Part shown: positions 1-64,000 of the stretch, in pieces
How the letters are laid out: each line of letters begins with the position of its first letter
Position numbering within the stretch: position 1 is the first letter of the stretch
Source of the DNA: Nevskiales bacterium
GTDB lineage: Bacteria > Pseudomonadota > Gammaproteobacteria > Nevskiales > Nevskiaceae
Assembly (NCBI GenBank): GCA_028698335.1
Contig: JAQVDP010000001.1
Span: 310,001-374,000, forward strand
Reading direction: 5' to 3'
DNA: 64,000 bases
The notes under the pieces: generated by a model
Seen by the model: the letters and a program-made list of their open reading frames with translations, nothing else
The model's database searches: none
Told to the model about the DNA's origin: nothing
Program-made: the position numbers and the translations under genes

Positions 1-166
1 CTTATCCACAAGAGTTTGGTGGGCGCACACAGTGTCCAGATAAGCTGTTTTTTTGGTTTAAGTTTTTGTTTTTTATTGTTATTCCGGACTTATTCAAGTT
101 CACGACAGGGCATTACTACTGTTACAGTCTTGAATATATGAACAGGTATTGAAATTGGGTGACGTC
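1..166. other. Probable dnaA-dnaN intergenic region, origin-like
   Basis: This stretch precedes dnaN and contains a perfect DnaA box at its left edge and a strongly T-rich tract at about 46-85, in an otherwise GC-rich sequence. That combination is what is found at bacterial origins (a DnaA box beside an easily unwound element). Only one perfect box is visible because the window starts here; a weaker TTATTCAAG lies near 89-97. In pseudomonads the main origin can lie on the other side of dnaA, so this may be only the minor, dnaN-side part. Confidence 0.5.
2..10 (+). promoter_or_regulatory. DnaA box
   Basis: TTATCCACA matches the consensus DnaA box exactly. It lies about 160 bases upstream of dnaN and about 40 bases from a T-rich tract, a position that fits either origin function or DnaA control of dnaN. 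Confidence 0.7.
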
Positions 167-1267
167 ATGAAACTGCAAGTGGGGAGAAACGAACTGCTGT
201 CCGCCCTGTCCGCCGTGATCGGCGTGGTCGAACGGCGCCAGACTCTTCCGGTCCTGTCCAACTTTCTGCTGGAGTTGAAGGACGATGAGTTGATCGTCAC
301 CGGTACGGACCTGGAAATCGAACTCGAGGCCCGGGCCCGGGTGCAGAACCTGGCACCGGGTCGCGCCACGATTCCGGCCCGCAAGTTGTTCGATATCTGC
401 CGAGGCCTGCCTGAGGGCGCCGAGATCAGCCTCGAGGTCGGCGCCGAGAAGGCGCAGCTGAAGTCGGGTCGCAGCCGGTATTCGCTGGCCTGTCTGCGCG
501 CCGAGGAGTTTCCGGCGATGGGTCGGGTCGACAGCGGGCAAAGCTTCGTGATTCAGCACGGCCAGCTGAAACGGCTGATCGAGAAGACGCAATTCGCGAT
601 GGCACAGCAGGATGTCCGCTATTACCTGAACGGCATGCTGCTCGAAGTCGGCGACACGCGCGCACGGACGGTTGCAACCGATGGCCACCGGCTCGCGCTG
701 AGCGAGGTCGAACTGGGCGAAGGCCTGTCGGAACAGGTGCAGGTGATCGTACCGCGCAAGGCGGTGCTTGAACTGCAACGTCTGCTGGATGGCGGGGAGG
801 AGAACGTCACCGTGAAGCTCGGTCCGGGACAGATCGAGGTCGAGCTGGATGTGGTGCGGATGACGTCGAAGCTGATCGATGGCCGTTTCCCGGACTACGA
901 GCGCGTGGTGCCGGATTCCGGCGACAAGCGTCTCGAGGCCGATCGCGAGATGGTCAAGAAGGCACTGGCGCGGACCGCGATTCTGTCGAACGAGAAGTTC
1001 CGCGGTGTCCGGCTGGTCCTCGAGGGCAGCAAGCTCACGCTGCAGACGCACAACCCTGAGCACGAGGAAGCCGAGGAAGATCTCGAGGTCAGCTATGAAG
1101 GCGAGGCGTTGGAGATCGGATTCAATGTCAACTATCTGATGGACGCCCTAGGCGCGCTGGACGGCGAGCGTTTCGTCATGCTGTTGAAGAACCCGGATTC
1201 CAGCGGCCTGATCCAGGGCGCGGAAGATGCCAGCAGCCGTTACGTCGTCATGCCGATGCGGCTGTAA
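167..1267 (+). CDS. dnaN: DNA polymerase III subunit beta (sliding clamp)
   Basis: DnaN forms the ring-shaped clamp that tethers DNA polymerase III to the template. The protein begins MKLQVGRNELLSALSAVIG and ends in the typical YVVMPMRL clamp C-terminus. From the ATG at 167 it is 366 residues, exactly the usual length. An upstream in-frame TTG at 149 would add six residues and is less likely. It is followed after 15 bases by recF and then gyrB, the conserved origin-proximal order, so dnaA is expected immediately left of the window. Confidence 0.97.
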   Translation: MKLQVGRNELLSALSAVIGVVERRQTLPVLSNFLLELKDDELIVTGTDLEIELEARARVQNLAPGRATIPARKLFDICRGLPEGAEISLEVGAEKAQLKSGRSRYSLACLRAEEFPAMGRVDSGQSFVIQHGQLKRLIEKTQFAMAQQDVRYYLNGMLLEVGDTRARTVATDGHRLALSEVELGEGLSEQVQVIVPRKAVLELQRLLDGGEENVTVKLGPGQIEVELDVVRMTSKLIDGRFPDYERVVPDSGDKRLEADREMVKKALARTAILSNEKFRGVRLVLEGSKLTLQTHNPEHEEAEEDLEVSYEGEALEIGFNVNYLMDALGALDGERFVMLLKNPDSSGLIQGAEDASSRYVVMPMRL

Positions 1268-1282
1268 CGAGGGTGTCGATAG

Positions 1283-2362
1283 ATGCGGCTGTTGCAGCTC
1301 AAGGCTGACAACTTCCGGCTGTTCAGCGAATTGAGCCTGTCATTGCATGACAGGCTCAATTTCTTTTTCGGGCCGAATGCGGCCGGCAAGACGACGTTGC
1401 TGGAAACGATGTTCGCGCTGGGACGGGGCAAGTCGTTCCGCGGTAGCAGTTCGGCCGAGCTGGCCGGTGCGGGCGGACGCCACTGGACGGTATTCGCCCG
1501 TGTCGAGCGCGAGGCCGGCGTGACCGGGACACAGGCGATCGAATGGCGGGAGTCGGCGTTGCGAGCACGCGTCGACGGCCGACCTGCTCAGGGTGTCGAG
1601 TTTGTCCGGCGTATGCCGGTACAGGTGCTGGAGCCGGGGATGCACCGGGTGCTGCAGGATGGACCGACCTACCGACGCGGGTTCATGGATTGGGGAGTGT
1701 TCCACGTGGAACAGTCCTTCATCGGAGTCTGGCAGCGCTACCGCCGGGCGCTGCAACAACGCAACAGCGCGCTGCGCAATGGGGCTTCGAGCCGGGAGAT
1801 CGCGGTGTGGGAGCCCGAGCTTGCCGAGACAGGAGAACAGTTGCAGGCGATGCGGAGCCGGCATGTCGCCGCGTTGCAGGCAGCGCTTCCGGCGCAGCTC
1901 AGTCAGCTTCTGGACGAGGGCGAGTGGAGCCTCGATCTGCGCGCAGGTTGGGGCGAGTCGGAAAGTCTCGCCGAGGCGCTGGCCCTGCATCGGGAGCGCG
2001 ACCGGCGCAGCGGCGTGACCCAGTTCGGCCCGCATCGCGCCGAGCTGCGGATCAAGGCTGGACAGCACGGGGTCAAGAACCGGATCTCACGGGGGCAGCA
2101 GAAGCTGTTGATTGCTGCCTTGTTGTTGTCGCAGTGCGATGTGATACGGGCTCATTGCGGATGGAGTCCGGTGCTGCTGGTCGACGATTTCGCGGCCGAA
2201 CTGGCGGATCGCTACCAGCAGTCGTTGCTGGCGGCGCTGGCGGCATATCCAGGGCAGGTTCACGTGACCGCGTTCGGACCCAGCGGTGTATTGGCGGCAT
2301 TGCCGGATTGCGGGATGTTCCACGTGGAACGTGGGCGGGTGCGATCGGCAGCCGAGGTCTGA
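1283..2362 (+). CDS. recF: DNA replication/repair protein RecF
   Basis: RecF is an SMC-like ATPase that helps load RecA at single-strand gaps through RecFOR. Visible are the Walker A motif GPNAAGKTT at residues 30-38, the ABC-type signature ISRGQQKLL near residue 270 and a Walker B with VLLVDD near 296. At 359 residues it has family length. It lies 15 bases after dnaN and 69 before gyrB. The gene is unusual because its DNA carries extra signals in frame: a perfect hairpin plus T-tract over codons 16-29, and two parS sites, each read as FHVE, near codons 139-144 and 345-350. Confidence 0.96.
   Translation: MRLLQLKADNFRLFSELSLSLHDRLNFFFGPNAAGKTTLLETMFALGRGKSFRGSSSAELAGAGGRHWTVFARVEREAGVTGTQAIEWRESALRARVDGRPAQGVEFVRRMPVQVLEPGMHRVLQDGPTYRRGFMDWGVFHVEQSFIGVWQRYRRALQQRNSALRNGASSREIAVWEPELAETGEQLQAMRSRHVAALQAALPAQLSQLLDEGEWSLDLRAGWGESESLAEALALHRERDRRSGVTQFGPHRAELRIKAGQHGVKNRISRGQQKLLIAALLLSQCDVIRAHCGWSPVLLVDDFAAELADRYQQSLLAALAAYPGQVHVTAFGPSGVLAALPDCGMFHVERGRVRSAAEV
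1330..1368 (+). terminator. Intrinsic-terminator-like hairpin inside recF
   Basis: A perfect stem pairs 1330-1343 (ATTGAGCCTGTCAT) with 1347-1360 around a three-base TGC loop, and a further A-T pair (1329/1361) is possible. The T-tract TTTCTTTTT follows at 1360-1368, on the coding strand, about 50 bases after the recF start. This is the form of a Rho-independent terminator, although the stem is less GC-rich than average. It would reduce dnaN-initiated transcription into recF and gyrB unless ribosomes on recF prevent folding. The T-tract encodes three consecutive Phe residues before the Walker A motif. Confidence 0.6.
1698..1713. promoter_or_regulatory. parS site 1 (ParB-binding), inside recF
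   Basis: TGTTCCACGTGGAACA is a perfect 16-base palindrome and matches the bacterial chromosomal parS consensus. It lies in recF codons read as V-F-H-V-E-Q. ParB binds such sites to organise and segregate the origin region. Confidence 0.88.
2316..2331. promoter_or_regulatory. parS site 2, inside the 3' end of recF
   Basis: TGTTCCACGTGGAACG matches the parS palindrome at 15 of 16 bases. It is in the same reading frame as site 1, so it encodes M-F-H-V-E-R. It is 618 bases from site 1. Confidence 0.85.
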
Positions 2363-2378
2363 TGTTCCACGTGGAACA
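2363..2378. promoter_or_regulatory. parS site 3, directly after the recF stop codon
   Basis: TGTTCCACGTGGAACA is again a perfect palindrome. It begins at the base after the recF TGA, 47 bases from site 2 and 54 bases before the gyrB start, so bound ParB could also affect gyrB expression. Confidence 0.88.
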
Positions 2379-2416
2379 TGGGTCTTGCGCCCAAGAGTGT
2401 TAAAATCACGCGTTGA

Positions 2417-4915
<2,499 letters not shown>

Positions 4916-4920
4916 GGGGG

Positions 4921-4977
4921 AAGACTGCGCCGGCGGCCGGACGAAGCTGCCGGACCGGTCGGCTGTGGCTCAGTCTT
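4921..4977. terminator. Long stem-loop between convergent gyrB and LysR gene
   Basis: AAGACTG (4921-4927) pairs with CAGTCTT (4971-4977), and inside are further complementary GC blocks (GGCCGG against CCGGACC). It sits between two convergent genes and overlaps the stop codon of the LysR gene. No T-tract follows on either strand, so it may protect the 3' ends or work with Rho. Confidence 0.4.
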
Positions 4978-5959
4978 CGGCGACGATGGTGTCGGCGGTA
5001 TCGGAATCGTGGACTTCCGCCCAACGCTCGCTGCGTGCCTCGCCGACCAGCCAGTCCCGGAACGCGACGATTGCCGGGTTCCGCTCCGCGGTCTTGCGAT
5101 GGACGGCGAAGTACGAGGTTCCCATACGCAGGCCGAGCGAGAACGGCATCACCAGACGCCCGGCCTCGATGTCGGTCGCCGCGACGATGGGAATGCCGAG
5201 AATCACGCCCATGCCGTCGACCGCCGCTTCCATCGCCGGAACCACGTTGTTGAACGTGATTCCCCGGTTTTTCATGACGTCGCGCACGCCTGCCGCCTTG
5301 AGCCAGCTCGACCATGTCGGCCGGCCCACGTCGAGCGATGCGATATCGCTCTGATAGTGCAGCAGGGTATGGTGCTGGAGGTCGTCCGGTTGCCTGAGGG
5401 CGTATTGACCCTCGAGCAGTCGCGGGCTGCACAGGGGAATCGCGTACGGGCTGAACAGCTTGTGGACGATGTATCCGGGATAGTCGCCGTGTCCCAGGCG
5501 GATCGCGATGTCGACATCCTCGACCACGCGGCCGGACGTCGCTTCGGCGTCCACCGCCTGATCGACCATGCTCTGACGCACCGCGATGCTCAGGTCGATG
5601 TCCGGATACTGCGCAGTGAAACCCGGCAGTTTGCCGACCAGCCACTTGGTCCCCAGCGCGGGCGGCACCGATACCACGACCCGTCCGGCGGATTTGAGCT
5701 GCTGCACCGACAGCACGGCATCCCGCATCAGCGCGAACGCCTCGGTCAACTGCGGTAACAAGGCCTCCCCGGCGGCCGTCAGCTCGATGCGGCGCGGCAG
5801 GCGCTTGAACACCTGCATGCCGAGCTGTTCCTCCAGCGCCTTGATCTGGTGGCTGATCGCGGCCGGCGTCACGTGCAACTCGCGCGCCGCCTTGCCGACA
5901 CTGCAATGGCGTGCGGCGGCTTCGAAGGCACGCAGACTGTTCAGCGGGGGAAGGCGCAT
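4970..5959 (-). CDS. LysR-family transcriptional regulator, GcvA-like
   Basis: The protein starts MRLPPLNSLRAFEAAARHCS and has a winged helix-turn-helix over residues 20-40 (VGKAARELHVTPAAISHQIK). The LPPLNSLRAFE opening with ELHVT-x-AAISHQI is characteristic of the GcvA branch of LysR regulators. The remaining residues form the substrate-binding domain. At 329 residues it is slightly longer than usual. It is divergent from a structured RNA, and a 17-base palindrome lies between the two promoters, as expected for an autoregulated LysR protein. The effector is not predictable; GcvA itself controls glycine cleavage, but no gcv genes are present here. Confidence 0.88.
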   Translation of the reverse strand: MRLPPLNSLRAFEAAARHCSVGKAARELHVTPAAISHQIKALEEQLGMQVFKRLPRRIELTAAGEALLPQLTEAFALMRDAVLSVQQLKSAGRVVVSVPPALGTKWLVGKLPGFTAQYPDIDLSIAVRQSMVDQAVDAEATSGRVVEDVDIAIRLGHGDYPGYIVHKLFSPYAIPLCSPRLLEGQYALRQPDDLQHHTLLHYQSDIASLDVGRPTWSSWLKAAGVRDVMKNRGITFNNVVPAMEAAVDGMGVILGIPIVAATDIEAGRLVMPFSLGLRMGTSYFAVHRKTAERNPAIVAFRDWLVGEARSERWAEVHDSDTADTIVAED

Positions 5960-5974
5960 TGGAACAGTTTAGCT

Positions 5975-6004
5975 TTAATAAACAAACATTGGAAAAGAAT
6001 TCAA
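5975..6004 (-). promoter_or_regulatory. Probable promoter of the LysR gene
   Basis: On the minus strand a -35 TTGAAT (complement of 5999-6004) and a -10 TATTAA (complement of 5975-5980) are separated by 18 bases. This lies 16 bases upstream of the start codon, allowing a very short leader. Confidence 0.45.
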
Positions 6005-6021
6005 TTGTTGCAATGCAACAA
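6005..6021. promoter_or_regulatory. LysR-type operator palindrome between divergent promoters
   Basis: TTGTTGCAATGCAACAA is a perfect inverted repeat with a one-base centre and contains the T-N11-A pattern of LysR boxes. It abuts the -35 of the LysR gene and overlaps the -35 of the rightward promoter, the normal place for a LysR protein to control both directions. Confidence 0.6.
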
Positions 6022-6033
6022 GGCGCGTATAAA
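6005..6033 (+). promoter_or_regulatory. Rightward promoter of the candidate sRNA
   Basis: A -35 TTGTTG (6005-6010) and a -10 TATAAA (6028-6033) are 17 bases apart. Transcription should start near 6040. The -35 is inside the LysR-type palindrome. Confidence 0.55.
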
Positions 6034-6039
6034 TATCAC

Positions 6040-6168
6040 CAACACGAGGCGCCGCAGCATCCCGCCTCGCAACGCGAAGGCCCAACGGCCAGCGTTGTAC
6101 CGGTCTCCTCCAGTCCCGCAAAAACGGGACCGCACTTTGGCCGCCCTCCCCCGGGCGGCTTTTCTTTT
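6040..6168 (+). ncRNA. Candidate structured small RNA, divergent from the LysR gene
   Basis: From the predicted start to a T-tract is about 129 bases with no ATG. Four hairpins follow one another: CGAGGCG (6045-6051) with CGCCTCG (6063-6069); GCAACGC (6069-6075) with GCGTTGT (6092-6098), enclosing GGCC-CAAC-GGCC; GTCCCG (6113-6118) with CGGGAC (6125-6130); and the terminator. The arrangement resembles enterobacterial gcvA/gcvB, where a LysR regulator controls a divergent Hfq-dependent sRNA. No sequence similarity to GcvB is claimed. It could instead be a terminated leader of the SDR gene that starts about 95 bases further on. Confidence 0.55.
6140..6168 (+). terminator. Rho-independent terminator of the candidate sRNA
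   Basis: GCCGCCC (6140-6146) pairs perfectly with GGGCGGC (6153-6159) around a six-base loop and is followed by TTTTCTTTT. It is a strong canonical terminator on the plus strand, located before the SDR gene. The rest of the 5960-6260 gap, about 90 bases to the SDR start, holds only a small CCGGG/CCCGG hairpin. Confidence 0.8.
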
Positions 6169-6260
6169 GTGCGCAATCCGCCGAACCGGGCGATTTCCCG
6201 GGGACGATTGGCGCGCCGGGACCGGTATCCTTGGCGCCCTTGCATTGTCCTGATGACCCG

Positions 6261-7103
6261 ATGAACCCGTCCGTGACCCACGTATTGATCACCGGATGCT
6301 CGACCGGCATTGGTCGCGCCCTGGCATTGGCGTTCCGCGAACGCGGATGCACCGTCTATGCGACGGCCCGGCGTCCGGAACAGCTCGACGCGCTCGCGGC
6401 GCAGGGAATCCGGCCGCTGCGGCTCGATGTCACCGATCCGGCCAGCATCGACGCACTGCGCGCCGGACTGGCCGCCGAGAACATCCCCGTCGACATCCTC
6501 GTCAACAATGCCGGTTACGGCGCCATGGGGCCACTGAGCGAGCTGCCGGAGGACGAACTCCGGCGTCAGTTCGACACCAACGTGATCGGCCTGATCGGCG
6601 TCAGCAATGCCGTGATTCCGATCATGCGGCAGCGACGCAGCGGTTGCATCGTGAACATCGGCAGTGTGTCCGGTGTGCTCGTGACGCCCTTTGCCGGGGC
6701 CTACTGCGCCAGCAAGGCGGCCGTGCATGCGCTCTCCGACGCGATGCGCCTGGAGCTGGCGCCGTTCGGCATCGAGGTGATGACGGTGCAGCCCGGCGCG
6801 ATCCGTTCGGACTTCGGCGCAACGGCCAGTCGCGGTGTCGAAGACCGCGGCCACGACGCCTCGCCCTACGCGCCGATCGCCGACGCGATCGCCGCGCGGG
6901 CCAACGCTTCGCAGCAGCATTCGACGAGCGCGGAAGCCTTTGCGGATCGCCTGTGCCGGGCCGTGCTTGCGGATCGGCGGCCGGCGCAGTTGCGGATCGG
7001 CAGCGGCAGCACGCTGCTGCCCGCGCTGCGCCGCTGGATCCCGCGCAGCCTGCTCGATCGCCTGCTGTCGAAGCGCTTCGGTCTCGACCGTCTGCGCCGC
7101 TGA
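6261..7103 (+). CDS. SDR family NAD(P)-dependent oxidoreductase
   Basis: A classical short-chain dehydrogenase/reductase of 280 residues. The nucleotide-binding motif TGCSTGIG lies near residues 11-18, NNAG near 83-86, and the catalytic Ser (IGSVSG) and YCASK lie near 140-155. The substrate is not predictable from sequence. The ATG at 6261 (MNPSVTHVLITG) is chosen because it puts the Rossmann fold at the N-terminus; an upstream TTG at 6231 would add an unlikely extension. It follows the candidate sRNA terminator, so it may be expressed by readthrough or from a promoter not recognised here. Confidence 0.88.
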   Translation: MNPSVTHVLITGCSTGIGRALALAFRERGCTVYATARRPEQLDALAAQGIRPLRLDVTDPASIDALRAGLAAENIPVDILVNNAGYGAMGPLSELPEDELRRQFDTNVIGLIGVSNAVIPIMRQRRSGCIVNIGSVSGVLVTPFAGAYCASKAAVHALSDAMRLELAPFGIEVMTVQPGAIRSDFGATASRGVEDRGHDASPYAPIADAIAARANASQQHSTSAEAFADRLCRAVLADRRPAQLRIGSGSTLLPALRRWIPRSLLDRLLSKRFGLDRLRR

Positions 7104-7183
7104 TCCCCCGATCGGAATCCTTCCGCCTGCCGTCGCATCGGCGTGTTACAACTGCGGTCCTTTCACCGCCTGGAGAGTGATCA

Positions 7184-8128
7184 ATGCGCATCGGTGTCGT
7201 GACCGACGCGACCTGCGACCTGCCCGACGCATTCCTGCGCGAGCATCGCATCGAAGTCATGCCTATTCCGATCCGTCTCGATGGGCGCCAGCTCACGGAC
7301 GCGCGCGATCCGGCCGCGACCGCGCGCTTCTACGCCGAACATCTGGCGGGTCGCGGCCACGACGCCGAGACCGAGGCGCCGCGAGCCGAGGATATCCGCC
7401 ACCAGTTCCTGCAGCGCATCGTGCTTGAATACGACTACGTGTTCTGCATCACCGCGATGTCGAGCCGGACCGATATCTTCGCCAACGCCAGCAAGGCCTC
7501 GTTCGCCATCCTCAGCGACTACAAGACCATCCGCGCCGAACACGGCATCGATGTTCCTTTCGCCTTGCGCGTGGTCGATTCCAAGAACATGTTCAGCGGG
7601 ACCGGCGTGCTGGTCGCGGAAGCGGCCAAGCTGGCACGGGCCGGCGTCAATCCCAACGAAGTCCGTGTCCGGATCGACTCGCTGCGGGAGCACATCTGCG
7701 GCTATCTGGTTCCCAACGACCTTTATTACATTCACAAGCGCGGGCTGGAAAAGGGCGAGAAGAGCGTCGGGTTCCTGACCTACGCGTTCGGCTCGGCCTT
7801 CGACATCAAGCCGGTGATCCTGTGCTTCCAGGGCGACACCCAGCCGGTCGCCAAGATCCGCAACCACGAGCGCGCGGTCGAAAAGCTGTTCGATCACGTG
7901 ACCCGTCAGATCGAAATCGGCATCGACACCGGGCACGTCTGCGTGAGTTACGGCGGTGACAGCGCCGTCATCGCCAGCCTGCCTGGCTTCGCGAGAATGG
8001 CCGAAACCGCGCGGGGACGAGGCATCGAAGTGCTGCGATCGACGATGTCGGCCACCGCCGCCGTCAGCCTCGGGGCGCAGTGTGTCACCGTCGCCTACGG
8101 CGGCGAACTGCGGGCCTTCGGGGACTGA
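7184..8128 (+). CDS. DegV family protein
   Basis: The start MRIGVVTDATCDLP and the strand-rich N-terminus with a later GCG-free C-terminal domain (SATAAVSLGAQC near the end) match the DegV/EDD-fold family. These proteins bind fatty acids, and in Gram-positive bacteria some present fatty acid to a kinase (FakB). Here no FakA-like kinase is nearby, so the role is unknown. At 314 residues it is somewhat longer than the usual 280. A GGAGAG ribosome-binding site lies six bases before the ATG. A ParA-like gene follows on the same strand after 70 bases. Confidence 0.85.
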   Translation: MRIGVVTDATCDLPDAFLREHRIEVMPIPIRLDGRQLTDARDPAATARFYAEHLAGRGHDAETEAPRAEDIRHQFLQRIVLEYDYVFCITAMSSRTDIFANASKASFAILSDYKTIRAEHGIDVPFALRVVDSKNMFSGTGVLVAEAAKLARAGVNPNEVRVRIDSLREHICGYLVPNDLYYIHKRGLEKGEKSVGFLTYAFGSAFDIKPVILCFQGDTQPVAKIRNHERAVEKLFDHVTRQIEIGIDTGHVCVSYGGDSAVIASLPGFARMAETARGRGIEVLRSTMSATAAVSLGAQCVTVAYGGELRAFGD

Positions 8129-8198
8129 GGAACCGGCCTGCGTACTCGCACTTCCGGCGCGGACGCGTTACAAAGGGCGCGAGACGGGGAGTCCAAAG

Positions 8199-8945
8199 AT
8201 GAAGGCACTGGCAGTCCATAACCTCAAAGGTGGCGTCGGCAAGTCGGCAGCAGCGGTCAATCTCGCGTATCTGGCGGCCGCCAACGACGTCCCGACCCTG
8301 TTGTGGGATCTTGATCCCCAGGGCGCCGCGAGCTGGTATTTCCGGGTCCAGCCCGAGGATCTGAAGACCAAGAGCGTGCTTAGCGGACAGACCCCCGTGG
8401 GGCGCCTGGTCAAGCCTTCGCCTTATCGCAATCTCGACCTGATTCCGGCGGACTTCACCTACCGCTACCTCGACATCATGCTCAAGAAGGTCGAGCCGCC
8501 CCGGGAAACCGTCTCGCGCCTGCTCAAGCCCTTTTCCGAACAGTACGCGCTGGCCGTGCTGGACTGCCCGCCGAGCCTGTCGCACCTGGCCGACAACGTC
8601 TTCAACGCGGTGGACATGATCCTGGTGCCGGTGGTGCCGACCTTTTTGTCCCTGCGCGCGCTCGAACAGGTCCAGGACTATCTGCGCGCCGAAAAACTCG
8701 ACCCGAAGAAGGCCCGGCCGTTCTACTCGATGGTCGACCGGCGCCGATCCCTGCACCGCGAGCTGACCGAGCATCGCCCGCCGGCGATGCAGCGGGGCTT
8801 CCAGGCATCGATCCCGTATTCGTCGATGGTCGAGCGCATGGGCCAGCATCGGGCGCCGATGGCGGCTTACGCCCCGTCCGACGACCCGGCCCTGCTCGCC
8901 TATGCCGAGCTGTGGCTCGAGATCAAGGCGGCGCTGAAGCTGTAA
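8199..8945 (+). CDS. Orphan ParA-family ATPase
   Basis: A 248-residue deviant Walker ATPase: KGGVGKSA at residues 10-17, DLDPQGAA near 40 and a Walker B with LAVLDCPPS near 125. Such proteins use ATP-dependent dimerisation on DNA or membranes to position cargo. No parB, centromere-like repeat or other partner gene is adjacent; the preceding gene is DegV and the next, on the opposite strand, is purK. The three parS sites at recF should instead be served by the chromosomal ParAB, usually encoded near dnaA and outside this window. Cargo is unknown. Confidence 0.85.
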   Translation: MKALAVHNLKGGVGKSAAAVNLAYLAAANDVPTLLWDLDPQGAASWYFRVQPEDLKTKSVLSGQTPVGRLVKPSPYRNLDLIPADFTYRYLDIMLKKVEPPRETVSRLLKPFSEQYALAVLDCPPSLSHLADNVFNAVDMILVPVVPTFLSLRALEQVQDYLRAEKLDPKKARPFYSMVDRRRSLHRELTEHRPPAMQRGFQASIPYSSMVERMGQHRAPMAAYAPSDDPALLAYAELWLEIKAALKL

Positions 8946-8956
8946 TCCCGTCCTTC

Positions 8957-8973
8957 ACCCGGATTCGCCGGGT
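8957..8973. terminator. Small hairpin between convergent parA-like and purK genes
   Basis: ACCCGG (8957-8962) pairs with CCGGGT (8968-8973) around a five-base loop in the 35-base gap between convergent genes. No T-tract follows, so it is only a weak terminator candidate. Confidence 0.25.
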
Positions 8974-8980
8974 CGGCCGG

Positions 8981-10072
8981 TCAGCCTTCGACGGCGCGCA
9001 CCAGCGCCTCGAGGCGCTGCAGACGGTCCGTCAGCTCGTCGGCGCTGGCGGCGGTCACCGTGGCGTGACCGACCTTGCGCTGCGGCTTCGGCGTCTTGCC
9101 GTAGTGATGGATGTGCACGCCCGGAATCGCCGCCATGTCGGCGTTGGCCGGTGCATCGCCGATGAAGTTGACCATCGCGCTGTGGCCGCGCAGCGCCGTC
9201 GACCCGAGCGGCAGACCGCTGATCGCGCGCAGGTGGTTCTCGAACTGCGAGGTTTCCGCGCCTTCGATGCTCCAGTGTCCGGAGTTGTGCACCCGCGGTG
9301 CGATCTCGTTGGCGAACAGCCGTCCGCCGGAGACGAAGAACTCGAACGCCAGCACGCCGACATAGCCGAGGTGCTCGGTCACGCGCCGCGCGTACTCCTC
9401 CGCTGCGGCCTGCAGCGGGTGCTCAGGCCGCGGAGTCGCCGTCCGCAGGATGCCGTCGCGATGCACGTTCTCGACCACCGGGTAATATGCCATCTGCCCT
9501 TCCCGGCCACGGACGGCGAGGCAGGACAGTTCGGTCTCGAACGGAACGAAGGCTTCGAGAATCAGCGGTTGCGAACCGAGCTTGGCCCATGCTGCGTCGA
9601 GATCCTCCGGCGCGCGCAGCACGGCCTGACCCTTGCCGTCGTAACCCAGGCGGCGGGTCTTGAGCACGGCCGGCAGGCCGATCGAGCGCACCGCCAGCTC
9701 CAGGGCCTCGCGCGTCGCCACCGGCATGTAGCGTGGCACCGGGATGCTGAGCCGGTCGAACAGCGACTTCTCGGACAGGCGGTCCTGCCCGACCGTCAGC
9801 GCCACCGGTGCCGGCAGCAGCGGGATGCGCGACGCCACGTACTCCGCGGTCTTCGCGGGAACGTTCTCGAACTCGTAGGTCGCGACGTCGACGCTGACGC
9901 AGAATTCCGCGAGCGCGTGTTCGTCGTCGTAATCCGCGTGGATGTGTTCGCCCAGCGGCGCGGCGCAGGCCTCTGTCGCCGGGTCCAGGAACACGAAGTC
10001 GAAATCGAGCGGATAGCCTGCCAGGGCCAGCATCCGTCCGAGCTGGCCGGCGCCGAGAATACCGATGTTCAT
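8981..10072 (-). CDS. purK: 5-(carboxyamino)imidazole ribonucleotide synthase
   Basis: PurK uses ATP and bicarbonate to carboxylate AIR on nitrogen in purine biosynthesis, giving the substrate for PurE. It begins [20 protein letters not shown], typical of PurK, and has an ATP-grasp fold with [12 protein letters not shown] near residue 145 and the [12 protein letters not shown] block near 260. It is 363 residues long. Its ATG overlaps the purE TGA in an ATGA, showing translational coupling in a purEK operon. Confidence 0.96.
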
Positions 10073-10572
10073 TTCAGGCTCAGCGGTTCGTCGTTGAGGA
10101 CCTTGTCGGTCTGTTTGCGCCGGAATGCGGCCAGCTTGCGCGCGATTGCGGCTTCGCCGAGCGCGACGATCGAAGCTGCGATCAGCGCGGCGTTGGTCGC
10201 GCCGGCCTTGCCGATCGCCAGCGTGCCGACCGGAATCCCCGCCGGCATCTGCACGATCGACAGCAGCGAGTCGAGGCCGTTGAGCGCCTTGGACTGCACC
10301 GGGACGCCGAGCACCGGCAGATTGGTCTTGGCGGCGCACATGCCCGGCAGATGGGCGGCACCACCGGCGCCGGCGATGATCACCTTGAGGCCGCGTTTCT
10401 GAGCGGTCGCGGCGTACTCGAACAGCAGGTCCGGGGTGCGGTGCGCGGACACCACCCGGGCCTCATAGGGGACGCCCAGATCCTCGAGCATCTGCACGGC
10501 ATGGCTCATCGTGTCCCAATCGGATTTGGAACCCATGATCACGCCCACCAGAGGAGAAGCTTGCTTAGCCAC
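10069..10572 (-). CDS. purE: 5-(carboxyamino)imidazole ribonucleotide mutase
   Basis: PurE moves the carboxyl group of N5-CAIR to give CAIR. The motifs [22 protein letters not shown] and [12 protein letters not shown] are diagnostic. A GTG at 10572 gives a 167-residue protein that begins with the conserved strand, and TAGGG lies upstream as a possible ribosome-binding site; the longer in-frame ATG at 10635 would add 21 atypical residues. It is the first gene of purEK. A clear -10 element and an inverted repeat lie about 110 bases upstream. Confidence 0.94.
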
Positions 10573-10680
10573 GATGTACAGCCCTACGTGCCGGGGAAAG
10601 CGGCGGATTATCTCATCGCCGTGCGCCCTGCGCATGAAATGACCGCGATTTGGCCGTTTCGATCAGTCAAACTGTGACGA

Positions 10681-10704
10681 ATTATATAACTTTTGACTAA
10701 GTTA
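10681..10704 (-). promoter_or_regulatory. purEK promoter -10 with an inverted repeat in the spacer
   Basis: The minus strand reads a perfect TATAAT (complement of 10681-10686). Immediately upstream is TAACTT-N6-AAGTTA (10687-10704), filling the space up to the -35 position, where no good -35 hexamer is seen. A poor -35 with a palindrome in the spacer suggests a regulated promoter. It does not resemble the Escherichia coli PurR box. Confidence 0.45.
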
Positions 10705-10724
10705 CATTGTTCGATCAAATGGCG

Positions 10725-11453
10725 TCAGGGCACGATCAGATCGAACTCAGCCTGCACCGTGGCGCTGACGCTGATCTGGCCGGTCGAGACGCCCATCTCC
10801 TGGTTGCCGCTGTCGAAAGCCGCCTCGGCGCGCATCGCCATGACCTTCATCGGCACCGGCGGCGGCATCGATCCGCTGGCGTGAATCGAGCGCGCCGGAC
10901 CGAGCCTGGCGCCGACGCTCTGCGCCAGCACCCGGGCGCGGGCCTGCGCGTCCTCGGCGGCCTTGGCCAGCGCTTCGCGTTCCAGTGCCTGCGCCCGGCT
11001 CGACTCCAGCACCGGCGGCGACACGTTGTTCACGCCGGCCTTGGTCGCGCCGAGAATGAAGTCACCCAGCTTTTCGAGATCGTCGACTTCGACCACGATC
11101 TCGCGGCGGGCGCGATAGCCGACGAGCTTGCGCTGACGGGTCTTGTCGTCCCACACGTACTCGGGGTTGATCGAGCTGCCGCTGGTCGCGATCTGCTCCG
11201 ACTTGGCGCCGAGGGCCTTGGCCTTGGCCAGATAGGCCCGCACGACCGTGTTGACCTTGCCCTCGGCGACCTTCAGGTCATCGTCGAGCGCATCGACCGC
11301 CAGATTCAGACGCGCGCGGTCGGGCAGCACACGGACCTCGCCACTGCCGTTGACCGCGATCACCCGCGGGGCTGGCGTGCCGGCCTGTGCGGCGATGCCG
11401 TGGGCGCCCAGCATCACGGCGGCGACGAAGGTCCAGAAGGCTTGAGCTTTCAT
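10725..11453 (-). CDS. SIMPL domain-containing periplasmic protein (DUF541)
   Basis: A 242-residue protein with a cleavable signal peptide over residues 1-23 (MKAQAFWTFVAAVMLGAHGIAAQA). The mature part begins with the VNGSGEVRVLPDRARLNLAV segment typical of SIMPL/DUF541 proteins such as YggE, which are implicated in oxidative-stress and surface functions without a known mechanism. Its ATG overlaps the stop of the upstream membrane-fusion gene (ATGA), so it is the last gene of an RND efflux operon. The ATG at 11453 is chosen because it starts the signal peptide. Confidence 0.85.
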   Translation of the reverse strand: MKAQAFWTFVAAVMLGAHGIAAQAGTPAPRVIAVNGSGEVRVLPDRARLNLAVDALDDDLKVAEGKVNTVVRAYLAKAKALGAKSEQIATSGSSINPEYVWDDKTRQRKLVGYRARREIVVEVDDLEKLGDFILGATKAGVNNVSPPVLESSRAQALEREALAKAAEDAQARARVLAQSVGARLGPARSIHASGSMPPPVPMKVMAMRAEAAFDSGNQEMGVSTGQISVSATVQAEFDLIVP

Positions 11454-12550
11454 ACCGAACGGCTCCCGATGACGGTAACAGTGTCCCCATGATGCAGGGT
11501 TTCGGCGCCGCGCACGACCACGGCATCGTCCTCCCGCAATTCCCCTTCGACCGCGACCCAATCGCCGTCGGCGATGCCCATCCTGACCGGTACGCGCTCC
11601 GCGACCGAGTCGTCGCGGACCCTGAAGACCGCGGTGCCGTCGCTGCGGATCACCACCGCGTCGCGCGGGACCGACAGCGACCGGCGCGGTGACTGCAGCG
11701 GCACCACCACCTGCACGCTGTCGCCGGCGGCCAGCGGCGTGGCCAGATCCGGCGCGGCGATCAGGGCTTCGAAGGACTGCGAGCGCGGGTCGCCGACCGG
11801 CACGATCGCGCGCACCGTGGCCGCGCCGACGTCGTGATCGCTGCGCACGGTCACCCGGCTGCCCGGCCGGATCGCGCGGATGTGGCGCAGCGGCAGGAAC
11901 AGGCGGATCTCGAGATCGTCCGGGTCGAACAGTCGGGCGATGACGTCGCCGCGCGCCAGCTCCTCGCCGGCATTGCGCACGCGCTCGAACACGACGCCGG
12001 AAAACGGCGCGGTGACCTCCGCCTTCGACAGCCGCTCGTCGGTCTGCTGCAGCGCGGCGCGGGCGATGCTGAGATCGGCGGCCGCCAGCTCCCGCGTGTT
12101 GCGGGCCTGATCCAGCTCATAGCGGCTGACGGCGGAGCCCGAGGCCTGCAGACGTGCAAGCTCGCGCTCGGCCTGTTTGAGCGCAACGGCGCTGCGGGTC
12201 ACGCGGGCGTCCTGCTCGAGCCGGCGCAGACGCAGTTCGTCGACGGCCATGCGCGCGATCACCGCGCCCCGCTCGACCCAGGTTCCGGCGTCCGCGACCC
12301 ACTGCAACTGCCCCGCGACCGCCGCGGCGACGTCGGCACCGGCGCGCGACTGCACCAGCCCCGTCGCGGTGATCGTCGGTGCCAGCTCGCGCATCTGCGC
12401 GGCGCTGACTTCGACGGCGGGCTTCGGCCGGCCGGCCTGCGCAGTGGTGGGGCCCGGCACGATCAGCGCAGTGATCGCAAAAGTGGCGGCCACTGCGATC
12501 GGCCGCCAGCGGCGTCGCTGGCGCTGCGTCGCAAGCCGAGGGGTCGTCAT
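11450..12550 (-). CDS. RND efflux periplasmic adaptor (membrane fusion protein)
   Basis: A 366-residue HlyD/AcrA-type adaptor linking the inner-membrane pump to an outer-membrane channel. It has an N-terminal signal/anchor (residues 10-35), a lipoyl-like half (VAAAVAGQLQWV), an alpha-helical hairpin rich in Ala/Arg/Leu over about 90-150, then TAPFSGVVFERV and beta-barrel strands. No lipobox cysteine is seen. The ATG at 12550 has GGGGAA before it; a start at 12607 adds a non-signal extension. It lies 61 bases after the pump gene and overlaps the SIMPL gene by four bases. No outer-membrane factor is present in the operon. Confidence 0.9.
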   Translation of the reverse strand: MTTPRLATQRQRRRWRPIAVAATFAITALIVPGPTTAQAGRPKPAVEVSAAQMRELAPTITATGLVQSRAGADVAAAVAGQLQWVADAGTWVERGAVIARMAVDELRLRRLEQDARVTRSAVALKQAERELARLQASGSAVSRYELDQARNTRELAAADLSIARAALQQTDERLSKAEVTAPFSGVVFERVRNAGEELARGDVIARLFDPDDLEIRLFLPLRHIRAIRPGSRVTVRSDHDVGAATVRAIVPVGDPRSQSFEALIAAPDLATPLAAGDSVQVVVPLQSPRRSLSVPRDAVVIRSDGTAVFRVRDDSVAERVPVRMGIADGDWVAVEGELREDDAVVVRGAETLHHGDTVTVIGSRSV

Positions 12551-12611
12551 GGCGTTCCCCGATGTGTCGTCATGGTGGATTTCGAAAGACGGAGTTTGAG
12601 GATGCATGCTG

Positions 12612-15600
12612 TCACTCGGTGAGGGCGGCGTCGTTCAGCGGCGCGTCGCGGCGGATCGCACGTGTTTCGCCCAGGCGCAGCAGTGCCGGCATCAGAAACC
12701 ACGTGAACAGCGTGCCCAGCGCCATGCCGCCGGCGACGACCGATGCGAGGCCACGGTAGATCTCCGCGCCGAGCCCCGGCATCAGGATCAGCGGCATCAT
12801 CCCGAGTACAGCGGTCAGCGTCGACAGCACGATCGGCCGGGCCCGCGTTTCCAGTGCCTGGCGGACGGCCTCGTGGCGCGCGGCGCCGGCGCGTTCGCGG
12901 GCACGGGTCTGGTCGACCAGCAGGATCGCCGCGTTGACCACCAGGCCGAGCAGGATGATGAAGCCGATCATCGTCAGCAGATCCAGCGCCTGGAAGCCGA
13001 ACAGCCCGACGATGCGCAGCGTGACGATGCCGCCGGCGACGGACACCGGAATCACCAGCATCACCAGGAAGCTGTCCCAGATCGAGCGGAACAGCGCCGC
13101 CATCAGCGCCAGCAGGATCACCAGCGCCAGCGCGAAATTCTGCGCCATCGACACCAGCGCCTCGTGCAGCTGGTTGGCGGAGCCGGCGTAGATCATCTGC
13201 GCGTTCGCGGGCAGCACCTCGCGGACCTTCGGTTCCACCACCGTCTCGACCCGCTCGATCGCCTCGTCCAGCGACATGTCCGCCGGTGGTTCGAAGTTCA
13301 CCTGGACGGTGCGGCGGCCGTTGATGCGGGCCAGTTGCGACGGGCCCACCGTCAGCTTCAGTTGCGCGAGGTCGCCGATGGTCTGCACCCCGGCGTCCGG
13401 AGTCATGATCGGTAGCTCGGCCAGGGCTTCCGGGGTGTGCCAGTCGTTGCCCTTGAGAATGATGTCGAGCCGGTCGTTGCCGTCGAAGTACTCGCCGGCC
13501 CAGAGACCGCCGGTATACGCCCGCAGCGCGGTCGCCAGCGCGCCGCGGTCGAGCCCGGCGCGAGAGATGCGCCATTCGTCCGGGATCAGCTGGATTTCCG
13601 GCTGGTTGAGTTCGAGCGCCGGGAACGGTTGCGGGAAGGTGCCCGGAATCGCCTCGGTGATCGCGTCGATCGCGACCTCGGCGGTGCGCATCAGCGCCTC
13701 GAGGTCGGGCCCCTGGAAGAACAGCTGGACCTCGCGCTGGTTGTTGCCGTCGACGCTGAGCAGCGATCCGCGCTGTACGAACACCGCCGTGTCGGGATAG
13801 CCGACCATGATGTCGTCGCGCAGGACCTGCACCATCGCCTCGATGTCACGCGGGTCCTTCGGGTACACCACCGCGACGCCCCAGCCGGCCGATGACGCCG
13901 ACAGGTTGTAGTACTTCACCGCCGGTGTCTTGCTGCCTTCCAGGTGCGGGCGCAGACGATCGATCACCGTCGGCGCGAATTCCTCGCGCAGCGTGTCGAG
14001 GTTGCCGCCCGGCGGCAGGCGGAACTGGTTCCAGATCAGGTCGGTCTGCGCCACCGGCAGATAGTCGACCTTCGGCGCCAGCAGCGCGATCAGGGCGCAG
14101 GCGCCGCCGACGGCGGTCGCGATCACGCCCCAGCGCGCCGCCGGACGGTCGGTGACGCGCATCGCCGATACCGCCATCGCGGTCCACCAGTGCTGGTGCT
14201 GGTCGCCCGGCATGCCGCGGGCCAGCGCCCAGCGGTTTGCGGCCGGGATCACGGTCATCGCCACCAGCAGCGACGCGGCGTAGGAGATCGACATCGTGAT
14301 CGCCAGATCCTTGAACAGCTGTCCCTCGATGCCCTCCATGAACAGCACCGGCAGGAAGATCGCGATGCTGGTCAGCATCGACGCCAGCAGGGCCGGCATC
14401 ACCTCGCGGGTCCCTTCCAGGGTGGCGTCCCAGGCGCTGCGGCCCTCCTGCACGTAGCGGATGATGTTGCCCTGCACGATCAGCGCGGCGTCGATGACGA
14501 TGCCGGTCGAGAACGCCAGGCCGGCCAGCGAGATCACGTTGAGCGTGCGGCCGAGCAGTTGCAGCGCGATCACCGCGAAGCACAGTGACAGCGGGATCGA
14601 GATGCCGAGCACCAGCAGTGCGCGCGGTCCGCGCAGGAAATACCACAGGCCCAGCACCGCGAGCATCACCCCGATTACCAGGCTTTCCTGCACGAAGCTG
14701 ATCGCGCGCTTGACGTAGACGCTCGCATCCCAGGACAGCTCCGCGAACAGCTGTTCCTTCTGCAACGCGCCGGCGTTGAGTTCCGCGATCGCCTGTTTGA
14801 CGCCGTCGATCAGCGCCACGGTGTTCGATTCGGTGGTCCGCTGCAGGGTGATGTAGTAGCCGGGCTCGCCGTTGCGATACGAGAACCACTGCGCGTCCTG
14901 GAACGCGACGTCGATGTCGGCGACCTCGCGCAGGTGCAGCGCTCGGTCGTTGCTCCAGGCGACGATCAGGTCGCCGAGCTGTTCGACCGGCTCGCGACCG
15001 GCCAGGCGTACGGTGAACTGGCGACGGCCGACGTTGACGAAGCCGGCGGACGCGTCCCTGGCCGCGATCACCGTCTGCGCGAGCTGCTGCGGGGTCAGTC
15101 CGAGCGCGGCCAGCCGGTACGCATCGAAGCGGATCTGCACCTCGCGCGGCCGCCCGCCCTCGAGATTCACCCGCGACACCCCGGGCACCCGCGACAGCCG
15201 CGGTTCGACCACCTCTTCCATCAGTTTCTGGTAGCGCGCGGCGAGATCGCGCACCGGGTTGCCCGGCAGCGGCCGCACCAGCAGCGAACCGGCGTTGCTG
15301 CCCTGCCAGTTGTCGCCGGCGAACACCTGTGGCTCGTCGGCGTCAGGCGGCAGCGGCGGCAGCGTGTTGAGGCGCGAGACCACGTCGAGCATCACCCGGG
15401 TCATGTCGGTGCCGACCTCGAAGGTCAGGCCGACGCCGCCCCCGCCCCGGTTCGACTGCGAGCGCATCTCGACCAGCCCCGGCAGGCCGCGCATGACGTC
15501 CTCGACCGGCTCGATCAGCGCCTCCTCGATCTCGGACGGCGCGGCCTCGCGCCAGCCGACGTTGACCCAGAGCTGCGGGCGCTTCATGTCCGGCAGCAGC

Positions 15601-15704
15601 TGGATCGGCAGTTTCGCCAGCGACAGCGCGCCGAACAGCACGATGATCAGTGCCGCGGCGGCGATAGCCGGCGGATTCGATTGGGAAAACTGTGTGATGC
15701 GCAT
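12612..15704 (-). CDS. RND efflux transporter permease
   Basis: A 1030-residue AcrB-type inner-membrane pump with the expected twelve helices and two large periplasmic loops. It starts MRITQFSQSNPPAIAAAALI, with TM1 at about residues 10-30. In TM4 the AcrB Asp-Asp pair reads GIVIDAALIV, keeping only the first Asp. In TM10 the AcrB Lys position reads GLVVNAAILLVD, with Asn. The relay therefore differs from AcrB, as in other HAE-1 subgroups. It is the first gene of an operon with the adaptor and SIMPL genes; pump-before-adaptor is less common than the reverse. Substrate unknown. Confidence 0.92.
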   Translation of the reverse strand: MRITQFSQSNPPAIAAAALIIVLFGALSLAKLPIQLLPDMKRPQLWVNVGWREAAPSEIEEALIEPVEDVMRGLPGLVEMRSQSNRGGGGVGLTFEVGTDMTRVMLDVVSRLNTLPPLPPDADEPQVFAGDNWQGSNAGSLLVRPLPGNPVRDLAARYQKLMEEVVEPRLSRVPGVSRVNLEGGRPREVQIRFDAYRLAALGLTPQQLAQTVIAARDASAGFVNVGRRQFTVRLAGREPVEQLGDLIVAWSNDRALHLREVADIDVAFQDAQWFSYRNGEPGYYITLQRTTESNTVALIDGVKQAIAELNAGALQKEQLFAELSWDASVYVKRAISFVQESLVIGVMLAVLGLWYFLRGPRALLVLGISIPLSLCFAVIALQLLGRTLNVISLAGLAFSTGIVIDAALIVQGNIIRYVQEGRSAWDATLEGTREVMPALLASMLTSIAIFLPVLFMEGIEGQLFKDLAITMSISYAASLLVAMTVIPAANRWALARGMPGDQHQHWWTAMAVSAMRVTDRPAARWGVIATAVGGACALIALLAPKVDYLPVAQTDLIWNQFRLPPGGNLDTLREEFAPTVIDRLRPHLEGSKTPAVKYYNLSASSAGWGVAVVYPKDPRDIEAMVQVLRDDIMVGYPDTAVFVQRGSLLSVDGNNQREVQLFFQGPDLEALMRTAEVAIDAITEAIPGTFPQPFPALELNQPEIQLIPDEWRISRAGLDRGALATALRAYTGGLWAGEYFDGNDRLDIILKGNDWHTPEALAELPIMTPDAGVQTIGDLAQLKLTVGPSQLARINGRRTVQVNFEPPADMSLDEAIERVETVVEPKVREVLPANAQMIYAGSANQLHEALVSMAQNFALALVILLALMAALFRSIWDSFLVMLVIPVSVAGGIVTLRIVGLFGFQALDLLTMIGFIILLGLVVNAAILLVDQTRARERAGAARHEAVRQALETRARPIVLSTLTAVLGMMPLILMPGLGAEIYRGLASVVAGGMALGTLFTWFLMPALLRLGETRAIRRDAPLNDAALTE

Positions 15705-15872
15705 GCGGGCTCCCCCCAGCCGGTCGGCACGGCAAACGAAAAGTCCGGCGCCGCCCTGTCGCGGCACCGGGACTCGATTGGATGCGGCGCAAACCCCGGA
15801 CGTTTAAACTTTGACCCCTGTATAGATGCGCCGGATCGCCAGACCGTCGCAGACGACCACCATCGAAATCCC

Positions 15873-16421
15873 ATGAGTGCCACCTACGAACCCGTCACCC
15901 TGAGCCGGGATGTCATCGGCATCCTGATTCCCCAGGGCACCAAAGTCGAGCTGCCCGAAGGCGCGCAGGCGGCGATCACGCAGGCGCTGGGCGGGAGCTT
16001 CACCGTGCAGGTCGAAGGCCACCTGTTCCGGATCGAGGGCAAGGACGCCGACGCCATCGGCAAGGAAGTCCAGACCGGCCCCGACATCCCGCAGGACGCC
16101 GACGACGCCACCCTCGAAAAGGCGGTCTGGGACCAGCTGCGGACCTGCTACGACCCCGAGATCCCGGTCGACATCGTCGAGCTGGGCCTGATCTACGAGT
16201 GCAGGGTCGAGCCGACCGAAGACGGCTCGCGCCGCGCAGTGGTCAAGATGACGCTGACCGCGCCGGGATGCGGCATGGGCGACATCCTCGTCGAGGACGT
16301 GCGCAGCAAGGTGCTGGCGCTGCCGCCGATCACCGATGCCGAGGTCGAGCTGGTGTTCGATCCGCCGTGGAACCAGTCGATGATGTCGGACGCGGCCAAG
16401 CTGGCCACCGGCATGTTCTGA
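15873..16421 (+). CDS. sufT: Putative Fe-S cluster assembly protein SufT
   Basis: A 182-residue protein with the N-terminal SufT extension (VTLSRDVIGILIPQGTKVELPEG) followed by a MIP18/DUF59 domain (WDQLRTCYDPEIPVDIVELGLIY). The Cys in TAPGCGMGDILVEDV is the conserved one. SufT supports maturation of Fe-S proteins under high demand. It is not inside a suf operon here; apaG follows after 19 bases on the same strand. It diverges from the RND operon across 168 bases that hold a GTTTAAAC palindrome but no convincing promoter. Confidence 0.92.
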   Translation: MSATYEPVTLSRDVIGILIPQGTKVELPEGAQAAITQALGGSFTVQVEGHLFRIEGKDADAIGKEVQTGPDIPQDADDATLEKAVWDQLRTCYDPEIPVDIVELGLIYECRVEPTEDGSRRAVVKMTLTAPGCGMGDILVEDVRSKVLALPPITDAEVELVFDPPWNQSMMSDAAKLATGMF

Positions 16422-16440
16422 ACCCGCGCAGGCGCCGACG

Positions 16441-16827
16441 ATGTCCAACACCCTGACCCGAGGCGTGCGCGTGATCGTCGAGCCGCAGTACGTCCCCGAA
16501 CAGTCCGATCCGGACGAAGGGCAATATGTCTTTGCCTACCACATCACGATCCGCAACGAGGGCGAGCGTGCGGTGCAGCTGCTGTCGCGGCACTGGGTCA
16601 TCACCGACGGCGAGGGCCATGTCGAGGACGTGCGCGGTCCGGGCGTGGTCGGCTACCAGCCGGTGCTCGAGCCCGGCGAGCAGTTCCAGTACACCAGCGG
16701 CTGCCCGCTGGCGACACCGGTCGGCACCATGCACGGCGAGTTCAACATGGTGGTACCGGACAGCGCCGAAGCCTTCGACGCCGCGATCGAGCCGTTCCGG
16801 CTCGCGGTTCCGGGCGTCCTGAACTGA
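16441..16827 (+). CDS. apaG: ApaG protein
   Basis: A 128-residue single-domain beta-sandwich protein (DUF525). YVFAYHITIRNEGERAVQLL, RHWVITDG, GVVGYQPVLEPGEQFQYTSG and MHGEFNMV are family hallmarks. ApaG is linked to cobalt and magnesium resistance in Salmonella, but its molecular role is unclear. It is often next to ksgA/apaH; here it instead follows sufT, and neither of those genes is present. Confidence 0.95.
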   Translation: MSNTLTRGVRVIVEPQYVPEQSDPDEGQYVFAYHITIRNEGERAVQLLSRHWVITDGEGHVEDVRGPGVVGYQPVLEPGEQFQYTSGCPLATPVGTMHGEFNMVVPDSAEAFDAAIEPFRLAVPGVLN

Positions 16828-16864
16828 CGCGCCGGCCCGGGCGCCTGTGTCCCGGGCCGGCGCG
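16828..16864. terminator. 14-bp perfect hairpin between convergent apaG and OYE genes
   Basis: CGCGCCGGCCCGGG (16828-16841) pairs perfectly with CCCGGGCCGGCGCG (16851-16864) around a nine-base loop. It starts directly after the apaG stop and ends 12 bases before the stop of the convergent gene. No T-tract is present, but symmetry and position suggest a bidirectional 3'-end structure. Confidence 0.55.
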
Positions 16865-16876
16865 TCACGTCGAGGG

Positions 16877-18199
16877 TCAGGCGGCCGGCGGCTGAGCGCC
16901 GGCGTCGAGCTGCCTGCGGGCCTTGCGCATGCGCGACGCCGTGGTCAGCTCATCCCAGAAATACAGCATCAGGGCCTTGAACGCGCTGCGGCCGGTGTCG
17001 GCGTCGAGGCCGTGGCCGAGGCGCATGATCTGCTGGTAGTACCAGCCCTGCTGGCCGAGCAGGTTCATGATCTTGAGCAGGAAGATCGGCGAGGCACCGG
17101 ACAGCCAGCGGCTTTCGCCGATCTTGACCTGCTTCTCGAAGCGCGGTGCCTCGTCGACCTCGCCCGCGAGCAGGCGTTTGGCGAAATCGGTGTCGGTGCA
17201 GAACGGCCGGCCGAGCCCGATGACGTCGCAGGCGCCGCTGTTGAGGGCGTCTTCCATGCCGGCGCGGGTGCGGAAGCCGCCGGTGACCATCAGCGGCATC
17301 TTCGCGACCTTGCGGATCTTTTCCGCATAGTCGAGGAAGTAGGCTTCGCGCAGACGCGTGCTCTGGCGCGTCGGTTCGGCCGACGAGCTGCGGCCCTCGA
17401 AGCCCAGCAGCTTCGGCTGTTCGTAGGTGCCGCCGGAAATCTCCAGCAGGTCCACCGACTCGTCATTGAGCAGCTCGACCACGCGCAGGCAATCCTCGTT
17501 GGAGAAGCCGCCCTTGCGGAAATCGTCGGAGTTGAGCTTGATGCCGATCGCGAAATCGGTGCCCACCGCCTTACGGGTGGCGCGGAACGCCTCCAGCAGG
17601 AAGCGGGCGCGGTTCTCGATGCTGCCGCCCCAGGCGTCGGTGCGCATGTTCGTCACCGGCGACAGGAAGGAGCTGAGCAGGTAGCCGTGCGCGGAGTGGA
17701 TCTGCACGCCGGTGAAACCGGCCTCGCGCGCGGTCACCGCGGCATGGGCGAAGCGCTGGATGAAATCGAGGATCTCGTCCTCGCGCAGTTCGCGCGGCGT
17801 GGCGTAGTTGCCCAGCAGCGGCAGGCGCACCGACGACGGCGCCAGGGTGTGGTTGGTCACGTAGCGCGGTGACTGGCGGCCGGCGTGCGACAGCTGCATC
17901 CACAGGTGGTTGCCGCCCACGGTGCCGGCCTCGGCCCAGGCCTTGAGCTGCTCGAAGCCGCCGTTGCGGTCGATCGCGACGTTGCCCGGACGTTCGAGCA
18001 CGTTGCGGTCGATCTGGACGTTGCCGGTCAGCAGCAGGCCCGCGCCACCCTCGCTCCAGCGCCGGTACAGCGTCTGCAGTTCCGGCGTCGCCCGCAGCCA
18101 CGGATCGGCTAGGCCCTCGGTCATCGCGGCCTTGCACAGGCGGTTCGGCAAGGTGGCACCACACGGCAGCGCGAAAGGCTGCGCCAGTACATCCGTCAT
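16877..18199 (-). CDS. NADH:flavin oxidoreductase (Old Yellow Enzyme family)
   Basis: A 440-residue FMN-dependent TIM-barrel protein. GATLPNRLCKAAMTEGLADP opens the barrel, MQLSHAGRQSP, GFTGVQIHSAHGYLLSSFLSP and MRTDAWGGSIENRARF carry the FMN- and substrate-binding residues, and LMVTGGFRTRAGM/IGLGRPFCTD lie near the C-terminal phosphate site. It has no C-terminal Fe-S/FAD extension of the dienoyl-CoA reductase type. Substrate is unknown; relatives reduce activated alkenes or nitro compounds. The ATG at 18199 has GGGGAG upstream. A palindromic operator lies 16 bases before the start. Confidence 0.9.
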   Translation of the reverse strand: MTDVLAQPFALPCGATLPNRLCKAAMTEGLADPWLRATPELQTLYRRWSEGGAGLLLTGNVQIDRNVLERPGNVAIDRNGGFEQLKAWAEAGTVGGNHLWMQLSHAGRQSPRYVTNHTLAPSSVRLPLLGNYATPRELREDEILDFIQRFAHAAVTAREAGFTGVQIHSAHGYLLSSFLSPVTNMRTDAWGGSIENRARFLLEAFRATRKAVGTDFAIGIKLNSDDFRKGGFSNEDCLRVVELLNDESVDLLEISGGTYEQPKLLGFEGRSSSAEPTRQSTRLREAYFLDYAEKIRKVAKMPLMVTGGFRTRAGMEDALNSGACDVIGLGRPFCTDTDFAKRLLAGEVDEAPRFEKQVKIGESRWLSGASPIFLLKIMNLLGQQGWYYQQIMRLGHGLDADTGRSAFKALMLYFWDELTTASRMRKARRQLDAGAQPPAA

Positions 18200-18214
18200 C
18201 GCATTCTCCCCGTT

Positions 18215-18234
18215 TACATACCGGTCAGTATGTA
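18215..18234. promoter_or_regulatory. TetR-like operator upstream of the OYE gene
   Basis: TACATACCGGTCAGTATGTA has 7-base arms TACATAC and GTATGTA around six bases. The ATAC-CGGTC-GTAT core is typical of TetR-family operators. It lies just upstream of the OYE start and 95 bases before the divergent membrane-protein gene. No TetR gene is in the neighbourhood, so the regulator must be encoded elsewhere. Confidence 0.5.
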
Positions 18235-18328
18235 TGATCGAATGGACGACGACAAATGCAGACGAGTCCGGTTGCCGTGGTTGCCGATCGTTACAGTGTC
18301 GGCATTGAATGGTCGAGGGGGCAACGAC

Positions 18329-18736
18329 ATGAACTGGCCTCGTGCGTTGGCGGTCTGGGCGCTGATCGCCGTCGTCGAAACCGTGCACGGCGTGTTGCGG
18401 CAACTGCTGGTGGTTCCGTTGATCGGGGATCTGCCGGCGCGCCAGCTCGGGGTGGTTGTCGGTTCGCTGCTGATCCTGGGCGTGGCCTGGTTCACGGCGC
18501 CGTGGCTGGCGCTGCGGACGCCACGGGCACAGCTGCAGGCCGGAGCCCTGTGGGTCGTGCTGATGGCCGTCTTCGAAGTGGTTCTGGGTCTTGCGCTCGG
18601 TTACGACGGCTCGCGCCTGTGGGCGGACTACGATCCGTCCCGGGGCGGCTACATGGGCCTGGGACTGCTGGTGCTGCTGCTGGCGCCGCTGGTCGCGGCG
18701 CGCCTGCGCGCCGGTCGCGAAGGGGTTCAGCGCTGA
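18329..18736 (+). CDS. Small integral membrane protein, unknown function
   Basis: The 135-residue product has about four hydrophobic segments (roughly residues 5-30, 40-60, 70-92 and 108-125). There are no motifs I recognise apart from the polar GYDGSRLWADYDPSRGGYMG segment between the last two helices. The ATG at 18329 has GAGGGGGC upstream; in-frame ATG codons further left would add a polar extension and are less likely. It diverges from the OYE gene and shares its operator region, so co-regulation is possible. Its last ten bases overlap the 3' end of convergent mutM. Confidence 0.6.
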   Translation: MNWPRALAVWALIAVVETVHGVLRQLLVVPLIGDLPARQLGVVVGSLLILGVAWFTAPWLALRTPRAQLQAGALWVVLMAVFEVVLGLALGYDGSRLWADYDPSRGGYMGLGLLVLLLAPLVAARLRAGREGVQR

Positions 18737-19545
18737 CAGCGCGGGCAGTAGCAGGATGCGCGCTGGCCGATCACCGTGCGCCGGATCGGGGTGCCGCAGA
18801 CGCGGCACGGCAGGCCTTCGCGTCCGTAGACGAACAGATGCTGCTGGAAATAGCCGGAGCCGCCGTCGGCACCCGCGAAGTCGCGCAGGGTCGTACCTCC
18901 CTGCTCGACCGCTTCGGCGAGGACCTCGCGGATCCTCTCCGCCAGAACGCGGTATTGCGGCCGCGTGACCCGGCCGGCGGCCTTGCCCGGCCGGATGCCG
19001 GCGCGGAACAGGCTCTCGGCGGCGTAGATGTTGCCGGCACCGACGACGACGTGGCCGTCCATGATGAAGGTCTTGACCGGCGCCGTCCGGCCGCGTGACA
19101 GCGCGTACAGGTAGTCGCCGTCGAAATCCGCGCTGAACGGTTCGGGGCCCATGTGCATCAGCAGCGGATGCGTGGCCTCCGCCGCCGGCCACAGCAGCAG
19201 CGCGCCGAAGCGCCGAGGATCCTGGAACCGGATCAGCTTGCCGTCGTCGAGCTGCAGGTCGACGTGGTCGTGCTTCTTCAGCGGCGTGCCCTCGTCGAGC
19301 ACGAACAGCCGTCCGGACATGCCCAGGTGCAGGATCAGCCGGTCACCGGAATCCAGTGTCGCGATCAGGTACTTGCCGCGCCGGTCCAGCGCCACCACCA
19401 CGCGCCCCCGGGCCCGCGCCGGCAGCTCGGCCGGGACCGGCCAGCGCAACCGCGGTTCGCGCACGACGACGTTGCGGATCCGGTGATGCAGCAGGTGGGG
19501 TTCGAGTCCGCGGCGGACCGTTTCGACTTCGGGCAGTTCCGGCAT
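18727..19545 (-). CDS. mutM: Formamidopyrimidine-DNA glycosylase
   Basis: MutM/Fpg removes 8-oxoguanine and other oxidised purines and cleaves the abasic site. The mature N-terminus PELPEVETVRRGLEP carries the catalytic Pro and Glu. MSGRL, DPRRFG and the H2TH segment VVGAGNIYAAESLFRAGI are present, and the C-terminal zinc finger has Cys pairs CRVC and CPRC. It is 272 residues, the expected size. It converges with the small membrane protein gene, overlapping it by ten bases. Confidence 0.96.
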   Translation of the reverse strand: MPELPEVETVRRGLEPHLLHHRIRNVVVREPRLRWPVPAELPARARGRVVVALDRRGKYLIATLDSGDRLILHLGMSGRLFVLDEGTPLKKHDHVDLQLDDGKLIRFQDPRRFGALLLWPAAEATHPLLMHMGPEPFSADFDGDYLYALSRGRTAPVKTFIMDGHVVVGAGNIYAAESLFRAGIRPGKAAGRVTRPQYRVLAERIREVLAEAVEQGGTTLRDFAGADGGSGYFQQHLFVYGREGLPCRVCGTPIRRTVIGQRASCYCPRCQR

Positions 19546-19697
19546 GTGATCGGGACGACGACGGCGATGGGCCGGGGCGCGCCACTGTAGCGGTCCGGAC
19601 GCGGCACGGCCAGCGGTGTCATCGGCCTTAAACGCACGCTCGGCACACTCGCGCGCCGCTGCCGACCCGGCCGCTATTCCCGTTGGATGCTCCTGCC

Positions 19698-20801
19698 ATG
19701 AAGTCCCTGCTGGCGGCTCTGCTGATGTCCGCGCTCTGCGCGTGTGCACCGCCCGAAGCCTCGCCCCCCGAATCCGTCACCGTGTCGAAGCGCCCCGCCG
19801 ACTGGGTGGCGGTGGACCAGACGCTGGATGCCTACCTGCGCGCCGCGGGGGGTCCGCTAGTCGGCTACGCGTTCGCGGTATTCGACCGCGACGGCGTCGT
19901 CCACCGCCGCTACGGCGGCGACTACGATGCCGATACCGAAGTGTGGCTGGCCTCGGCGACGAAGGTGCCGTCGGCGGCGGCGATCCTGACGCTCGTCGAC
20001 GCCGGACGGCTCGACCTCGACGTTCCGGTCGGGCGCTACATCGCCCAGGCCGGGACGCCGATCCTGTGGCCGGCCGACAAGCAGCGCATCACCATGCGCA
20101 TGCTGCTGTCGCATACCTCCGGCCTGGCCGGACACGGCGAGGCCGAGTCCAAGTGCATCAACAGCAGCCTCGGGCTGAGCCTGCGCCAGTGCGCGCAGCT
20201 GATCGCGCTGGCGCCGCTGCGCTTCGCCCCGGGGACCGCCTTCGGATACGGCGGTGCCGACTATCAGCTTGCCGGCTATGTCGCGACCCTGATCGCGGAA
20301 ACCGACTGGCACCGCTTCTTCAGCGCCGCCATTGCCGAGCCGCTCGGTTTGACGCGGTTTCGCTACGGCGATGCCGAGCGGACCTCCAATCCGCGCATCG
20401 CCGGTGGGGCGATCAGTACGCTCGACGACTACGTCCGCATCATGCGGATGCTCAAGAACGACGGGGTCTACGATCAGACCCGCGTGCTGTCCGCCGCCAG
20501 CGTGCAGCTGCTGATGCAGGACCAGACCGCCGGGCTCGCCGCGTTCGCGCCGCCGCAGTTGCTGGGCCGGCGCGTGGCCGTGACCGGATACACGCTCGGG
20601 TTCTGGATCAGCGATCCGCTCGAGCATCCCGGCAGTCCCGGTCCGGAGTACAGCGATCCCGGCCTGTTCGGCAGCCTGTCCTGGCTCGACCAGGGCCTCG
20701 ACTACGGCGCCGTCGTGCTGACCGCCGACGCGACCGGCGCGGGTCTGCGCCTGTGGTCGCAGCTGCGGCCGGAGCTCATCGCGCGCCTGCGGCGAGAGTG
20801 A
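19698..20801 (+). CDS. Serine hydrolase, beta-lactamase class C-like lipoprotein
   Basis: A 367-residue exported protein. The N-terminus MKSLLAALLMSALCACAPPE resembles a lipoprotein signal ending in Cys. The catalytic SxxK motif is SATK near residue 95, and LLSHTSGL and GTAFGYGGADYQLAGYV occupy the usual places; the second motif reads Y-G-G rather than Y-x-N. The third motif is not the classic KTG. Members include carboxylesterases and peptidases, so antibiotic resistance should not be assumed. The ATG at 19698 is used because it starts the signal sequence. Confidence 0.82.
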   Translation: MKSLLAALLMSALCACAPPEASPPESVTVSKRPADWVAVDQTLDAYLRAAGGPLVGYAFAVFDRDGVVHRRYGGDYDADTEVWLASATKVPSAAAILTLVDAGRLDLDVPVGRYIAQAGTPILWPADKQRITMRMLLSHTSGLAGHGEAESKCINSSLGLSLRQCAQLIALAPLRFAPGTAFGYGGADYQLAGYVATLIAETDWHRFFSAAIAEPLGLTRFRYGDAERTSNPRIAGGAISTLDDYVRIMRMLKNDGVYDQTRVLSAASVQLLMQDQTAGLAAFAPPQLLGRRVAVTGYTLGFWISDPLEHPGSPGPEYSDPGLFGSLSWLDQGLDYGAVVLTADATGAGLRLWSQLRPELIARLRRE

Positions 20802-20805
20802 TCAT

Positions 20806-20842
20806 TTGATATTAATGTCGGATGCAACGATCATGTGATCGT
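20806..20842 (+). promoter_or_regulatory. Promoter and operator of the Xre-RES operon
   Basis: A -35 TTGATA (20806-20811) and -10 GATCAT (20829-20834) are 17 bases apart. The inverted repeat ACGATCA-TG-TGATCGT (20827-20842) covers the -10 and start point. The leader to the GTG would be about 22 bases. Such a palindrome is the expected binding site for the Xre antitoxin. Confidence 0.55.
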
Positions 20843-20862
20843 ATTTCATCCCGCGAGGGTCC

Positions 20863-21300
20863 GTGCCGCGCAAGCCGCCGCCATCATCCCCGTCGTCCGC
20901 CGCCGCTGTCGCATCGGCGGACCATCGCCGCCAGTCCGCCATCGCGCTCAAGGCGGCGTTCAGCATCGCCGCGCGCTGGGGGCTGCGGGACGCGCAACTC
21001 GGGATCCTGCTCGGTGGCGTGCCGGAGCCGAGCCTGCGTCGCTGGAAGGCCCAGCTGCGTGACAGCGGTGGGATCCGCACCGAACTGAGCCGCGACCAGC
21101 TCGACCGCGTCAGCTACCTGCTCGGGATCTACAAGGCCCTGCACATCCTGTTCCCCGATGCCGGACAGGCCGACGGCTGGATCCATCGCGCCAATACCGC
21201 CCCCGCGTTCGGCGGCGGCAGCGCCCTGGAGCGCATGCTCGGGGGCGGCATGGACGACCTGCGTATGGTGCGCCGCTATCTCGACGCATGGCGCGGCTGA
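20863..21300 (+). CDS. Xre/MbcA/ParS-type antitoxin (DUF2384)
   Basis: A 145-residue antitoxin. A variable basic/Ser-rich N-terminus is followed by a helix-turn-helix region (IAARWGLRDAQLGILLGGVPEPSLRRWK) and the C-terminal DUF2384 part (RVSYLLGIYKALHILFPD; GGSALERMLGGGMDDLRMVRRYLDAWRG), which in this family reaches into the toxin active site. The GTG at 20863 has GAGGG upstream. It overlaps the RES toxin gene by 13 bases. ParS here names an antitoxin family, not the parS DNA sites at recF. Confidence 0.88.
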   Translation: MPRKPPPSSPSSAAAVASADHRRQSAIALKAAFSIAARWGLRDAQLGILLGGVPEPSLRRWKAQLRDSGGIRTELSRDQLDRVSYLLGIYKALHILFPDAGQADGWIHRANTAPAFGGGSALERMLGGGMDDLRMVRRYLDAWRG

Positions 21301-21998
21301 GTCCATTGGCGCGGCGTCTGCCGGTGCACGACGCGCCGTTCCGGCGGGCCTATCGCATCATCTCCTCGCGCTTTCCGCCGGTCGGTGTGTTCGACGATCT
21401 CGTCGACGCGGACGAGCTGGAGGCGCTCTACGCACTGGAGAGCCGCACCAACGAACGCCTGGCCGACGACCTCGGCGCGCTCGAGCTGGTCGACCGCGAC
21501 GACTGGATCACCGGGCCCGGCACCACGCCGATCATGGCCGCGTTCACGCATCCGCCGCCGGACGGCTCTCGCTTCTCGGACGGCAGCTTCGGCGTGTACT
21601 ACTGCGCCGACGCCGAAGACGTCGCGATCCGCGAAACCGCGCACCACCGGCAGCGTTTCCTGCGCTATACCCGGGAGCCGGCGTGCCGGGTCGAGATGCG
21701 CCTGTACGTCGGCGAGCTGATCAAGCCACTGCACGACGGCTGCGCCGAGCGCCTGCCCGACGCGGTGCTCGATCCGGATGACTACGGCGCCAGCCAGGCG
21801 CTGGCGATCGAGCTGCGCGGGCTGAAGTCCTATGGCCTGCTGTATCCGTCGGTGCGGGCACCGGGCGGGACCTGCGCGGCGCTGTTCCGGCCCCCGGCGA
21901 TCCGCCCCGTGCGCCAGTCCAGGCACTACGCCTACGTCTACGACGGCCACGCGATCACCGACGTCGTCGAACTCGGCGGCCACCGGCGCCTGGCCTAG
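21288..21998 (+). CDS. RES-domain toxin
   Basis: A 236-residue RES-family toxin; characterised relatives degrade NAD+. The conserved Arg (AYRIISSRFPP), Glu (IRETAHHRQRFL) and Ser (GLLYPSVRAPGG) that name the family are all present. It is coupled to the upstream antitoxin by a 13-base overlap. The pair looks intact. Expression of such operons is normally autorepressed by the toxin-antitoxin complex, in line with the palindrome over the promoter. Confidence 0.9.
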   Translation: MARLSPLARRLPVHDAPFRRAYRIISSRFPPVGVFDDLVDADELEALYALESRTNERLADDLGALELVDRDDWITGPGTTPIMAAFTHPPPDGSRFSDGSFGVYYCADAEDVAIRETAHHRQRFLRYTREPACRVEMRLYVGELIKPLHDGCAERLPDAVLDPDDYGASQALAIELRGLKSYGLLYPSVRAPGGTCAALFRPPAIRPVRQSRHYAYVYDGHAITDVVELGGHRRLA

Positions 21999-22025
21999 GC
22001 GAACGCGGTGCCGCGGCCGGCGGCA

Positions 22026-22922
22026 TCAGCCGGTCGCGCCGGGCCAGTGCCGCAGGCGCAGGCGGCTGTGAAACCGCCGTTCGCGGCCGTCCAGCGGATC
22101 GATGAAGCACAGGGATTCGGCCAGCAGCTGCAGCGGCGCGTCGTAGTCCTCGTCCGCCACCGTCCGCAGCTGTGGATACAGCGGATCGCCGACGATCGGC
22201 GCCCCCAGTGCCGCCATCTGCACGCGCAACTGGTGCTTGCGGCCGGTCACCGGCTCCAGCGCGTAGGCCGCGTGCGCGCCGGCACCGCCCAGGCGCTCGA
22301 TCCGGGTTTCCGCGTTGGGTTCGCCGGGCACCTCGCGCATGCGGAAGAACGGCTCGCCGCGCTCCAGCCGGCTGTGGTAGCGCGCCGGCACCGCCGGCAG
22401 CTCCGGCGCCACCGCCAGATAGCGCTTGTGGATCGCGCGGGCGTGGAACAGCTGCTGATAGCGGCCGCGGGTGTGCGGGTTCGACGAGAACAGCACCAGC
22501 CCGGCAGTGAGCCGGTCGATCCGGTGCAGCGGCACCAGATCGGGGTTGTCGAGGCGCCGCATCAGGCGGCGCAGCAGCGTCTGCTCGACGTAGCGGCCGG
22601 CCGGCACCACCGGCAGGAAGTGCGGCTTGTCCGCCACCACCAGATGGTCGTCGACGTGCAGCAGGGTTTCGGCGAACGGAATCCGCGCTTCGTCCGGCAC
22701 CTCCCGGAAATACCGCACCACCGTGCCGGCGACATACGGCGCGTCGGCCACCAGCGCCAAGCCATCGGCGTCGAGGACCCTGCCGCGCGCGAAGCGGTCG
22801 AGCCAGGTCGCGCGATCGATCGCCGGAAACTGCGCGCACAGGCCGTCGAGCACGGTGTCCCATGCGCCCGGCGGAAGGCGGTGGCGGCTGGTGCCGGAGG
22901 CAGCGGACCGGCTGGACGGCAT
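22026..22922 (-). CDS. RluA-family pseudouridine synthase
   Basis: A 298-residue protein with the RluA catalytic segment [16 protein letters not shown], containing the conserved Asp, and the later [25 protein letters not shown]. The N-terminal part (about residues 20-75) does not look like a strong S4 domain. The exact RNA target cannot be assigned from sequence. It diverges from trhO across 87 bases that include TACAAT at 22974-22979, a possible -10 for trhO. Confidence 0.88.
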
Positions 22923-23009
22923 CGGGTGGTCGGTGTCAGGCCAGCCGGAAGTCTTGCCCGCCGGCCGGGGGATTACAATTCGCACCTTAGGTTTTTCCCG
23001 TATCCGCTG

Positions 23010-23906
23010 ATGTCGCTTCATATCGTCGCCGCGCTGTACCACTTCGCCCGCCTGCCCGATTTCGCCGGGCTGCGGGAACCGCTGCGCGCGGTCTGCGAGC
23101 AGGCCGGCGTCAAGGGATCGCTGCTGCTCGCCGGCGAGGGGATCAACGGCACCATCGCCGGCAGCCGCGCCGGGATCGACACGGTGCTGGCGCACCTGCG
23201 CGCCGATCCGCGCCTTGCGGCCCTGGAGCACAAGGAGTCGGTCGCGCCGCGGATGCCGTTCGCGCGGCTGAAGATCAAGCTCAAGCGCGAGATCGTGACG
23301 ATGGGGGTGCCCGGTGTGGACCCGGAACAGCTGGTCGGAACCTATGTCGACCCGCAGGACTGGAACGCGCTGATCGCCGACCCCGAGGTGCTGGTGGTGG
23401 ACACGCGCAACGCCTACGAGGTCAAGGTCGGAACGTTCCGCAACGCGGTGTCGCCGGACACCGACAGCTTTCGCGAATTCCCCGCCTACGTCGAGCGCGA
23501 ACTGCGCGGGCAGGAGCAGCGGCCGATCGCGATGTTCTGCACCGGCGGCATCCGTTGCGAGAAGGCGACGTCCTATCTGCGCGAGCAGGGCTTCGAAAAG
23601 GTCTACCACCTTCGCGGCGGCGTCCTGAAGTATCTCGAGCAGGTGCCGGCGGAGCACAGCCTGTGGGACGGCGAGTGCTACGTCTTCGACGAGCGCGTCG
23701 CCGTCGGTCACGGGCTGGTGCCGGGCGCCACGCGCCAGTGCGACGCCTGCGGTCAGCCGCTGACGCCGGAGGAACAGGCGGCGCCGGCGTTCGATCCCGG
23801 GGTGAGCTGTCCGCACTGCATCGCGCTTCTGACGCCGGAACGACGCTCGATGCTGGAGATGCGGCGCGACCAGCACCGCGCCGCGCGCCGCGACGCCGGG
23901 GCATGA
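23010..23906 (+). CDS. trhO: tRNA uridine(34) hydroxylase (rhodanese-related, YceA-type)
   Basis: TrhO introduces the oxygen of 5-hydroxyuridine at the wobble position of tRNA. The 298-residue product has an N-terminal acylphosphatase-like domain ([16 protein letters not shown]), a central rhodanese domain with the catalytic loop [15 protein letters not shown], and a C-terminal Cys-rich tail ([14 protein letters not shown]). The ATG at 23010 is chosen; the upstream open frame overlaps the divergent gene and is not coding. Its TGA overlaps the ATG of the GST gene. Confidence 0.94.
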
Positions 23907-24568
23907 CCACAGGCGCCGGCGTCGGCCCGCGGCCGGTGCTGTATTCGTTCCGGCGCTGTCCGTATGCGATCCGCGCGCGCATGGCGCTGGCCCGCGCCGG
24001 GATTGCGGTCGAACTGCGCGAGGTGCTGTTGCGCGACAAGCCGCCGCAGCTGCTGGCAATCTCGCCCAAGGGCACGGTCCCGGTGCTGCAGACGCCGGAC
24101 GGCGCGGTGATCGACGAAAGCCTCGCGATCATGCACTGGGCCCTGCGCCAGTCCGATCCGGACGACTGGCTCGGCGGCGATGCCGCGACCGCCGCCGCGC
24201 TGGTCCAGGCCAACGACGCGACGTTCAAGCCGTGGCTGGATCGCTACAAGTACAGCCAGCGCCATCCCGAATCCCCGCCGGTGCTGGCGCGCGCGCAGGC
24301 CGAGGCGGTGCTGGCCGGGTGGGAGCGCCGCCTGCAGCACAGCGGTGGCGGTCTGGTCGACGCGCGGCCGCGGCTGCCCGACGTCGCGCTGTTCCCGTTC
24401 GTGCGCCAGTTCGCCGGCGTCGACCCGCGGTGGTGGGCGCAGGCGCCGTACCCGCGGTTGCGACGCTGGCTCGCGGAGTGGACCGACAGCGGCCTGTTCG
24501 AGGCGGTGATGCGCAAATTTCACCGCTGGACCGGCGAGTCGCAGCCGCAGCTGTTCGACGGGCGCTGA
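23903..24568 (+). CDS. Glutathione S-transferase-like protein
   Basis: A 221-residue GST-fold protein. The thioredoxin-like domain has [21 protein letters not shown] with a CPYA active-site motif, the cis-Pro PKGTVPVLQ and the glutathione-binding [10 protein letters not shown]. The C-terminal helical domain follows. The CPYA motif suggests a glutaredoxin/omega-like thiol enzyme. It is coupled to trhO by an ATGA overlap. Substrate unknown. Confidence 0.88.
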
Positions 24569-24592
24569 GCCGCGTCCCGGTGCCGCAGACAG

Positions 24593-24618
24593 AAAACGGC
24601 CCACCGATTGGCGGGCCG
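24593..24618 (-). terminator. Rho-independent terminator of the Gld-type ABC operon
   Basis: On the minus strand the complement of 24597-24618 forms CGGCCCGCC-AATC-GGTGGGCCG, nine pairs with one G-U, followed by TTTTCTG. It lies about 70 bases after the DUF4340 stop codon and could also stop transcripts arriving from the convergent GST gene, less efficiently. Confidence 0.75.
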
Positions 24619-24686
24619 AATTGCTGCAGCAAGGTGGAGACGGCATCGGTCGCCGATGCGGCGCCGACGTCTGGAATATCAGACGG

Positions 24687-25595
24687 TCACGGAGCGCCCT
24701 GGGTTCCCGCGTCCGGCGCATCCGCTGCTTCGGGGCCGGTGGCGGTGTCCGCGTCCGTCTCCGCCTTGGGCGGTGTCAGGCGCAGCAGCGTATCGGCGTC
24801 GGCCTTGGACAGGGTGTAGCGGATGCCCAGCGCCGGCCGGTCGATGACCAGCTGCGGTTCGGTCTCGACCAGGCGCAGATCGATCGTCGCGCCCTCGACC
24901 GCCACGCGGATGGTCTGGCCGTCGTCGCCGGCGTCCGCCGGCCGCGCCGCGTTCCACATCGAACGGGCCGAGGCCCAGTGGTCGACGAAGGCCGCCAGCT
25001 GGTCGCTGCTCGCCGCGGCGGTGCCCTCGGTGACCCAGGCGTCGCCGTCGCGGCTGACCGTGAGACCGGGCACTTCGATCCGCAGGATCTTTGCGCCTTT
25101 CGGGAGGACTTCCTTGGCGACCAGATCCGAGTAGTCGGCGTCCAGCGCGGCGCTGGGCGGATCGGCCACCAGCGCAACGTGATCGCCGACGCGGATGTAA
25201 CGCCGGAAGGTGATCGGCTCGGCGTCGCCGAAGGCCAGCTCGGTCTCGTTGAGGCGGATGCGGTACTGCGGCGGGTCGAGCTTGAGTTCCGCCAGGTCGA
25301 GTTCGCTGACCGGAATCTCGCGCTCGACGTCGAGGCCGGCCAGATTGACCAGGCTGCTGACCTCGAACGGATCGGTCGCCGCGTCGACCGGCGCCACGAT
25401 GCGCCACTGGCCGTCCTGCTTGTGCAGCTTCACTTCCGGCTTGTCGGGATGCGCGATGACGATGTCGGTCACCGCGTCCTCGGCGATCGGCGTCAGCGGC
25501 TTCTTCGGCTCCGGCTGGTCGCGGCCGACGTAGACCGCGACTGCCAGCGCGACCACCGCGGCGGCCAGGCCCAGGTTCATCTGCATGCGTTTCAT
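24687..25595 (-). CDS. DUF4340 domain-containing protein
   Basis: The 302-residue product has one N-terminal membrane anchor (about residues 7-23) and a long periplasmic part with repeated strands: DIVIAHPDKPEVKLHKQDGQWRI, then LDVEREIPVSELDLAELKLD. The C-terminus is an acidic Ala/Pro-rich tail. DUF4340 proteins regularly occur with GldG-type ABC auxiliaries, as here. Function is unknown. It is the last gene of a four-gene operon, 14 bases after the GldG-like gene, and is followed by a clear terminator. Confidence 0.85.
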   Translation of the reverse strand: MKRMQMNLGLAAAVVALAVAVYVGRDQPEPKKPLTPIAEDAVTDIVIAHPDKPEVKLHKQDGQWRIVAPVDAATDPFEVSSLVNLAGLDVEREIPVSELDLAELKLDPPQYRIRLNETELAFGDAEPITFRRYIRVGDHVALVADPPSAALDADYSDLVAKEVLPKGAKILRIEVPGLTVSRDGDAWVTEGTAAASSDQLAAFVDHWASARSMWNAARPADAGDDGQTIRVAVEGATIDLRLVETEPQLVIDRPALGIRYTLSKADADTLLRLTPPKAETDADTATGPEAADAPDAGTQGAP

Positions 25596-25609
25596 CGTGC
25601 AGCTCTCCC

Positions 25610-26995
25610 TTACTTGCGCCGACGGACCATCCAGCGGCCGATGCCGAAGCCGAGCAGCAGCAGCGGCAGCACGATGATGAAGCCGCCCGACACCAGATAG
25701 GTGCCCCAGGCCGGCAGGAACAGCTGCGTGTCCGGCGCCTTCTTGATGTCGATGTTCAGCTGCGCGTCACGGCTGGAGAGCCACTGCACGACATTGAGGC
25801 CGAGCTGCTGGTTGCCGAGCTCGCCGACGTAGGCGTTGGACAGGAAGTCGGCGTCGCCGATCAGGGCGATCCGCTGCGGATGCGAGCCGCCGTTGTCGCC
25901 AGCCGCGGCGTCGGGCGCGCCGCCGTCGGCCTTGGCCGGCGTGTAGGTCCGCGTCAGCGTCATGCCGATGTTGAGCGGGCCGGGAATGTCGGTCGGATCG
26001 AGCGACACGCTGCCGCTTTCGATGTCGCCGGTCTCCAGCCACGCGGCCTCGGAGGTCTGCAGCATCGGCTTGGCGTCCCAGCCCGCGACCTCGCCGGTGT
26101 TGACCAGCGAGCGCACCAGCGGGAACAGCGTGACCAGATCGAGGCCCTGGGTGACCGGATTCGGCGGATAGCCGACCGCGGCGAAGAAGCCGGGATGGCC
26201 GGTGCCGAGGATCTGGTACTCCGGCAGGATCGCGTAGCCGTCCTGCCACTGGATGCCGATGTCCTTCGCCAGCGCGTCGAGTCCGGTCGGATAGTCCGGA
26301 TCGGCCAGCCACAGCAGATTGCCGCCCTTGCTGACGTAGTCGCGGACGATCTGGACCTCGCCGTCGAGCAGCTTCGAACTCGGCGAGCCGATCACCAGCA
26401 CGCTGGTGTTGTCCGGGATGCTCGGTGTCTGGACCAGGTTCAGGTCCTGCACCTTCAGGCCCTTGTCGCGCAGCGCCTGCGCGAACAGCCCGAAGCTCGA
26501 CGGGGTGTCGCCGCTGGTGGCGCGTTCGCCGTGGCCCTGCAGGAACACCACGTACTGCTCGCCGGAATAGGCCAGGCGCTGCAGCGCGGTGGTGATGGCC
26601 TGTTCGGTGGTCGCGCGCAGGTTCTCGCGCCGGCCCTGGTACTCGACCACGACCTCGCCGACGAAGCTGACGTTGTAGTCGCGGACCTTCTGCGGCGAGG
26701 CGCTTGGATCGATGAAGTCGATCTCGATGTTGTCCTTCTCCCGCGCGTACTTGCGGAGATCCTCCTCGACCGCGCGCCGGCTGTCGGCGCCATTGGGCGC
26801 GAACACATGGAACACGATCGGATCGGACATCGAGTCGAGCAGTTTGACGCTCGCTTCGGTCAGGGTGTTGCGCTTGTTGGCGGTCCAGTCGAGTTCCGAC
26901 TTGAAGCGGACCGAAAGCACGCCGAGCAGCACGATCACGGCGACGATCAGCACGCCGTTGACGAGCTGCTGGATCAGAGTCTGTTTCTTGTTCAT
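25610..26995 (-). CDS. GldG-family ABC transport auxiliary protein
   Basis: A 461-residue protein with an N-terminal helix (about 13-29), a large extracytoplasmic GldG/ABC-type auxiliary domain (YVVFLQGHGERATSGD; SVLVIGSPSSKLLDGEVQIVRDYVSKGGNLLWLADPD) and a C-terminal helix before a WMVRRRK tail. In Bacteroidetes GldA, GldF and GldG form an ABC system needed for gliding; in proteobacteria the homologues' role is not established. It lies between the permease and DUF4340 genes. Confidence 0.87.
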   Translation of the reverse strand: MNKKQTLIQQLVNGVLIVAVIVLLGVLSVRFKSELDWTANKRNTLTEASVKLLDSMSDPIVFHVFAPNGADSRRAVEEDLRKYAREKDNIEIDFIDPSASPQKVRDYNVSFVGEVVVEYQGRRENLRATTEQAITTALQRLAYSGEQYVVFLQGHGERATSGDTPSSFGLFAQALRDKGLKVQDLNLVQTPSIPDNTSVLVIGSPSSKLLDGEVQIVRDYVSKGGNLLWLADPDYPTGLDALAKDIGIQWQDGYAILPEYQILGTGHPGFFAAVGYPPNPVTQGLDLVTLFPLVRSLVNTGEVAGWDAKPMLQTSEAAWLETGDIESGSVSLDPTDIPGPLNIGMTLTRTYTPAKADGGAPDAAAGDNGGSHPQRIALIGDADFLSNAYVGELGNQQLGLNVVQWLSSRDAQLNIDIKKAPDTQLFLPAWGTYLVSGGFIIVLPLLLLGFGIGRWMVRRRK

Positions 26996-27011
26996 CGTTC
27001 GAGGCCCCCGA

Positions 27012-27755
27012 TCAGTTGCGTTCCATGTCCAGCCGCAGCACCGTCAACCACAGGAACAGCGACGAGAACAGGACGTAATAGATCGCGTCGGCGGTATCGA
27101 AGACGCCGCGGCGCAGGCTTTCGTAGTGGTCGATCAGCGACAGGTACGCGAACAGCTCCTTGAACGGGACGTTGTCGTTGTAGCCGAGGATGTTGATCAG
27201 CCAGACCAGCAGCAGCAGACCGAAGCTGCCGACCGCGGCGATCGTCGGCTCGCGCGTCAGCGACGACACGAACAGACCGGCGGCGCCGAACGCCGTCATC
27301 AGCAGGAACAGTCCGAGCAGGCCGGCGGCGATGCGCCCCCAGTCCAGATCGGTCGACCAGTGCAGCGACGCCGGCATCGCCGCCATCAGCACGATGATCA
27401 CCGCGACGAATCCGAGCAGGCCGAGGAACTTGCCGAGCACGATCTCGGTGAGCGACACCGGCGCCGAGAACAGCAGCGTGATCGCGCCGGATTTGCGCTC
27501 TTCGGAGAACAGCCGCATCGTCATCAGCGGCATCACCAGCAGCAGCAGGATCGTGGCGAAGCCGTACAGCGAGCCGCCGATGTAGTCGGACACGCCGAAC
27601 TGGTCGCCGCTGTACGGATTGTTGACGTACTCGACCAGCAGGTTGATGAAGACGAAGCCCATGATGAACTGCACGATCGCGAGCACCGCCCAGGCCAGCG
27701 GCGACAGGAAGATCCGGCGCAGCTCGTAGCGCGCGATATTGAAGATATTGCTCAT
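27012..27755 (-). CDS. ABC transporter permease (GldF-like)
   Basis: A 247-residue polytopic membrane protein with about six helices, starting MSNIFNIARYELRRIFLSPLAW, typical of ABC-2 type permeases. The segment LFSEERKSGAITLLFSAPVSLTEIVLGKF is the conserved coupling region of this family. Its ATG overlaps the ATPase stop by four bases, so the two are translationally coupled. Confidence 0.9.
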   Translation of the reverse strand: MSNIFNIARYELRRIFLSPLAWAVLAIVQFIMGFVFINLLVEYVNNPYSGDQFGVSDYIGGSLYGFATILLLLVMPLMTMRLFSEERKSGAITLLFSAPVSLTEIVLGKFLGLLGFVAVIIVLMAAMPASLHWSTDLDWGRIAAGLLGLFLLMTAFGAAGLFVSSLTREPTIAAVGSFGLLLLVWLINILGYNDNVPFKELFAYLSLIDHYESLRRGVFDTADAIYYVLFSSLFLWLTVLRLDMERN

Positions 27756-28693
27756 GCTGCGCTCCTGACGTCTTCACCCGAGGTCAGTTCGACGAAGATC
27801 TCCTCCAGCGTGTGGGTCTGTGCCGCCAGCTCGTAGAGGCCCCAGTCCTGCTGCGCGGCCGCTGCGGCGATCGCGTCGCGCGGATCGGCCTGCTTCGCGC
27901 AGTCGATGCGGAAGCGGGTGTCGTCCAGGGCCGTGACCCTGGTCACGCCGTCGATCGCCTTGAGCTTGGCCGCGTCCGGCGGGCGTCGCAGGCCGACGAT
28001 CACCGCGCTGAAGTGGCCGGCGCGGGTGGCCTCGATCGAGTCGTTATAGACCACCTGCCCGCGCGCGATGATCATCACGCGGCCGCAGACCGCCTGGATC
28101 TCCGGCAGGATGTGGCTGGACAGGATCACGCTGTGATTGCGCCCGAGTTCGGCGATCAGATTGCGGATCTCGCGGATCTGGATCGGGTCGAGGCCGACGG
28201 TGGGTTCGTCCAGGATCACCACCGGCGGACGGTGGATGATCGCCTGGGCGATGCCGACGCGCTGCTGATAGCCCTTGGACAGATTGCCGACGAGGCGCGG
28301 GCCGACGTCACCGAGTCCGCAGTCGCGCTTGGCGGCGGCGACCGCCGCGGCGCGCTCGGGCTTGGCCACGCCATGCAGTCCGGCGCAGAAGCTCAGGTAT
28401 TCGTCGACGGTCAGTTCGGGGTAGACCGGCGGCTGTTCCGGCAGGTAGCCGAGGTGGCGCTTGGCGGCCTTGGGGTCCTCGTGCAGGACCACGCCACTGA
28501 TGGTGACACTGCCCGCGCTCGGCGACAGATTGCCGGTCAGCATCTTCATCGTGGTGGACTTGCCGGCGCCGTTGGGGCCGAGCAGTCCGAGAATCTCCCC
28601 CTTCCGCAGCGTGAGATTGAGATTCTCAACGGCAACGGTCGGCCCGTAGCGGCGCGTCAGTCCACGCGCCTCGATCAGGACTTCGCTTTCCAT
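27752..28693 (-). CDS. ABC transporter ATP-binding protein (GldA-like)
   Basis: A 313-residue ATPase with Walker A GPNGAGKST near residue 40, signature LSKGYQQRVGIAQA near 138 and Walker B VVILDEPTVGLDP near 160. The C-terminal extension after about 220 is usual for ABC-2 exporters. It is the first gene of the operon ATPase-permease-GldG-DUF4340. A hairpin at 28726-28750 lies in its leader. Confidence 0.92.
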   Translation of the reverse strand: MESEVLIEARGLTRRYGPTVAVENLNLTLRKGEILGLLGPNGAGKSTTMKMLTGNLSPSAGSVTISGVVLHEDPKAAKRHLGYLPEQPPVYPELTVDEYLSFCAGLHGVAKPERAAAVAAAKRDCGLGDVGPRLVGNLSKGYQQRVGIAQAIIHRPPVVILDEPTVGLDPIQIREIRNLIAELGRNHSVILSSHILPEIQAVCGRVMIIARGQVVYNDSIEATRAGHFSAVIVGLRRPPDAAKLKAIDGVTRVTALDDTRFRIDCAKQADPRDAIAAAAAQQDWGLYELAAQTHTLEEIFVELTSGEDVRSAA

Positions 28694-28725
28694 GTGTTCC
28701 GTATTTGTTGGTTGTGGAATGGACA

Positions 28726-28750
28726 GGCGCAGCCTGTGACCGGCTGCGCC
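28726..28750. other. Hairpin between acyltransferase and ABC operon
   Basis: GGCGCAGCC (28726-28734) pairs perfectly with GGCTGCGCC (28742-28750). It follows the acyltransferase stop by about 75 bases and precedes the ABC ATPase start by about 33, all on the minus strand. No T-tract is visible, so it may be a weak terminator or a leader structure. Confidence 0.35.
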
Positions 28751-28823
28751 GCGGATGAGTTCCGAAGGCGCTCGATTTTAGAGAGCGCCGGTGGGGGTGC
28801 AAGGCGCCGCAGCCCCGTTGCGC

Positions 28824-29687
28824 TCAGTAGATCCGTTCGGCTCTGGGCGGGCGCCGGCGGTAGCGCTTGTAGCTCCACCAGTACTGGTCCGGCCAGCGGC
28901 GGATGACGTCCTCGATGCTGCGGTTGAGCGCCGCGACGCCGGTGTCCGGATCGGCGATCTGCTCCGGAGCCGGCAGCAGATGCAGCCTGAAACGGCCGCC
29001 GGGCCGGCGTTCGGCGATGCAGTACCAGACCGGGGCGCCGCTGCGCGCGGCGAGCTTGGTCACCAGCTCGGTGGTATGCGCGGGGATGCCGAACAGCGGC
29101 GCGAACACGCCGGAACCGCGCGGTGGATCGTGATCCGGCAGGATGCCGATCATTTCCCGGCGCCGCAGGGCCGCCAGCAGATGCTTCACGCCGCCGGCGG
29201 TGGTCGGCACCAGCGTGGCGCCGAGGCGGGTCCGCCCTTCCAGCACCAGGGCTTCGAAATGCCCTTTCTGCGGCTTGTACAGCGAGGTCATGGCGCCGTG
29301 CGCCGAGCAGAACAGGCCGGCCAGCTCCCAGGCGCCGATATGCGGGCACAGCCAGATCACGCCCTGGCCGCGCGCGGCCAGTTCGCGCAGCTGGCGTGCG
29401 GCGGCGGCGTCCTCCAGCGCGCGCCGCAGCCGCGCCTCGGGGCCGAACCACAGCGCCGGTGCCTCGAGAATGGCGCAGACCATATGCACTAGACTGCGCC
29501 GGGCGACCTCGCGCCGGCGTTCGGCCGACAGCTCCGGCAGGCACAGTCGCAGGTGCAGCTCGGTAAGCTGTTTCTGGCGGTTCGGAAGGCGCCACAACAA
29601 TGCACCGATCCCGGCCGACACGGCGTGGATCAGGCGCAGCGGCAGGCGGCCGATCAGGGTCAGCGCGAGGTGCAGGAAGGCTTTCAT
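28824..29687 (-). CDS. LpxL/HtrB-family acyltransferase
   Basis: A 287-residue membrane-anchored acyltransferase of the lipid A biosynthesis family, acting at the inner face of the cytoplasmic membrane. It has a hydrophobic N-terminus (about 3-30), the HxxxxE/D motif in CPHIGAWELAGLF near residue 115 and the later PDHDPPRGSGVF and YWWSYKRYRRRP. It may add a late acyl chain to lipid A or serve another lipid; no other lpx gene is nearby. The ATG at 29687 is used. A leftward terminator 30 bases upstream isolates it from the preceding RNA candidate. Confidence 0.88.
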   Translation of the reverse strand: MKAFLHLALTLIGRLPLRLIHAVSAGIGALLWRLPNRQKQLTELHLRLCLPELSAERRREVARRSLVHMVCAILEAPALWFGPEARLRRALEDAAAARQLRELAARGQGVIWLCPHIGAWELAGLFCSAHGAMTSLYKPQKGHFEALVLEGRTRLGATLVPTTAGGVKHLLAALRRREMIGILPDHDPPRGSGVFAPLFGIPAHTTELVTKLAARSGAPVWYCIAERRPGGRFRLHLLPAPEQIADPDTGVAALNRSIEDVIRRWPDQYWWSYKRYRRRPPRAERIY

Positions 29688-29716
29688 CGCGCGCGATTGT
29701 GGCGGCGGCAGCGCGC

Positions 29717-29749
29717 AAAAAGAAAGACCCGACGGATGAAGGTCGGGTC
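29717..29749 (-). terminator. Leftward Rho-independent terminator upstream of the acyltransferase gene
   Basis: GACCCGAC (29726-29733) pairs perfectly with GTCGGGTC (29742-29749). On the minus strand the hairpin is followed by TTTCTTTTT. It lies 30 bases before the acyltransferase start and reads toward it, so it ends a separate short transcript or acts as an attenuator. Confidence 0.7.
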
Positions 29750-29852
29750 CAAGGGAGGAGGAAAAACCATGTTGCGAACCACAGCCCGCCAAAAATGGTG
29801 CGCTGCGGCAACACAACGACAGTTTGGGTGTTGGCGCTGGGGGCGACTGTCG
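29717..29852 (-). ncRNA. Candidate minus-strand structured RNA between dtd and the acyltransferase gene
   Basis: Reading leftward, the region folds into CGACAGT/ACTGTCG (29846-29852 with 29817-29823), then a hairpin over 29771-29812 with stem CCGCAGC/GCTGTGG closed by GTTG/CAAC, then the terminator. The second stem has a G-U pair on the minus strand but an A-C mismatch on the plus strand, favouring the minus strand as the RNA. No convincing promoter was found near 29860-29900. It may be an sRNA or an attenuated leader of the acyltransferase gene. A plus-strand short ORF overlaps it. Confidence 0.4.
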
Positions 29853-29876
29853 GGAGTTCGCCTCGCCGCCGTGTAA
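29769..29876 (+). CDS. Possible 35-residue leader peptide upstream of dtd
   Basis: GGGAGGAGG lies seven bases before an ATG that opens a 35-codon frame rich in Arg, Ala and Trp (MLRTTARQKWCAAATQRQFG...). It ends 18 bases before the dtd start. The Shine-Dalgarno sequence is the strongest in the neighbourhood, yet the peptide has no recognised family. An in-frame ATG at 29735 would lengthen it to 46-47 residues. It overlaps the minus-strand RNA candidate, so the purine-rich stretch may instead belong to that RNA. Confidence 0.3.
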   Translation: MLRTTARQKWCAAATQRQFGCWRWGRLSGVRLAAV

Positions 29877-29894
29877 GAAAATTCTGAACCTTGA

Positions 29895-30335
29895 ATGATC
29901 GGTCTATTACAGCGTGTCACTGAAGCTGCGGTTCGCGTCGACGGCGAACTGGTGGGTGAAATCGGCGTCGGCCTGCTGGTCCTGGTGGGGGTCCAGCGCG
30001 ACGACGGCCCGCCGCAGGCGGCGCGATTGCTCGAACGCCTGCTGGGGTATCGCGTGTTCGCGGACGAGGTCGGGCGCATGAACCGCAGCCTGCGCGACAC
30101 CGGTGGCGGACTGCTGCTGGTGCCGCAGTTCACGCTCGCGGCCGACACCCGCAAGGGCACGCGCGCGGGGTTCTCGACCGCGGCCGAGCCGGAGCGGGCC
30201 CGCGAGCTGTTCGGGCACCTCGTCGGGCTGGCGCGGGCCGCGCACCCGCTGGTCGCAACGGGGCGGTTCGGCGCCGACATGAAGGTCAGCCTCGTCAACG
30301 ACGGCCCGGTGACCTTCTGGCTGGAAACCGCCTGA
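29895..30335 (+). CDS. dtd: D-aminoacyl-tRNA deacylase
   Basis: Dtd recycles tRNAs mischarged with D-amino acids or glycine. The 146-residue product has MIGLLQRVTEAAVRVDGE at the start, the first active-site motif as VPQFTLAADTRKG (Pro in place of the usual Ser of SQFTL, while the key Gln, Thr and Leu remain) and the cross-subunit NDGPVTF motif near the end. Length is normal. It lies about 110 bases before hisB on the same strand. Confidence 0.95.
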   Translation: MIGLLQRVTEAAVRVDGELVGEIGVGLLVLVGVQRDDGPPQAARLLERLLGYRVFADEVGRMNRSLRDTGGGLLLVPQFTLAADTRKGTRAGFSTAAEPERARELFGHLVGLARAAHPLVATGRFGADMKVSLVNDGPVTFWLETA

Positions 30336-30392
30336 GTCCGCCCGGCGCGGTGGCGCCGGAACCGGCCGGAACGACCGAATGACGCGCCATGG

Positions 30393-30421
30393 TTCATTTT
30401 CGATAGGGCCGGGAGTACCAT
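30393..30421 (+). promoter_or_regulatory. Possible promoter of the hisB cluster
   Basis: TTCATT (30393-30398) and TACCAT (30416-30421) are 17 bases apart and 27 bases before hisB. Matches are only moderate, 3/6 and 4/6. Confidence 0.3.
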
Positions 30422-30448
30422 TGGCGCCCCTTTTGGCCGGTCCCGGCG

Positions 30449-31042
30449 ATGTCAGCACGTAGCGCCAGCGTCGAACGCAACACCCGCGAGACGCAGATTC
30501 GAGTGGAACTGAACCTCGACGGTTCGGGCGAGTCGCATTTCGCGACGGGGATCCCGTTCCTCGATCACATGCTCGATCAGGTGGCGCGGCACGGGCTGAT
30601 CGACCTCAAGGTCGAGGCCGATGGCGACCGCCACATCGACGATCACCACACCGTCGAGGATCTCGGCATCACCCTGGGCATGGCCTTCGACCGCGCGGTC
30701 GGCGACAAGAAGGGCGTCGTCCGCTACGGCCACAGCTATGTGCCGCTGGACGAGGCGCTGTCGCGCGTCGTCGTGGATCTGTCGGGGCGCCCCGGTCTCG
30801 AATACCACGTCGAGTTTCCGCGCGCGCGCATCGGCGATTTCGACGTCGACCTGTTCCGCGAATTCTTCCAGGGCTTCGTCAATCACGCCAAGGTCACGCT
30901 GCATATCGACAGCCTGCGCGGCCGCAACGCGCACCACATCATCGAAACGGTGTTCAAGGCCTTCGGCCGCGCGCTGCGCATGGCGGTGACCGCCGATCCG
31001 CGCATGGGCGACATCACGCCGTCCACCAAGGGCAGCCTCTAG
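30449..31042 (+). CDS. hisB: Imidazoleglycerol-phosphate dehydratase
   Basis: HisB removes water from imidazoleglycerol phosphate in histidine synthesis. The 197-residue enzyme has the metal-binding repeats [36 protein letters not shown] and [11 protein letters not shown]. It is the monofunctional form, without the N-terminal histidinol-phosphatase domain of Escherichia coli HisB. It starts a histidine gene group (hisB, hisH, hisA, hisF, hisE) in pathway-related order. Confidence 0.97.
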
Positions 31043-31086
31043 CTCAGCAGGCGACGCGCCCGTCGATCCTTCAGCGATTCTTCACT

Positions 31087-31728
31087 ATGGCAGCAGCAAT
31101 CGGCGTTATCGACTACGGCATGGGCAACCTCCACTCGCTCGGCAAGGCGCTGGAGCGGGTGTCGGCGTCCAGCCGCTTGGTGATCAGCTACGACCCCGAG
31201 GAACTGATGAACTGCGACCGCCTGGTGCTGCCGGGCGTCGGCGGCGTGCGCGAGTGCATGAACGAGCTGCGTCGCCTCGAACTCAATGAAATGGTGGTCG
31301 AGGCGGCACGCAACAAGCCGACCCTCGGCATCTGCCTCGGCATGCAGGTGATGCTCGAGTGGAGCGACGAGAACGAGGGCGTTCCGGCGCTGGGACTGTT
31401 CCCGGGCAAGGTCGTGCGTTTCCCCGATCCGAAGCCGGACGGCGATGGCGAGCGGCTCAAGGTGCCGCACATGGGCTGGAACCGCGTGCGCCAGACCCAG
31501 GATCATCCGATCTGGTCCGGAGTCCCCGACGATTCCTGGTTCTACTTCGTGCACAGCTATCACGCGCAGCCGAGCAACCCGGATCACGTGCTCGGGCTGA
31601 GTCAGTATCCGAACGACTTCGCGGCCGCCGTCGCGCGCGACAATATCGTGGCGTTCCAGTTTCATCCGGAAAAGTCGCAGAACCTGGGCATGATGCTGCT
31701 GGCCAACTTCACGCACTGGGATCCCTAG
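31087..31728 (+). CDS. hisH: Imidazole glycerol phosphate synthase glutaminase subunit
   Basis: HisH supplies ammonia from glutamine to HisF. The class I amidotransferase triad is visible: Cys in GICLGMQ near residue 80, and His/Glu in QFHPEKSQ near 195. PGVGGVREC and HMGWN are also typical. At 213 residues it is full length. It lies 44 bases after hisB. Confidence 0.96.
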   Translation: MAAAIGVIDYGMGNLHSLGKALERVSASSRLVISYDPEELMNCDRLVLPGVGGVRECMNELRRLELNEMVVEAARNKPTLGICLGMQVMLEWSDENEGVPALGLFPGKVVRFPDPKPDGDGERLKVPHMGWNRVRQTQDHPIWSGVPDDSWFYFVHSYHAQPSNPDHVLGLSQYPNDFAAAVARDNIVAFQFHPEKSQNLGMMLLANFTHWDP

Positions 31729-31841
31729 ACCGACCGACGCATGCGCCAGCGGCCGCGAACCCGCCTTTCGGTAGGGTTGCGTGCGCCGCGCCAATTAGGG
31801 CAGAGTTCGGACAAAGTCAGGACTTCAAACCCTTACGCCAA

Positions 31842-31856
31842 GCCTTGAGTCAAGGC
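31842..31856. promoter_or_regulatory. Palindrome in the hisH-hisA spacer
   Basis: GCCTTGAGTCAAGGC is a perfect inverted repeat with a one-base centre. It sits in the unusually long 171-base gap between hisH and hisA, about 43 bases before hisA, and could be an operator or leader hairpin. Nothing else clear was seen in this gap. Confidence 0.3.
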
Positions 31857-31899
31857 CGAGACCGAACAGACCGCTTCCCACCTGACCAATTCCCCAACG

Positions 31900-32625
31900 A
31901 TGTTGTTGATTCCCGCAATTGATTTGAAGGGCGGCCAATGCGTGCGTTTGCGCCAGGGCCGGATGGATGACGTGACGGTCTTTTCGGACGATCCGGCGAC
32001 GATCGCCAAGCGTTGGGCCGACGAGGGTGCGGAACGCATCCACGTGGTCGACCTTGACGGCGCGGTCAAGGGCCAGCCGGTCAACATCAAGGTCGTCGAG
32101 GACATCGCCGCGGCCGTCGACGTGCCGGTGCAGGTCGGTGGCGGCGTGCGCGAGGAAGAGACCGTCCAGCACTACCTCAATGCCGGCGTGCAGTTCGTCA
32201 TCATCGGCACCAAGGCGGTCAATGCGCCGCACTTCCTGCACGACCTGTGTCTGGAGTTTCCGCGGCACATCATCGTCAGCCTCGATGCCAAGGACGGCCG
32301 CGTCGCGCTCAACGGCTGGGCCAAGCTGACCGGTCACGACGTGATCGAGACCGCGCTGCACTGCGAGCGCGACGGTGTCGAGGCGATCATCTACACCGAC
32401 ATCGCCCGCGACGGCATGATGCAGGGCTTCAACGTCGAGTCGACCCGCAATCTGGCGCGGGCGCTGAAGACCCCGGTGCTCGCCTCCGGCGGCGTCAGCA
32501 GTCTCGACGACATCCGCCGTCTGAAGGATCTCGAGAACGACGGGGTCGGCGGTGCCGTGATCGGCCGTGCCCTGTACGAGGGCAGCCTCGACTTCAAGGA
32601 AGCGGTCAAGATCGCCCGCGCCTGA
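31900..32625 (+). CDS. hisA: Phosphoribosylformimino-5-aminoimidazole carboxamide ribotide isomerase
   Basis: HisA is the beta/alpha-barrel isomerase acting before HisHF. It begins LLIPAIDLKGGQCVRLRQGR, with the catalytic Asp in AIDLKGG. VQVGGGVREE and the second Asp near IIYTDIARDGMMQG are present, with phosphate-binding GG motifs SGGVSS and GAVIGRALYEG. It is 241 residues. The long gap upstream suggests it may have its own promoter. Confidence 0.97.
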   Translation: MLLIPAIDLKGGQCVRLRQGRMDDVTVFSDDPATIAKRWADEGAERIHVVDLDGAVKGQPVNIKVVEDIAAAVDVPVQVGGGVREEETVQHYLNAGVQFVIIGTKAVNAPHFLHDLCLEFPRHIIVSLDAKDGRVALNGWAKLTGHDVIETALHCERDGVEAIIYTDIARDGMMQGFNVESTRNLARALKTPVLASGGVSSLDDIRRLKDLENDGVGGAVIGRALYEGSLDFKEAVKIARA

Positions 32626-32706
32626 CGCGGATCTGGCCGATGCCCGGGTAACGTCCGTTCAGAAGTTGCCGTAACCCCCACCGATTCTCGATTCCTGGTT
32701 CGACCC

Positions 32707-33477
32707 GTGCTAGCCAAACGCATCATCCCCTGCCTTGATATCGACCGCGGCCGCGTGGTCAAGGGCGTCCGCTTCCAGGACGTGCAGGACGCCGGCGATC
32801 CGGTCGAGGTGGCGCGCAAGTACGACTACCAGGGGGCCGACGAGCTGGTGTTCCTCGACATCACCGCCAGCCACGAGGACCGCCCGATCCTGTTCCAGAC
32901 GGTCGAGCAGGTCGCCCGCGAGATCTACATTCCGCTGACGGTCGGCGGCGGCGTCCGCACCTGTGCCGACGTCCGCGCCCTGCTCTCGGCCGGCGCCGAC
33001 AAGGTCAGCATCAACACCGCCGCGGTCGAGAACCCCGGCTTCGTCACCGAGGCCGGCGGCCGCTACGGCGTGCAGTGCATCGTCGTGGCGATCGACGCCA
33101 AGCGCGTCAACAAGAAGAAGGAACCGCCGCGCTGGGAGGTGTTCACCCACGGCGGCCGTCGCGCCACCGGCATCGATGCGATCGAATGGGCGCAGAAGAT
33201 GGTCGAACACGGCGCCGGCGAACTGCTCGTGACCAGCATGGACCGGGACGGGACCAAGGCCGGCTACGACAACGAGCTGCTGCGCGCGATCTCCGACACG
33301 GTCGCGGTTCCGCTGATTGCGTCCGGTGGTGTCGGCACACTGGATCATCTGTACGAAGGCCTCGAAGAGGGCCGGGCCGACGCGGTGCTGGCCGCCAGCA
33401 TCTTTCACCAGGGAACCTACACGGTCGGTGCCGCCAAAGAGTTTCTCGATGGCCGCGGCGTCCGGGTTCGCATCTGA
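32707..33477 (+). CDS. hisF: Imidazole glycerol phosphate synthase cyclase subunit
   Basis: HisF makes imidazoleglycerol phosphate and AICAR with ammonia from His[21 protein letters not shown] carries the first catalytic Asp, and [22 protein letters not shown] (second Asp) and ASGGVGT the others. It is 256 residues and begins with GTG at 32707. It lies 81 bases after hisA. Confidence 0.97.
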
Positions 33478-33518
33478 GCGGCGTGCGGCGTAATATGATG
33501 CCGAACGGTCATACGGTT

Positions 33519-33857
33519 ATGGCAGACTCGAAACTTCCGGCTGACGTCCTCGACGAGCTGTATCGCGTCCTCGAAGCACGCAAAGGTGCCGATCCGGATA
33601 CGTCGTACGTTGCCAGTCTGTATGCCCGCGGCGTGGACCGGATTCTGAAGAAAATCGGGGAAGAGGCGGCCGAGACACTGATCGCCGCGAAGAACCCCGA
33701 CGACGAAGAGCTGGTCCATGAGCTGGCGGACCTGTGGTTTCACACGCTGGTCCTGCTGTCGCATCGCGATCTGCCGCTGAGCCGGCTGACCGACGAGCTG
33801 GCACGCCGCTTCGGTACTTCGGGCCACGCCGAGAAGGCGGCCCGCACAAACGATTGA
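33519..33857 (+). CDS. hisE: Phosphoribosyl-ATP pyrophosphatase
   Basis: HisE removes pyrophosphate from phosphoribosyl-ATP, an early step of histidine synthesis. The 112-residue product has the helical MazG-like core: SYVASLYARGVDRILKKIGEEAAETLIAAK, with the metal-binding Glu residues in GEEAAE, then VHELADLWFHTLVLL. In-frame ATG codons at 33495 and 33498 are alternative starts. HisI, the usual partner or fusion domain, is absent from this cluster. tatA follows after 12 bases, as in the hisIE-tatABC arrangement of pseudomonads. Confidence 0.93.
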   Translation: MADSKLPADVLDELYRVLEARKGADPDTSYVASLYARGVDRILKKIGEEAAETLIAAKNPDDEELVHELADLWFHTLVLLSHRDLPLSRLTDELARRFGTSGHAEKAARTND

Positions 33858-33869
33858 GAGGTAGAGACC

Positions 33870-34106
33870 ATGGGTTCCCTGAGTATTGGACATTGGCTGA
33901 TCGTGCTGGTCATCGTGCTGCTGATCTTCGGCACGAAGAAACTCCGCAACCTGGGCGGTGATCTGGGCGGCGCGATCAAGAACTTCAAGCAGTCGATGAA
34001 GGAAGGCGAGCAGGACGCCGAGGCGTCGATGCGCCAGCTGTCCGCCGACGAGAACGCGGCGCAGCAGCAGAAGACCGCCGAACAGAAGCAGAACGAGAAG
34101 GTCTGA
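33870..34106 (+). CDS. tatA: Sec-independent translocase protein TatA
   Basis: A 78-residue TatA: short N-terminal tail, one transmembrane helix (about residues 7-21), the [21 protein letters not shown] amphipathic helix, then a charged tail. TatA oligomers form the twin-arginine translocation pore. GAGAGGTAGAGACC before the ATG gives a good ribosome-binding site. First of tatABC. Confidence 0.96.
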
Positions 34107-34146
34107 TCCCAGCGGCCATCCGCCGGTCCAGACACCACACACGTCC

Positions 34147-34473
34147 ATGTTCGACATCGGTTTCACCGAGCTGCTGATCTGCTTCATCATCGCCCTGGTC
34201 GTGCTCGGGCCCGAGAAGCTTCCGGGTCTGGCGCGGACCATCGGGCGATGGTCCGGCCAGGCGCGCGGCTATGTCCGCAATCTGACCGCAGAGCTTGATC
34301 GCGAGGCCAAGCTGGCGGATCTGAAGAAACAGCTCGATGACGCCAAGCGAGCGGTTCAGACGGAAACCCAGTCGATGGAAAGCTCGGTCCGCCAGTTTGC
34401 CGCGGAGGCCGAGAAGCAGGCCGAACACACCATCGAACAGAAGGCCGACAAGGACCTTCCGCCCAAGTCATGA
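34147..34473 (+). CDS. tatB: Sec-independent translocase protein TatB
   Basis: A 108-residue TatB with MFDIGFTELLICFIIALVVLGPEKLP, carrying the conserved Glu in the membrane helix and the GPEKLP hinge, followed by a long amphipathic helix. TatB with TatC receives substrates with twin-arginine signals. It lies 40 bases after tatA and nine before tatC. Confidence 0.96.
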   Translation: MFDIGFTELLICFIIALVVLGPEKLPGLARTIGRWSGQARGYVRNLTAELDREAKLADLKKQLDDAKRAVQTETQSMESSVRQFAAEAEKQAEHTIEQKADKDLPPKS

Positions 34474-34482
34474 TCCGCATCC

Positions 34483-35247
34483 ATGTCCGAGGACGATAAG
34501 ACTTCCAACGAACAGCCGCTGATCGCCCACCTGCTGGAACTGCGCGATCGGCTGCTGAAGATCGTCTGGGGCGTCCTGCTGGTGTTCCTGCCGCTGACCT
34601 TCGTCGCCAAGCAGCTCTACGCGTGGCTGGCGCAGCCGCTGCTGGAACTGCTGCCACCGGGCGCGTCGATGATCGCGACCGAGGTCGCCTCGCCGTTCTT
34701 CACGCCGATCAAGTTCGCCGCGCTGGTGGCGTTCGTGATCGCCGTGCCGTGGGTGCTGTATCAGGTCTGGGCCTTCGTCGCGCCGGGTCTGTACAAGAAC
34801 GAACGGCGTCTGGTGGTGCCGTTGATGACGTCGAGCACCCTGCTGTTCTACGGCGGCATCGCCTTCGCCTATTTCCTGGTGCTGCCGACGGTGTTCCGTT
34901 TCATCATCGGCATCGCGCCCGAGGGCGTCGAGGTGATGACCGACATCGCCAAGTATCTCGATTTCGTCCTCGGGATCTTTCTGGCCTTCGGCGTCGCCTT
35001 CGAGACACCGGTGGCGATGGTCCTGATGGTCAAGACCGGCTTCATCACGCCGGCCAAGCTCGCCGCCAAGCGCGAATACGTCGTCGTCGGCGCCTTCGTG
35101 CTGGCCGCCGTGATCACGCCGCCGGACATCGTTTCGCAGATCATGCTTGCGGTTCCGGTCTACCTGCTCTATGAAGTGGGCATCATCGCGGCGCGCATCC
35201 TGGTGCCGGGTAGCCGCGAGGTCGAGCAGCAGGAAAGCGAAGGCTGA
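34483..35247 (+). CDS. tatC: Sec-independent translocase protein TatC
   Basis: A 254-residue six-helix protein. The N-terminal HLLELRDRLLKI motif is the TatC signature; the periplasmic/membrane Glu and FAFVAPGLYKNERR, and the late ITPPDIVSQIMLAVPVYLLYE segment, are all family features. TatC recognises the twin-arginine signal. It ends the his-tat group. Confidence 0.97.
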   Translation: MSEDDKTSNEQPLIAHLLELRDRLLKIVWGVLLVFLPLTFVAKQLYAWLAQPLLELLPPGASMIATEVASPFFTPIKFAALVAFVIAVPWVLYQVWAFVAPGLYKNERRLVVPLMTSSTLLFYGGIAFAYFLVLPTVFRFIIGIAPEGVEVMTDIAKYLDFVLGIFLAFGVAFETPVAMVLMVKTGFITPAKLAAKREYVVVGAFVLAAVITPPDIVSQIMLAVPVYLLYEVGIIAARILVPGSREVEQQESEG

Positions 35248-35326
35248 TCCGGCACCGGACCTGCGCGTGGCTGCGCGCGACCCGAATCGGCCCATCGGCC
35301 GCTCATGGTGACGGAGATCCGAACCG

Positions 35327-36019
35327 GTGCACGTTCTGCTCGTAGAAGATCACGCCGACTTGGCGGCGACCATTGGGGATTACCTGGAGGCGCGCGGCCA
35401 TACCGTCGACTTCGCCTACGACGGCCGCAGCGGCCTGCAGTCCGCCACCCATTCGATCTTCGATGTCATCATCCTCGACCGCATGCTGCCGGGGATGGAC
35501 GGCACCGAACTCTGCCGGCAGCTGCGCGGCGATGCCGGCGTGGCCACTCCGGTCCTGATGCTGACCGCGCTGGACACCGTCACCAATCGTGTCGAGGGCC
35601 TCGACGCCGGTGCCGACGACTATCTGGTCAAGCCGTTCGCGATGGCCGAACTCGAGGCGCGCCTGCAGGCGATGCACCGGCGCGCCAGCGGCACCGTCGC
35701 CAACCAGCGACTGCAGGTCGGCGATCTGGTCTACGATCCCCGCACCCGTGAGGCGCAGCGCGCCGGTCAGGCGATCGCGCTGAATCCGACGACGCGCAAG
35801 ATCCTCGAGTTCCTGATGCGACAGACCCATCGCGTCGTCACCCGCGAGGAGCTCGAACGTCTGTTGTGGGGCGACGACCTGCCCGACGGCGACGTGCTGC
35901 GCGCCCACATGCACGTGCTGCGCGCCGCGGTCGACCGGCCGTTCGAGGACAAGCTGTTGCACACGGTGCGCGGCGCGGGCTACCGGCTGGCGCCGGCCGA
36001 CGGCGGCGAGCGCGGGTGA
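35327..36019 (+). CDS. OmpR/PhoB-family response regulator
   Basis: A 230-residue regulator. The receiver domain has acidic residues in VEDHADL, the phospho-accepting Asp in ILDRMLPGMDG near residue 51 and Lys in LVKPF near 102. A winged-helix DNA-binding domain follows (HRVVTREELERLLWGDD; VRGAGYRL). The receiver resembles ColR/QseB-type regulators. It starts with GTG at 35327, with GGAG upstream. Its stop overlaps the kinase start as GTGA. Its target genes may include the facing ABC operon or the exported-protein gene, an inference from position. Confidence 0.92.
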   Translation: MHVLLVEDHADLAATIGDYLEARGHTVDFAYDGRSGLQSATHSIFDVIILDRMLPGMDGTELCRQLRGDAGVATPVLMLTALDTVTNRVEGLDAGADDYLVKPFAMAELEARLQAMHRRASGTVANQRLQVGDLVYDPRTREAQRAGQAIALNPTTRKILEFLMRQTHRVVTREELERLLWGDDLPDGDVLRAHMHVLRAAVDRPFEDKLLHTVRGAGYRLAPADGGERG

Positions 36020-37275
36020 GCCGGGTCCCGAGCACCCTGCGCCAGCGTCTGATCTGGGCGCTGGCGACGTTCAGCGCCGCGACCGCGCTGCTGGTCGGGC
36101 TGGCGATCTGGAGCAGCGACGTGCTGCTCGAGGACGCCGCCGTGCGCGACCTGATGGAGCGCGAGCTCGCCCTGGTCGCGGGCGTCAGCAGCGGCGAGGA
36201 CGAGTTCGTACGTCACCACACGCTGCGCTTCTACCGCAGCCAGACGGTCCCCGATGCCATCCGCGATCTGCCCGACGGCTTCAACACGCACGTCTTCATC
36301 GGCGACCGCCAGTATCACGTCCTGGTGAAGACGCCGTCTGCGGAGGAGCGGCTCTACCTCGCCTACGACGTTTCGTTCATCGAGCGCCGCGAGCTGGCGC
36401 TGGGCCTCGCCGCCGTGGTGATCCTGCTCCTGGTGACCACCGCCGGGGTCTTCACCGCGCAGTGGATCGCGACCCAGGCGCTGCACCCGCTCGACGATCT
36501 GGTGCGCCAGCTCGAACGGCTGGATCCGGAGCGTCGCGGCGAGCAGTTGCGCCTGCCTTCGGCCCACAGTGAATTCACCGTGTTCGTCCGTTCGATGAAC
36601 CGCTACATGGCCGAACTCGACGCGATGGTCGAACGCGAGCGCGCGTTCGCGGCGGCGGCCAGCCACGAGCTGCGGACGCCGCTGGCGGTGATCCAGGGCG
36701 CCGCCGAAACCCTGGCGCTGACCGACACGCGGCCGCAGATCGCGCGCATCGCGCGCGCGGTCAACGAAGCCCGCCACCAGCTCGAGGCGCTGCTGGCGCT
36801 GTCCCGTGTCAACGAGACCCCGGCACTGGAGCAGATGGAGATGCCCGGCGATCTGCGGATCCTGGCCGAAACCTACCTGCACGACGCGCCGACGCAGACG
36901 CAGCTGATCTGGGACGCCCCCGAAGCGTTCCGGATCGAACTGCCCACCGGGGCGATCGCGGTCATCTTCACCAACCTGCTGCGCAACGCCCTGCGCGCGG
37001 CCAAGGGCGGACCGGTGACCGTCCGCGTCGACGCCACCGCCGTCGAGGTACTCGACGAGGGCCCGGGGATCGATCCCGGCGAACTGCCGCACGTGTTCGA
37101 GCCGCGCTTCCGCGGCCGTGACGGTGGCAGCGGCATGGGGCTCTACATCGCCCGGGTCCTGGCCCAGCGGCTCGGCTGGGAACTGACCCTCGAGAACCGG
37201 ACGCCGGGCAGCGGCGTGCGCGCGCGATTGCAGTTCCGGCGCGCGACGCCGGGCGGCGGCGCCCGCCGGGGCTGA
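36016..37275 (+). CDS. Sensor histidine kinase
   Basis: A 419-residue membrane kinase. TM1 is at about residues 11-34, a periplasmic sensor of roughly 85 residues follows (including VRHHTLRFYRSQT and FNTHVFIGDRQYHVL), TM2 is at about 122-145, then HAMP-like linker, H-box SHELRTPLAVIQG, N-box NLLRNALRAA, and G-box DEGPGID with GSGMGLYIAR. The GTG start overlaps the regulator stop. It converges with a compact ABC exporter operon, separated by two bases. Signal unknown; the sensor is modestly His-rich. Confidence 0.92.
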   Translation: MSRVPSTLRQRLIWALATFSAATALLVGLAIWSSDVLLEDAAVRDLMERELALVAGVSSGEDEFVRHHTLRFYRSQTVPDAIRDLPDGFNTHVFIGDRQYHVLVKTPSAEERLYLAYDVSFIERRELALGLAAVVILLLVTTAGVFTAQWIATQALHPLDDLVRQLERLDPERRGEQLRLPSAHSEFTVFVRSMNRYMAELDAMVERERAFAAAASHELRTPLAVIQGAAETLALTDTRPQIARIARAVNEARHQLEALLALSRVNETPALEQMEMPGDLRILAETYLHDAPTQTQLIWDAPEAFRIELPTGAIAVIFTNLLRNALRAAKGGPVTVRVDATAVEVLDEGPGIDPGELPHVFEPRFRGRDGGSGMGLYIARVLAQRLGWELTLENRTPGSGVRARLQFRRATPGGGARRG

Positions 37276-37277
37276 GA

Positions 37278-37889
37278 TCAGGTCTCCAGCGACTGCGCCG
37301 GGTGCGCCGTGCAGGCCCGCAGCGCCGGGTAGACGCTGCCGATCAGTCCGATCGCAGCGGCCATGATCACGCCGTGCAGGAGCAGCGCCGACGCCGACGG
37401 GCTCATCACCGTCGCGCCGAGGGCCGGGTCGCCCTGCAGCATCGCGATCGCGGCGCGACCCAGCAGCAGGCCGAGCAGACTGCCGGCGATCGCCAGGCAG
37501 GCCGCTTCGATCGCGACGATCTGCACGATCCGGCGCCGCCGCCAGCCGAGTGCGCGCAGCACCGAGAAGTCCTCGGCGTGCTCGAGCACGCTCAGCAGCA
37601 GCGCGATCAGGATCGCCGCGGCACCGAGCAGGGTCGCAGGCAATGCGATCAGGGTGCTCAGGGCCCAGCTGTGGCCGAAGCCGACGTGCAGATGCGAGCC
37701 GATCGCATCGGTCATGACCTCACCGGCCGGTGCGGCGGCCAGGCAGGCGTGGCAGACGGCGTGTCCGTGCCAGTCGATCGCCATCGACGCGACCCCGACA
37801 CAGACCGCGAGACAGACGATCACCAGCGCCAGCAGATAGCGCCAGTGGTGAAATTGCAGGTTGCGCACCGCCAGTCCGAACACGGTCAC
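37278..37889 (-). CDS. Minimal FtsX/MacB-like ABC permease with His/Cys-rich loop
   Basis: At 203 residues this is about half the size of an ordinary FtsX-family permease. It keeps TM1 (about 17-38) and the C-terminal FtsX domain of three helices (LEHAEDFSVLRALGWRRRRI near 101-120). The usual large periplasmic domain is replaced by a loop of about 37 residues with H41, H43, C46, H47, C49, H66, H68 and H73, suggestive of metal or thiol chemistry. It is coupled to the ATPase by a four-base overlap. It looks complete rather than degenerate. A metal link is inferred only from residue content. Confidence 0.75.
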   Translation of the reverse strand: MTVFGLAVRNLQFHHWRYLLALVIVCLAVCVGVASMAIDWHGHAVCHACLAAAPAGEVMTDAIGSHLHVGFGHSWALSTLIALPATLLGAAAILIALLLSVLEHAEDFSVLRALGWRRRRIVQIVAIEAACLAIAGSLLGLLLGRAAIAMLQGDPALGATVMSPSASALLLHGVIMAAAIGLIGSVYPALRACTAHPAQSLET

Positions 37890-38578
37890 GCCGCCGCCCT
37901 TCCCGCGTCGATCACGCGGCCGTCGGACATGCGCACGATGCGCTGCATCTGGCTGCCGACCTGGGCGTCATGGGTCGCCACGATCAGCGTCATCCCGGAC
38001 ACGGCATGGACATCCGTGAGCAGGCGCATGATGCGGCGCGCGTCCAGACTGTCGAGGTGGCCGGTCGGTTCGTCGGCCAGGAGCAAGCGGGGCCGATTGG
38101 CCAGCGCACGGGCGATGCCGACGCGCTGGCGTTCGGCGCCGGACAGCTCCGCGGGCAGGTGCCCGGCGCGATGCCCCAGCCCGACCTCCTCCAGCAGCAG
38201 GCGCGCCCGCTTGCGGTGTTCGTGCCGCGGCTGGCCGTTGTCGAGCATTGCCACCTCGACGTTCTCGGCCGCGGTCAGCATCGGCAGCAGACGGTAGGCC
38301 TCGAAGACCAGTCCGATCTCGTGGCGGCGAAAGTCCGCAGCGGCCGCGGGGGGCGGGTACGGGCGCCCGTCGAAGCGCAGCTGTCCCGCAGATGGTGGAT
38401 CCAGCGCGGCAAGCAGGCGCAGCAGGATCGACTTGCCGCTGCCGCTGGGGCCGACCAGTGCCACCGACTCGCCCGGATCGACACGCAGCCCGCAGCCACG
38501 CAGCGGCAGGGTACGGCCGCCGTCGGGGCTGAAGTCCAGCCCCTGGGCATCGATGAGGGCTTGCGGTGGGCGGTGCAT
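37886..38578 (-). CDS. ABC transporter ATP-binding protein (LolD/MacB type)
   Basis: A 230-residue ATPase with Walker A GPSGSGKS near residue 43, signature LSGAERQRVGIARALANRP and Walker B LLLADEPTGHLDS. The ADEPTG-LDS form and size fit the LolD/MacB/FtsE mechanotransmission class. It precedes the permease by an ATGA overlap and is divergent from the large exported-protein gene across 80 bases. It faces the two-component genes at the other end. Confidence 0.9.
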   Translation of the reverse strand: MHRPPQALIDAQGLDFSPDGGRTLPLRGCGLRVDPGESVALVGPSGSGKSILLRLLAALDPPSAGQLRFDGRPYPPPAAAADFRRHEIGLVFEAYRLLPMLTAAENVEVAMLDNGQPRHEHRKRARLLLEEVGLGHRAGHLPAELSGAERQRVGIARALANRPRLLLADEPTGHLDSLDARRIMRLLTDVHAVSGMTLIVATHDAQVGSQMQRIVRMSDGRVIDAGRAAA

Positions 38579-38658
38579 GGGGAAACGTTCCGGGCCTGCG
38601 CGAATTCGGCCGAGTTGCCTTATCGTCGAACACTGAACACAGCACCCTAGGGCCGACG

Positions 38659-40191
38659 ATGTCAGTGCAGCGTCAACACTGCCAGGGCGGAAACGGGCGG
38701 TCATGCCGGCGATACGCCGCCGCCGGGCTGGTGGCCGCGACCCTGCTGCTCGCCGCCGTCTGCGCCGCGCCGCGGACCGACGTCGGCGCCGTTCCGGCGG
38801 GGGCCGGCGCATTGCCGTGCGCGACGGTTTTCGAGGCACTGGATCGCGCCGTGGTCGAGGCCGGCGTCCAGGGCGGCGACGTCCGCGCGGTCCCCGGGTT
38901 GCCGTACCTGACCGCGGACCGCTTCCTGGCGTCCTTCGCCGGGGCGGCCACGGATGCGGACGCCTTCGATGTCTGGGTCGAGCATCTGCGCCGCCGCAAT
39001 CTGCAGCGGCGGGCCGCCGAGCTGGCGCGGCTCGGGCCACGGGCAGACGGCCTGAGCCTCGCGCGCCTCGACGGCTGCGGTCGCCGGCGGGCAGCGGCCG
39101 AACTGGGCGATGCCGCTGCGCGGCGCCGGTTGTGGGCGGCGGTGCGGGTCCCCGACGAGTACGCGCGGGTCGCGCGCATCGCCGGCTTCTACCCCTTCGC
39201 CGTGCCGTTCCTGCGCCTCGGCATCGGCGACTACCAGCGCGGCGTTGCCGCGGACTACGCGCGTCCGCTGGCCGATCTCGACGGGCCGGCGCGGCGCATC
39301 GCCTGGGGGCCGGCGGCGGCGTCCGGGCCGGTGCCCGCGCTGGCCGCGGTGCCGCGCGACCGGCTCGGCATTCCGCAGCTCGACGCGGCGCAGTGGGCGG
39401 CGCTGGCGCGGGCCCATGCGCCGGTGTGGTGGGTCGAACAGGGCGGGCCCTACGACCTGCCCGGTGCGCCGACCTGGGCCGGCGCCCGGCCGACGGTCGA
39501 CCCGGCGCGACCGGACGTCTACGTCCACCACGACTTCACCCGCTTCGGGGCACAGGTCCTGCCGGTGCTGGTGTACACGATCTGGTTCGCCGAGCGGCCG
39601 CCGCAGACGGCCCACGATCCGTATGCCGGCGCCCTCGACGGCCTGGTGTGGCGCGTCGTGCTCGACCCGCAGGGCCGGCCCCTGCTCTACGACAGCATCC
39701 ACCCCTGCGGTTGTTTCCACTACTGGTATCCGGCGCAGCCGCTGACCCGCCGTGACGCCGATTCATTGTGGCGGGAGCCGGCGCTGGTCCCGCAGGGACA
39801 GCTGCCGCCCAACCCCGCCGGTGGGCGCTGGGCGCTGCGGGTGGCCAGCGCGACCCACCAGCTGCGCCGGGTGCTGCCGGCGGACGGTATCGATGGCGAG
39901 CGTCGCGACTACCGCCTGCGCCCATACGCCGAACTGACACGGCTGCCCGATCCCCGCGGCGGATTGCGCAGCCTGTTCGGTCGTGACGGCCTGGTTGCCG
40001 GCAGCGAACGGGGCGAGCGCTGGTGGCTGTGGGTCAGCGGCGTGCCCGAGCCGGGGGCGATGCGGCGCCGGGGACGCCAGGCCACGGCCTTCGTCGGACG
40101 CCAGCACTTCGACGACGCCCGCGTGCTGGAGCAGGTGTTCGAAGTGCCGGAGGCGTTCCGCGATCCGGCGTTGCCGGCGCAGTTACGGTAA
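38659..40191 (+). CDS. Exported protein of unknown function, 510 residues
   Basis: I do not recognise a family. The N-terminus has RSCRRY followed by a hydrophobic run of about 18 residues ending AAVCAAP, suggesting export; the Cys context is poor for a lipobox. A His-rich central block reads VYVHHDFTRFGAQVLPVLVY and later DSIHPCGCFHYWYP, with two Cys and several aromatic residues that could bind metal or form a disulfide. DGLVWRVVLDP and GERWWLWVSGVPEPGAMRR lie in the second half. The DNA is as GC-rich as neighbours. It diverges from the ABC ATPase gene, so a shared role is possible. Confidence 0.6.
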   Translation: MSVQRQHCQGGNGRSCRRYAAAGLVAATLLLAAVCAAPRTDVGAVPAGAGALPCATVFEALDRAVVEAGVQGGDVRAVPGLPYLTADRFLASFAGAATDADAFDVWVEHLRRRNLQRRAAELARLGPRADGLSLARLDGCGRRRAAAELGDAAARRRLWAAVRVPDEYARVARIAGFYPFAVPFLRLGIGDYQRGVAADYARPLADLDGPARRIAWGPAAASGPVPALAAVPRDRLGIPQLDAAQWAALARAHAPVWWVEQGGPYDLPGAPTWAGARPTVDPARPDVYVHHDFTRFGAQVLPVLVYTIWFAERPPQTAHDPYAGALDGLVWRVVLDPQGRPLLYDSIHPCGCFHYWYPAQPLTRRDADSLWREPALVPQGQLPPNPAGGRWALRVASATHQLRRVLPADGIDGERRDYRLRPYAELTRLPDPRGGLRSLFGRDGLVAGSERGERWWLWVSGVPEPGAMRRRGRQATAFVGRQHFDDARVLEQVFEVPEAFRDPALPAQLR

Positions 40192-40253
40192 GCCCGCGTT
40201 CCGGCCCGATCGGCCTATCATGCGCCACCATTCGGGTTCCAACGGGAGCGGGC

Positions 40254-41069
40254 ATGTACAAGCTGAAGGACAAGGTTGCGGTGATTACCGGCGCGGGCTC
40301 CGGCATCGGCCGGGCGCTGGCGCTGCAGCTGGCGAACAAGGGCTGCCGTCTGGCGCTGTCGGACGTCAACGAGGACGGCCTGGCCGAAACCGCGTCGATG
40401 CTCCCGCAGACGCCGTTCACGCAGCGCCTCGACGTGGCCGACCGTGAGGCCGTGTATGCCCACGCCGACGCGGTGCAGCGCGAGTTCGGCACCGCCCACG
40501 TCGTGATCAACAATGCCGGCGTCGCGCTGTCGCAGACGATCGAGGACATGAGCTACGACGATTTCGAGTGGCTGATGGGGATCAACTTCTGGGGCGTGGT
40601 CTACGGGACCAAGGCGTTCCTGCCGATGCTGCGTGCGCAGGACGACGGCGCCATCGTCAATCTGTCGAGCATCTTCGGCATCATCACCCTGCCGACGCAG
40701 GGCGCGTACCACGCCGCCAAGTTCGCGGTCCGCGGCTTCACCGAGACCCTGCGTCAGGAGCTGGCCGGCACCGGCGTGTTCGCGGTCAGCATCCATCCCG
40801 GCGGCATCAAGACCAACATCGCGCGTTCCGCGCGCTTCTATGTCAGCCCCACCGGCGACAAGGACCGCGAGAAGACCAACCAGGACTTCGACAAGCTGGC
40901 GCGGACCACGCCGGAACAGGCGGCCGCCGCGATCATCGACGGCATCGAGCACAAGCGTCCGCGCGTGCTGATCGGCGGCGACGCCAAACTGCTCGACAAG
41001 GTGCAGCGCTGGATGCCGGAGTCCTACCCGAAGCTGGTCAGCAAGTTCGTCGAACTCGGCCGGCGCTGA
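40254..41069 (+). CDS. SDR family NAD(P)-dependent oxidoreductase
   Basis: A 271-residue classical SDR. TGAGSGIGRALA lies near residues 12-23, NNAG near 88, catalytic Ser in NLSSIFG and YHAAK near 155-159. LSDVNEDGLAET after the second strand has Asp, which usually favours NAD over NADP. A C-terminal extension (DAKLLDKVQRWMPESYPKLVSKF) resembles SDRs linked to lipid or steroid metabolism, but the substrate is not predictable. GGGAGCGGGC precedes the ATG. Confidence 0.88.
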   Translation: MYKLKDKVAVITGAGSGIGRALALQLANKGCRLALSDVNEDGLAETASMLPQTPFTQRLDVADREAVYAHADAVQREFGTAHVVINNAGVALSQTIEDMSYDDFEWLMGINFWGVVYGTKAFLPMLRAQDDGAIVNLSSIFGIITLPTQGAYHAAKFAVRGFTETLRQELAGTGVFAVSIHPGGIKTNIARSARFYVSPTGDKDREKTNQDFDKLARTTPEQAAAAIIDGIEHKRPRVLIGGDAKLLDKVQRWMPESYPKLVSKFVELGRR

Positions 41070-41072
41070 CGC

Positions 41073-42476
41073 TCAGCCTTCCGCGCTGGCCGTAGGCAGG
41101 GGTGCAGCGGTCGCCACGCGGCGCCGTTTGCGCTGCTGCTTGGCGCGGTACATCTTCAGGTCGGCGTTGTGCATCGCGGTCTTGAGTGGATCGGGCCGGG
41201 TCAGGTCCACCGCCGCGTGGCCGGCGCTGAAATGCACCTCGAACGGCAGCGCGCGGCGGCGGTTGAACGCCGCCACCTCGTCCTGCAGGCGGCGCAGCGT
41301 GGCCTCGGGTGCCGGCTGGTGGCGTGCCGCGAGCACGCAGAACTCATCGCCGCCGACGCGGCCGATGACGTCGCTGCCGCGGAAGTTGTCGACCAGCAGT
41401 CCGGCGACGGTGCTGATCAGCTGTGATCCGGCCTCGTGACCGAGTTCGTCGTTGACCTGTTTGAGCCCGTCGATGTCGAAGAAGAACAGCACCGCCGGCA
41501 GCTCTTCACGCTGCGCGGTTCGCACCGCCTGCTCCGCCAGGAAGGTGAAGCCGCGGCGGTTGTTGACGCCGGTCAGCTCGTCGGTCAGCGAGATCATCCG
41601 CAGTTCGGCTTCGAGCGTGTTGATGCGCTGGGCCATCCAGATCACGACGATCAGGACCAGTAGCGCGAGCGTCGCCGCCCGCAGCGCGGCCGCGTAGGAA
41701 GCGTCCAGCCATCCGAGATCCACCACCAGCCGGTGCAGCAGCGCCAGCGCGAAGGGCGTGGCCAGCGCGAACGGCATGATCGTCCGCGCGATGCGGCTGC
41801 CGATGCCGATGCCAACGAGCACGTCCGAATAGCCCTGGCGGGCGCGGCGGATACCGGCGACCAGTGCCAGACAGGCGAAGCCGAACAGCGTATGTGGCGA
41901 CGTGCGGGTCAGCTCATCGGTCCCGAACAGATGGGTTGCGTCGAACAGATAGCCGGCCAGGACCATCATCACCAAGCCGGTGAGCAGGATCGCGGCAGCG
42001 TCGGCCACCACGCCGCAGACGCCCTTGTCCTGGCGCAGGCACAGCAGCCCGATTCCGGCGAAGAGGTAGCCCAGCGAGGTCTGCAGCGACATCCGGCCCG
42101 GATACGCGCCGCCCCAGGGATCGTCGACCAGCCACCGGTCGACGCCGAGACCGAGGTCGACATTCCATTCAGCTAATGTCGCCACCGTGAGCCCCAGGAT
42201 CGCGACGGCCGCGAGGCGGCCCAGCCGGATCTGGTTCGGGGTGGCCCGTGGGCGTTGCAGCGCGTAGCTGGCGACCGCCAGCAGCAGGCTCAACGCCGTA
42301 TTGAACTTCATCAGCCACCAGCCGTCCGGCGCCAGCGACCGCAGCGCCGGGATCAGCCACAGCGCCAGCACCGCCAGTCCGAGCGCAGCGGCGACGACCA
42401 GCACGCCCCGCTCGACGCGCTGCAGCCGTCTGAGCAGCTCGAAATCGGGACGGTTGGAGAGGGTGGCGAAGGACAT
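41073..42476 (-). CDS. Membrane diguanylate cyclase (GGDEF)
   Basis: A 467-residue protein with about eight hydrophobic segments in residues 25-285 and a C-terminal GGDEF domain with the active site GRVGGDEFCVL near 380. RGSD lies five residues before GGDEF, the position of the inhibitory I-site, so product feedback is likely. LTDELTGVNNRRGF and FFFDIDGLKQVND are also typical. It should make cyclic di-GMP in response to a membrane or periplasmic cue. It converges with the SDR gene with three bases between them. Confidence 0.92.
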   Translation of the reverse strand: MSFATLSNRPDFELLRRLQRVERGVLVVAAALGLAVLALWLIPALRSLAPDGWWLMKFNTALSLLLAVASYALQRPRATPNQIRLGRLAAVAILGLTVATLAEWNVDLGLGVDRWLVDDPWGGAYPGRMSLQTSLGYLFAGIGLLCLRQDKGVCGVVADAAAILLTGLVMMVLAGYLFDATHLFGTDELTRTSPHTLFGFACLALVAGIRRARQGYSDVLVGIGIGSRIARTIMPFALATPFALALLHRLVVDLGWLDASYAAALRAATLALLVLIVVIWMAQRINTLEAELRMISLTDELTGVNNRRGFTFLAEQAVRTAQREELPAVLFFFDIDGLKQVNDELGHEAGSQLISTVAGLLVDNFRGSDVIGRVGGDEFCVLAARHQPAPEATLRRLQDEVAAFNRRRALPFEVHFSAGHAAVDLTRPDPLKTAMHNADLKMYRAKQQRKRRRVATAAPLPTASAEG

Positions 42477-42634
42477 GTCGGCCCGGCATCGGGCAACAGT
42501 GCCCGTCTACGGTTAACGGCCGCCATAGCGGACGCTGAAGGCCGCAGCCGTGACTCAGGATGATTGACCCACGGGGTTGTGGACGCAAGCATGAAACGTC
42601 CGCGCGGCGCGCAGATTCCGCCTGGCGGCGCTGT

Positions 42635-42650
42635 GGCCGGGAAACCGGCC
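42635..42650. terminator. GAAA-tetraloop hairpin downstream of aroE
   Basis: GGCCGG-GAAA-CCGGCC (42635-42650) is a compact perfect hairpin 15 bases after the aroE stop, without a T-tract. It may stabilise or terminate the hemB-aroE transcript. The rest of the 188-base gap up to the GGDEF gene has nothing clear. Confidence 0.3.
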
Positions 42651-42664
42651 GCGTGATCGCGGAT

Positions 42665-43477
42665 TCAGGCCGTTTCGCGCAGCTGGGCGATGACTGGCGC
42701 GGTGTCGGGGCGCAGGCCGCGCCAGCGCTCGAACGAGGCCGCGGCCTGTTCGACCAGCATGCCGAGGCCGTCGGAAACCTGGGCCGCGCCCTGGGATTCG
42801 GCCCAGGCGCGGAACGGCGCGAAGGCATGGCCGTAGGACAGGTCGTAGCACTGGCCGCCCGCCGCCAGCAGCTGTCCGGGCAGGCGCGGGAAGCTGCCGT
42901 CATGGCCGGCGGAGGTGGCGTGGACGATCAGATCGAAGCGGTCGCCCTTGAGCGCCCGATGGGTGCAGGGCCGGATCGGTCCGATCGCCCGGAATTCCTC
43001 GGCCAGGGCTTCGGGCTTGGCCGGACTGCGATTGGAGACGACCAGTTCCGCCGGCTGTTCGCGCAGCAGCGGTTCGAGGATGCCGCGCACCGCGCCACCG
43101 GCGCCGAGCACCAGCACCCGGCGGCCGCGCAGGCCGAAGCCGAGCCGCTGCAGGTCGCGCAGGCAGCCCTCGCCGTCGGTGTTGTCACCGGACCAGCCGT
43201 TGTCGGTGCGCAGCAGGGTGTTGACCGCACCGGCGCGTCGCGCGCGGTCGCTGACCGTCTCGCACAGGCGCATCACCTCGACCTTGTGCGGCAGTGTCAC
43301 GTTGAGCCCGCGAAACCCCTGCGCCGCGAGCGCCGCGAGCGAGGCCTCGAGTGCGTCCGGGGCGACGTCGATCGCCTCGTAGCTGAGCGACTGCCCGGTC
43401 TGGCGGGCGAACGCGGCGTGGATCAGCGGCGACTTGCTGTGCGCGACCGGATGGCCGATGACGGCGTAGCGATCCAT
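42665..43477 (-). CDS. aroE: Shikimate dehydrogenase (NADP+)
   Basis: AroE reduces 3-dehydroshikimate in the chorismate pathway. The 270-residue enzyme has VIGHPVAHSKSPLIH, NVTLPHK with the catalytic Lys, DNTDG and the nucleotide-binding GAGGAVRGI near 130, followed by NRS, which is the NADP-specific pattern. It lies 13 bases after hemB in a two-gene operon. Chorismate made downstream would be the substrate of the XanB2-like enzyme in this window. Confidence 0.96.
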   Translation of the reverse strand: MDRYAVIGHPVAHSKSPLIHAAFARQTGQSLSYEAIDVAPDALEASLAALAAQGFRGLNVTLPHKVEVMRLCETVSDRARRAGAVNTLLRTDNGWSGDNTDGEGCLRDLQRLGFGLRGRRVLVLGAGGAVRGILEPLLREQPAELVVSNRSPAKPEALAEEFRAIGPIRPCTHRALKGDRFDLIVHATSAGHDGSFPRLPGQLLAAGGQCYDLSYGHAFAPFRAWAESQGAAQVSDGLGMLVEQAAASFERWRGLRPDTAPVIAQLRETA

Positions 43478-43490
43478 GATGGCACCCGCC

Positions 43491-44486
43491 TCACTCGGCC
43501 AGCCAGATCGCCGCCTGTTTGGCGTAGTAGGTCAGGATCGAATCGGCGCCGGCGCGGCGGAAGCACAGCAGCGCTTCGAGCACGGTCTTGCGTTCGTCGA
43601 TCCAGCCGTTCTGGGCCGCGGCCTTGATCATGCTGTACTCGCCGCTGACGTGGTACGCCGACACCGGCACGCCGAAGCGGTCCTTGACCCGGCGGATGAT
43701 GTCCAGATACGGCATGCCCGGCTTGACCATGACGATGTCGGCGCCCTCGTCGAGATCCAGCGCGACCTCGCGCAGGGCCTCGTCGGTGTTGGCCGGATCC
43801 ATCTGGTAGGTCTCCTTTCCGCCCTTGCCGAGGTTGCCGGACGAGCCCACCGCATCGCGGAACGGGCCGTAGAACGCGGAGGCGTACTTGGCCGCGTAGG
43901 ACAGGATCAGGGTGTTGCGGAAGCCGTCGCGCTCAAGCACCTGGCGGATGTGACCGACGCGGCCGTCCATCATGTCCGACGGGGCGACCACATCGGCGCC
44001 GGCGCGGGCGTAGAGCAGGGCCTGGCGCCGCAGGATCTCGCAGGTCGGGTCGTTGGCGACGTAACCGTGCTCGTCGAGCACGCCGTCCTGGCCGTGGCTG
44101 GTGTAGGGGTCGAGCGCGACGTCGGCGACGATGCCGATCTCCGGCACCGCGTTCTTGATCGCCTTGATCGAGCGCACCATCAGGCTGTCCGGATTGAGCG
44201 CCTCGTCGCCGCCCGGCGTCTTCAGCTCCGGCGGCGTCACCGGGAACAGCGCAACCGTCTGCACGCCGACCGCGTACAGCTCACGACACTCCGCGACCAG
44301 TTCGTCCAGATCGTGGCGCACGACGCCGGGCATCGACGCCACCGGTCCCTTGCGCGGCCCCTCGGCGACGAACAGGGGCTGGATCAGCTGTTCCGGCAGC
44401 AGATGCGTTTCGCGGACCAGTCCGCGCACGAAGGCGGACTGACGGGTGCGGCGGAGACGGGTGTTGGGATAGCGACCGGTGATCAC
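43491..44486 (-). CDS. hemB: Delta-aminolevulinic acid dehydratase (porphobilinogen synthase)
   Basis: HemB joins two 5-aminolevulinate molecules to porphobilinogen. YPNTRLRRTRQSAFVRGLVRE, VVAPSDMMDGR, SYAAKYASAFYGPFRDAVGS (Schiff-base Lys region) and VSGEYSM are diagnostic. DPYTSHGQDGVLDEHG has Asp where zinc enzymes have Cys, so it is the magnesium-type enzyme seen in Pseudomonas. The start is uncertain: GTG at 44486 (331 residues) or TTG at 44501; a TATAAT at 44520-44525 argues against any start much further upstream. hemE is also in the window but not linked. Confidence 0.93.
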   Translation of the reverse strand: MITGRYPNTRLRRTRQSAFVRGLVRETHLLPEQLIQPLFVAEGPRKGPVASMPGVVRHDLDELVAECRELYAVGVQTVALFPVTPPELKTPGGDEALNPDSLMVRSIKAIKNAVPEIGIVADVALDPYTSHGQDGVLDEHGYVANDPTCEILRRQALLYARAGADVVAPSDMMDGRVGHIRQVLERDGFRNTLILSYAAKYASAFYGPFRDAVGSSGNLGKGGKETYQMDPANTDEALREVALDLDEGADIVMVKPGMPYLDIIRRVKDRFGVPVSAYHVSGEYSMIKAAAQNGWIDERKTVLEALLCFRRAGADSILTYYAKQAAIWLAE

Positions 44487-44519
44487 GGGGAATTTGGCCA
44501 ATGCGGATGGAACGGCGGC

Positions 44520-44525
44520 ATTATA
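44520..44525 (-). promoter_or_regulatory. hemB promoter -10 element
   Basis: The complement reads TATAAT exactly. Transcription would start near 44513, giving a leader of about 12 bases to the TTG or about 27 to the GTG of hemB. No good -35 hexamer is seen. Confidence 0.45.
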
Positions 44526-44582
44526 CGGCGCGCACCCCGCGCGACGGCCGCCGCGCCCGCGATGTCGCGCGCGGCGCATCGG

Positions 44583-44603
44583 GTTGCCGGCGTCGCCGGC
44601 AAC
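44583..44603 (+). other. Hairpin before the leader ORF of the sterol desaturase-like gene
   Basis: GTTGCCGGC (44583-44591) and GCCGGCAAC (44595-44603) form a perfect nine-pair stem with a three-base loop. It ends four bases before the Shine-Dalgarno sequence of the 17-residue leader ORF. Confidence 0.4.
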
Positions 44604-44616
44604 ACTTGAGGAGGAC

Positions 44617-44670
44617 ATGTTGATTACAGACAGAGGCAAGCGTGGACCTGCGCCGGCGGGCGTCGCATGA
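44617..44670 (+). CDS. 17-residue leader peptide coupled to the sterol desaturase-like gene
   Basis: A strong GAGGAGGA lies just before an ATG that encodes MLITDRGKRGPAPAGVA and stops in an ATGA overlapping the next gene's start. The desaturase start itself has no good ribosome-binding site (GGGCGTCGC), so translation probably depends on ribosomes finishing this short frame. It may simply be a coupling device; no peptide function is known. Confidence 0.5.
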   Translation: MLITDRGKRGPAPAGVA

Positions 44671-45479
44671 CCGCGCTCGACCCCCAGACCCTGCTCCGGC
44701 TCGGAATCTTTCTCGGCCTGGTCGGCCTGCTGCTGCTGGCCGAATGGCGCTGGCCGCGGCGCGGCGGTGACCGTCTGCGACGGCTGCGCTGGCCGGCCAA
44801 CCTCGGGCTGGTCGTGACCGACGCGGTGCTGCTGCGCCTGCTGCTCGGCAGCGGCGCCGTCGGCGTCGCGTGGTGGGCCACCGCCGCACAGCTCGGCCTG
44901 TTTCACCGGCTCGGCTGGTCGCCGCTGGCGGCCGGGGTCGCCGGCATGCTGCTGCTGGACCTGCTGATCTACTTCCAGCACCGCGTGTTCCACGCGGTGC
45001 CGCTGCTGTGGCGCCTGCATCGCGTGCATCACAGCGACATCGAGTTCGACGTCACCACCGCGCTGCGCTTCCATCCGGTCGAGATCCTGCTGTCGATGCT
45101 GATCAAGATGGCGGCGGTCGCGGCGCTGGGGGTGCCGGTGTGGGCGGTGGTCGCGTTCGAGGCCGTGCTCAACGGCACCGCGATGTTCAACCACGCCAAT
45201 CTGGCGTTGCCGGGCGGTCTCGACCGCATCCTGCGCTGGATCGTGGTGACGCCGGACATGCACCGCGTGCACCACTCGGTCCATCGCGACGAGACCGACT
45301 CCAACTTCGGCTTCAACGTGCCATGGTGGGACCGCCTGTTCGGCACCTACCGGGCGCAGCCGCGCGACGGCCACGGCGGCATGGCGATCGGGCTCGAGGC
45401 ATTCCGGGATCCGGACGCGCAACATATCGGCCGCCTGCTGACCCAGCCGCTGCGTTCACCCGAAAACGTTTCGGGCTAG
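44667..45479 (+). CDS. Fatty acid hydroxylase/sterol desaturase family protein
   Basis: A 270-residue integral membrane di-iron enzyme. Four or so membrane spans in residues 8-160 are combined with the His clusters FQHRVFH, HRVHHSD, and later NHANL and HRVHHSVHRDETDSNFGF, matching the eight-His motif. The family hydroxylates or desaturates lipids; the bacterial substrate cannot be told from sequence. It starts inside an ATGA overlap with a leader ORF and is followed after 30 bases by an ECF sigma factor gene. Confidence 0.9.
   Translation: MTALDPQTLLRLGIFLGLVGLLLLAEWRWPRRGGDRLRRLRWPANLGLVVTDAVLLRLLLGSGAVGVAWWATAAQLGLFHRLGWSPLAAGVAGMLLLDLLIYFQHRVFHAVPLLWRLHRVHHSDIEFDVTTALRFHPVEILLSMLIKMAAVAALGVPVWAVVAFEAVLNGTAMFNHANLALPGGLDRILRWIVVTPDMHRVHHSVHRDETDSNFGFNVPWWDRLFGTYRAQPRDGHGGMAIGLEAFRDPDAQHIGRLLTQPLRSPENVSG
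45459..45475. promoter_or_regulatory. Inverted repeat at the desaturase/sigma-factor junction
   Basis: CCCGAAA-ACG-TTTCGGG is a perfect seven-base inverted repeat with a three-base loop. It overlaps the end of the desaturase gene and lies 34 bases before the sigma-factor ATG. It may be a hairpin or operator; no T-tract follows. Confidence 0.3.
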
Positions 45480-45509
45480 ACTGGGCCGGTCTTCCTTCAC
45501 CCCACCCGC

Positions 45510-46070
45510 ATGGCCGAAGCCGACCCATTGCTGCGACTGTTGCTCGCGACCGCCGACGGCGACCAGCGCGCGTTCAAGTCCCTGTACGACGCCAGCAGCC
45601 CGCATCTGTTCGGGGTGCTGCTGCGTATGTTGAAACGTCGGGATTGGGCAGAGGAGGCGCTCCAGGACTGCTATCTGAAGATCTGGCAGAAGGCCGATAC
45701 CTACGCTCCGGAAAAAGGCGCGCCGCTGGCGTGGCTGACCACCGTGGCGCGCTATCGGGCGCTGGACCTGCTGCGGATGAAGCGGCCCGAAGTGGAGATG
45801 CCGGAGGAAGGCGAGGCGCCGCCGATGACCTTTGCCGACGGTGGAAGTGGCGTGAACCCGGAGGCACGTGCCGTGGAAGGCGAAGGGCTGGATCGGCTCG
45901 GTGAATGCATGGACGGACTGCAGGACGAGCAGCGCCGCAGCGTCCTGCTGGCCTATTACGAGGGCTACACCCACCAGGAACTGGCGAGCGTGATGCAGGC
46001 GCCATTGGGGACGGTCAAGAGTTGGGTCCGGCGCGGATTGCAGCGGTTGCGGGAGTGCCTGGGCGAATGA
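45510..46070 (+). CDS. ECF-type RNA polymerase sigma factor
   Basis: A 186-residue sigma-70 protein with region 2 (AFKSLYDASSPHLFGVLLRMLKRRDWAEEALQDCYLKIW) and region 4 (LLAYYEGYTHQELASVMQAPLGTVKSWVRRGLQRLRECL). There is no region 3, so it is an ECF (group 4) sigma factor. Its stop overlaps the start of a membrane anti-sigma gene, the normal coupling of such pairs. The regulon is unknown; an autoregulated promoter should lie in the short gap after the desaturase gene, but none is recognised. Confidence 0.93.
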   Translation: MAEADPLLRLLLATADGDQRAFKSLYDASSPHLFGVLLRMLKRRDWAEEALQDCYLKIWQKADTYAPEKGAPLAWLTTVARYRALDLLRMKRPEVEMPEEGEAPPMTFADGGSGVNPEARAVEGEGLDRLGECMDGLQDEQRRSVLLAYYEGYTHQELASVMQAPLGTVKSWVRRGLQRLRECLGE

Positions 46071-46831
46071 AGTATGAAAGTGACACGCTGAAGCAGGCAT
46101 TGGCGGCCGAGTACGCACTCGGTACGCTGCGCGGGCCTGCGCGCCGGCGTTTCGAGCGCCTGCTGTCCGGCCGTGCCGATCTGCGCGACGAGGTCCGCTA
46201 CTGGGAACGCCGCCTCGCCGGGCTGCGCCACGGTTTCGATCCGGTCGCCCCGCGCGATGTGGTCTGGGCGTCGATCGCCCGGCAGATCGAGACGCCGAAG
46301 GTCACGCCGATCGCGGCGGCGCGCACTCCGGCCGCCGCCGCCCGGACGCCGGTGGGGCTGCGCTTCTGGCAGGCCTGGTCGGGCCTCGCCACCGCCGCGT
46401 CGGTGGTGCTGGCGTTCGCATTGTTCCGGCAGGCGAGCCTGCCGCCGCCGGCGCCGCAGATCGTAAGGGTCGAGGTGCCGGTGCCGCAGCCGCTGCCGTA
46501 CGTGGCGCTGCTGCATCCGTCGAACGTCGACGCGCAGTGGCTGGTGACGGTGTCGCCCGAGCGCAAGCTGATCCGGGTCTCCGGCAGCGGCGACTATCCG
46601 CTGAACCGGAAGACCGAATCGCTGGAGCTGTGGGTGATCGGCGACGACGGCAAGCCGCGTTCGCTCGGCATCCTTCCGATCGGCGATGCGGTCGACCTGC
46701 CGATGCCGCGCGGCATGCGCATGCCGAAGAAGCCGACGCTCGCGGTCAGTCGTGAGCCGGCGGGCGGCTCGCCGACCGGCCAGCCGACCGGGCCGGTGAT
46801 CCTCGCCACGCCGGCGCAGCGCGCCAGCTAG
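46067..46831 (+). CDS. Membrane anti-sigma factor (RskA-like)
   Basis: A 254-residue protein with an N-terminal zinc-less anti-sigma domain (LAAEYALGTLRGPARRRFERLLSG), one transmembrane helix at about 105-125 and a periplasmic RskA-type domain (VALLHPSNVDAQWLVTVSPERKLIRV; LELWVIGDDGKPRSLGIL). It should hold the adjacent sigma factor at the membrane until a signal or proteolysis releases it. The ATG at 46067 overlaps the sigma-factor TGA. Confidence 0.9.
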   Translation: MKYESDTLKQALAAEYALGTLRGPARRRFERLLSGRADLRDEVRYWERRLAGLRHGFDPVAPRDVVWASIARQIETPKVTPIAAARTPAAAARTPVGLRFWQAWSGLATAASVVLAFALFRQASLPPPAPQIVRVEVPVPQPLPYVALLHPSNVDAQWLVTVSPERKLIRVSGSGDYPLNRKTESLELWVIGDDGKPRSLGILPIGDAVDLPMPRGMRMPKKPTLAVSREPAGGSPTGQPTGPVILATPAQRAS

Positions 46832-46841
46832 CGGTCTCCTC

Positions 46842-47780
46842 TCAGGCCGCTGCGGGCGCGCTGTGCGCGTCCAGCCAGGCCAGCAGATCCGCGGTGACCT
46901 GCTCGCGGCAGATGTCGTTGAGCAGCTCGTGCCGGCCGTCCTCGTACAGCCTGGCGGTGACGTCGGTCAGGCCCGCGCTGCGGTAGTTGTCGGTCAGCGA
47001 ACGGGCGCCCACCGCGCCCCGGCAGGCCGGATCGGCGCTGCCGTTGATCGTCAGCACCGGCAGCGATTTCGGAATGCGGGCCAGCCGCGCCGGATCGCGC
47101 AGCTGCCCCCCGGCGCGCAGCAGTTCGATCCAGATCGCCGCCGAGCAGCGGAAGCCGCACAACGGGTCCTGCACGTAGCGGTCGACCTCGTCCGGATCGC
47201 GCGACAGCCAGTCGAAGGCGGTGCGCGCGGGGCGGAAGCGGCGGTTGAAGTCCTTGAAGCTCAGCGCCTCGGCCAGCGCGCTGCGATGCTGGCGCCCGGC
47301 GATCAGGGCCTCGACGCGCAGCAGGTTCAGGCCGATCACGCGCAGCGGTCCGAGATCGGCGGTGCCGGCCGACAGGATCACGCCGGCCAGTTCGCCGCCG
47401 TGCCCGAACAGGTCGTGCTGGGCGAGAAAGGAGCCGCGGCTATGGCCGAACAGGAACAGCGGCGCACCCGGATGCAGGCCGCGGATGTGGCGGCGCACCG
47501 CGTCGATCGCGTCGAGGCTGGTCGTCCAGCCGTCCGCGCCGTCGATCTCGCCGAGCCGTTCGGGCGCGGTCACGCTGTGGCCGTGACCCGGCAGATCCTG
47601 GGCGTAGACCGCGTAACCTCGTGCCGCCAGCTGCGCGCCGAGACGCGCGTAGCGCGCCGCGTGTTCGGCCATGCCGTGGACGATCTGCACGCAGGCGCGC
47701 GGCGCCGATTCGGGCAGCCACGCCAGCACATGGGCGAATTCGGACGAACCCCAGCGATGCTGGAATTGACGGTTGAGCAC
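46842..47780 (-). CDS. Alpha/beta hydrolase (lysophospholipase/monoglyceride lipase-like)
   Basis: A 312-residue serine hydrolase. VHGMAEHAARYARLGAQLAARGY and the following DLPGHGHS form the oxyanion region, FGHSRGSFLAQ is the nucleophile elbow near residue 115, and INGSADPACRG and EDGRHELLND carry the likely Asp and His. This order matches PldB/monoglyceride lipases. The GTG at 47780 has GGGGGA upstream. It diverges from glpK across 87 bases; release of glycerol by one and its phosphorylation by the other is a plausible but unproven link. Confidence 0.88.
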   Translation of the reverse strand: MLNRQFQHRWGSSEFAHVLAWLPESAPRACVQIVHGMAEHAARYARLGAQLAARGYAVYAQDLPGHGHSVTAPERLGEIDGADGWTTSLDAIDAVRRHIRGLHPGAPLFLFGHSRGSFLAQHDLFGHGGELAGVILSAGTADLGPLRVIGLNLLRVEALIAGRQHRSALAEALSFKDFNRRFRPARTAFDWLSRDPDEVDRYVQDPLCGFRCSAAIWIELLRAGGQLRDPARLARIPKSLPVLTINGSADPACRGAVGARSLTDNYRSAGLTDVTARLYEDGRHELLNDICREQVTADLLAWLDAHSAPAAA

Positions 47781-47867
47781 GTGTAACGTCCCCCGGGAAA
47801 TTGAATGGTCCAAGCCCCGCGCGCGGCCCGGCGCCGCGCAGTGTGGCATACAACCGAGGGGAACCCG

Positions 47868-49346
47868 ATGACAGCCTTGCTGGCGATCGACCAGGGCACC
47901 ACCAGCACCCGTGCCATCGTTTTCGACCGCGGCGGCAACAAGCGCGCCACCGCGCAGCGCGAACTGCCGCAGCATTTTCCGAAGCCGGGCTGGGTCGAGC
48001 ACGACGCCGAACACATCTGGACCGACACCGTCGCCTGCGTGCGCGACGCGATGGCCGAAGCCGGCCTGCAGGCTGCCGACATCGCCGCGATCGGCATCAC
48101 CAACCAGCGCGAGACCACGGTGGTCTGGGACCGCGCCACCGGCAAGCCGATCCATCGCGCGATCGTCTGGCAGGATCGCCGCACCAGCGCGTTCTGCCAG
48201 CAGCATCAGGATCGCGGTGAGTGGCTCAACCGCAAGACCGGCCTGCTGCTCGACCCCTACTTCTCGGCAACCAAGATCGCCTGGATCCTCGACGCGGTGC
48301 CGGGCGCCCGCGAACGCGCCGAAAACGGCGAGCTGGCCTTCGGCACCATCGACAGCTGGCTGCTGTGGCAGCTCACCGGCGGCACCGTGCACGCCACCGA
48401 CGCGACCAATGCCTGCCGCACCGCCCTGTTCAATCTGGAAACCCAGGACTGGGACGACGAGCTGCTGGCGTTCTTCGGTGTGCCACGGGCGCTGATGCCC
48501 CGGATCCGTGATTCGGCCTGTGCCTTCGGCAGGACTGAAGCCGGCCTGTTCGGCGGCGAGATCCTGATCGGCGGCATCGCCGGCGACCAGCAGGCCGCGA
48601 CCATCGGCCAGGCCTGCTTCCAGCCGGGCATGATCAAGTCCACCTACGGCACCGGCTGCTTCATGGTTCTGAACACCGGCGACGAGATCAAGCTGTCGAA
48701 GAACCGCCTGCTGACGACCGTGGCCTACCGCCTCAAGGGCAAGCCGACCTTCGCCCTGGAAGGCAGCATCTTCGTCGCCGGCGCGGCGGTGCAGTGGCTG
48801 CGCGACGCCATGCACCTGATCAAAGCCGCCGGCGAGACCGAGGCGCTGGCCAAGTCGATCGAGGACACCCAGGGCGTGTACCTGGTCCCCGCCTTCACCG
48901 GCCTCGGTGCCCCGTACTGGGACCCCGAGGCGCGCGGCGCGATCTTCGGCCTGACCCGCGATTCGGGCATCGCCCATATCGTGCGGGCGGCGCTGGAGTC
49001 GGTCAGCTACCAGACCCGCGACCTGCTGCAGGCGATGTCCGACGACGCGGTGCGGCCCAGGGAACTGCGTGTCGACGGCGGCATGGTCGTCAACGACTGG
49101 CTGAGCCAGTCGCTGGCCGACATCCTGCAATTGCAGGTGCTGCGGCCGCGGATCGTCGAGACCACCGCGCTGGGCGCGGCGTATCTGGCCGGCCTGGAGG
49201 CCGGTGTCTACCAGTCTCTGGATGAAATTGCCGCGCTTTGGCAGCAGGAGCGCGAGTTTTCGCCGGGAATGGCCACCGATCGGGCCGATGCGCTCTATGC
49301 CGGCTGGCAGGACGCGATCGCCCGGGTGCGCACCGGACACGCCTGA
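47868..49346 (+). CDS. glpK: Glycerol kinase
   Basis: GlpK phosphorylates glycerol to glycerol 3-phosphate. The 492-residue product has [68 protein letters not shown] and [20 protein letters not shown] precedes the ATG. No glpF, glpD or glpR is nearby, so it stands alone. It converges with a flavoprotein gene ten bases away. Confidence 0.96.
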
Positions 49347-49356
49347 GCGGGTCGTT

Positions 49357-50535
49357 TCAGACAACCTGGCCGGCGGCGTGGCCCGAGGCCCAGGCCCACT
49401 GGAAGTTGTAGCCGCCGAGATGGCCGGTGACGTCGACGACCTCGCCGACGAAGTACAGGCCGTCGACATGCCTGGAGCCCATCGTCGATGACGACAGCGC
49501 GTCGGTGTCGACCCCGCCCAGCGTGACCTCGGCGGTGCGGTAGCCCTCGCTGCCGTCGGGCGTGAAGCGCCAGGCCTGCAGCGCGTCGGCGACCTGCTGC
49601 AGCTGCCGCGGCGGATACTGCTTCAGCGGCCGGCTGTCCGGGCCGAGTTCGCACAGGCGCTGGGCCAGGCGCTTCGGCAGCACCTCGGCGAGCACCGTGC
49701 GCAGTTCCGCCGCCGGCCGTTCCTGCTGGCGCGCCTGCAGCCATGCCAGCGCATCGGTCCCGGGCAGCCAGTTCACCGTCACCGTGTCGCCGGGCTGCCA
49801 GTACGACGAGACCTGCAGGATCGCCGGGCCGCTGAGTCCGCGGTGGGTGAACAGCAGCCCGGCGCCGAAGCTCGCGTCATGGCAGTGCGCCTCGACCGGC
49901 GTCGCCAGTCCGCTGAGATCGCCGTAGCGCTGCAGATCGGCGTCGCCCAGGGTCAGCGGCACCAGGCCCGCGCGCGTCGGGCGGATCGTGTGGCCGAACT
50001 GCCGTGCCAGCGCGTAGCCGAGCCCGGTCGCGCCCATGCGCGGAATCGACAACCCGCCGGTCGCGACCACCAGCGATTCGCAGTGCAGTGAATCGTGCGG
50101 CGTCAGCACGTCGAAGCCGCGTTCGGCCGCGGCGACGCGTTCGATCCGGCAATCGGTGCGGATCTCGACCCCGGCGTCCTCGCATTCGCGCAGCAGCATG
50201 TTGAGAATCAGCTTCGACGACTCGTCGCAGAACAGCTGGCCGAGTTCCTTCTCGTGGTAGGCGATGCGGTGCTGCTGCACCATCGCGATGAAGTCCCACT
50301 GCGTGTAGCGCGCCAGCGCGGACTTGCAGAAATGCGGGTTGGCCGAGAGGTAATGCTCCGGCGTGACGTCGAGGTTGGTGAAATTGCAGCGCCCGCCGCC
50401 CGACATCAGGATCTTCTTGCCGACCCGGTTGGCGTGGTCGAGCACGACGACGCGGCGTCCGCGGCGTCCGGCCACGATCGCGCACATCAGGCCGGCGGCA
50501 CCGCCGCCGAGAATCAGCACGTCAGGATCGGTCAC
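49357..50535 (-). CDS. NAD(P)/FAD-dependent oxidoreductase, HI0933/YhiN family
   Basis: A 392-residue flavoprotein with the FAD-binding Rossmann motif VLILGGGAAGLMCA at residues 6-19, the family's RVGKKILMSGGGRCNFTN signature, VVATGGLSIPRMGATGLGY and the C-terminal GLYFVGEVVDVTGHLGGYNFQWAWASG. Its reaction is not established for most members. Its ATG overlaps the stop of the XanB2-like gene, so it probably works with or is co-expressed with that enzyme. Confidence 0.88.
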   Translation of the reverse strand: MTDPDVLILGGGAAGLMCAIVAGRRGRRVVVLDHANRVGKKILMSGGGRCNFTNLDVTPEHYLSANPHFCKSALARYTQWDFIAMVQQHRIAYHEKELGQLFCDESSKLILNMLLRECEDAGVEIRTDCRIERVAAAERGFDVLTPHDSLHCESLVVATGGLSIPRMGATGLGYALARQFGHTIRPTRAGLVPLTLGDADLQRYGDLSGLATPVEAHCHDASFGAGLLFTHRGLSGPAILQVSSYWQPGDTVTVNWLPGTDALAWLQARQQERPAAELRTVLAEVLPKRLAQRLCELGPDSRPLKQYPPRQLQQVADALQAWRFTPDGSEGYRTAEVTLGGVDTDALSSSTMGSRHVDGLYFVGEVVDVTGHLGGYNFQWAWASGHAAGQVV

Positions 50536-51554
50536 GGACGCGGTTCAGATGCGGTGTCCGCGCGATACAGCGCCTCGGCCTCGACGTCGAGATCGTCGCG
50601 GCAGATGTCCGCGCGCAGGATCGTCACCGGCACGTCGGGGCCGAAGGCGTCGCGGATCGCCGGCAGCAGCGCCGGCAGCAGCGCGGCGTCGCGCAGGTAG
50701 ACGGTGGCGTATTCGGCCGACCACGCCGTCGCTTCTTCGGCGCCCTGCCGCTGCAGGCTGGCGAGGTTCTCGACGATTTCCCGCCACTGCTGCGCCGGCG
50801 CGCCGGCGTGGACCGTCTCGTGGCCGACGACGCTGGCGGTACCGGAGACGATCAGATCGGCGCCGTCCGCCCAGGGCATCAGCACCGCGCGCGAGAAGCT
50901 CGGGCTGCGCGGCCCGTACTGGCGGGGATAGCGGAAGGCGCTGACCTGCCGTGGATTCTCCACCTGACGCGCGCGCTGGCGCGTCGCCATGAACCAGACG
51001 CGCAGACCGCCGCGGCTGAGGCCGATCGCGGTCGCGGCCGGCAGGCAGGATTCGAAGTCCGGCATCTGCGCGATCGCCTGGTGGCGGCCGAGGCTGAACT
51101 GGCGATACCGCTCCTGGTCGCCCTCGCCCTCGGTGATGGCCTCGAGGAAATGCCAGACCCGCAGCAGGCCCGGATAGCCGCGGCGGCGGATCAGGGCGTC
51201 GATGCGCTGATACAGCGTCCGGGTCTGCCCGGCGACGGCGTCCAGCGCGCATTGCGGCAGGCACACCTGGCCGAACAGCAGCGCGTCGTTCTCGGCATAG
51301 TCGATGTCCGCGTCGCGCCCACTGCGAACCGGCGCGACGCTTTCCCACAGCTCCACCGCGGGGCCGGCGAGCCGTTCCACCGGCAGATGCAGCACGCGCG
51401 GGTCATCGCTGTCCGGCGCGACCGGATCGCGCACGATGCACGCCAGCACGCGCTCCGGCAGCGGCTGCGGGAGCCGGTCGGCGTAGCGGACGCGGTAGGG
51501 GCGCGACGCGGCGGCGGTGGCGCTCAGGAAGGAATCGGACACTCGGGCACGCAT
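50532..51554 (-). CDS. xanB2: Chorismatase, XanB2/FkbO/Hyg5 family
   Basis: A 340-residue enzyme of the chorismate-hydrolysing family. VENPRQVSAFRYPRQYGPRSPSFSRA, ISGTASVVGHET-like VSGTASVVGHETVHAG and DICRDDLDVEAEALY are the conserved blocks of XanB2. In Xanthomonas XanB2 makes 3- and 4-hydroxybenzoate for xanthomonadin and ubiquinone. FkbO-type relatives make dihydroxycyclohexadiene carboxylates, so the exact product is uncertain. No aryl-polyene gene cluster is visible here. The ATG at 51554 lacks a good ribosome-binding site. Confidence 0.85.
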   Translation of the reverse strand: MRARVSDSFLSATAAASRPYRVRYADRLPQPLPERVLACIVRDPVAPDSDDPRVLHLPVERLAGPAVELWESVAPVRSGRDADIDYAENDALLFGQVCLPQCALDAVAGQTRTLYQRIDALIRRRGYPGLLRVWHFLEAITEGEGDQERYRQFSLGRHQAIAQMPDFESCLPAATAIGLSRGGLRVWFMATRQRARQVENPRQVSAFRYPRQYGPRSPSFSRAVLMPWADGADLIVSGTASVVGHETVHAGAPAQQWREIVENLASLQRQGAEEATAWSAEYATVYLRDAALLPALLPAIRDAFGPDVPVTILRADICRDDLDVEAEALYRADTASEPRP

Positions 51555-51669
51555 TGGATGTTGGGGCGGGCGTCTCCGGACCGGACGCCCCGGCTCGGAC
51601 GCATTATCCTTGATCCGAGTGCCGGCAATGAAGCCGGCCGAACCACAGCGGCAAGGGGGAGGCACGCTG

Positions 51670-51750
51670 ATGAATCGCAACTCGTTGATCCGGACCCGCA
51701 TCGGGGCGGGCCCGCGGCGCCGGTCGCGCTGCGGAGGCCTGGGCGCATGA
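51670..51750 (+). CDS. 26-residue leader peptide coupled to the BASS transporter gene
   Basis: AAGGGGGAGG precedes an ATG opening a 26-codon frame that begins MNRNSLIRTRIGAGPRRRSR, is strongly basic and stops in an ATGA overlap with the transporter start. The arrangement is the same as for the 17-residue frame before the sterol desaturase-like gene. A GGAGG inside the frame, ten bases before the transporter ATG, could also serve the transporter, so coupling may be partial. Confidence 0.45.
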   Translation: MNRNSLIRTRIGAGPRRRSRCGGLGA

Positions 51751-52646
51751 GCGACCTGGACCAGATGCAGCTGCAGTTCAGCCCCGCCGCGGCGATGCTG
51801 CTGCAGGGGGTGCTCGCGGTGATCATCTTCGGCGTGGCGCTGGAACTGTCGTTCGCCGACTTCCGGCGCCTGCTGCACGCGCCGCGGCCGGTGCTGATCG
51901 GTCTGTGCGCGCAGCTGGTGCTGCTGCCGCTGCTGACCGTCGCCCTGGTGCTGGTGGCCGAGCCGATGCCGAGCATCGCGCTGGGTCTGATGATGACCGC
52001 CGCCTGCCCGGGCGGGAACATGTCCAACATCCTGACGCACTGGGCGCACGGCCGGACCGCGCTGTCGATGGCGATGACCACGCTGTCGAGCATGGTCGCG
52101 CCGCTGAGCACGCCGATGGTGTTCGGGTTGCTCGGCGGCCTGCATCCGGCCACGCGCGATGCGCTGCGCGAAGTGGCGGTGCCGTACAGCGAGCTGGTGA
52201 CGACGATCATCCTCGCGTTGCTGCTGCCGCTGCTGCTCGGCATGGGGCTCAAGCAGCGTTCACCGGCGCTGGCGGCACGCCTGCGGCGGCCGCTGAAGCG
52301 TTTCGGGCTGTTCGCGTTCCTGCTGTTCGTGGTGCTGGCGCTGGCGGCGAACCACACGCTGTTCGCGCAGGCGATCGGCGCGATCTTCGTGCTGGTGCTG
52401 GTCCACAACGCGCTGGCGCTGCTGACCGGCGCCGGCGTCGGCAAACTGACGCGCCTGCACGAGCGCGACCGTCGCGCCGTGACCTTCGAGACCGGCATCC
52501 ACAACACCGCGCTGGGGCTGACCCTGATCTTCAGCTACTTCCAGCACCTTGGCGGCATGGCGCTGGTGGTGGCGTGGTGGGGCATCTGGCACCTGGTCAG
52601 CGGCGGCCTGCTGGCGTGGTACTGGTCGCGCCGCGTGCCCGAATAG
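51747..52646 (+). CDS. Bile acid:sodium symporter (BASS) family transporter
   Basis: A 299-residue membrane protein with about nine to ten helices. GLMMTAACPGGNMSNILTHWAHG, with the conserved CPGG-x-SN, is the sodium-binding unwound region of the family, and FETGIHNTALGLTLIFSYF is the second signature. Bacterial BASS proteins carry organic anions; the substrate here is unknown. It diverges from the XanB2 operon, with a leader peptide gene between. A hydroxybenzoate-like substrate is possible from position only. Confidence 0.88.
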   Translation: MSDLDQMQLQFSPAAAMLLQGVLAVIIFGVALELSFADFRRLLHAPRPVLIGLCAQLVLLPLLTVALVLVAEPMPSIALGLMMTAACPGGNMSNILTHWAHGRTALSMAMTTLSSMVAPLSTPMVFGLLGGLHPATRDALREVAVPYSELVTTIILALLLPLLLGMGLKQRSPALAARLRRPLKRFGLFAFLLFVVLALAANHTLFAQAIGAIFVLVLVHNALALLTGAGVGKLTRLHERDRRAVTFETGIHNTALGLTLIFSYFQHLGGMALVVAWWGIWHLVSGGLLAWYWSRRVPE

Positions 52647-52655
52647 GGCGCCGCC

Positions 52656-53588
52656 TCAGAAGTGCGCCGGGCGCGGCGCCTGGTAGGCCGGGCGGCTGTT
52701 GCTCATCCGGTCGAGGCGCTGGTCCTTGCGCGTCCAGACCGTATTGACCCAGTCCTGGAAGCGTTTGCGGTACTCCGGATCGGCCTCGTAGCTGCCCGCC
52801 AGCAGCTCCTGCGGGATCGGCAGCACGTCGACGTGCACGCTGAGCTGGTCCTGTTCGCCGCAGGCGAAGCTCCACAGCAGCGGCTTGCCGGTCGGGCGGT
52901 AGGCGATGGTGACGTCGATGACGCCGGCGAACTGGTCGCCCATCGCATTGAGGGCGAAGCTCATGCCGCCGGCCTTGGGCCGCAGCAGGTGGCGGTACGG
53001 CGACTGCCGGGCGATGCGCTTGGCCTCGCTGAAGCGCGTGCCTTCGAGGAAATTGACGACCGTGACCGGCTCGGTGCGGAAGTGCTCGCAGGCGCGGCGC
53101 GTGGTTTCCAGGTCCTGGTGGCGCAGTTCGGGATGGGCCGCGAGCTGGGCCTTGCTGTGGCGGCGCATGAACGGAAAGTCCATCGCCCAGCAGGCCTGGC
53201 CGATGATCGGCACCCAGATCAGCTCGTGCTTGAGGAAGAAGCGCAGGAACGGCACGCGGTTGTGGAAGATGTCGAACAGCAGCGGGATGTCGACCCAGGA
53301 CTGGTGATTGGCGATCAGCATGTAGCTGCGCCCCGGCTGCAGCGGCGTGCGGAAATCGACCTCCCACTGCACCGCGTGGAGCAGGCGGAAGGTCAGCTTG
53401 AGGTAGCCGACCCAGCCGCGGGCGACCCACACGCAGTAGCGACTGCAGCCGCGCCGCAGCGGTTCGTACGGAATCGGCTTGAGCAGCACGCCGGGCAGCA
53501 GCACGATGAACGCGGCGACGGTGATCGCCAGGACCGCGGTTGACGTCATCAATCCCACCACCACCGGTGGGAAAATCACAGAGAACAT
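52656..53588 (-). CDS. Lysophospholipid acyltransferase family protein (YihG-like)
   Basis: A 310-residue membrane acyltransferase. It has an N-terminal hydrophobic region (about 8-37), the HX4D motif as NHQSWVDIPLLFD near residue 94 and the second block VVNFLEGTRFSEAK. FLKHELIWVPIIGQACWAMDFPFMRR is also typical of PlsC/YihG enzymes. It may acylate lysophosphatidic acid or another lysolipid. It is the last gene of pyrF-hemE-acyltransferase, 12 bases after hemE. Confidence 0.87.
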   Translation of the reverse strand: MFSVIFPPVVVGLMTSTAVLAITVAAFIVLLPGVLLKPIPYEPLRRGCSRYCVWVARGWVGYLKLTFRLLHAVQWEVDFRTPLQPGRSYMLIANHQSWVDIPLLFDIFHNRVPFLRFFLKHELIWVPIIGQACWAMDFPFMRRHSKAQLAAHPELRHQDLETTRRACEHFRTEPVTVVNFLEGTRFSEAKRIARQSPYRHLLRPKAGGMSFALNAMGDQFAGVIDVTIAYRPTGKPLLWSFACGEQDQLSVHVDVLPIPQELLAGSYEADPEYRKRFQDWVNTVWTRKDQRLDRMSNSRPAYQAPRPAHF

Positions 53589-53600
53589 CGCCTGACCTCG

Positions 53601-54674
53601 CTATTCCTGAGCGTGATACGTCGGGCTCAGCGCTCGAACGGCCTCCACCATGGCTGCTGCATGTTCCGGCGGGGTCTGCTGCAGAATGCCGTGCCCCAGG
53701 TTGAAGATATGACCGTTGCCGTGCCCGTATGATTCCAGTACGCGCGCAACGGCTGCTTCGATGCGCGCCGGCTGCGCCAGCAGCACGGTCGGATCCAGAT
53801 TGCCCTGCAGGGCCACGCGGTCGCCGACGCGGGCGCGTGCCGTCGCCAGATCGATGGTCCAGTCCACGCCCAGCGCGTCACAGCCGGTCTGCGCCATCAC
53901 CTCCAGATGCTGGCCGCCGTTCTTGGTGAACAGGATCACCGGAATCTGCGGCGCCACGCGCTTGAGGTGCTCGACGATGCGCGCCATCGGTTCGAGCGAG
54001 AACTGCAGGTAGTCGGCCGGAGCGAGCACGCCGCCCCAGGTGTCGAAGATCATCAGCGCGTCTGCGCCGGCGCGGACCTGGGCGTCCAGGTACAGGCTGA
54101 CCGACGCGGACAGCTTCGCCAGCAGCGTGTCGAGCATTTCCGGCGAGTCGTAGGCCATGCGCTTGATCAGCGAAAAGTCCGAGCCACCCGCGCCTTCGAC
54201 CATGTAGGTCGCCAGCGTCCACGGGCTGCCGGAGAAGCCGATCAGCGGCAGGCGGTTGCCGAGCGCGCCGCGGATGGTGCGGACCGCGTCCATCACGTAG
54301 CGCAGGTCGGTTTCCGGATCGGGGATGCCGAGGTTCTCGATCGCGCGCGCGTCGCGCAGCGGCCGTTCGAACACCGGGCCCTCGCCCTGCTTGAACTCCA
54401 GGCCCAGGCCCATCGCGTCCGGGATCGTGAGGATGTCCGAGAACAGGATCGCCGCGTCGAGTCCGTAGCGCTCCAGCGGCTGCATCGTGACTTCGCAGCA
54501 CAGTTCCGGATTGCGGCACAGGCTCATGAAGTCGCCGGCCTTGGCGCGGCTGGCGCGGTACTCGGGCAGGTAGCGCCCGGCCTGGCGCATCATCCAGACC
54601 GGCGTACGGTCGACGGGCTCGCGCTTCAGCGCGCGCAGGAACAGATCGTTATCGAGGGTGCGGGTTTCGGTCAT
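53601..54674 (-). CDS. hemE: Uroporphyrinogen decarboxylase
   Basis: HemE removes four carboxyl groups from uroporphyrinogen III to give coproporphyrinogen III. The 357-residue enzyme has [17 protein letters not shown] near residue 25, the substrate-binding Asp in [14 protein letters not shown] and [16 protein letters not shown]. It lies 12 bases after pyrF and 12 before the acyltransferase gene. Confidence 0.97.
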
Positions 54675-54686
54675 GGTGCGATCACC

Positions 54687-55409
54687 TTAGCGCGAAGCGG
54701 TGTCGCGTGCTGCGAACGCGGCGGCAATTTCGGCCTGGATCGCCGCGGCCGCGGCGCAGGGATCGGCGGCGTCGCGGATCGGCCGGCCGATGACCAGGTG
54801 ATCGGCGCCGGCGGCAATCGCCGCGGCCGGGGTCATGATGCGTTTCTGGTCCGCCTCGACGCGGTTCTCCACCGGGCGGATGCCGGGGGTCACGCAGACC
54901 AGCTCGTGCGGCGCCTCGGCGCGCAGACGCTCGACTTCGAGCCCGGACGAGACCACGCCGTCGCAGCCCGCCGCGAGCGCGCGACGCGCGCGCGACAGCA
55001 CCAGATCGGCGATCGAGCACTGGAAGCCCAGATCCTCGATGTCGCCCTGGTCGAGGCTGGTCAGCGCCGTGACCGCCAGCACCTTGAGGTCACCGGCCTT
55101 GGCAGCGGCTGCCGCTTCCATGATCGACTGGTTGCCGTGCACGGTGCAGAAATCGGCACCGCGCTCGGCGAGGTTGCGCACCGCGCGCGCGACGGTTTCC
55201 GGAATGTCGAAGAACTTCAGGTCCACGAAGACCTTCTTCTGTTCGCTCTTGAGCCAGTCGAACAGGTCGAAGAAGCCCGGCGCCATCAGCAGCTCCAGAC
55301 CGATCTTGTAGAACTGCACCGTACCGCCGAGGCGGACCACCAGTTCACGGGCCTGCGGGGCGGTCGGGAAATCCAGTGCGGCGATGAGACGGTCTTCGGT
55401 TGCGATCAT
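54687..55409 (-). CDS. pyrF: Orotidine 5'-phosphate decarboxylase
   Basis: PyrF makes UMP from OMP. The 240-residue barrel protein has LIAALDFPTAPQARELV, the catalytic tetrad region VFVDLKFFDIPETVARA, VTPGIRP near 185 and the C-terminal IGRPIRDAADP. It follows hrpA in the same direction after 106 bases that contain a hairpin, and leads into hemE. Confidence 0.96.
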   Translation of the reverse strand: MIATEDRLIAALDFPTAPQARELVVRLGGTVQFYKIGLELLMAPGFFDLFDWLKSEQKKVFVDLKFFDIPETVARAVRNLAERGADFCTVHGNQSIMEAAAAAKAGDLKVLAVTALTSLDQGDIEDLGFQCSIADLVLSRARRALAAGCDGVVSSGLEVERLRAEAPHELVCVTPGIRPVENRVEADQKRIMTPAAAIAAGADHLVIGRPIRDAADPCAAAAAIQAEIAAAFAARDTASR

Positions 55410-55439
55410 GAGAGCCTGACGGAACGTTCAAGAAATCAT

Positions 55440-55468
55440 GCGGCGACCGGCTTTGGACCGGTTGCCGC
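55440..55468. terminator. Hairpin between hrpA and pyrF
   Basis: GCGGCGACCGG (55440-55450) faces CCGGTTGCCGC (55458-55468): eleven pairs with one G-U on the plus strand, or one A-C mismatch on the minus strand. On the minus strand it follows hrpA and precedes ATGATTTCTT, so it may weakly terminate hrpA. Confidence 0.35.
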
Positions 55469-55515
55469 CACAAGGGTTCGGATTGTCGGCGCTGGTTGTG
55501 GCCGGCGGCAACTGT

Positions 55516-58500
55516 TCAGGCCGCCAGCGCGGCCTCCACCTTCGCGGCGGTCGGCGCGCCCTGCGCGCGCAGTTCCTGTGCGAACAGCGCCACGCGCCAT
55601 TCCTCGATGATCCAGCGCGCCGGATGGAACGGACCCGGCAGGCGCTGCGCCAGCGGTGCGATCTGGCGGGTCAGGTCCTCGTCGCGGGCCGGCTTGTTCG
55701 GCAGGCGTTCGAGCCGGATCTGCAGGGCGCGCAGGTAGATCGGGATGCGCGACCACTGCGCCTCCGGGATGGCGGCGAGAATGCCGTCCGCGAACAGACC
55801 GTCGAGCTGGCTGCGCGCATCACCGAGCGACGCAGGCCAGCGCTCGCCGAGGCTGCGGACCCGCGCCTTGAGTTCACGGGCGAGCGTGAGCCAGTCCACC
55901 AGCTGTTCGAGGCGGCGCTGCGCCTCGATCGAGAACGCGCCGCGCTGTTCCAGCGCCTGCTGGAAGTCCACGCGGCTGCGGACCTTGCGGCCCTGTAGGA
56001 CGTGATCGGCGCAGCGCTGCGCCAGGGTGTCGGCGACCCCGCCGACGTCGAGGCCGAACACCGGCGCGAGCAGGCCGAGCTTGCCGCGTGCGCTCTTGAG
56101 CAGATCCTTGCGGCGTTCGGGCATGCGCTTGAGCAGCAGCGCCCGGACCCCCGCCGCGTGGGCACGGGCGGCGACCTCGGCGGATTCGAACAGGCGCAGG
56201 TCGATCCGCTCGCCTTCGGCATGCAGGCCGGGATAGGCGCGCGCGCCGGTGGCGAGCGTCACCGACGCCGGCAGATCGTCGAAGTCCCAGTCGGACAGAT
56301 CGTCGCGGCTCCACTGCCGCAGCGCGTCGTTGCCGGCCGCCGCGGTGTTGAGCGCACTGCGCGCCGCGCCGCTGTAGCGGCCGCGCAGTGCCGCCAGCGA
56401 GTCGGCGCTGCCGAGCACGACGCCCTTTTCGTTTTCGAGCAGGAAGCGCGGCCGCAGGTGGGTGTCGAGCTTGTCGGCCTCGAAGTCGTCGGCATTCAGT
56501 TCGACGCCGGTCATGTCGTGCAGCGCGCGGGCGACGCCGTCGAGCAGTTCGCCCTGTGGCAGTTCGCCGGGCGGGGGTTCCAGGCGCTGCGCGACCGCGG
56601 TCGCGAACTCGGCCGCCGGTGTGCACGAGCGCCGCAGCCGGTTGGGCAGTGTGCGGATCAGCGCCTCGATCTTGTCGGCGAGCAGACCCGGCACCAGATA
56701 CTCGAACACCGCCTCCGGCAGCGCGTGCAGCTGCGCCAGCGGGATGTGGAAGCTGACGCCGTCGTGCTCGGCGCCCGGATCGTGGTGGTAGCTCAGCGCG
56801 ATACGGATGCTGCCGACATCCAGGTGATCCGGGAACAGGTCGCTGACGTCGGACCGGGCGCCCGGCCGCAGCACGTCCGCCTCGGTCATGCGCAGGGCCG
56901 CGGCGCGCGACCGTCCGCTGTGGTCGCCGGCACCGGCCTTGAGCCAGCGCTTCAGCGCGGCGGTGGTGCAGATGTCCGCCGGCAGCCGGGCGTCGTACCA
57001 GTCGAAGAAATGGTCGTCGTCGGCGAGCAGGTCGGGCCGCCGCAGGCGGATCTCCTTGTCGCGGATCTGCTCGATCAGCGCGAAGTTGTGGTCGAGGAAG
57101 TCCGGCTTCTTCGGCAGATGTCCCGCGATCAGGGCCTCGCGGATGAAGATCGCGCGCGCCTCGGCCGGAAACTCGGAGCCGTAGTGGCGCGTGCGCGAGC
57201 CCAGGCTCAGGCCGAGCAGGCTGATGTTTTCCGTGGCGCCGACCTCGCCGCGCTGCGGATTCCACTGCGGATGCAGCAGCGTGCGCTTGAGCAGGTGCGC
57301 GCCGACATGTTCGAGCCAGGCCGGCTCGATCGCGGCGTTGGTGCGCGCGAACAGCCGCGAGGTCTGCGCCAGCTGCGCGCTCATCACCCACGCCGGCGCC
57401 TTCTTCGACAGCGCCGACGACGGATGCAGGTGGAAGCGGCGGCCGCGCGGACCCTGGAACTCCGGCTTGTCCGGCAGCTTCTGGCCGATGTGGTCGATCA
57501 GGCCGGCCAGCAGCGCCTGGTGCACCGGCGCGTACAGCGCGTCGAGCTGCTCGGGTTCGAAGCGCGGCGGCGCCGGGCGCCGGCCCTCGTCCGGCCGGCG
57601 TTCGCCGAGCAGGTCGCGGATCTGGCGGTACACCGCCTCCCATTCCTCCATGCGCAGGAACGAGACGAACTGCTCGCGGCAGGTCTTGCGCAGCTGGCGG
57701 TTGGACGACTCCGCGCTCCAGTCGCGCCAGCGCTGCCACAGGTTGAGCAGGGTGAAGAAGTCCGAGCGCTTGTGGCGCCACTGCGCGTGCTTCTGGCGCG
57801 CCGCGTCCTGCGCCTCGGCCGGGACCTCGTGCGGGTCCTGCACCGACAGCGCCGCGGCGAGCACGTAGATCGCCTCGGCGCAGACGCTGCCGCGCCCGGC
57901 CAGCGCGATGCGCGCGATGCGCGGGTCCAGCGGCAGCCGCGCCAGCTCGCGCCCGCGATCGGTCAGGCGCCCGTCCTCGTCGAAGGCGCCGAGCGTCTGC
58001 AGCACCCGGTAGGCCTCGTTGACGTGGCGGCCTTCGGGCGGGTCGACCCACGGGAAGTCGTCGACGCGGCCGAGCCCGAGCGCCGCCATCTGCAGGATCA
58101 CGCCGGCCAGGTTCGCGCGCTTGATCTCCGGATCGGTGAACGCGGCGCGCCCGCCGAAGTCGTCGGCGTCGTAGAGGCGGATGCAGACGCCGGGGCCGAG
58201 GCGCCCGCAGCGCCCGGCGCGCTGGTTGGCGGCGGCCTGTGACACCGGCTCGATCTGCAGCTGCTGCACACCGGTGCGGGGCGCGTAACGGTTGATGCGC
58301 GCGGTGCCGGTGTCGATCACGTAGCGGATGCCCGGCACCGTCAGCGAGGTCTCGGCGACGTTGGTCGCCAGCACGATGCGCGGCCTGCGCGCCCGCGTGA
58401 ACACCTGGTCCTGGGCGGTCGCGGCGAGGCGCGAATACAGCGGCAGCACCTCGGCCTGCGGATGGCGGCCGGACAGCACGCGCGCGGCGTCGCGGATCTC

Positions 58501-59400
58501 ACGCTCGCCGGGCAGGAACACCAGGATGTCGCCGGGGCCGTGACGCCACAGTTCGGTGACCGCGTCGGCGATCGCGCCTTCCTGGTCGACGTCGTCGGCC
58601 GGCGGGCGGTAGCGGGTCTCGACCGGATAGGTGCGCCCGGACACCTCGACGATCGGCGCATCGCCGAAGTGCTTCGACAGGCGCTCCGGATCGAGCGTCG
58701 CCGAGGTCACGATGATCTTCAGGTCCGGCCGTTGCGGCAGGATGCGCTTGAGCCAGCCGAGCAGGAAGTCGATGTTGAGGCTGCGCTCGTGGGCCTCGTC
58801 GATGATGATCGTGTCGTAGGCGCTGAGCAGATGGTCGCGGCCGAGCTCGGCGAGCAGGATGCCGTCGGTCATCAGCTTGACCAGCGAGCGTTCCGAGACG
58901 CGGCGGTCGAAGCGCGTTTCGTAGCCGACGAGTTCGCCGATGCGGGTGTCGAGTTCCTGCGCGATGCGGTTGGCGACGCTGCGCGCGGCGAGCCGGCGCG
59001 GCTGGGTATGGCCGATCAGGCCGCGCTGGCCGCGGCCGAGTTCCAGGCACAGTTTGGGCAGCTGCGTGGTCTTGCCCGAGCCGGTCTCGCCGCAGACCAC
59101 CACCACCTGGTGCGCGCGGATCAGTTCCAGCAGCTCCTCGCGCGCCTGGACGACCGGCAGCTCCTCCGGATAGCGGATCCCGGCCGGTTTCAGGCGGGCG
59201 CGGTTCTCGGCGCGCAGCCTGGCCGCCTCCAGATCGCGCAGGAACCGCGGGCCGTCGAAACGGCGCGGGCGCGCCGACGCGAGCTGGCGACGCAGGCGTG
59301 CCAGGTCACGGATCAGCAGGTGTTCGGCGGCGCTGTCGAGCTGCGCGCGCAGAGAGCCAAGATCGGTCAACGCGAGGGAATCGGTACGGCGAAACCGCAC
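55516..59400 (-). CDS. hrpA: ATP-dependent RNA helicase HrpA
   Basis: A 1294-residue DEAH-box helicase, the normal size for HrpA. Walker A GETGSGKTTQLPKL is near residue 100, the DEAH box as IIIDEAHERSLNIDFLLG near 190, SATLD, and QRAGRCGRLGPGVCIRLY near 400. The long C-terminal part includes the OB-fold and the HrpA-specific DUF3418 region. HrpA rescues stalled or collided ribosomes. It lies between yceH and pyrF on the same strand. Confidence 0.96.
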   Translation of the reverse strand: MRFRRTDSLALTDLGSLRAQLDSAAEHLLIRDLARLRRQLASARPRRFDGPRFLRDLEAARLRAENRARLKPAGIRYPEELPVVQAREELLELIRAHQVVVVCGETGSGKTTQLPKLCLELGRGQRGLIGHTQPRRLAARSVANRIAQELDTRIGELVGYETRFDRRVSERSLVKLMTDGILLAELGRDHLLSAYDTIIIDEAHERSLNIDFLLGWLKRILPQRPDLKIIVTSATLDPERLSKHFGDAPIVEVSGRTYPVETRYRPPADDVDQEGAIADAVTELWRHGPGDILVFLPGEREIRDAARVLSGRHPQAEVLPLYSRLAATAQDQVFTRARRPRIVLATNVAETSLTVPGIRYVIDTGTARINRYAPRTGVQQLQIEPVSQAAANQRAGRCGRLGPGVCIRLYDADDFGGRAAFTDPEIKRANLAGVILQMAALGLGRVDDFPWVDPPEGRHVNEAYRVLQTLGAFDEDGRLTDRGRELARLPLDPRIARIALAGRGSVCAEAIYVLAAALSVQDPHEVPAEAQDAARQKHAQWRHKRSDFFTLLNLWQRWRDWSAESSNRQLRKTCREQFVSFLRMEEWEAVYRQIRDLLGERRPDEGRRPAPPRFEPEQLDALYAPVHQALLAGLIDHIGQKLPDKPEFQGPRGRRFHLHPSSALSKKAPAWVMSAQLAQTSRLFARTNAAIEPAWLEHVGAHLLKRTLLHPQWNPQRGEVGATENISLLGLSLGSRTRHYGSEFPAEARAIFIREALIAGHLPKKPDFLDHNFALIEQIRDKEIRLRRPDLLADDDHFFDWYDARLPADICTTAALKRWLKAGAGDHSGRSRAAALRMTEADVLRPGARSDVSDLFPDHLDVGSIRIALSYHHDPGAEHDGVSFHIPLAQLHALPEAVFEYLVPGLLADKIEALIRTLPNRLRRSCTPAAEFATAVAQRLEPPPGELPQGELLDGVARALHDMTGVELNADDFEADKLDTHLRPRFLLENEKGVVLGSADSLAALRGRYSGAARSALNTAAAGNDALRQWSRDDLSDWDFDDLPASVTLATGARAYPGLHAEGERIDLRLFESAEVAARAHAAGVRALLLKRMPERRKDLLKSARGKLGLLAPVFGLDVGGVADTLAQRCADHVLQGRKVRSRVDFQQALEQRGAFSIEAQRRLEQLVDWLTLARELKARVRSLGERWPASLGDARSQLDGLFADGILAAIPEAQWSRIPIYLRALQIRLERLPNKPARDEDLTRQIAPLAQRLPGPFHPARWIIEEWRVALFAQELRAQGAPTAAKVEAALAA

Positions 59401-59454
59401 ATGATACCGAAAGCCCCGCCGGCCTCACCGCCGGCGCGACCCGCCGCCACGCGG

Positions 59455-60117
59455 TCAGTCGGCGACCGGCGACTCCGGCACCAGCCCGAGCTGCGATTCG
59501 AGTTCGCCGACCCGTGCTTCCAGCGCCTCGATCCGCGCCAGCAGCTCGGCGGTGGCGGCACGCGGCGCGCCGCCGCCGGCCGCGATTTCGGCCGGCGCCG
59601 GGTCGAACGGCACCGACTCGGGTTCGCCGCAGAGCGTGTGCGCGTAGCGCGTGGCGGCCTGCCCCGGCGCGCGCGGCAGCTGCACCGCGAGCGGGCGGGC
59701 GCGGTCAGCCAGATCCTGCAGCGCGTCGGTGACGCCGGCGGCGTCCTCGGGGCCGCCCAGCGGCGCGGCGTGGGCGCGCAGCTCGGCGATGGTCTGCGGG
59801 CCGCGCAGCATCAGCGTGACCAGCACCGCCATCGTGTCCGGCTTCAGCAGCATCTGGTGCATGAACTGGTGGCGCCACTTCTGCGCGCGGGCGCTGAAGC
59901 TGTCGCGGGTGATCAGCTTGAGTTCCTCGAGCCGGTTCAGGGCGCCGCCGGTCTGGCCCTCGGTCAGGCTCATCACCGGACTGCGCGAGGTCTTCTGATT
60001 GGCCGCGAGCATGATCGCGTTGGCGGTCATCGGGTAGTACTGCGGGGTCGTGATCGATTTCTCGACCAGCGCGGCGACGATGCGCGCCTCTTCGGGGCTC
60101 AGCAGCAGTTCGGACAT
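59455..60117 (-). CDS. yceH: YceH family protein (DUF480)
   Basis: A 220-residue protein with two winged-helix domains: LLSPEEARIVAALVEKSITTPQYYPMTANAI, ANQKTSRSPVMSLTEG and LLKPDTMAVLVTLMLRGPQT are family hallmarks. The C-terminus ends in a predicted coiled coil (ARIEALEARVGELESQLG). Function is unknown. It lies 54 bases before hrpA on the same strand. Confidence 0.93.
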   Translation of the reverse strand: MSELLLSPEEARIVAALVEKSITTPQYYPMTANAIMLAANQKTSRSPVMSLTEGQTGGALNRLEELKLITRDSFSARAQKWRHQFMHQMLLKPDTMAVLVTLMLRGPQTIAELRAHAAPLGGPEDAAGVTDALQDLADRARPLAVQLPRAPGQAATRYAHTLCGEPESVPFDPAPAEIAAGGGAPRAATAELLARIEALEARVGELESQLGLVPESPVAD

Positions 60118-60223
60118 GTCGGCTCTCCGCGGGGTCGGCCGCCTGCCGCGGCGGCCGCCAAATCAAACCAGGGGGCGGATCGTAGCCGGCGCCGCGGGCC
60201 GCCGCCAGCTGACGCATCCGCCG

Positions 60224-61411
60224 TCAGCGATAGAGATAGTCCCGCGTCAGCGGCAGGCGATCGAGCCGGCGCGTGAACTGGGCGTGGAACACCACCAGAT
60301 CGCCGGCGACGAAACAGGCCTCGCTGGCGAGCAGATAGAAGCGCCACATGCGCACGAAGCGGGCGTCCAGCCCCGCCGGCAGGGTGTCCCGCGCGGCCTC
60401 GAAACGGCGGTGCCACTCGGCCAGCGTGTGCGCGTAGTGATGGCGCCAGACCTCGAAGTCGGTCAGGTACAGCGGCGTCGCCTCCGCCGCGGTGGTCAGC
60501 TCCGACGCCGCCGGAATGTAGCCGCCGGGAAAGATGTACTTGTCGATCCACGGATTGCAGCGGCCCGGCGGCGACAGCCGGCCGATCGTGTGCAGCAGCG
60601 CGGTGCCGTCGTCGGCGAGCCGCTCGGCCAGATGTTCGAAGAACGTCGGATACTGTGGCCGCCCGACGTGTTCGAACATGCCGACGCTGACCACCGCGTC
60701 GTAGCGCCCGCGCGTGTCGCGATAGTCCTCGAGCCTGAACTCGACCCGGTCTTCGAGCCCGCGCTCGCACGCGCGTCGGCGCGCCACTTCGAGCTGGGCG
60801 GACGACAGCGTGATGCCGGTGACCCGCGCGTGATGATGCTCGGCCAGATACATCGCCAGGCTGCCCCAGCCGCAGCCGATGTCGAGCACGCGCGCGCCGC
60901 TGCGCAGATCCAGCTTGCGGGCGATCAGCGCGCACTTGGCCTGCTGCGCCTGCTCCAGGTCCATGTGCGGATCGCGGAAGTACGCGCAGGAGTAATGCAG
61001 GTCCGCATCGAGGAAACGCCGGTACAGTTCGTAGTCGACGTTGTAGTGATGCGCGGCACGGCGCTCGCTGCTGCGCGGTGTGTTGAATTCGCGCAGGTAG
61101 CCGGCCAGCCGCTGCAGGCGCTGCAGGCGCGCGTGATGCTCGATGTGCGTGGACAGCCCGATGGCGACGCCGAGGACCTGTCGCAGGTCGCCGTCCTCCG
61201 GCTCCCATTCGCCGTCGACATAGGTCTCGCCGAACCCCAGCGCGGGATTGCGCAGGATCCGCAGCAGCGTGCGGCGTCCGCGCAGCCGGACCCGGACGTG
61301 AGGGTCTCCGCTGCCGATCGTCCACGACGATCCGCGTGCTGTGGCGAATTCGATCGTCCCCTTCCCGAATCCGCGGCCGATGCGATCGAGGAGGCCCTGC
61401 ATGGGGACCAT
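60224..61411 (-). CDS. cfa: Cyclopropane-fatty-acyl-phospholipid synthase family protein
   Basis: A 395-residue SAM-dependent methyltransferase. An N-terminal lipid-binding domain (residues 1-110) precedes the SAM motif VLDIGCGWGSLAMYLAEHH near residue 175, then VSVGMFEHVGRPQY and the C-terminal IDKYIFPGGYIPA, with AGDLVVFHAQFTR at the end, all typical of CFA synthases. It would add a methylene bridge to unsaturated membrane phospholipids. ATG codons at 61411 and 61402 are both possible starts. It follows eutC after 60 bases. Confidence 0.92.
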   Translation of the reverse strand: MVPMQGLLDRIGRGFGKGTIEFATARGSSWTIGSGDPHVRVRLRGRRTLLRILRNPALGFGETYVDGEWEPEDGDLRQVLGVAIGLSTHIEHHARLQRLQRLAGYLREFNTPRSSERRAAHHYNVDYELYRRFLDADLHYSCAYFRDPHMDLEQAQQAKCALIARKLDLRSGARVLDIGCGWGSLAMYLAEHHHARVTGITLSSAQLEVARRRACERGLEDRVEFRLEDYRDTRGRYDAVVSVGMFEHVGRPQYPTFFEHLAERLADDGTALLHTIGRLSPPGRCNPWIDKYIFPGGYIPAASELTTAAEATPLYLTDFEVWRHHYAHTLAEWHRRFEAARDTLPAGLDARFVRMWRFYLLASEACFVAGDLVVFHAQFTRRLDRLPLTRDYLYR

Positions 61412-61471
61412 TCTGACGATGCCGCCAGCCGATGTTCAAGCCCGTTTGAACATCGCAAACGGGCCGGAGGA

Positions 61472-62248
61472 TCAGCGCCCGGGCAGCGGTGGCGGCGCTG
61501 ATTGCAGCGCGGACGCCGCGGTGCGGTCGAGCTTCAGCGCCACGCCGGTGCGGGCATGCGCGGATGCCTGCCCGAGCAGCCACACCAGGGTGTCGGCGGC
61601 CTCGACCGTGTCCATGCCGTCGGCATGGATGTTGGAGATGCAGTTGCGCTCGGCGTCGACGCGGCCGACGCGCGGCTGCCAGGTCAAATAGATGCCGAGG
61701 CTCTCGGCCACCGACAGCCCCGGACGTTCGCCGATCAGCACCGCGACCATGCGCGCGCCGAGCTGCCGGCCGATCTCGTCGCCGAGCGCGACGCGTGCCT
61801 GCGTGGCGATGACGACCGGCGCGACGCGCCAGTTCGGCAGGCGCTGCAGCAGGCGGTGGACCAGCGCCGGCGCGGTCCGCATCACCGCGTTCGGCGACAG
61901 GCCGTCGGCGATCACCAGCGCCAGATCCCAGTCGCCCCGTGCGGCGTCGAGCGCCGCCAGATCCTCCGGCGCGACGCGGCGGCCGAGGTCCGGGCGCCGC
62001 AGGTAGCGCGCGCGATCCGGAACCCGCGAGCGCACCTGCAGGCAGGGCAGCGGCGCCAGCGCCGCGCTCAGCGCGTCCACGTCCAGCGCGGCGTGCACGG
62101 CGTCGCGCGCGCGGCTGTGCGCGGCCTGGAAGTCCAGCAGCGCGCCGGTGGGCAGGGCGTCGCCGGCGCGGCCGACGCCGATGCGCGCCGGTGTCGCCGC
62201 CCGCAGGCGTGCGAAGGGATCGGCGACGGGCTTCGGGCCGTCGCTCAT
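61472..62248 (-). CDS. eutC: Ethanolamine ammonia-lyase small subunit
   Basis: EutC is the small subunit of the adenosylcobalamin-dependent lyase that turns ethanolamine into acetaldehyde and ammonia. The 258-residue product has RIGVGRAGDALPTGALLDFQAAHSRARDAVH, ADGLSPNAV, VVIATQARVALGDEIG, LIGERPGLSVAESLGIYLTW and ERNCISNIHADGM, all EutC blocks. Its ATG overlaps the eutB stop. Confidence 0.95.
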   Translation of the reverse strand: MSDGPKPVADPFARLRAATPARIGVGRAGDALPTGALLDFQAAHSRARDAVHAALDVDALSAALAPLPCLQVRSRVPDRARYLRRPDLGRRVAPEDLAALDAARGDWDLALVIADGLSPNAVMRTAPALVHRLLQRLPNWRVAPVVIATQARVALGDEIGRQLGARMVAVLIGERPGLSVAESLGIYLTWQPRVGRVDAERNCISNIHADGMDTVEAADTLVWLLGQASAHARTGVALKLDRTAASALQSAPPPLPGR

Positions 62249-63639
62249 GTCTGCGGCCCGGCCGCGAGCAGGCGCTGCAACGCCGGGTGATCGGCGCCCG
62301 GCGGCGGCAGCCGGCCTGCGCCGTCCGCCAGCTGCATGCGCTGCAGCCAGGCCTCGAACTCGGGCGCGGGGCGGCGCCCCAGCAGGTGCCGCAGCGCGAG
62401 CACGTCGTGATACGACAGGCTCTGGTAGCCGAGCATGACGTCGTCCGCGCCCGGCACCGCGATCAGGAAATTCACCCCGGCGTTGCCGAGCAGCAGCGCG
62501 AGCGTGTCCATGTCGTCCTGGTCCGCCTCGGCGTGATTGGTGTAGCAGACGTCCACGCCCATCGGCAGTCCGAGCAGCTTGCCGCAGAAATGGTCCTCGA
62601 GTCCGGCGCGGATGATCTGCTTGGCGTCGTACAGGTATTCCGGCCCGATGAAGCCGACCACGGTATTGACCAGCAGCGGTTCGAAGGCCCGTGCCACCGC
62701 GTAGCTGCGCGCCTCCAGGGTCTGCTGGTCGACGCCGTGGTGGGCGTCGGCGGACAGCGCACTGCCCTGCCCGGTCTCGAAGTACATGACATTGTCGCCG
62801 ACGCTGCCGCGGCGCAGCGAGCGGGCCGCGTCCAGACCCTCGTGGAGCACGCCCAGATCGATGCCGAAGGCGCGGTTGGCCGCCTCGGTGCCGGCGATCG
62901 ACTGGAACACCAGATCCAGCGGCGCGCCGCGCTCGATCGCCTGGATGCTGGTGGTCACGTGCGCCAGCACGCAGGTCTGGGTGGGGATGTCGAGGCGCGT
63001 CCGCAGGGCGTCGAGCACCTGCAGCAGGCGGATCGTGTCCGGCAGGCTGTCGCTGACCGGATTGACCCCGATCACCGCATCGCCGATGCCGAACAGCAGG
63101 CCGTCGAGGGTCGACGCGGCGACGCCGAGCGGATCGTCGGTCGGATGGTTCGGCTGCAGGCGGCTGCCGAGCCGCCCCGGCAGGCCCTGGGTGTTGCGGA
63201 ACGCCGTGACCGTGCGGCACTTGGCGGCGACCGCGATCAGGTCCTGGTGGCGCATCAGCTTGGACACCGCCGCGACCATCTCGGGCGTGAGCCCCGGCGC
63301 CAGCGCCGCCAGCACCTCCGGCGTCGCCGCGTAGGACAGCAGCCAGTCGCGGAACTGGCCGACGCTCAGGTCCGCAACCGGCGCGAAGGCGCCGGCATCG
63401 TGGCCGTCCAGGATCAGGCGCGTGACCTCGTCGTCCTCGTAGGGGATCAGCGGCACTTCGAGGAAATGCCGCAGCGGCAGTTCCGCCAGCGCGTAGCGCG
63501 CCGCCACCCGCGCCTCGTCGGACGGCGCGGCGATGCCGGCGAGTTCATCGCCCGAGCGGCGCGGCGACGCGCAGGCCAGCAGCGACCTGAGGTCCTCGAA
63601 ACGGTAGGCGCTGATGCCGATTCGGCTCTGGTAGGCCAC
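62245..63639 (-). CDS. eutB: Ethanolamine ammonia-lyase large subunit
   Basis: EutB is the catalytic barrel subunit of ethanolamine ammonia-lyase. The 464-residue product has YRFEDLRSLLACASP, VSKLMRHQDLIAVAAKCRTVTAFRNT, LQPNHPTDDP and VMYFETGQGSALSADAHHGVDQQT. The GTG at 63639 is chosen because EutB proteins begin close to this strand and GGGGA lies upstream; another GTG at 63672 would add 11 residues. There are no microcompartment shell, reactivase or aldehyde dehydrogenase genes nearby, so it is the short EutBC form. Confidence 0.95.
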   Translation of the reverse strand: MAYQSRIGISAYRFEDLRSLLACASPRRSGDELAGIAAPSDEARVAARYALAELPLRHFLEVPLIPYEDDEVTRLILDGHDAGAFAPVADLSVGQFRDWLLSYAATPEVLAALAPGLTPEMVAAVSKLMRHQDLIAVAAKCRTVTAFRNTQGLPGRLGSRLQPNHPTDDPLGVAASTLDGLLFGIGDAVIGVNPVSDSLPDTIRLLQVLDALRTRLDIPTQTCVLAHVTTSIQAIERGAPLDLVFQSIAGTEAANRAFGIDLGVLHEGLDAARSLRRGSVGDNVMYFETGQGSALSADAHHGVDQQTLEARSYAVARAFEPLLVNTVVGFIGPEYLYDAKQIIRAGLEDHFCGKLLGLPMGVDVCYTNHAEADQDDMDTLALLLGNAGVNFLIAVPGADDVMLGYQSLSYHDVLALRHLLGRRPAPEFEAWLQRMQLADGAGRLPPPGADHPALQRLLAAGPQT

Positions 63640-63775
63640 GCAGCCGGTCCCCGGAAATGCGGTCCGGATCACTTTGCATGATTCCTGCCAGCCGCGTCAC
63701 CGCGCCTGCAATCCGGGTCCGGCAAACTCCTTGCTTCGGATGCGGTCGAACCCGCGCGCCCACCGCCCCACCCGC

Positions 63776-64000
63776 ATGCACGCCTTCGCACGTTCCATCA
63801 CCGACTTCGGCAACAGCGGCCTGCTGCTGGTCCTGTCCCTGCTGATCGGCCTGTGGCTGGCCGTCACCCACGGCCGGCGCGAGGCCGCGACGTGGCTGCT
63901 CGTGGTCGGCGCCTGCGCGCTGGTGCTGGCGCTGAGCAAGCTCTACTTCCGCGCCTGCCCGGTCGGCGACTGGCAGCTGCGCAGCCCCAGCGGGCATGCC
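63776..64000 (+). CDS. PAP2-family phosphatase, N-terminal part (cut by window end)
   Basis: An ATG at 63776 opens a frame that runs off the window after 75 codons. It has hydrophobic segments at about residues 15-30 and 41-54 and ends RSPSGHA, matching the PSGH motif of PAP2 phosphatases. The expected KX6RP motif is only loosely represented by KLYFRACP. It may act on lipid phosphates such as undecaprenyl or phosphatidate. It diverges from eutB across 136 bases with no recognised signal. Confidence 0.65.
   Translation, partial: MHAFARSITDFGNSGLLLVLSLLIGLWLAVTHGRREAATWLLVVGACALVLALSKLYFRACPVGDWQLRSPSGHA

What the first reader, a model, noticed from the sequence alone, without database searches (positions are those of the whole stretch)
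5975..6168. GcvA-like regulator divergent from a structured small RNA, resembling gcvA/gcvB
Between the LysR gene and the next gene there is a shared LysR-type palindrome, a promoter in each direction, and a roughly 129-base region with no start codon, four successive hairpins and a strong terminator. Enterobacterial gcvA-gcvB has this layout: a LysR regulator and a divergent sRNA that controls amino acid transport genes. Sequence homology to GcvB is not evident, so this may be an analogous or very diverged sRNA.
Basis: partly seen in the sequence, partly recalled or inferred. Interest (0 to 1): 0.75.

Follow-up and report, generated by a model that had tools for sequence, protein, structure and literature searches.

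The report
GcvA-linked anti-ribosome-site small RNA
Next to a glycine-regulator-like gene lies a conserved small RNA gene that probably blocks ribosome-binding sites and appears wired to two sensors, one for amino acids and one for stored carbon, which resembles the well-known E. coli gcvA/gcvB pair but uses an unrelated RNA.

Summary
By comparative evidence the small-RNA gene is real. A CU-rich core (TCTCCTCC), a following hairpin and a terminator recur across the order: 59 of 61 genomes match a covariance model of the core.

Copies fall into two types. Type A has phaR, the PHA-storage regulator, in the fetched locus in 54 of 69 copies. Type B, the window's type, was found in exactly the 21 of 61 genomes with a close GcvA-like LysR, even where the two genes are unlinked.

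The palindrome 6005-6021 is probably a PhaR-type box (TGC-N3-GCA) over the -35, not the LysR site. The likely LysR site is TTAGCTTTAATAA (5969-5981), centred at -65 of the inferred start; E. coli gcvA-gcvB has TTAGTTTTTTTAA at the same -65. In the 18 type B copies with the TGC box, the two boxes start 40 nt apart in 17 and 39 in one.

GcvB was not found (0 of 61). The RNA resembles the 'double-hairpin'/RF02278 RNAs but scores far below that family's cut-off. I read it as a gcvA-sRNA module with a different RNA and a second, carbon-storage input. No expression data or targets were obtained.

The parts
4970..5959 (-). LysR-type regulator, GcvA subfamily; proposed regulator of the sRNA and of itself
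   Evidence: NCBIfam PRK11139 GcvA 307 bits (cut-off 288); Pfam HTH_1 and LysR_substrate; 38.6% identity to E. coli GcvA
5969..5981 (+). GcvA-type box TTAG-N5-ATAA (one mismatch to TTAG-N5-CTAA), centre -65 of the inferred sRNA start
   Evidence: E. coli box and PMC5002191 (passages read)
6005..6021 (+). PhaR-type box TTGTTGC-AAT-GCAACAA overlapping the proposed -35
   Evidence: PhbF/PhaR motif TG[N]TGC[N]3GCAA in PMC3206438 (passages read)
6005..6010 (+). proposed -35 TTGTTG
   Evidence: by eye; not found by the consensus scan
6028..6033 (+). proposed -10 TATAAA, 17 nt after the -35
   Evidence: by eye
6040..6168 (+). small RNA, inferred primary transcript (129 nt)
   Evidence: conserved 3' part
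6045..6097 (+). 5' hairpins 1 and 2, not conserved; perhaps a removable precursor part
   Evidence: fold; not conserved
6097..6169 (+). conserved core, type B (R1 match)
   Evidence: R1 75.5 bits, (this sequence is one of the model's training sequences)
6105..6111 (+). CTCCTCC, proposed anti-Shine-Dalgarno seed
   Evidence: within GTCTCCTCCAG, invariant in the 9 divergent copies; the full 11-mer in 18 of 27 B and 48 of 69 A copies, TCTCCTCC in 100 of 100 model hits classed
6113..6130 (+). conserved hairpin (GTCCCG-CAAAAA-CGGGAC)
6139..6168 (+). terminator hairpin and T-run

Best explanation
The interval holds a trans-acting small RNA gene of the 'double-hairpin' kind, transcribed away from a GcvA-like LysR gene. 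The LysR protein binds TTAG-N5-(C/A)TAA, centred at -65 of the RNA start and 9 nt from its own start codon, and so controls the RNA and itself. A PhaR-type box over the -35 lets the PHA-storage repressor PhaR block the promoter until PHA granules draw it off. The 129-nt transcript may be trimmed to the conserved ~70-nt 3' part, whose CUCCUCC pairs with Shine-Dalgarno sequences and represses translation. Shown by comparison: conserved core, conserved boxes and spacing, co-occurrence with the LysR. Inferred: transcription, which protein binds which box, sign of regulation, processing, Hfq use, targets.
For: Core model R1 matches 59 of 61 genomes of the order at E <= 0.01. Two hairpins in the MFE of 26 of 26 unique type B and 66 of 67 unique type A cores. 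Type B in 21 of 21 genomes whose best LysR match has E <= 3.1e-67 and in 0 of the 40 others, with contrasts inside three genera. TGC...GCA[AG]CA within 220 nt upstream in 59/69 A and 18/27 B copies against shuffle means of 0.28 and 0.10; GcvA-type box (<=1 mismatch) in 18/27 B but 2/69 A copies, shuffle means 0.96 and 3.5. Box spacing 40 nt in 17 of 18. A like box at -65 in E. coli gcvA-gcvB. A phaR-like gene in the fetched locus of 54/69 A copies (both PhaR Pfam domains in 3 of 3 scanned). TGYTGCRNYGCARCA: 61 sites in 12 genomes against 4 for the reversed pattern; phasin-like genes next to 5 of 20 fetched sites. Precedents read in passages: PhaR represses the sRNA MmgR (PMC12542648, PMC8401924); S17 is trimmed to a short form and represses a target in a reporter, and the CU-rich segments of double-hairpin RNAs are predicted to cover RBSs (PMC11722255, PMC5688073).
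Against: No expression data. The consensus scan found no promoter. The window's GcvA box has one mismatch. An exact search for the box gave 25 sites in 25 genomes but 14 for the reversed pattern, and none in 6 of the 21 type B genomes, G000 among them. G005 and G009 keep the GcvA-type box but lack the PhaR-type box. G055, G056 and G060 have PhaR but no box before their type A copy. Five type B copies have the GcvA-type box only 279-380 nt upstream of the core, with a degenerate PhaR-type box in three of them; one copy (G021, L074) has neither within 220 nt. In six genomes LysR and RNA are unlinked. None of the six non-RNA box sites fetched from the window's own genome (L241-L246) showed a phasin-like gene. 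The whole CTCCTCC is unpaired in the MFE of only 18 of 26 B and 40 of 67 A unique cores. Predicted pairing with phasin leaders (-7.6 to -12.9 kcal/mol) is no better than with ordinary genes of the window (-3.6 to -15.3). The co-occurrence cut was chosen after seeing the gap and is not corrected for phylogeny.
Confidence: 0.72

Rival explanations
1. The TGC-N3-GCA palindrome is a second site of the LysR itself and PhaR plays no part.
For: It lies at a fixed distance from the GcvA-type box in type B copies; E. coli GcvA has two inverted repeats, at -65 and -43 of gcvB (PMC5002191, passages).
Against: The same box precedes 59 of 69 type A copies, 54 of 69 with a phaR-like gene and 0 of 69 with this LysR in the fetched locus, and 5 phasin-like genes. 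It matches the footprinted PhbF/PhaR motif (PMC3206438, passages). Its sequence is unlike TTAG-N5-CTAA. The two genomes without a detected PhaR (G044, G047) lack it before their type A copies, though three genomes with PhaR lack it too.
Confidence: 0.15
2. The region is a 5' leader with an attenuator of the downstream SDR gene, not a free RNA gene.
For: The SDR gene follows on the same strand at about 6261, and G004 also has an SDR-like start there (by eye).
Against: By eye the other divergent copies have different sequence downstream; in six genomes the type B core lies away from the LysR gene and still ends in a terminator; I saw no antiterminator, but did not search for one.
Confidence: 0.06
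3. A diverged GcvB homologue.
For: Same regulator subfamily, divergent layout, and a box at -65.
Against: RF00022 has no hit in 5950-6300 up to E = 10 and none in 61 genomes with stricter filters, while E. coli rings in the control. The core is CU-rich with two hairpins and has paralogues beside phaR.
Confidence: 0.03
4. Type B units are mainly small-protein genes, with the RNA as a by-product of their 3' ends.
For: In five type B copies (G017, G028, G023, two of G036) a 34-81 aa frame with a hydrophobic stretch lies between the GcvA-type box and the core; G000:C27, G010:C14 and G033:C11 have box, TGC-type box and a small frame without the core.
Against: In the window no ATG or GTG lies between 6040 and the core; the RNA core is what recurs in all type B copies. 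No Pfam family above cut-off for the five peptides scanned.
Confidence: 0.08

Closest known systems
gcvA-gcvB of Escherichia coli
   Same: GcvA-subfamily LysR, divergent small RNA, TTAG-N5-type box centred at -65
   Different: RNA not recognised by the GcvB model; extra PhaR-type box; LysR and RNA in some genomes unlinked or convergent
Betaproteobacterial double-hairpin / 'toxic' sRNAs, Rfam RF02278 (B. cenocepacia ncS03/05/27/62 and bdhR1; B. pertussis S17)
   Same: CUCCUCC followed by two hairpins, the second a terminator; often several copies per genome; passages describe (predicted or reporter-tested) pairing at RBSs and, for S17 and ncS27, a processed short form (PMC5688073, PMC11722255)
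   Different: 19.6 bits here against a cut-off of 50; first hairpin has a different sequence; common descent not shown. Term searches found 'gcva' 0 and 'lysr' 0 times in PMC5688073 and 'lysr' 0 times in PMC11722255 (gcvA not searched there)
MmgR (alpha-r8, RF00519) of Sinorhizobium meliloti
   Same: sRNA repressed by PhaR/AniA through a dyad between -35 and -10, with a second input from nitrogen control (PMC8401924, PMC12542648, passages)
   Different: The other input is NtrC, not GcvA; RF00519 scores 13.5 bits, below its cut-off of 41, on type A copy L089 and is not listed for the window up to E = 10

Membership tests
GcvB (RF00022) | Match to the Rfam covariance model | tested here: not met
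   No hit in 5950-6300 up to E = 10; 0 of 61 genomes, E. coli control positive
gcvA-sRNA regulatory module (layout) | GcvA-subfamily regulator divergent from the RNA | tested here: met
   of the 21 type B genomes divergent in 9, convergent in 6, unlinked in 6
gcvA-sRNA regulatory module (layout) | GcvA-type box centred near -65 | tested here: met
   One mismatch, centre -65 of an inferred start; binding not tested
gcvA-sRNA regulatory module (layout) | Glycine response through GcvA and GcvR | not tested
   GcvR and glycine cleavage genes not looked for
Betaproteobacteria toxic sRNA (RF02278) | Score at or above the gathering threshold (50 bits) | tested here: not met
   19.6 bits for the window, 18.7 bits for type A copy L089
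Double-hairpin anti-RBS sRNAs (works like) | CU-rich segment free to pair, hairpin, terminator hairpin | tested here: met
   Two hairpins in 26/26 B and 66/67 A unique cores; but whole CTCCTCC unpaired in the MFE of only 18/26 B and 40/67 A
Double-hairpin anti-RBS sRNAs (works like) | Represses targets by pairing at RBSs | not testable with these tools
   Duplex energies alone did not single out targets
PhaR-controlled sRNA (MmgR-like control) | PhaR box in the promoter and PhaR in the genome | tested here: met
   Box 6005-6021; PhaR in G000 at C12, beside a second RNA copy
PhaR-controlled sRNA (MmgR-like control) | PhaR binds and represses | not testable with these tools
   Needs EMSA and a phaR deletion

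The most novel reading that the evidence does not exclude
In this order the gcvA-gcvB circuit has been rebuilt: the GcvA-type operator is at the same place as in E. coli, but the RNA is a duplicate of an anti-Shine-Dalgarno RNA that lives beside phaR, and it kept the PhaR operator. One promoter would then combine an amino-acid signal (GcvA-like) and a carbon-storage signal (PhaR) to set a broadly acting translational repressor, in some genera cotranscribed with a small membrane protein.
Probability: 0.45. Interest if true: 0.75.

Novelty: new variant of a known kind. Interest (0 to 1): 0.62.

Why it matters
It would show that a master sRNA slot under a conserved GcvA-type operator can be filled by an unrelated RNA, and it names two candidate regulators for a group of anti-RBS RNAs whose control is largely unknown. 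Each link is a single-box, single-gene test.

Tried and rejected
GcvB homology: rejected. Protein coding: three frames through the region give no Pfam match, and the 5' part varies in length among relatives. SDR leader: not kept among relatives, by eye. LysR reading of 6005-6021: replaced by the PhaR reading after type A copies proved to lie beside phaR. Orthology by position with the class-wide CTCCTCCATCCTCC RNAs: no shared neighbour cluster among the larger ones.

Targets: CTGGAGGAGA-N2-9-ATG gives 56 sites in 20 of 21 genomes, 2 for the reversed pattern, as expected of real Shine-Dalgarno sites; the 30 loci held show mixed genes and were not tested statistically. Duplex energies were uninformative.

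Pair counting on A3 is blurred because types A and B use different first stems forced onto one structure: 57.6% of cells paired, lower than five of six slid controls, while the covariation score (0.192) is above all six. I give it no weight either way.

Rows dropped: three hits of L070 duplicate L148 and were left out, leaving 100 classed copies (69 A, 27 B, 4 unclassed). 17 listed hits (16 at 26.3 bits or less, one of 28.3) were not fetched or classed, so a type B copy among them is not excluded. L063 of G035 holds two near-identical B copies, both counted among the 27. The type labels follow a sequence rule that I wrote after seeing the sequences. In one search the distance nearest to 40 was taken where a copy had more than one TGC match. 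In G017 the LysR beside the RNA is the second-best match, not the best.

Literature: in the listings of searches and the passages read I saw no paper describing this module; only top rows were listed and subscription papers are not in the library. Kimelman 2012, the source of the 'toxic' name, was seen only as a citation.

Full report
What was checked. The window lies at G000:C44:310001-374000. gyrB precedes the LysR gene; dnaN and recF were recognised by eye. None of 200 dinucleotide shuffles folds as well (z -3.58). The consensus scan called no promoter, and the terminator pattern is not rarer than chance in that scan. So the single sequence is suggestive only.

Conservation makes the case. 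LysR homologues were found in 61 of 61 genomes. Upstream of the LysR gene in nine genomes lies GTCTCCTCCAG, followed by a hairpin and a terminator. A covariance model of 12 cores (R1) matched 59 of 61 genomes at E <= 0.01 (its sequences come from 11 of these genomes). I classed 100 copies: 69 type A (AAAGG-type first stem), 27 type B (TCCCG-type), 4 unclassed. TCTCCTCC is in all 100; the full 11-mer in 48 A and 18 B copies. Folded singly, 26 of 26 unique B and 66 of 67 unique A cores give two hairpins; the whole CTCCTCC stays unpaired in 18 and 40 of them. The first stem differs wholly between the types and has paired variants within A (AAAGGC/GCCTTT, AAAGAC/GTCTTT, GAAGGC/GCCTTC), which supports pairing. 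The formal pair count on the mixed alignment was not informative.

Link to the LysR. Type B was found in 21 genomes. These are exactly the 21 whose best LysR match has E <= 3.1e-67; the next genome is at 1.1e-49, and I set the cut in that gap after seeing it. The table is 21/0/0/40, Fisher 8e-17, not corrected for shared ancestry. Contrasts within genera point the same way: g3 (G023 and G033 with both, G012 with neither), g4 (G013 against G024 and G034), g12 (G021 against G032). The RNA is divergent from LysR in 9 genomes and convergent at its 3' end in 6; in 6 (G001, G002, G003, G006, G007, G008) no LysR of this kind lies in the fetched loci of the RNA. The LysR proteins of these genomes form one branch (91/91) among 32 rows, with long-branch warnings; the place of E. 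coli GcvA in that tree is weakly supported.

Two boxes. Within 220 nt upstream, TGC...GCA[AG]CA is present in 59 of 69 A and 18 of 27 B copies; shuffles give means of 0.28 and 0.10 copies. TTAG-N5-CTAA with at most one mismatch is present in 18 of 27 B but 2 of 69 A copies; shuffles give 0.96 and 3.5. In the 18 B copies with a TGC box the two boxes start 40 nt apart in 17 and 39 in one; three of the 18 have two mismatches in the GcvA-type box. An exact search for TTAGNWTTNCTAA in 25 genomes gave 25 sites, against 14 for the reversed pattern; by my reading of coordinates 18 of the 25 lie within 400 nt upstream of a type B RNA on the same strand, and the four genomes without type B had none. Six type B genomes, G000 among them, have no exact site. 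E. coli K-12 has TTAGTTTTTTTAA centred at -65 of the annotated gcvB start; the window's TTAGCTTTAATAA is centred at -65 of the start I infer at 6040. PMC5002191 (passages) gives ATTAG-n5-CTAAT repeats at -65 and -43 for gcvB.

Why PhaR. A phaR-like gene is in the fetched locus of 54 of 69 type A copies; three scanned carry both PhaR Pfam domains (PF07879, PF05233). A PNPase gene lies on the other side of the RNA in L089 (Pfam), and such frames recur, but not every locus has one (L079, by eye). PhaR is found in 59 of 61 genomes. The two without it, G044 and G047, also lack the TGC box before their type A copy, but G055, G056 and G060 have PhaR and no box. TGYTGCRNYGCARCA occurs at 61 sites in 12 genomes, against 4 for the reversed pattern. 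I fetched 20 of these sites; phasin-like genes lie next to 5. Of four of these proteins scanned, two pass the Phasin_2 cut-off, one is below it and one gives no match. None of the six sites fetched from G000 itself showed a phasin-like gene. The motif agrees with the footprinted PhbF motif TG[N]TGC[N]3GCAA (PMC3206438, passages). G005 and G009 keep the GcvA-type box but not the PhaR-type box, so the second input is not universal.

Mechanism proposed. PhaR over the -35 represses; LysR at -65 acts on the RNA and, since the box lies 9 nt from its own start codon, on itself. The sign of LysR action is not known. The CUCCUCC segment is complementary to Shine-Dalgarno sequences. Comparable RNAs are described in passages of PMC5688073 (double-hairpin RNAs with CU-rich segments predicted to cover RBSs; ncS27 overexpression slows growth) and PMC11722255 (S17, long form processed by RNase E to a 67-nt form whose 5' end is the conserved CU-rich part). 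The non-conserved 5' part here would fit such a precursor. No target is established: duplexes with phasin-like leaders were no better than with ordinary genes, and SD-pattern hits were mixed.

Variants. In five type B copies (G017, G028, G023, two of G036) the GcvA-type box lies 279-380 nt upstream of the core, with a small hydrophobic frame of 34-81 aa between; the TGC-type box is degenerate in three of them. G000:C27, G010:C14 and G033:C11 have both boxes and a small frame but no core. A common origin of RNA and small-protein units is possible.

Wider setting. RF02278 run over 274 class genomes gave 132 with E <= 0.05 but only 2 over the cut-off; it also rang below cut-off in four of 14 controls, so weak hits alone mean little. 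Yet 50 of the 65 loci I fetched from that search carry a like CTCCTCC...CATCCTCC motif, 7 of them with a TGC-type box upstream. R1 over 369 class genomes gave 19 with hits, 15 of them outside the order and at most 36.2 bits; one of these (L266) also has a phaR-like gene.

Verdict. A small RNA gene conserved across the order; the GcvA/GcvB analogy is good for regulator and operator and wrong for the RNA's ancestry; the palindrome is better read as a PhaR box. New variant of a known kind.

Noticed in passing
L034-L058 and L153-L192, e.g. L048 1501-1561: A class-wide RNA-like element, CTCCTCCATCCTCCTTTGGTGG plus a GC-rich terminator, in 50 of 65 fetched loci; in L048 it lies upstream of genes for ribosomal proteins L13 and S9. 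It is below the RF02278 cut-off there and might be an unlisted RNA family or a leader.
   Followed up: partly
L003 1490-1830 (G000:C27): A like two-box promoter (39 nt apart) before a 70-aa hydrophobic frame without Pfam match; similar small frames elsewhere.
   Followed up: partly
L089 1-2546 (G000:C12): The type A RNA lies between phaR and pnp, the gene of a ribonuclease.
   Followed up: partly
L124 1515-1583 (G000:C40): A third, more distant RNA copy in the window's genome (36 bits), of neither type.
   Followed up: no
L148 1447-1975 (G001:C22): Three tandem type B copies, each with the TGC-type box; the GcvA-type box is exact in two and has two mismatches in the third.
   Followed up: no
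L259 (G021:C2) near 1495: A second LysR of the same kind in G021 with a GcvA-type box and a TGC-type box in its upstream region.
   Followed up: no
L266 (G171:C4): A type A-like RNA outside the order with a phaR-like gene (53% identity) in the same locus.
   Followed up: no
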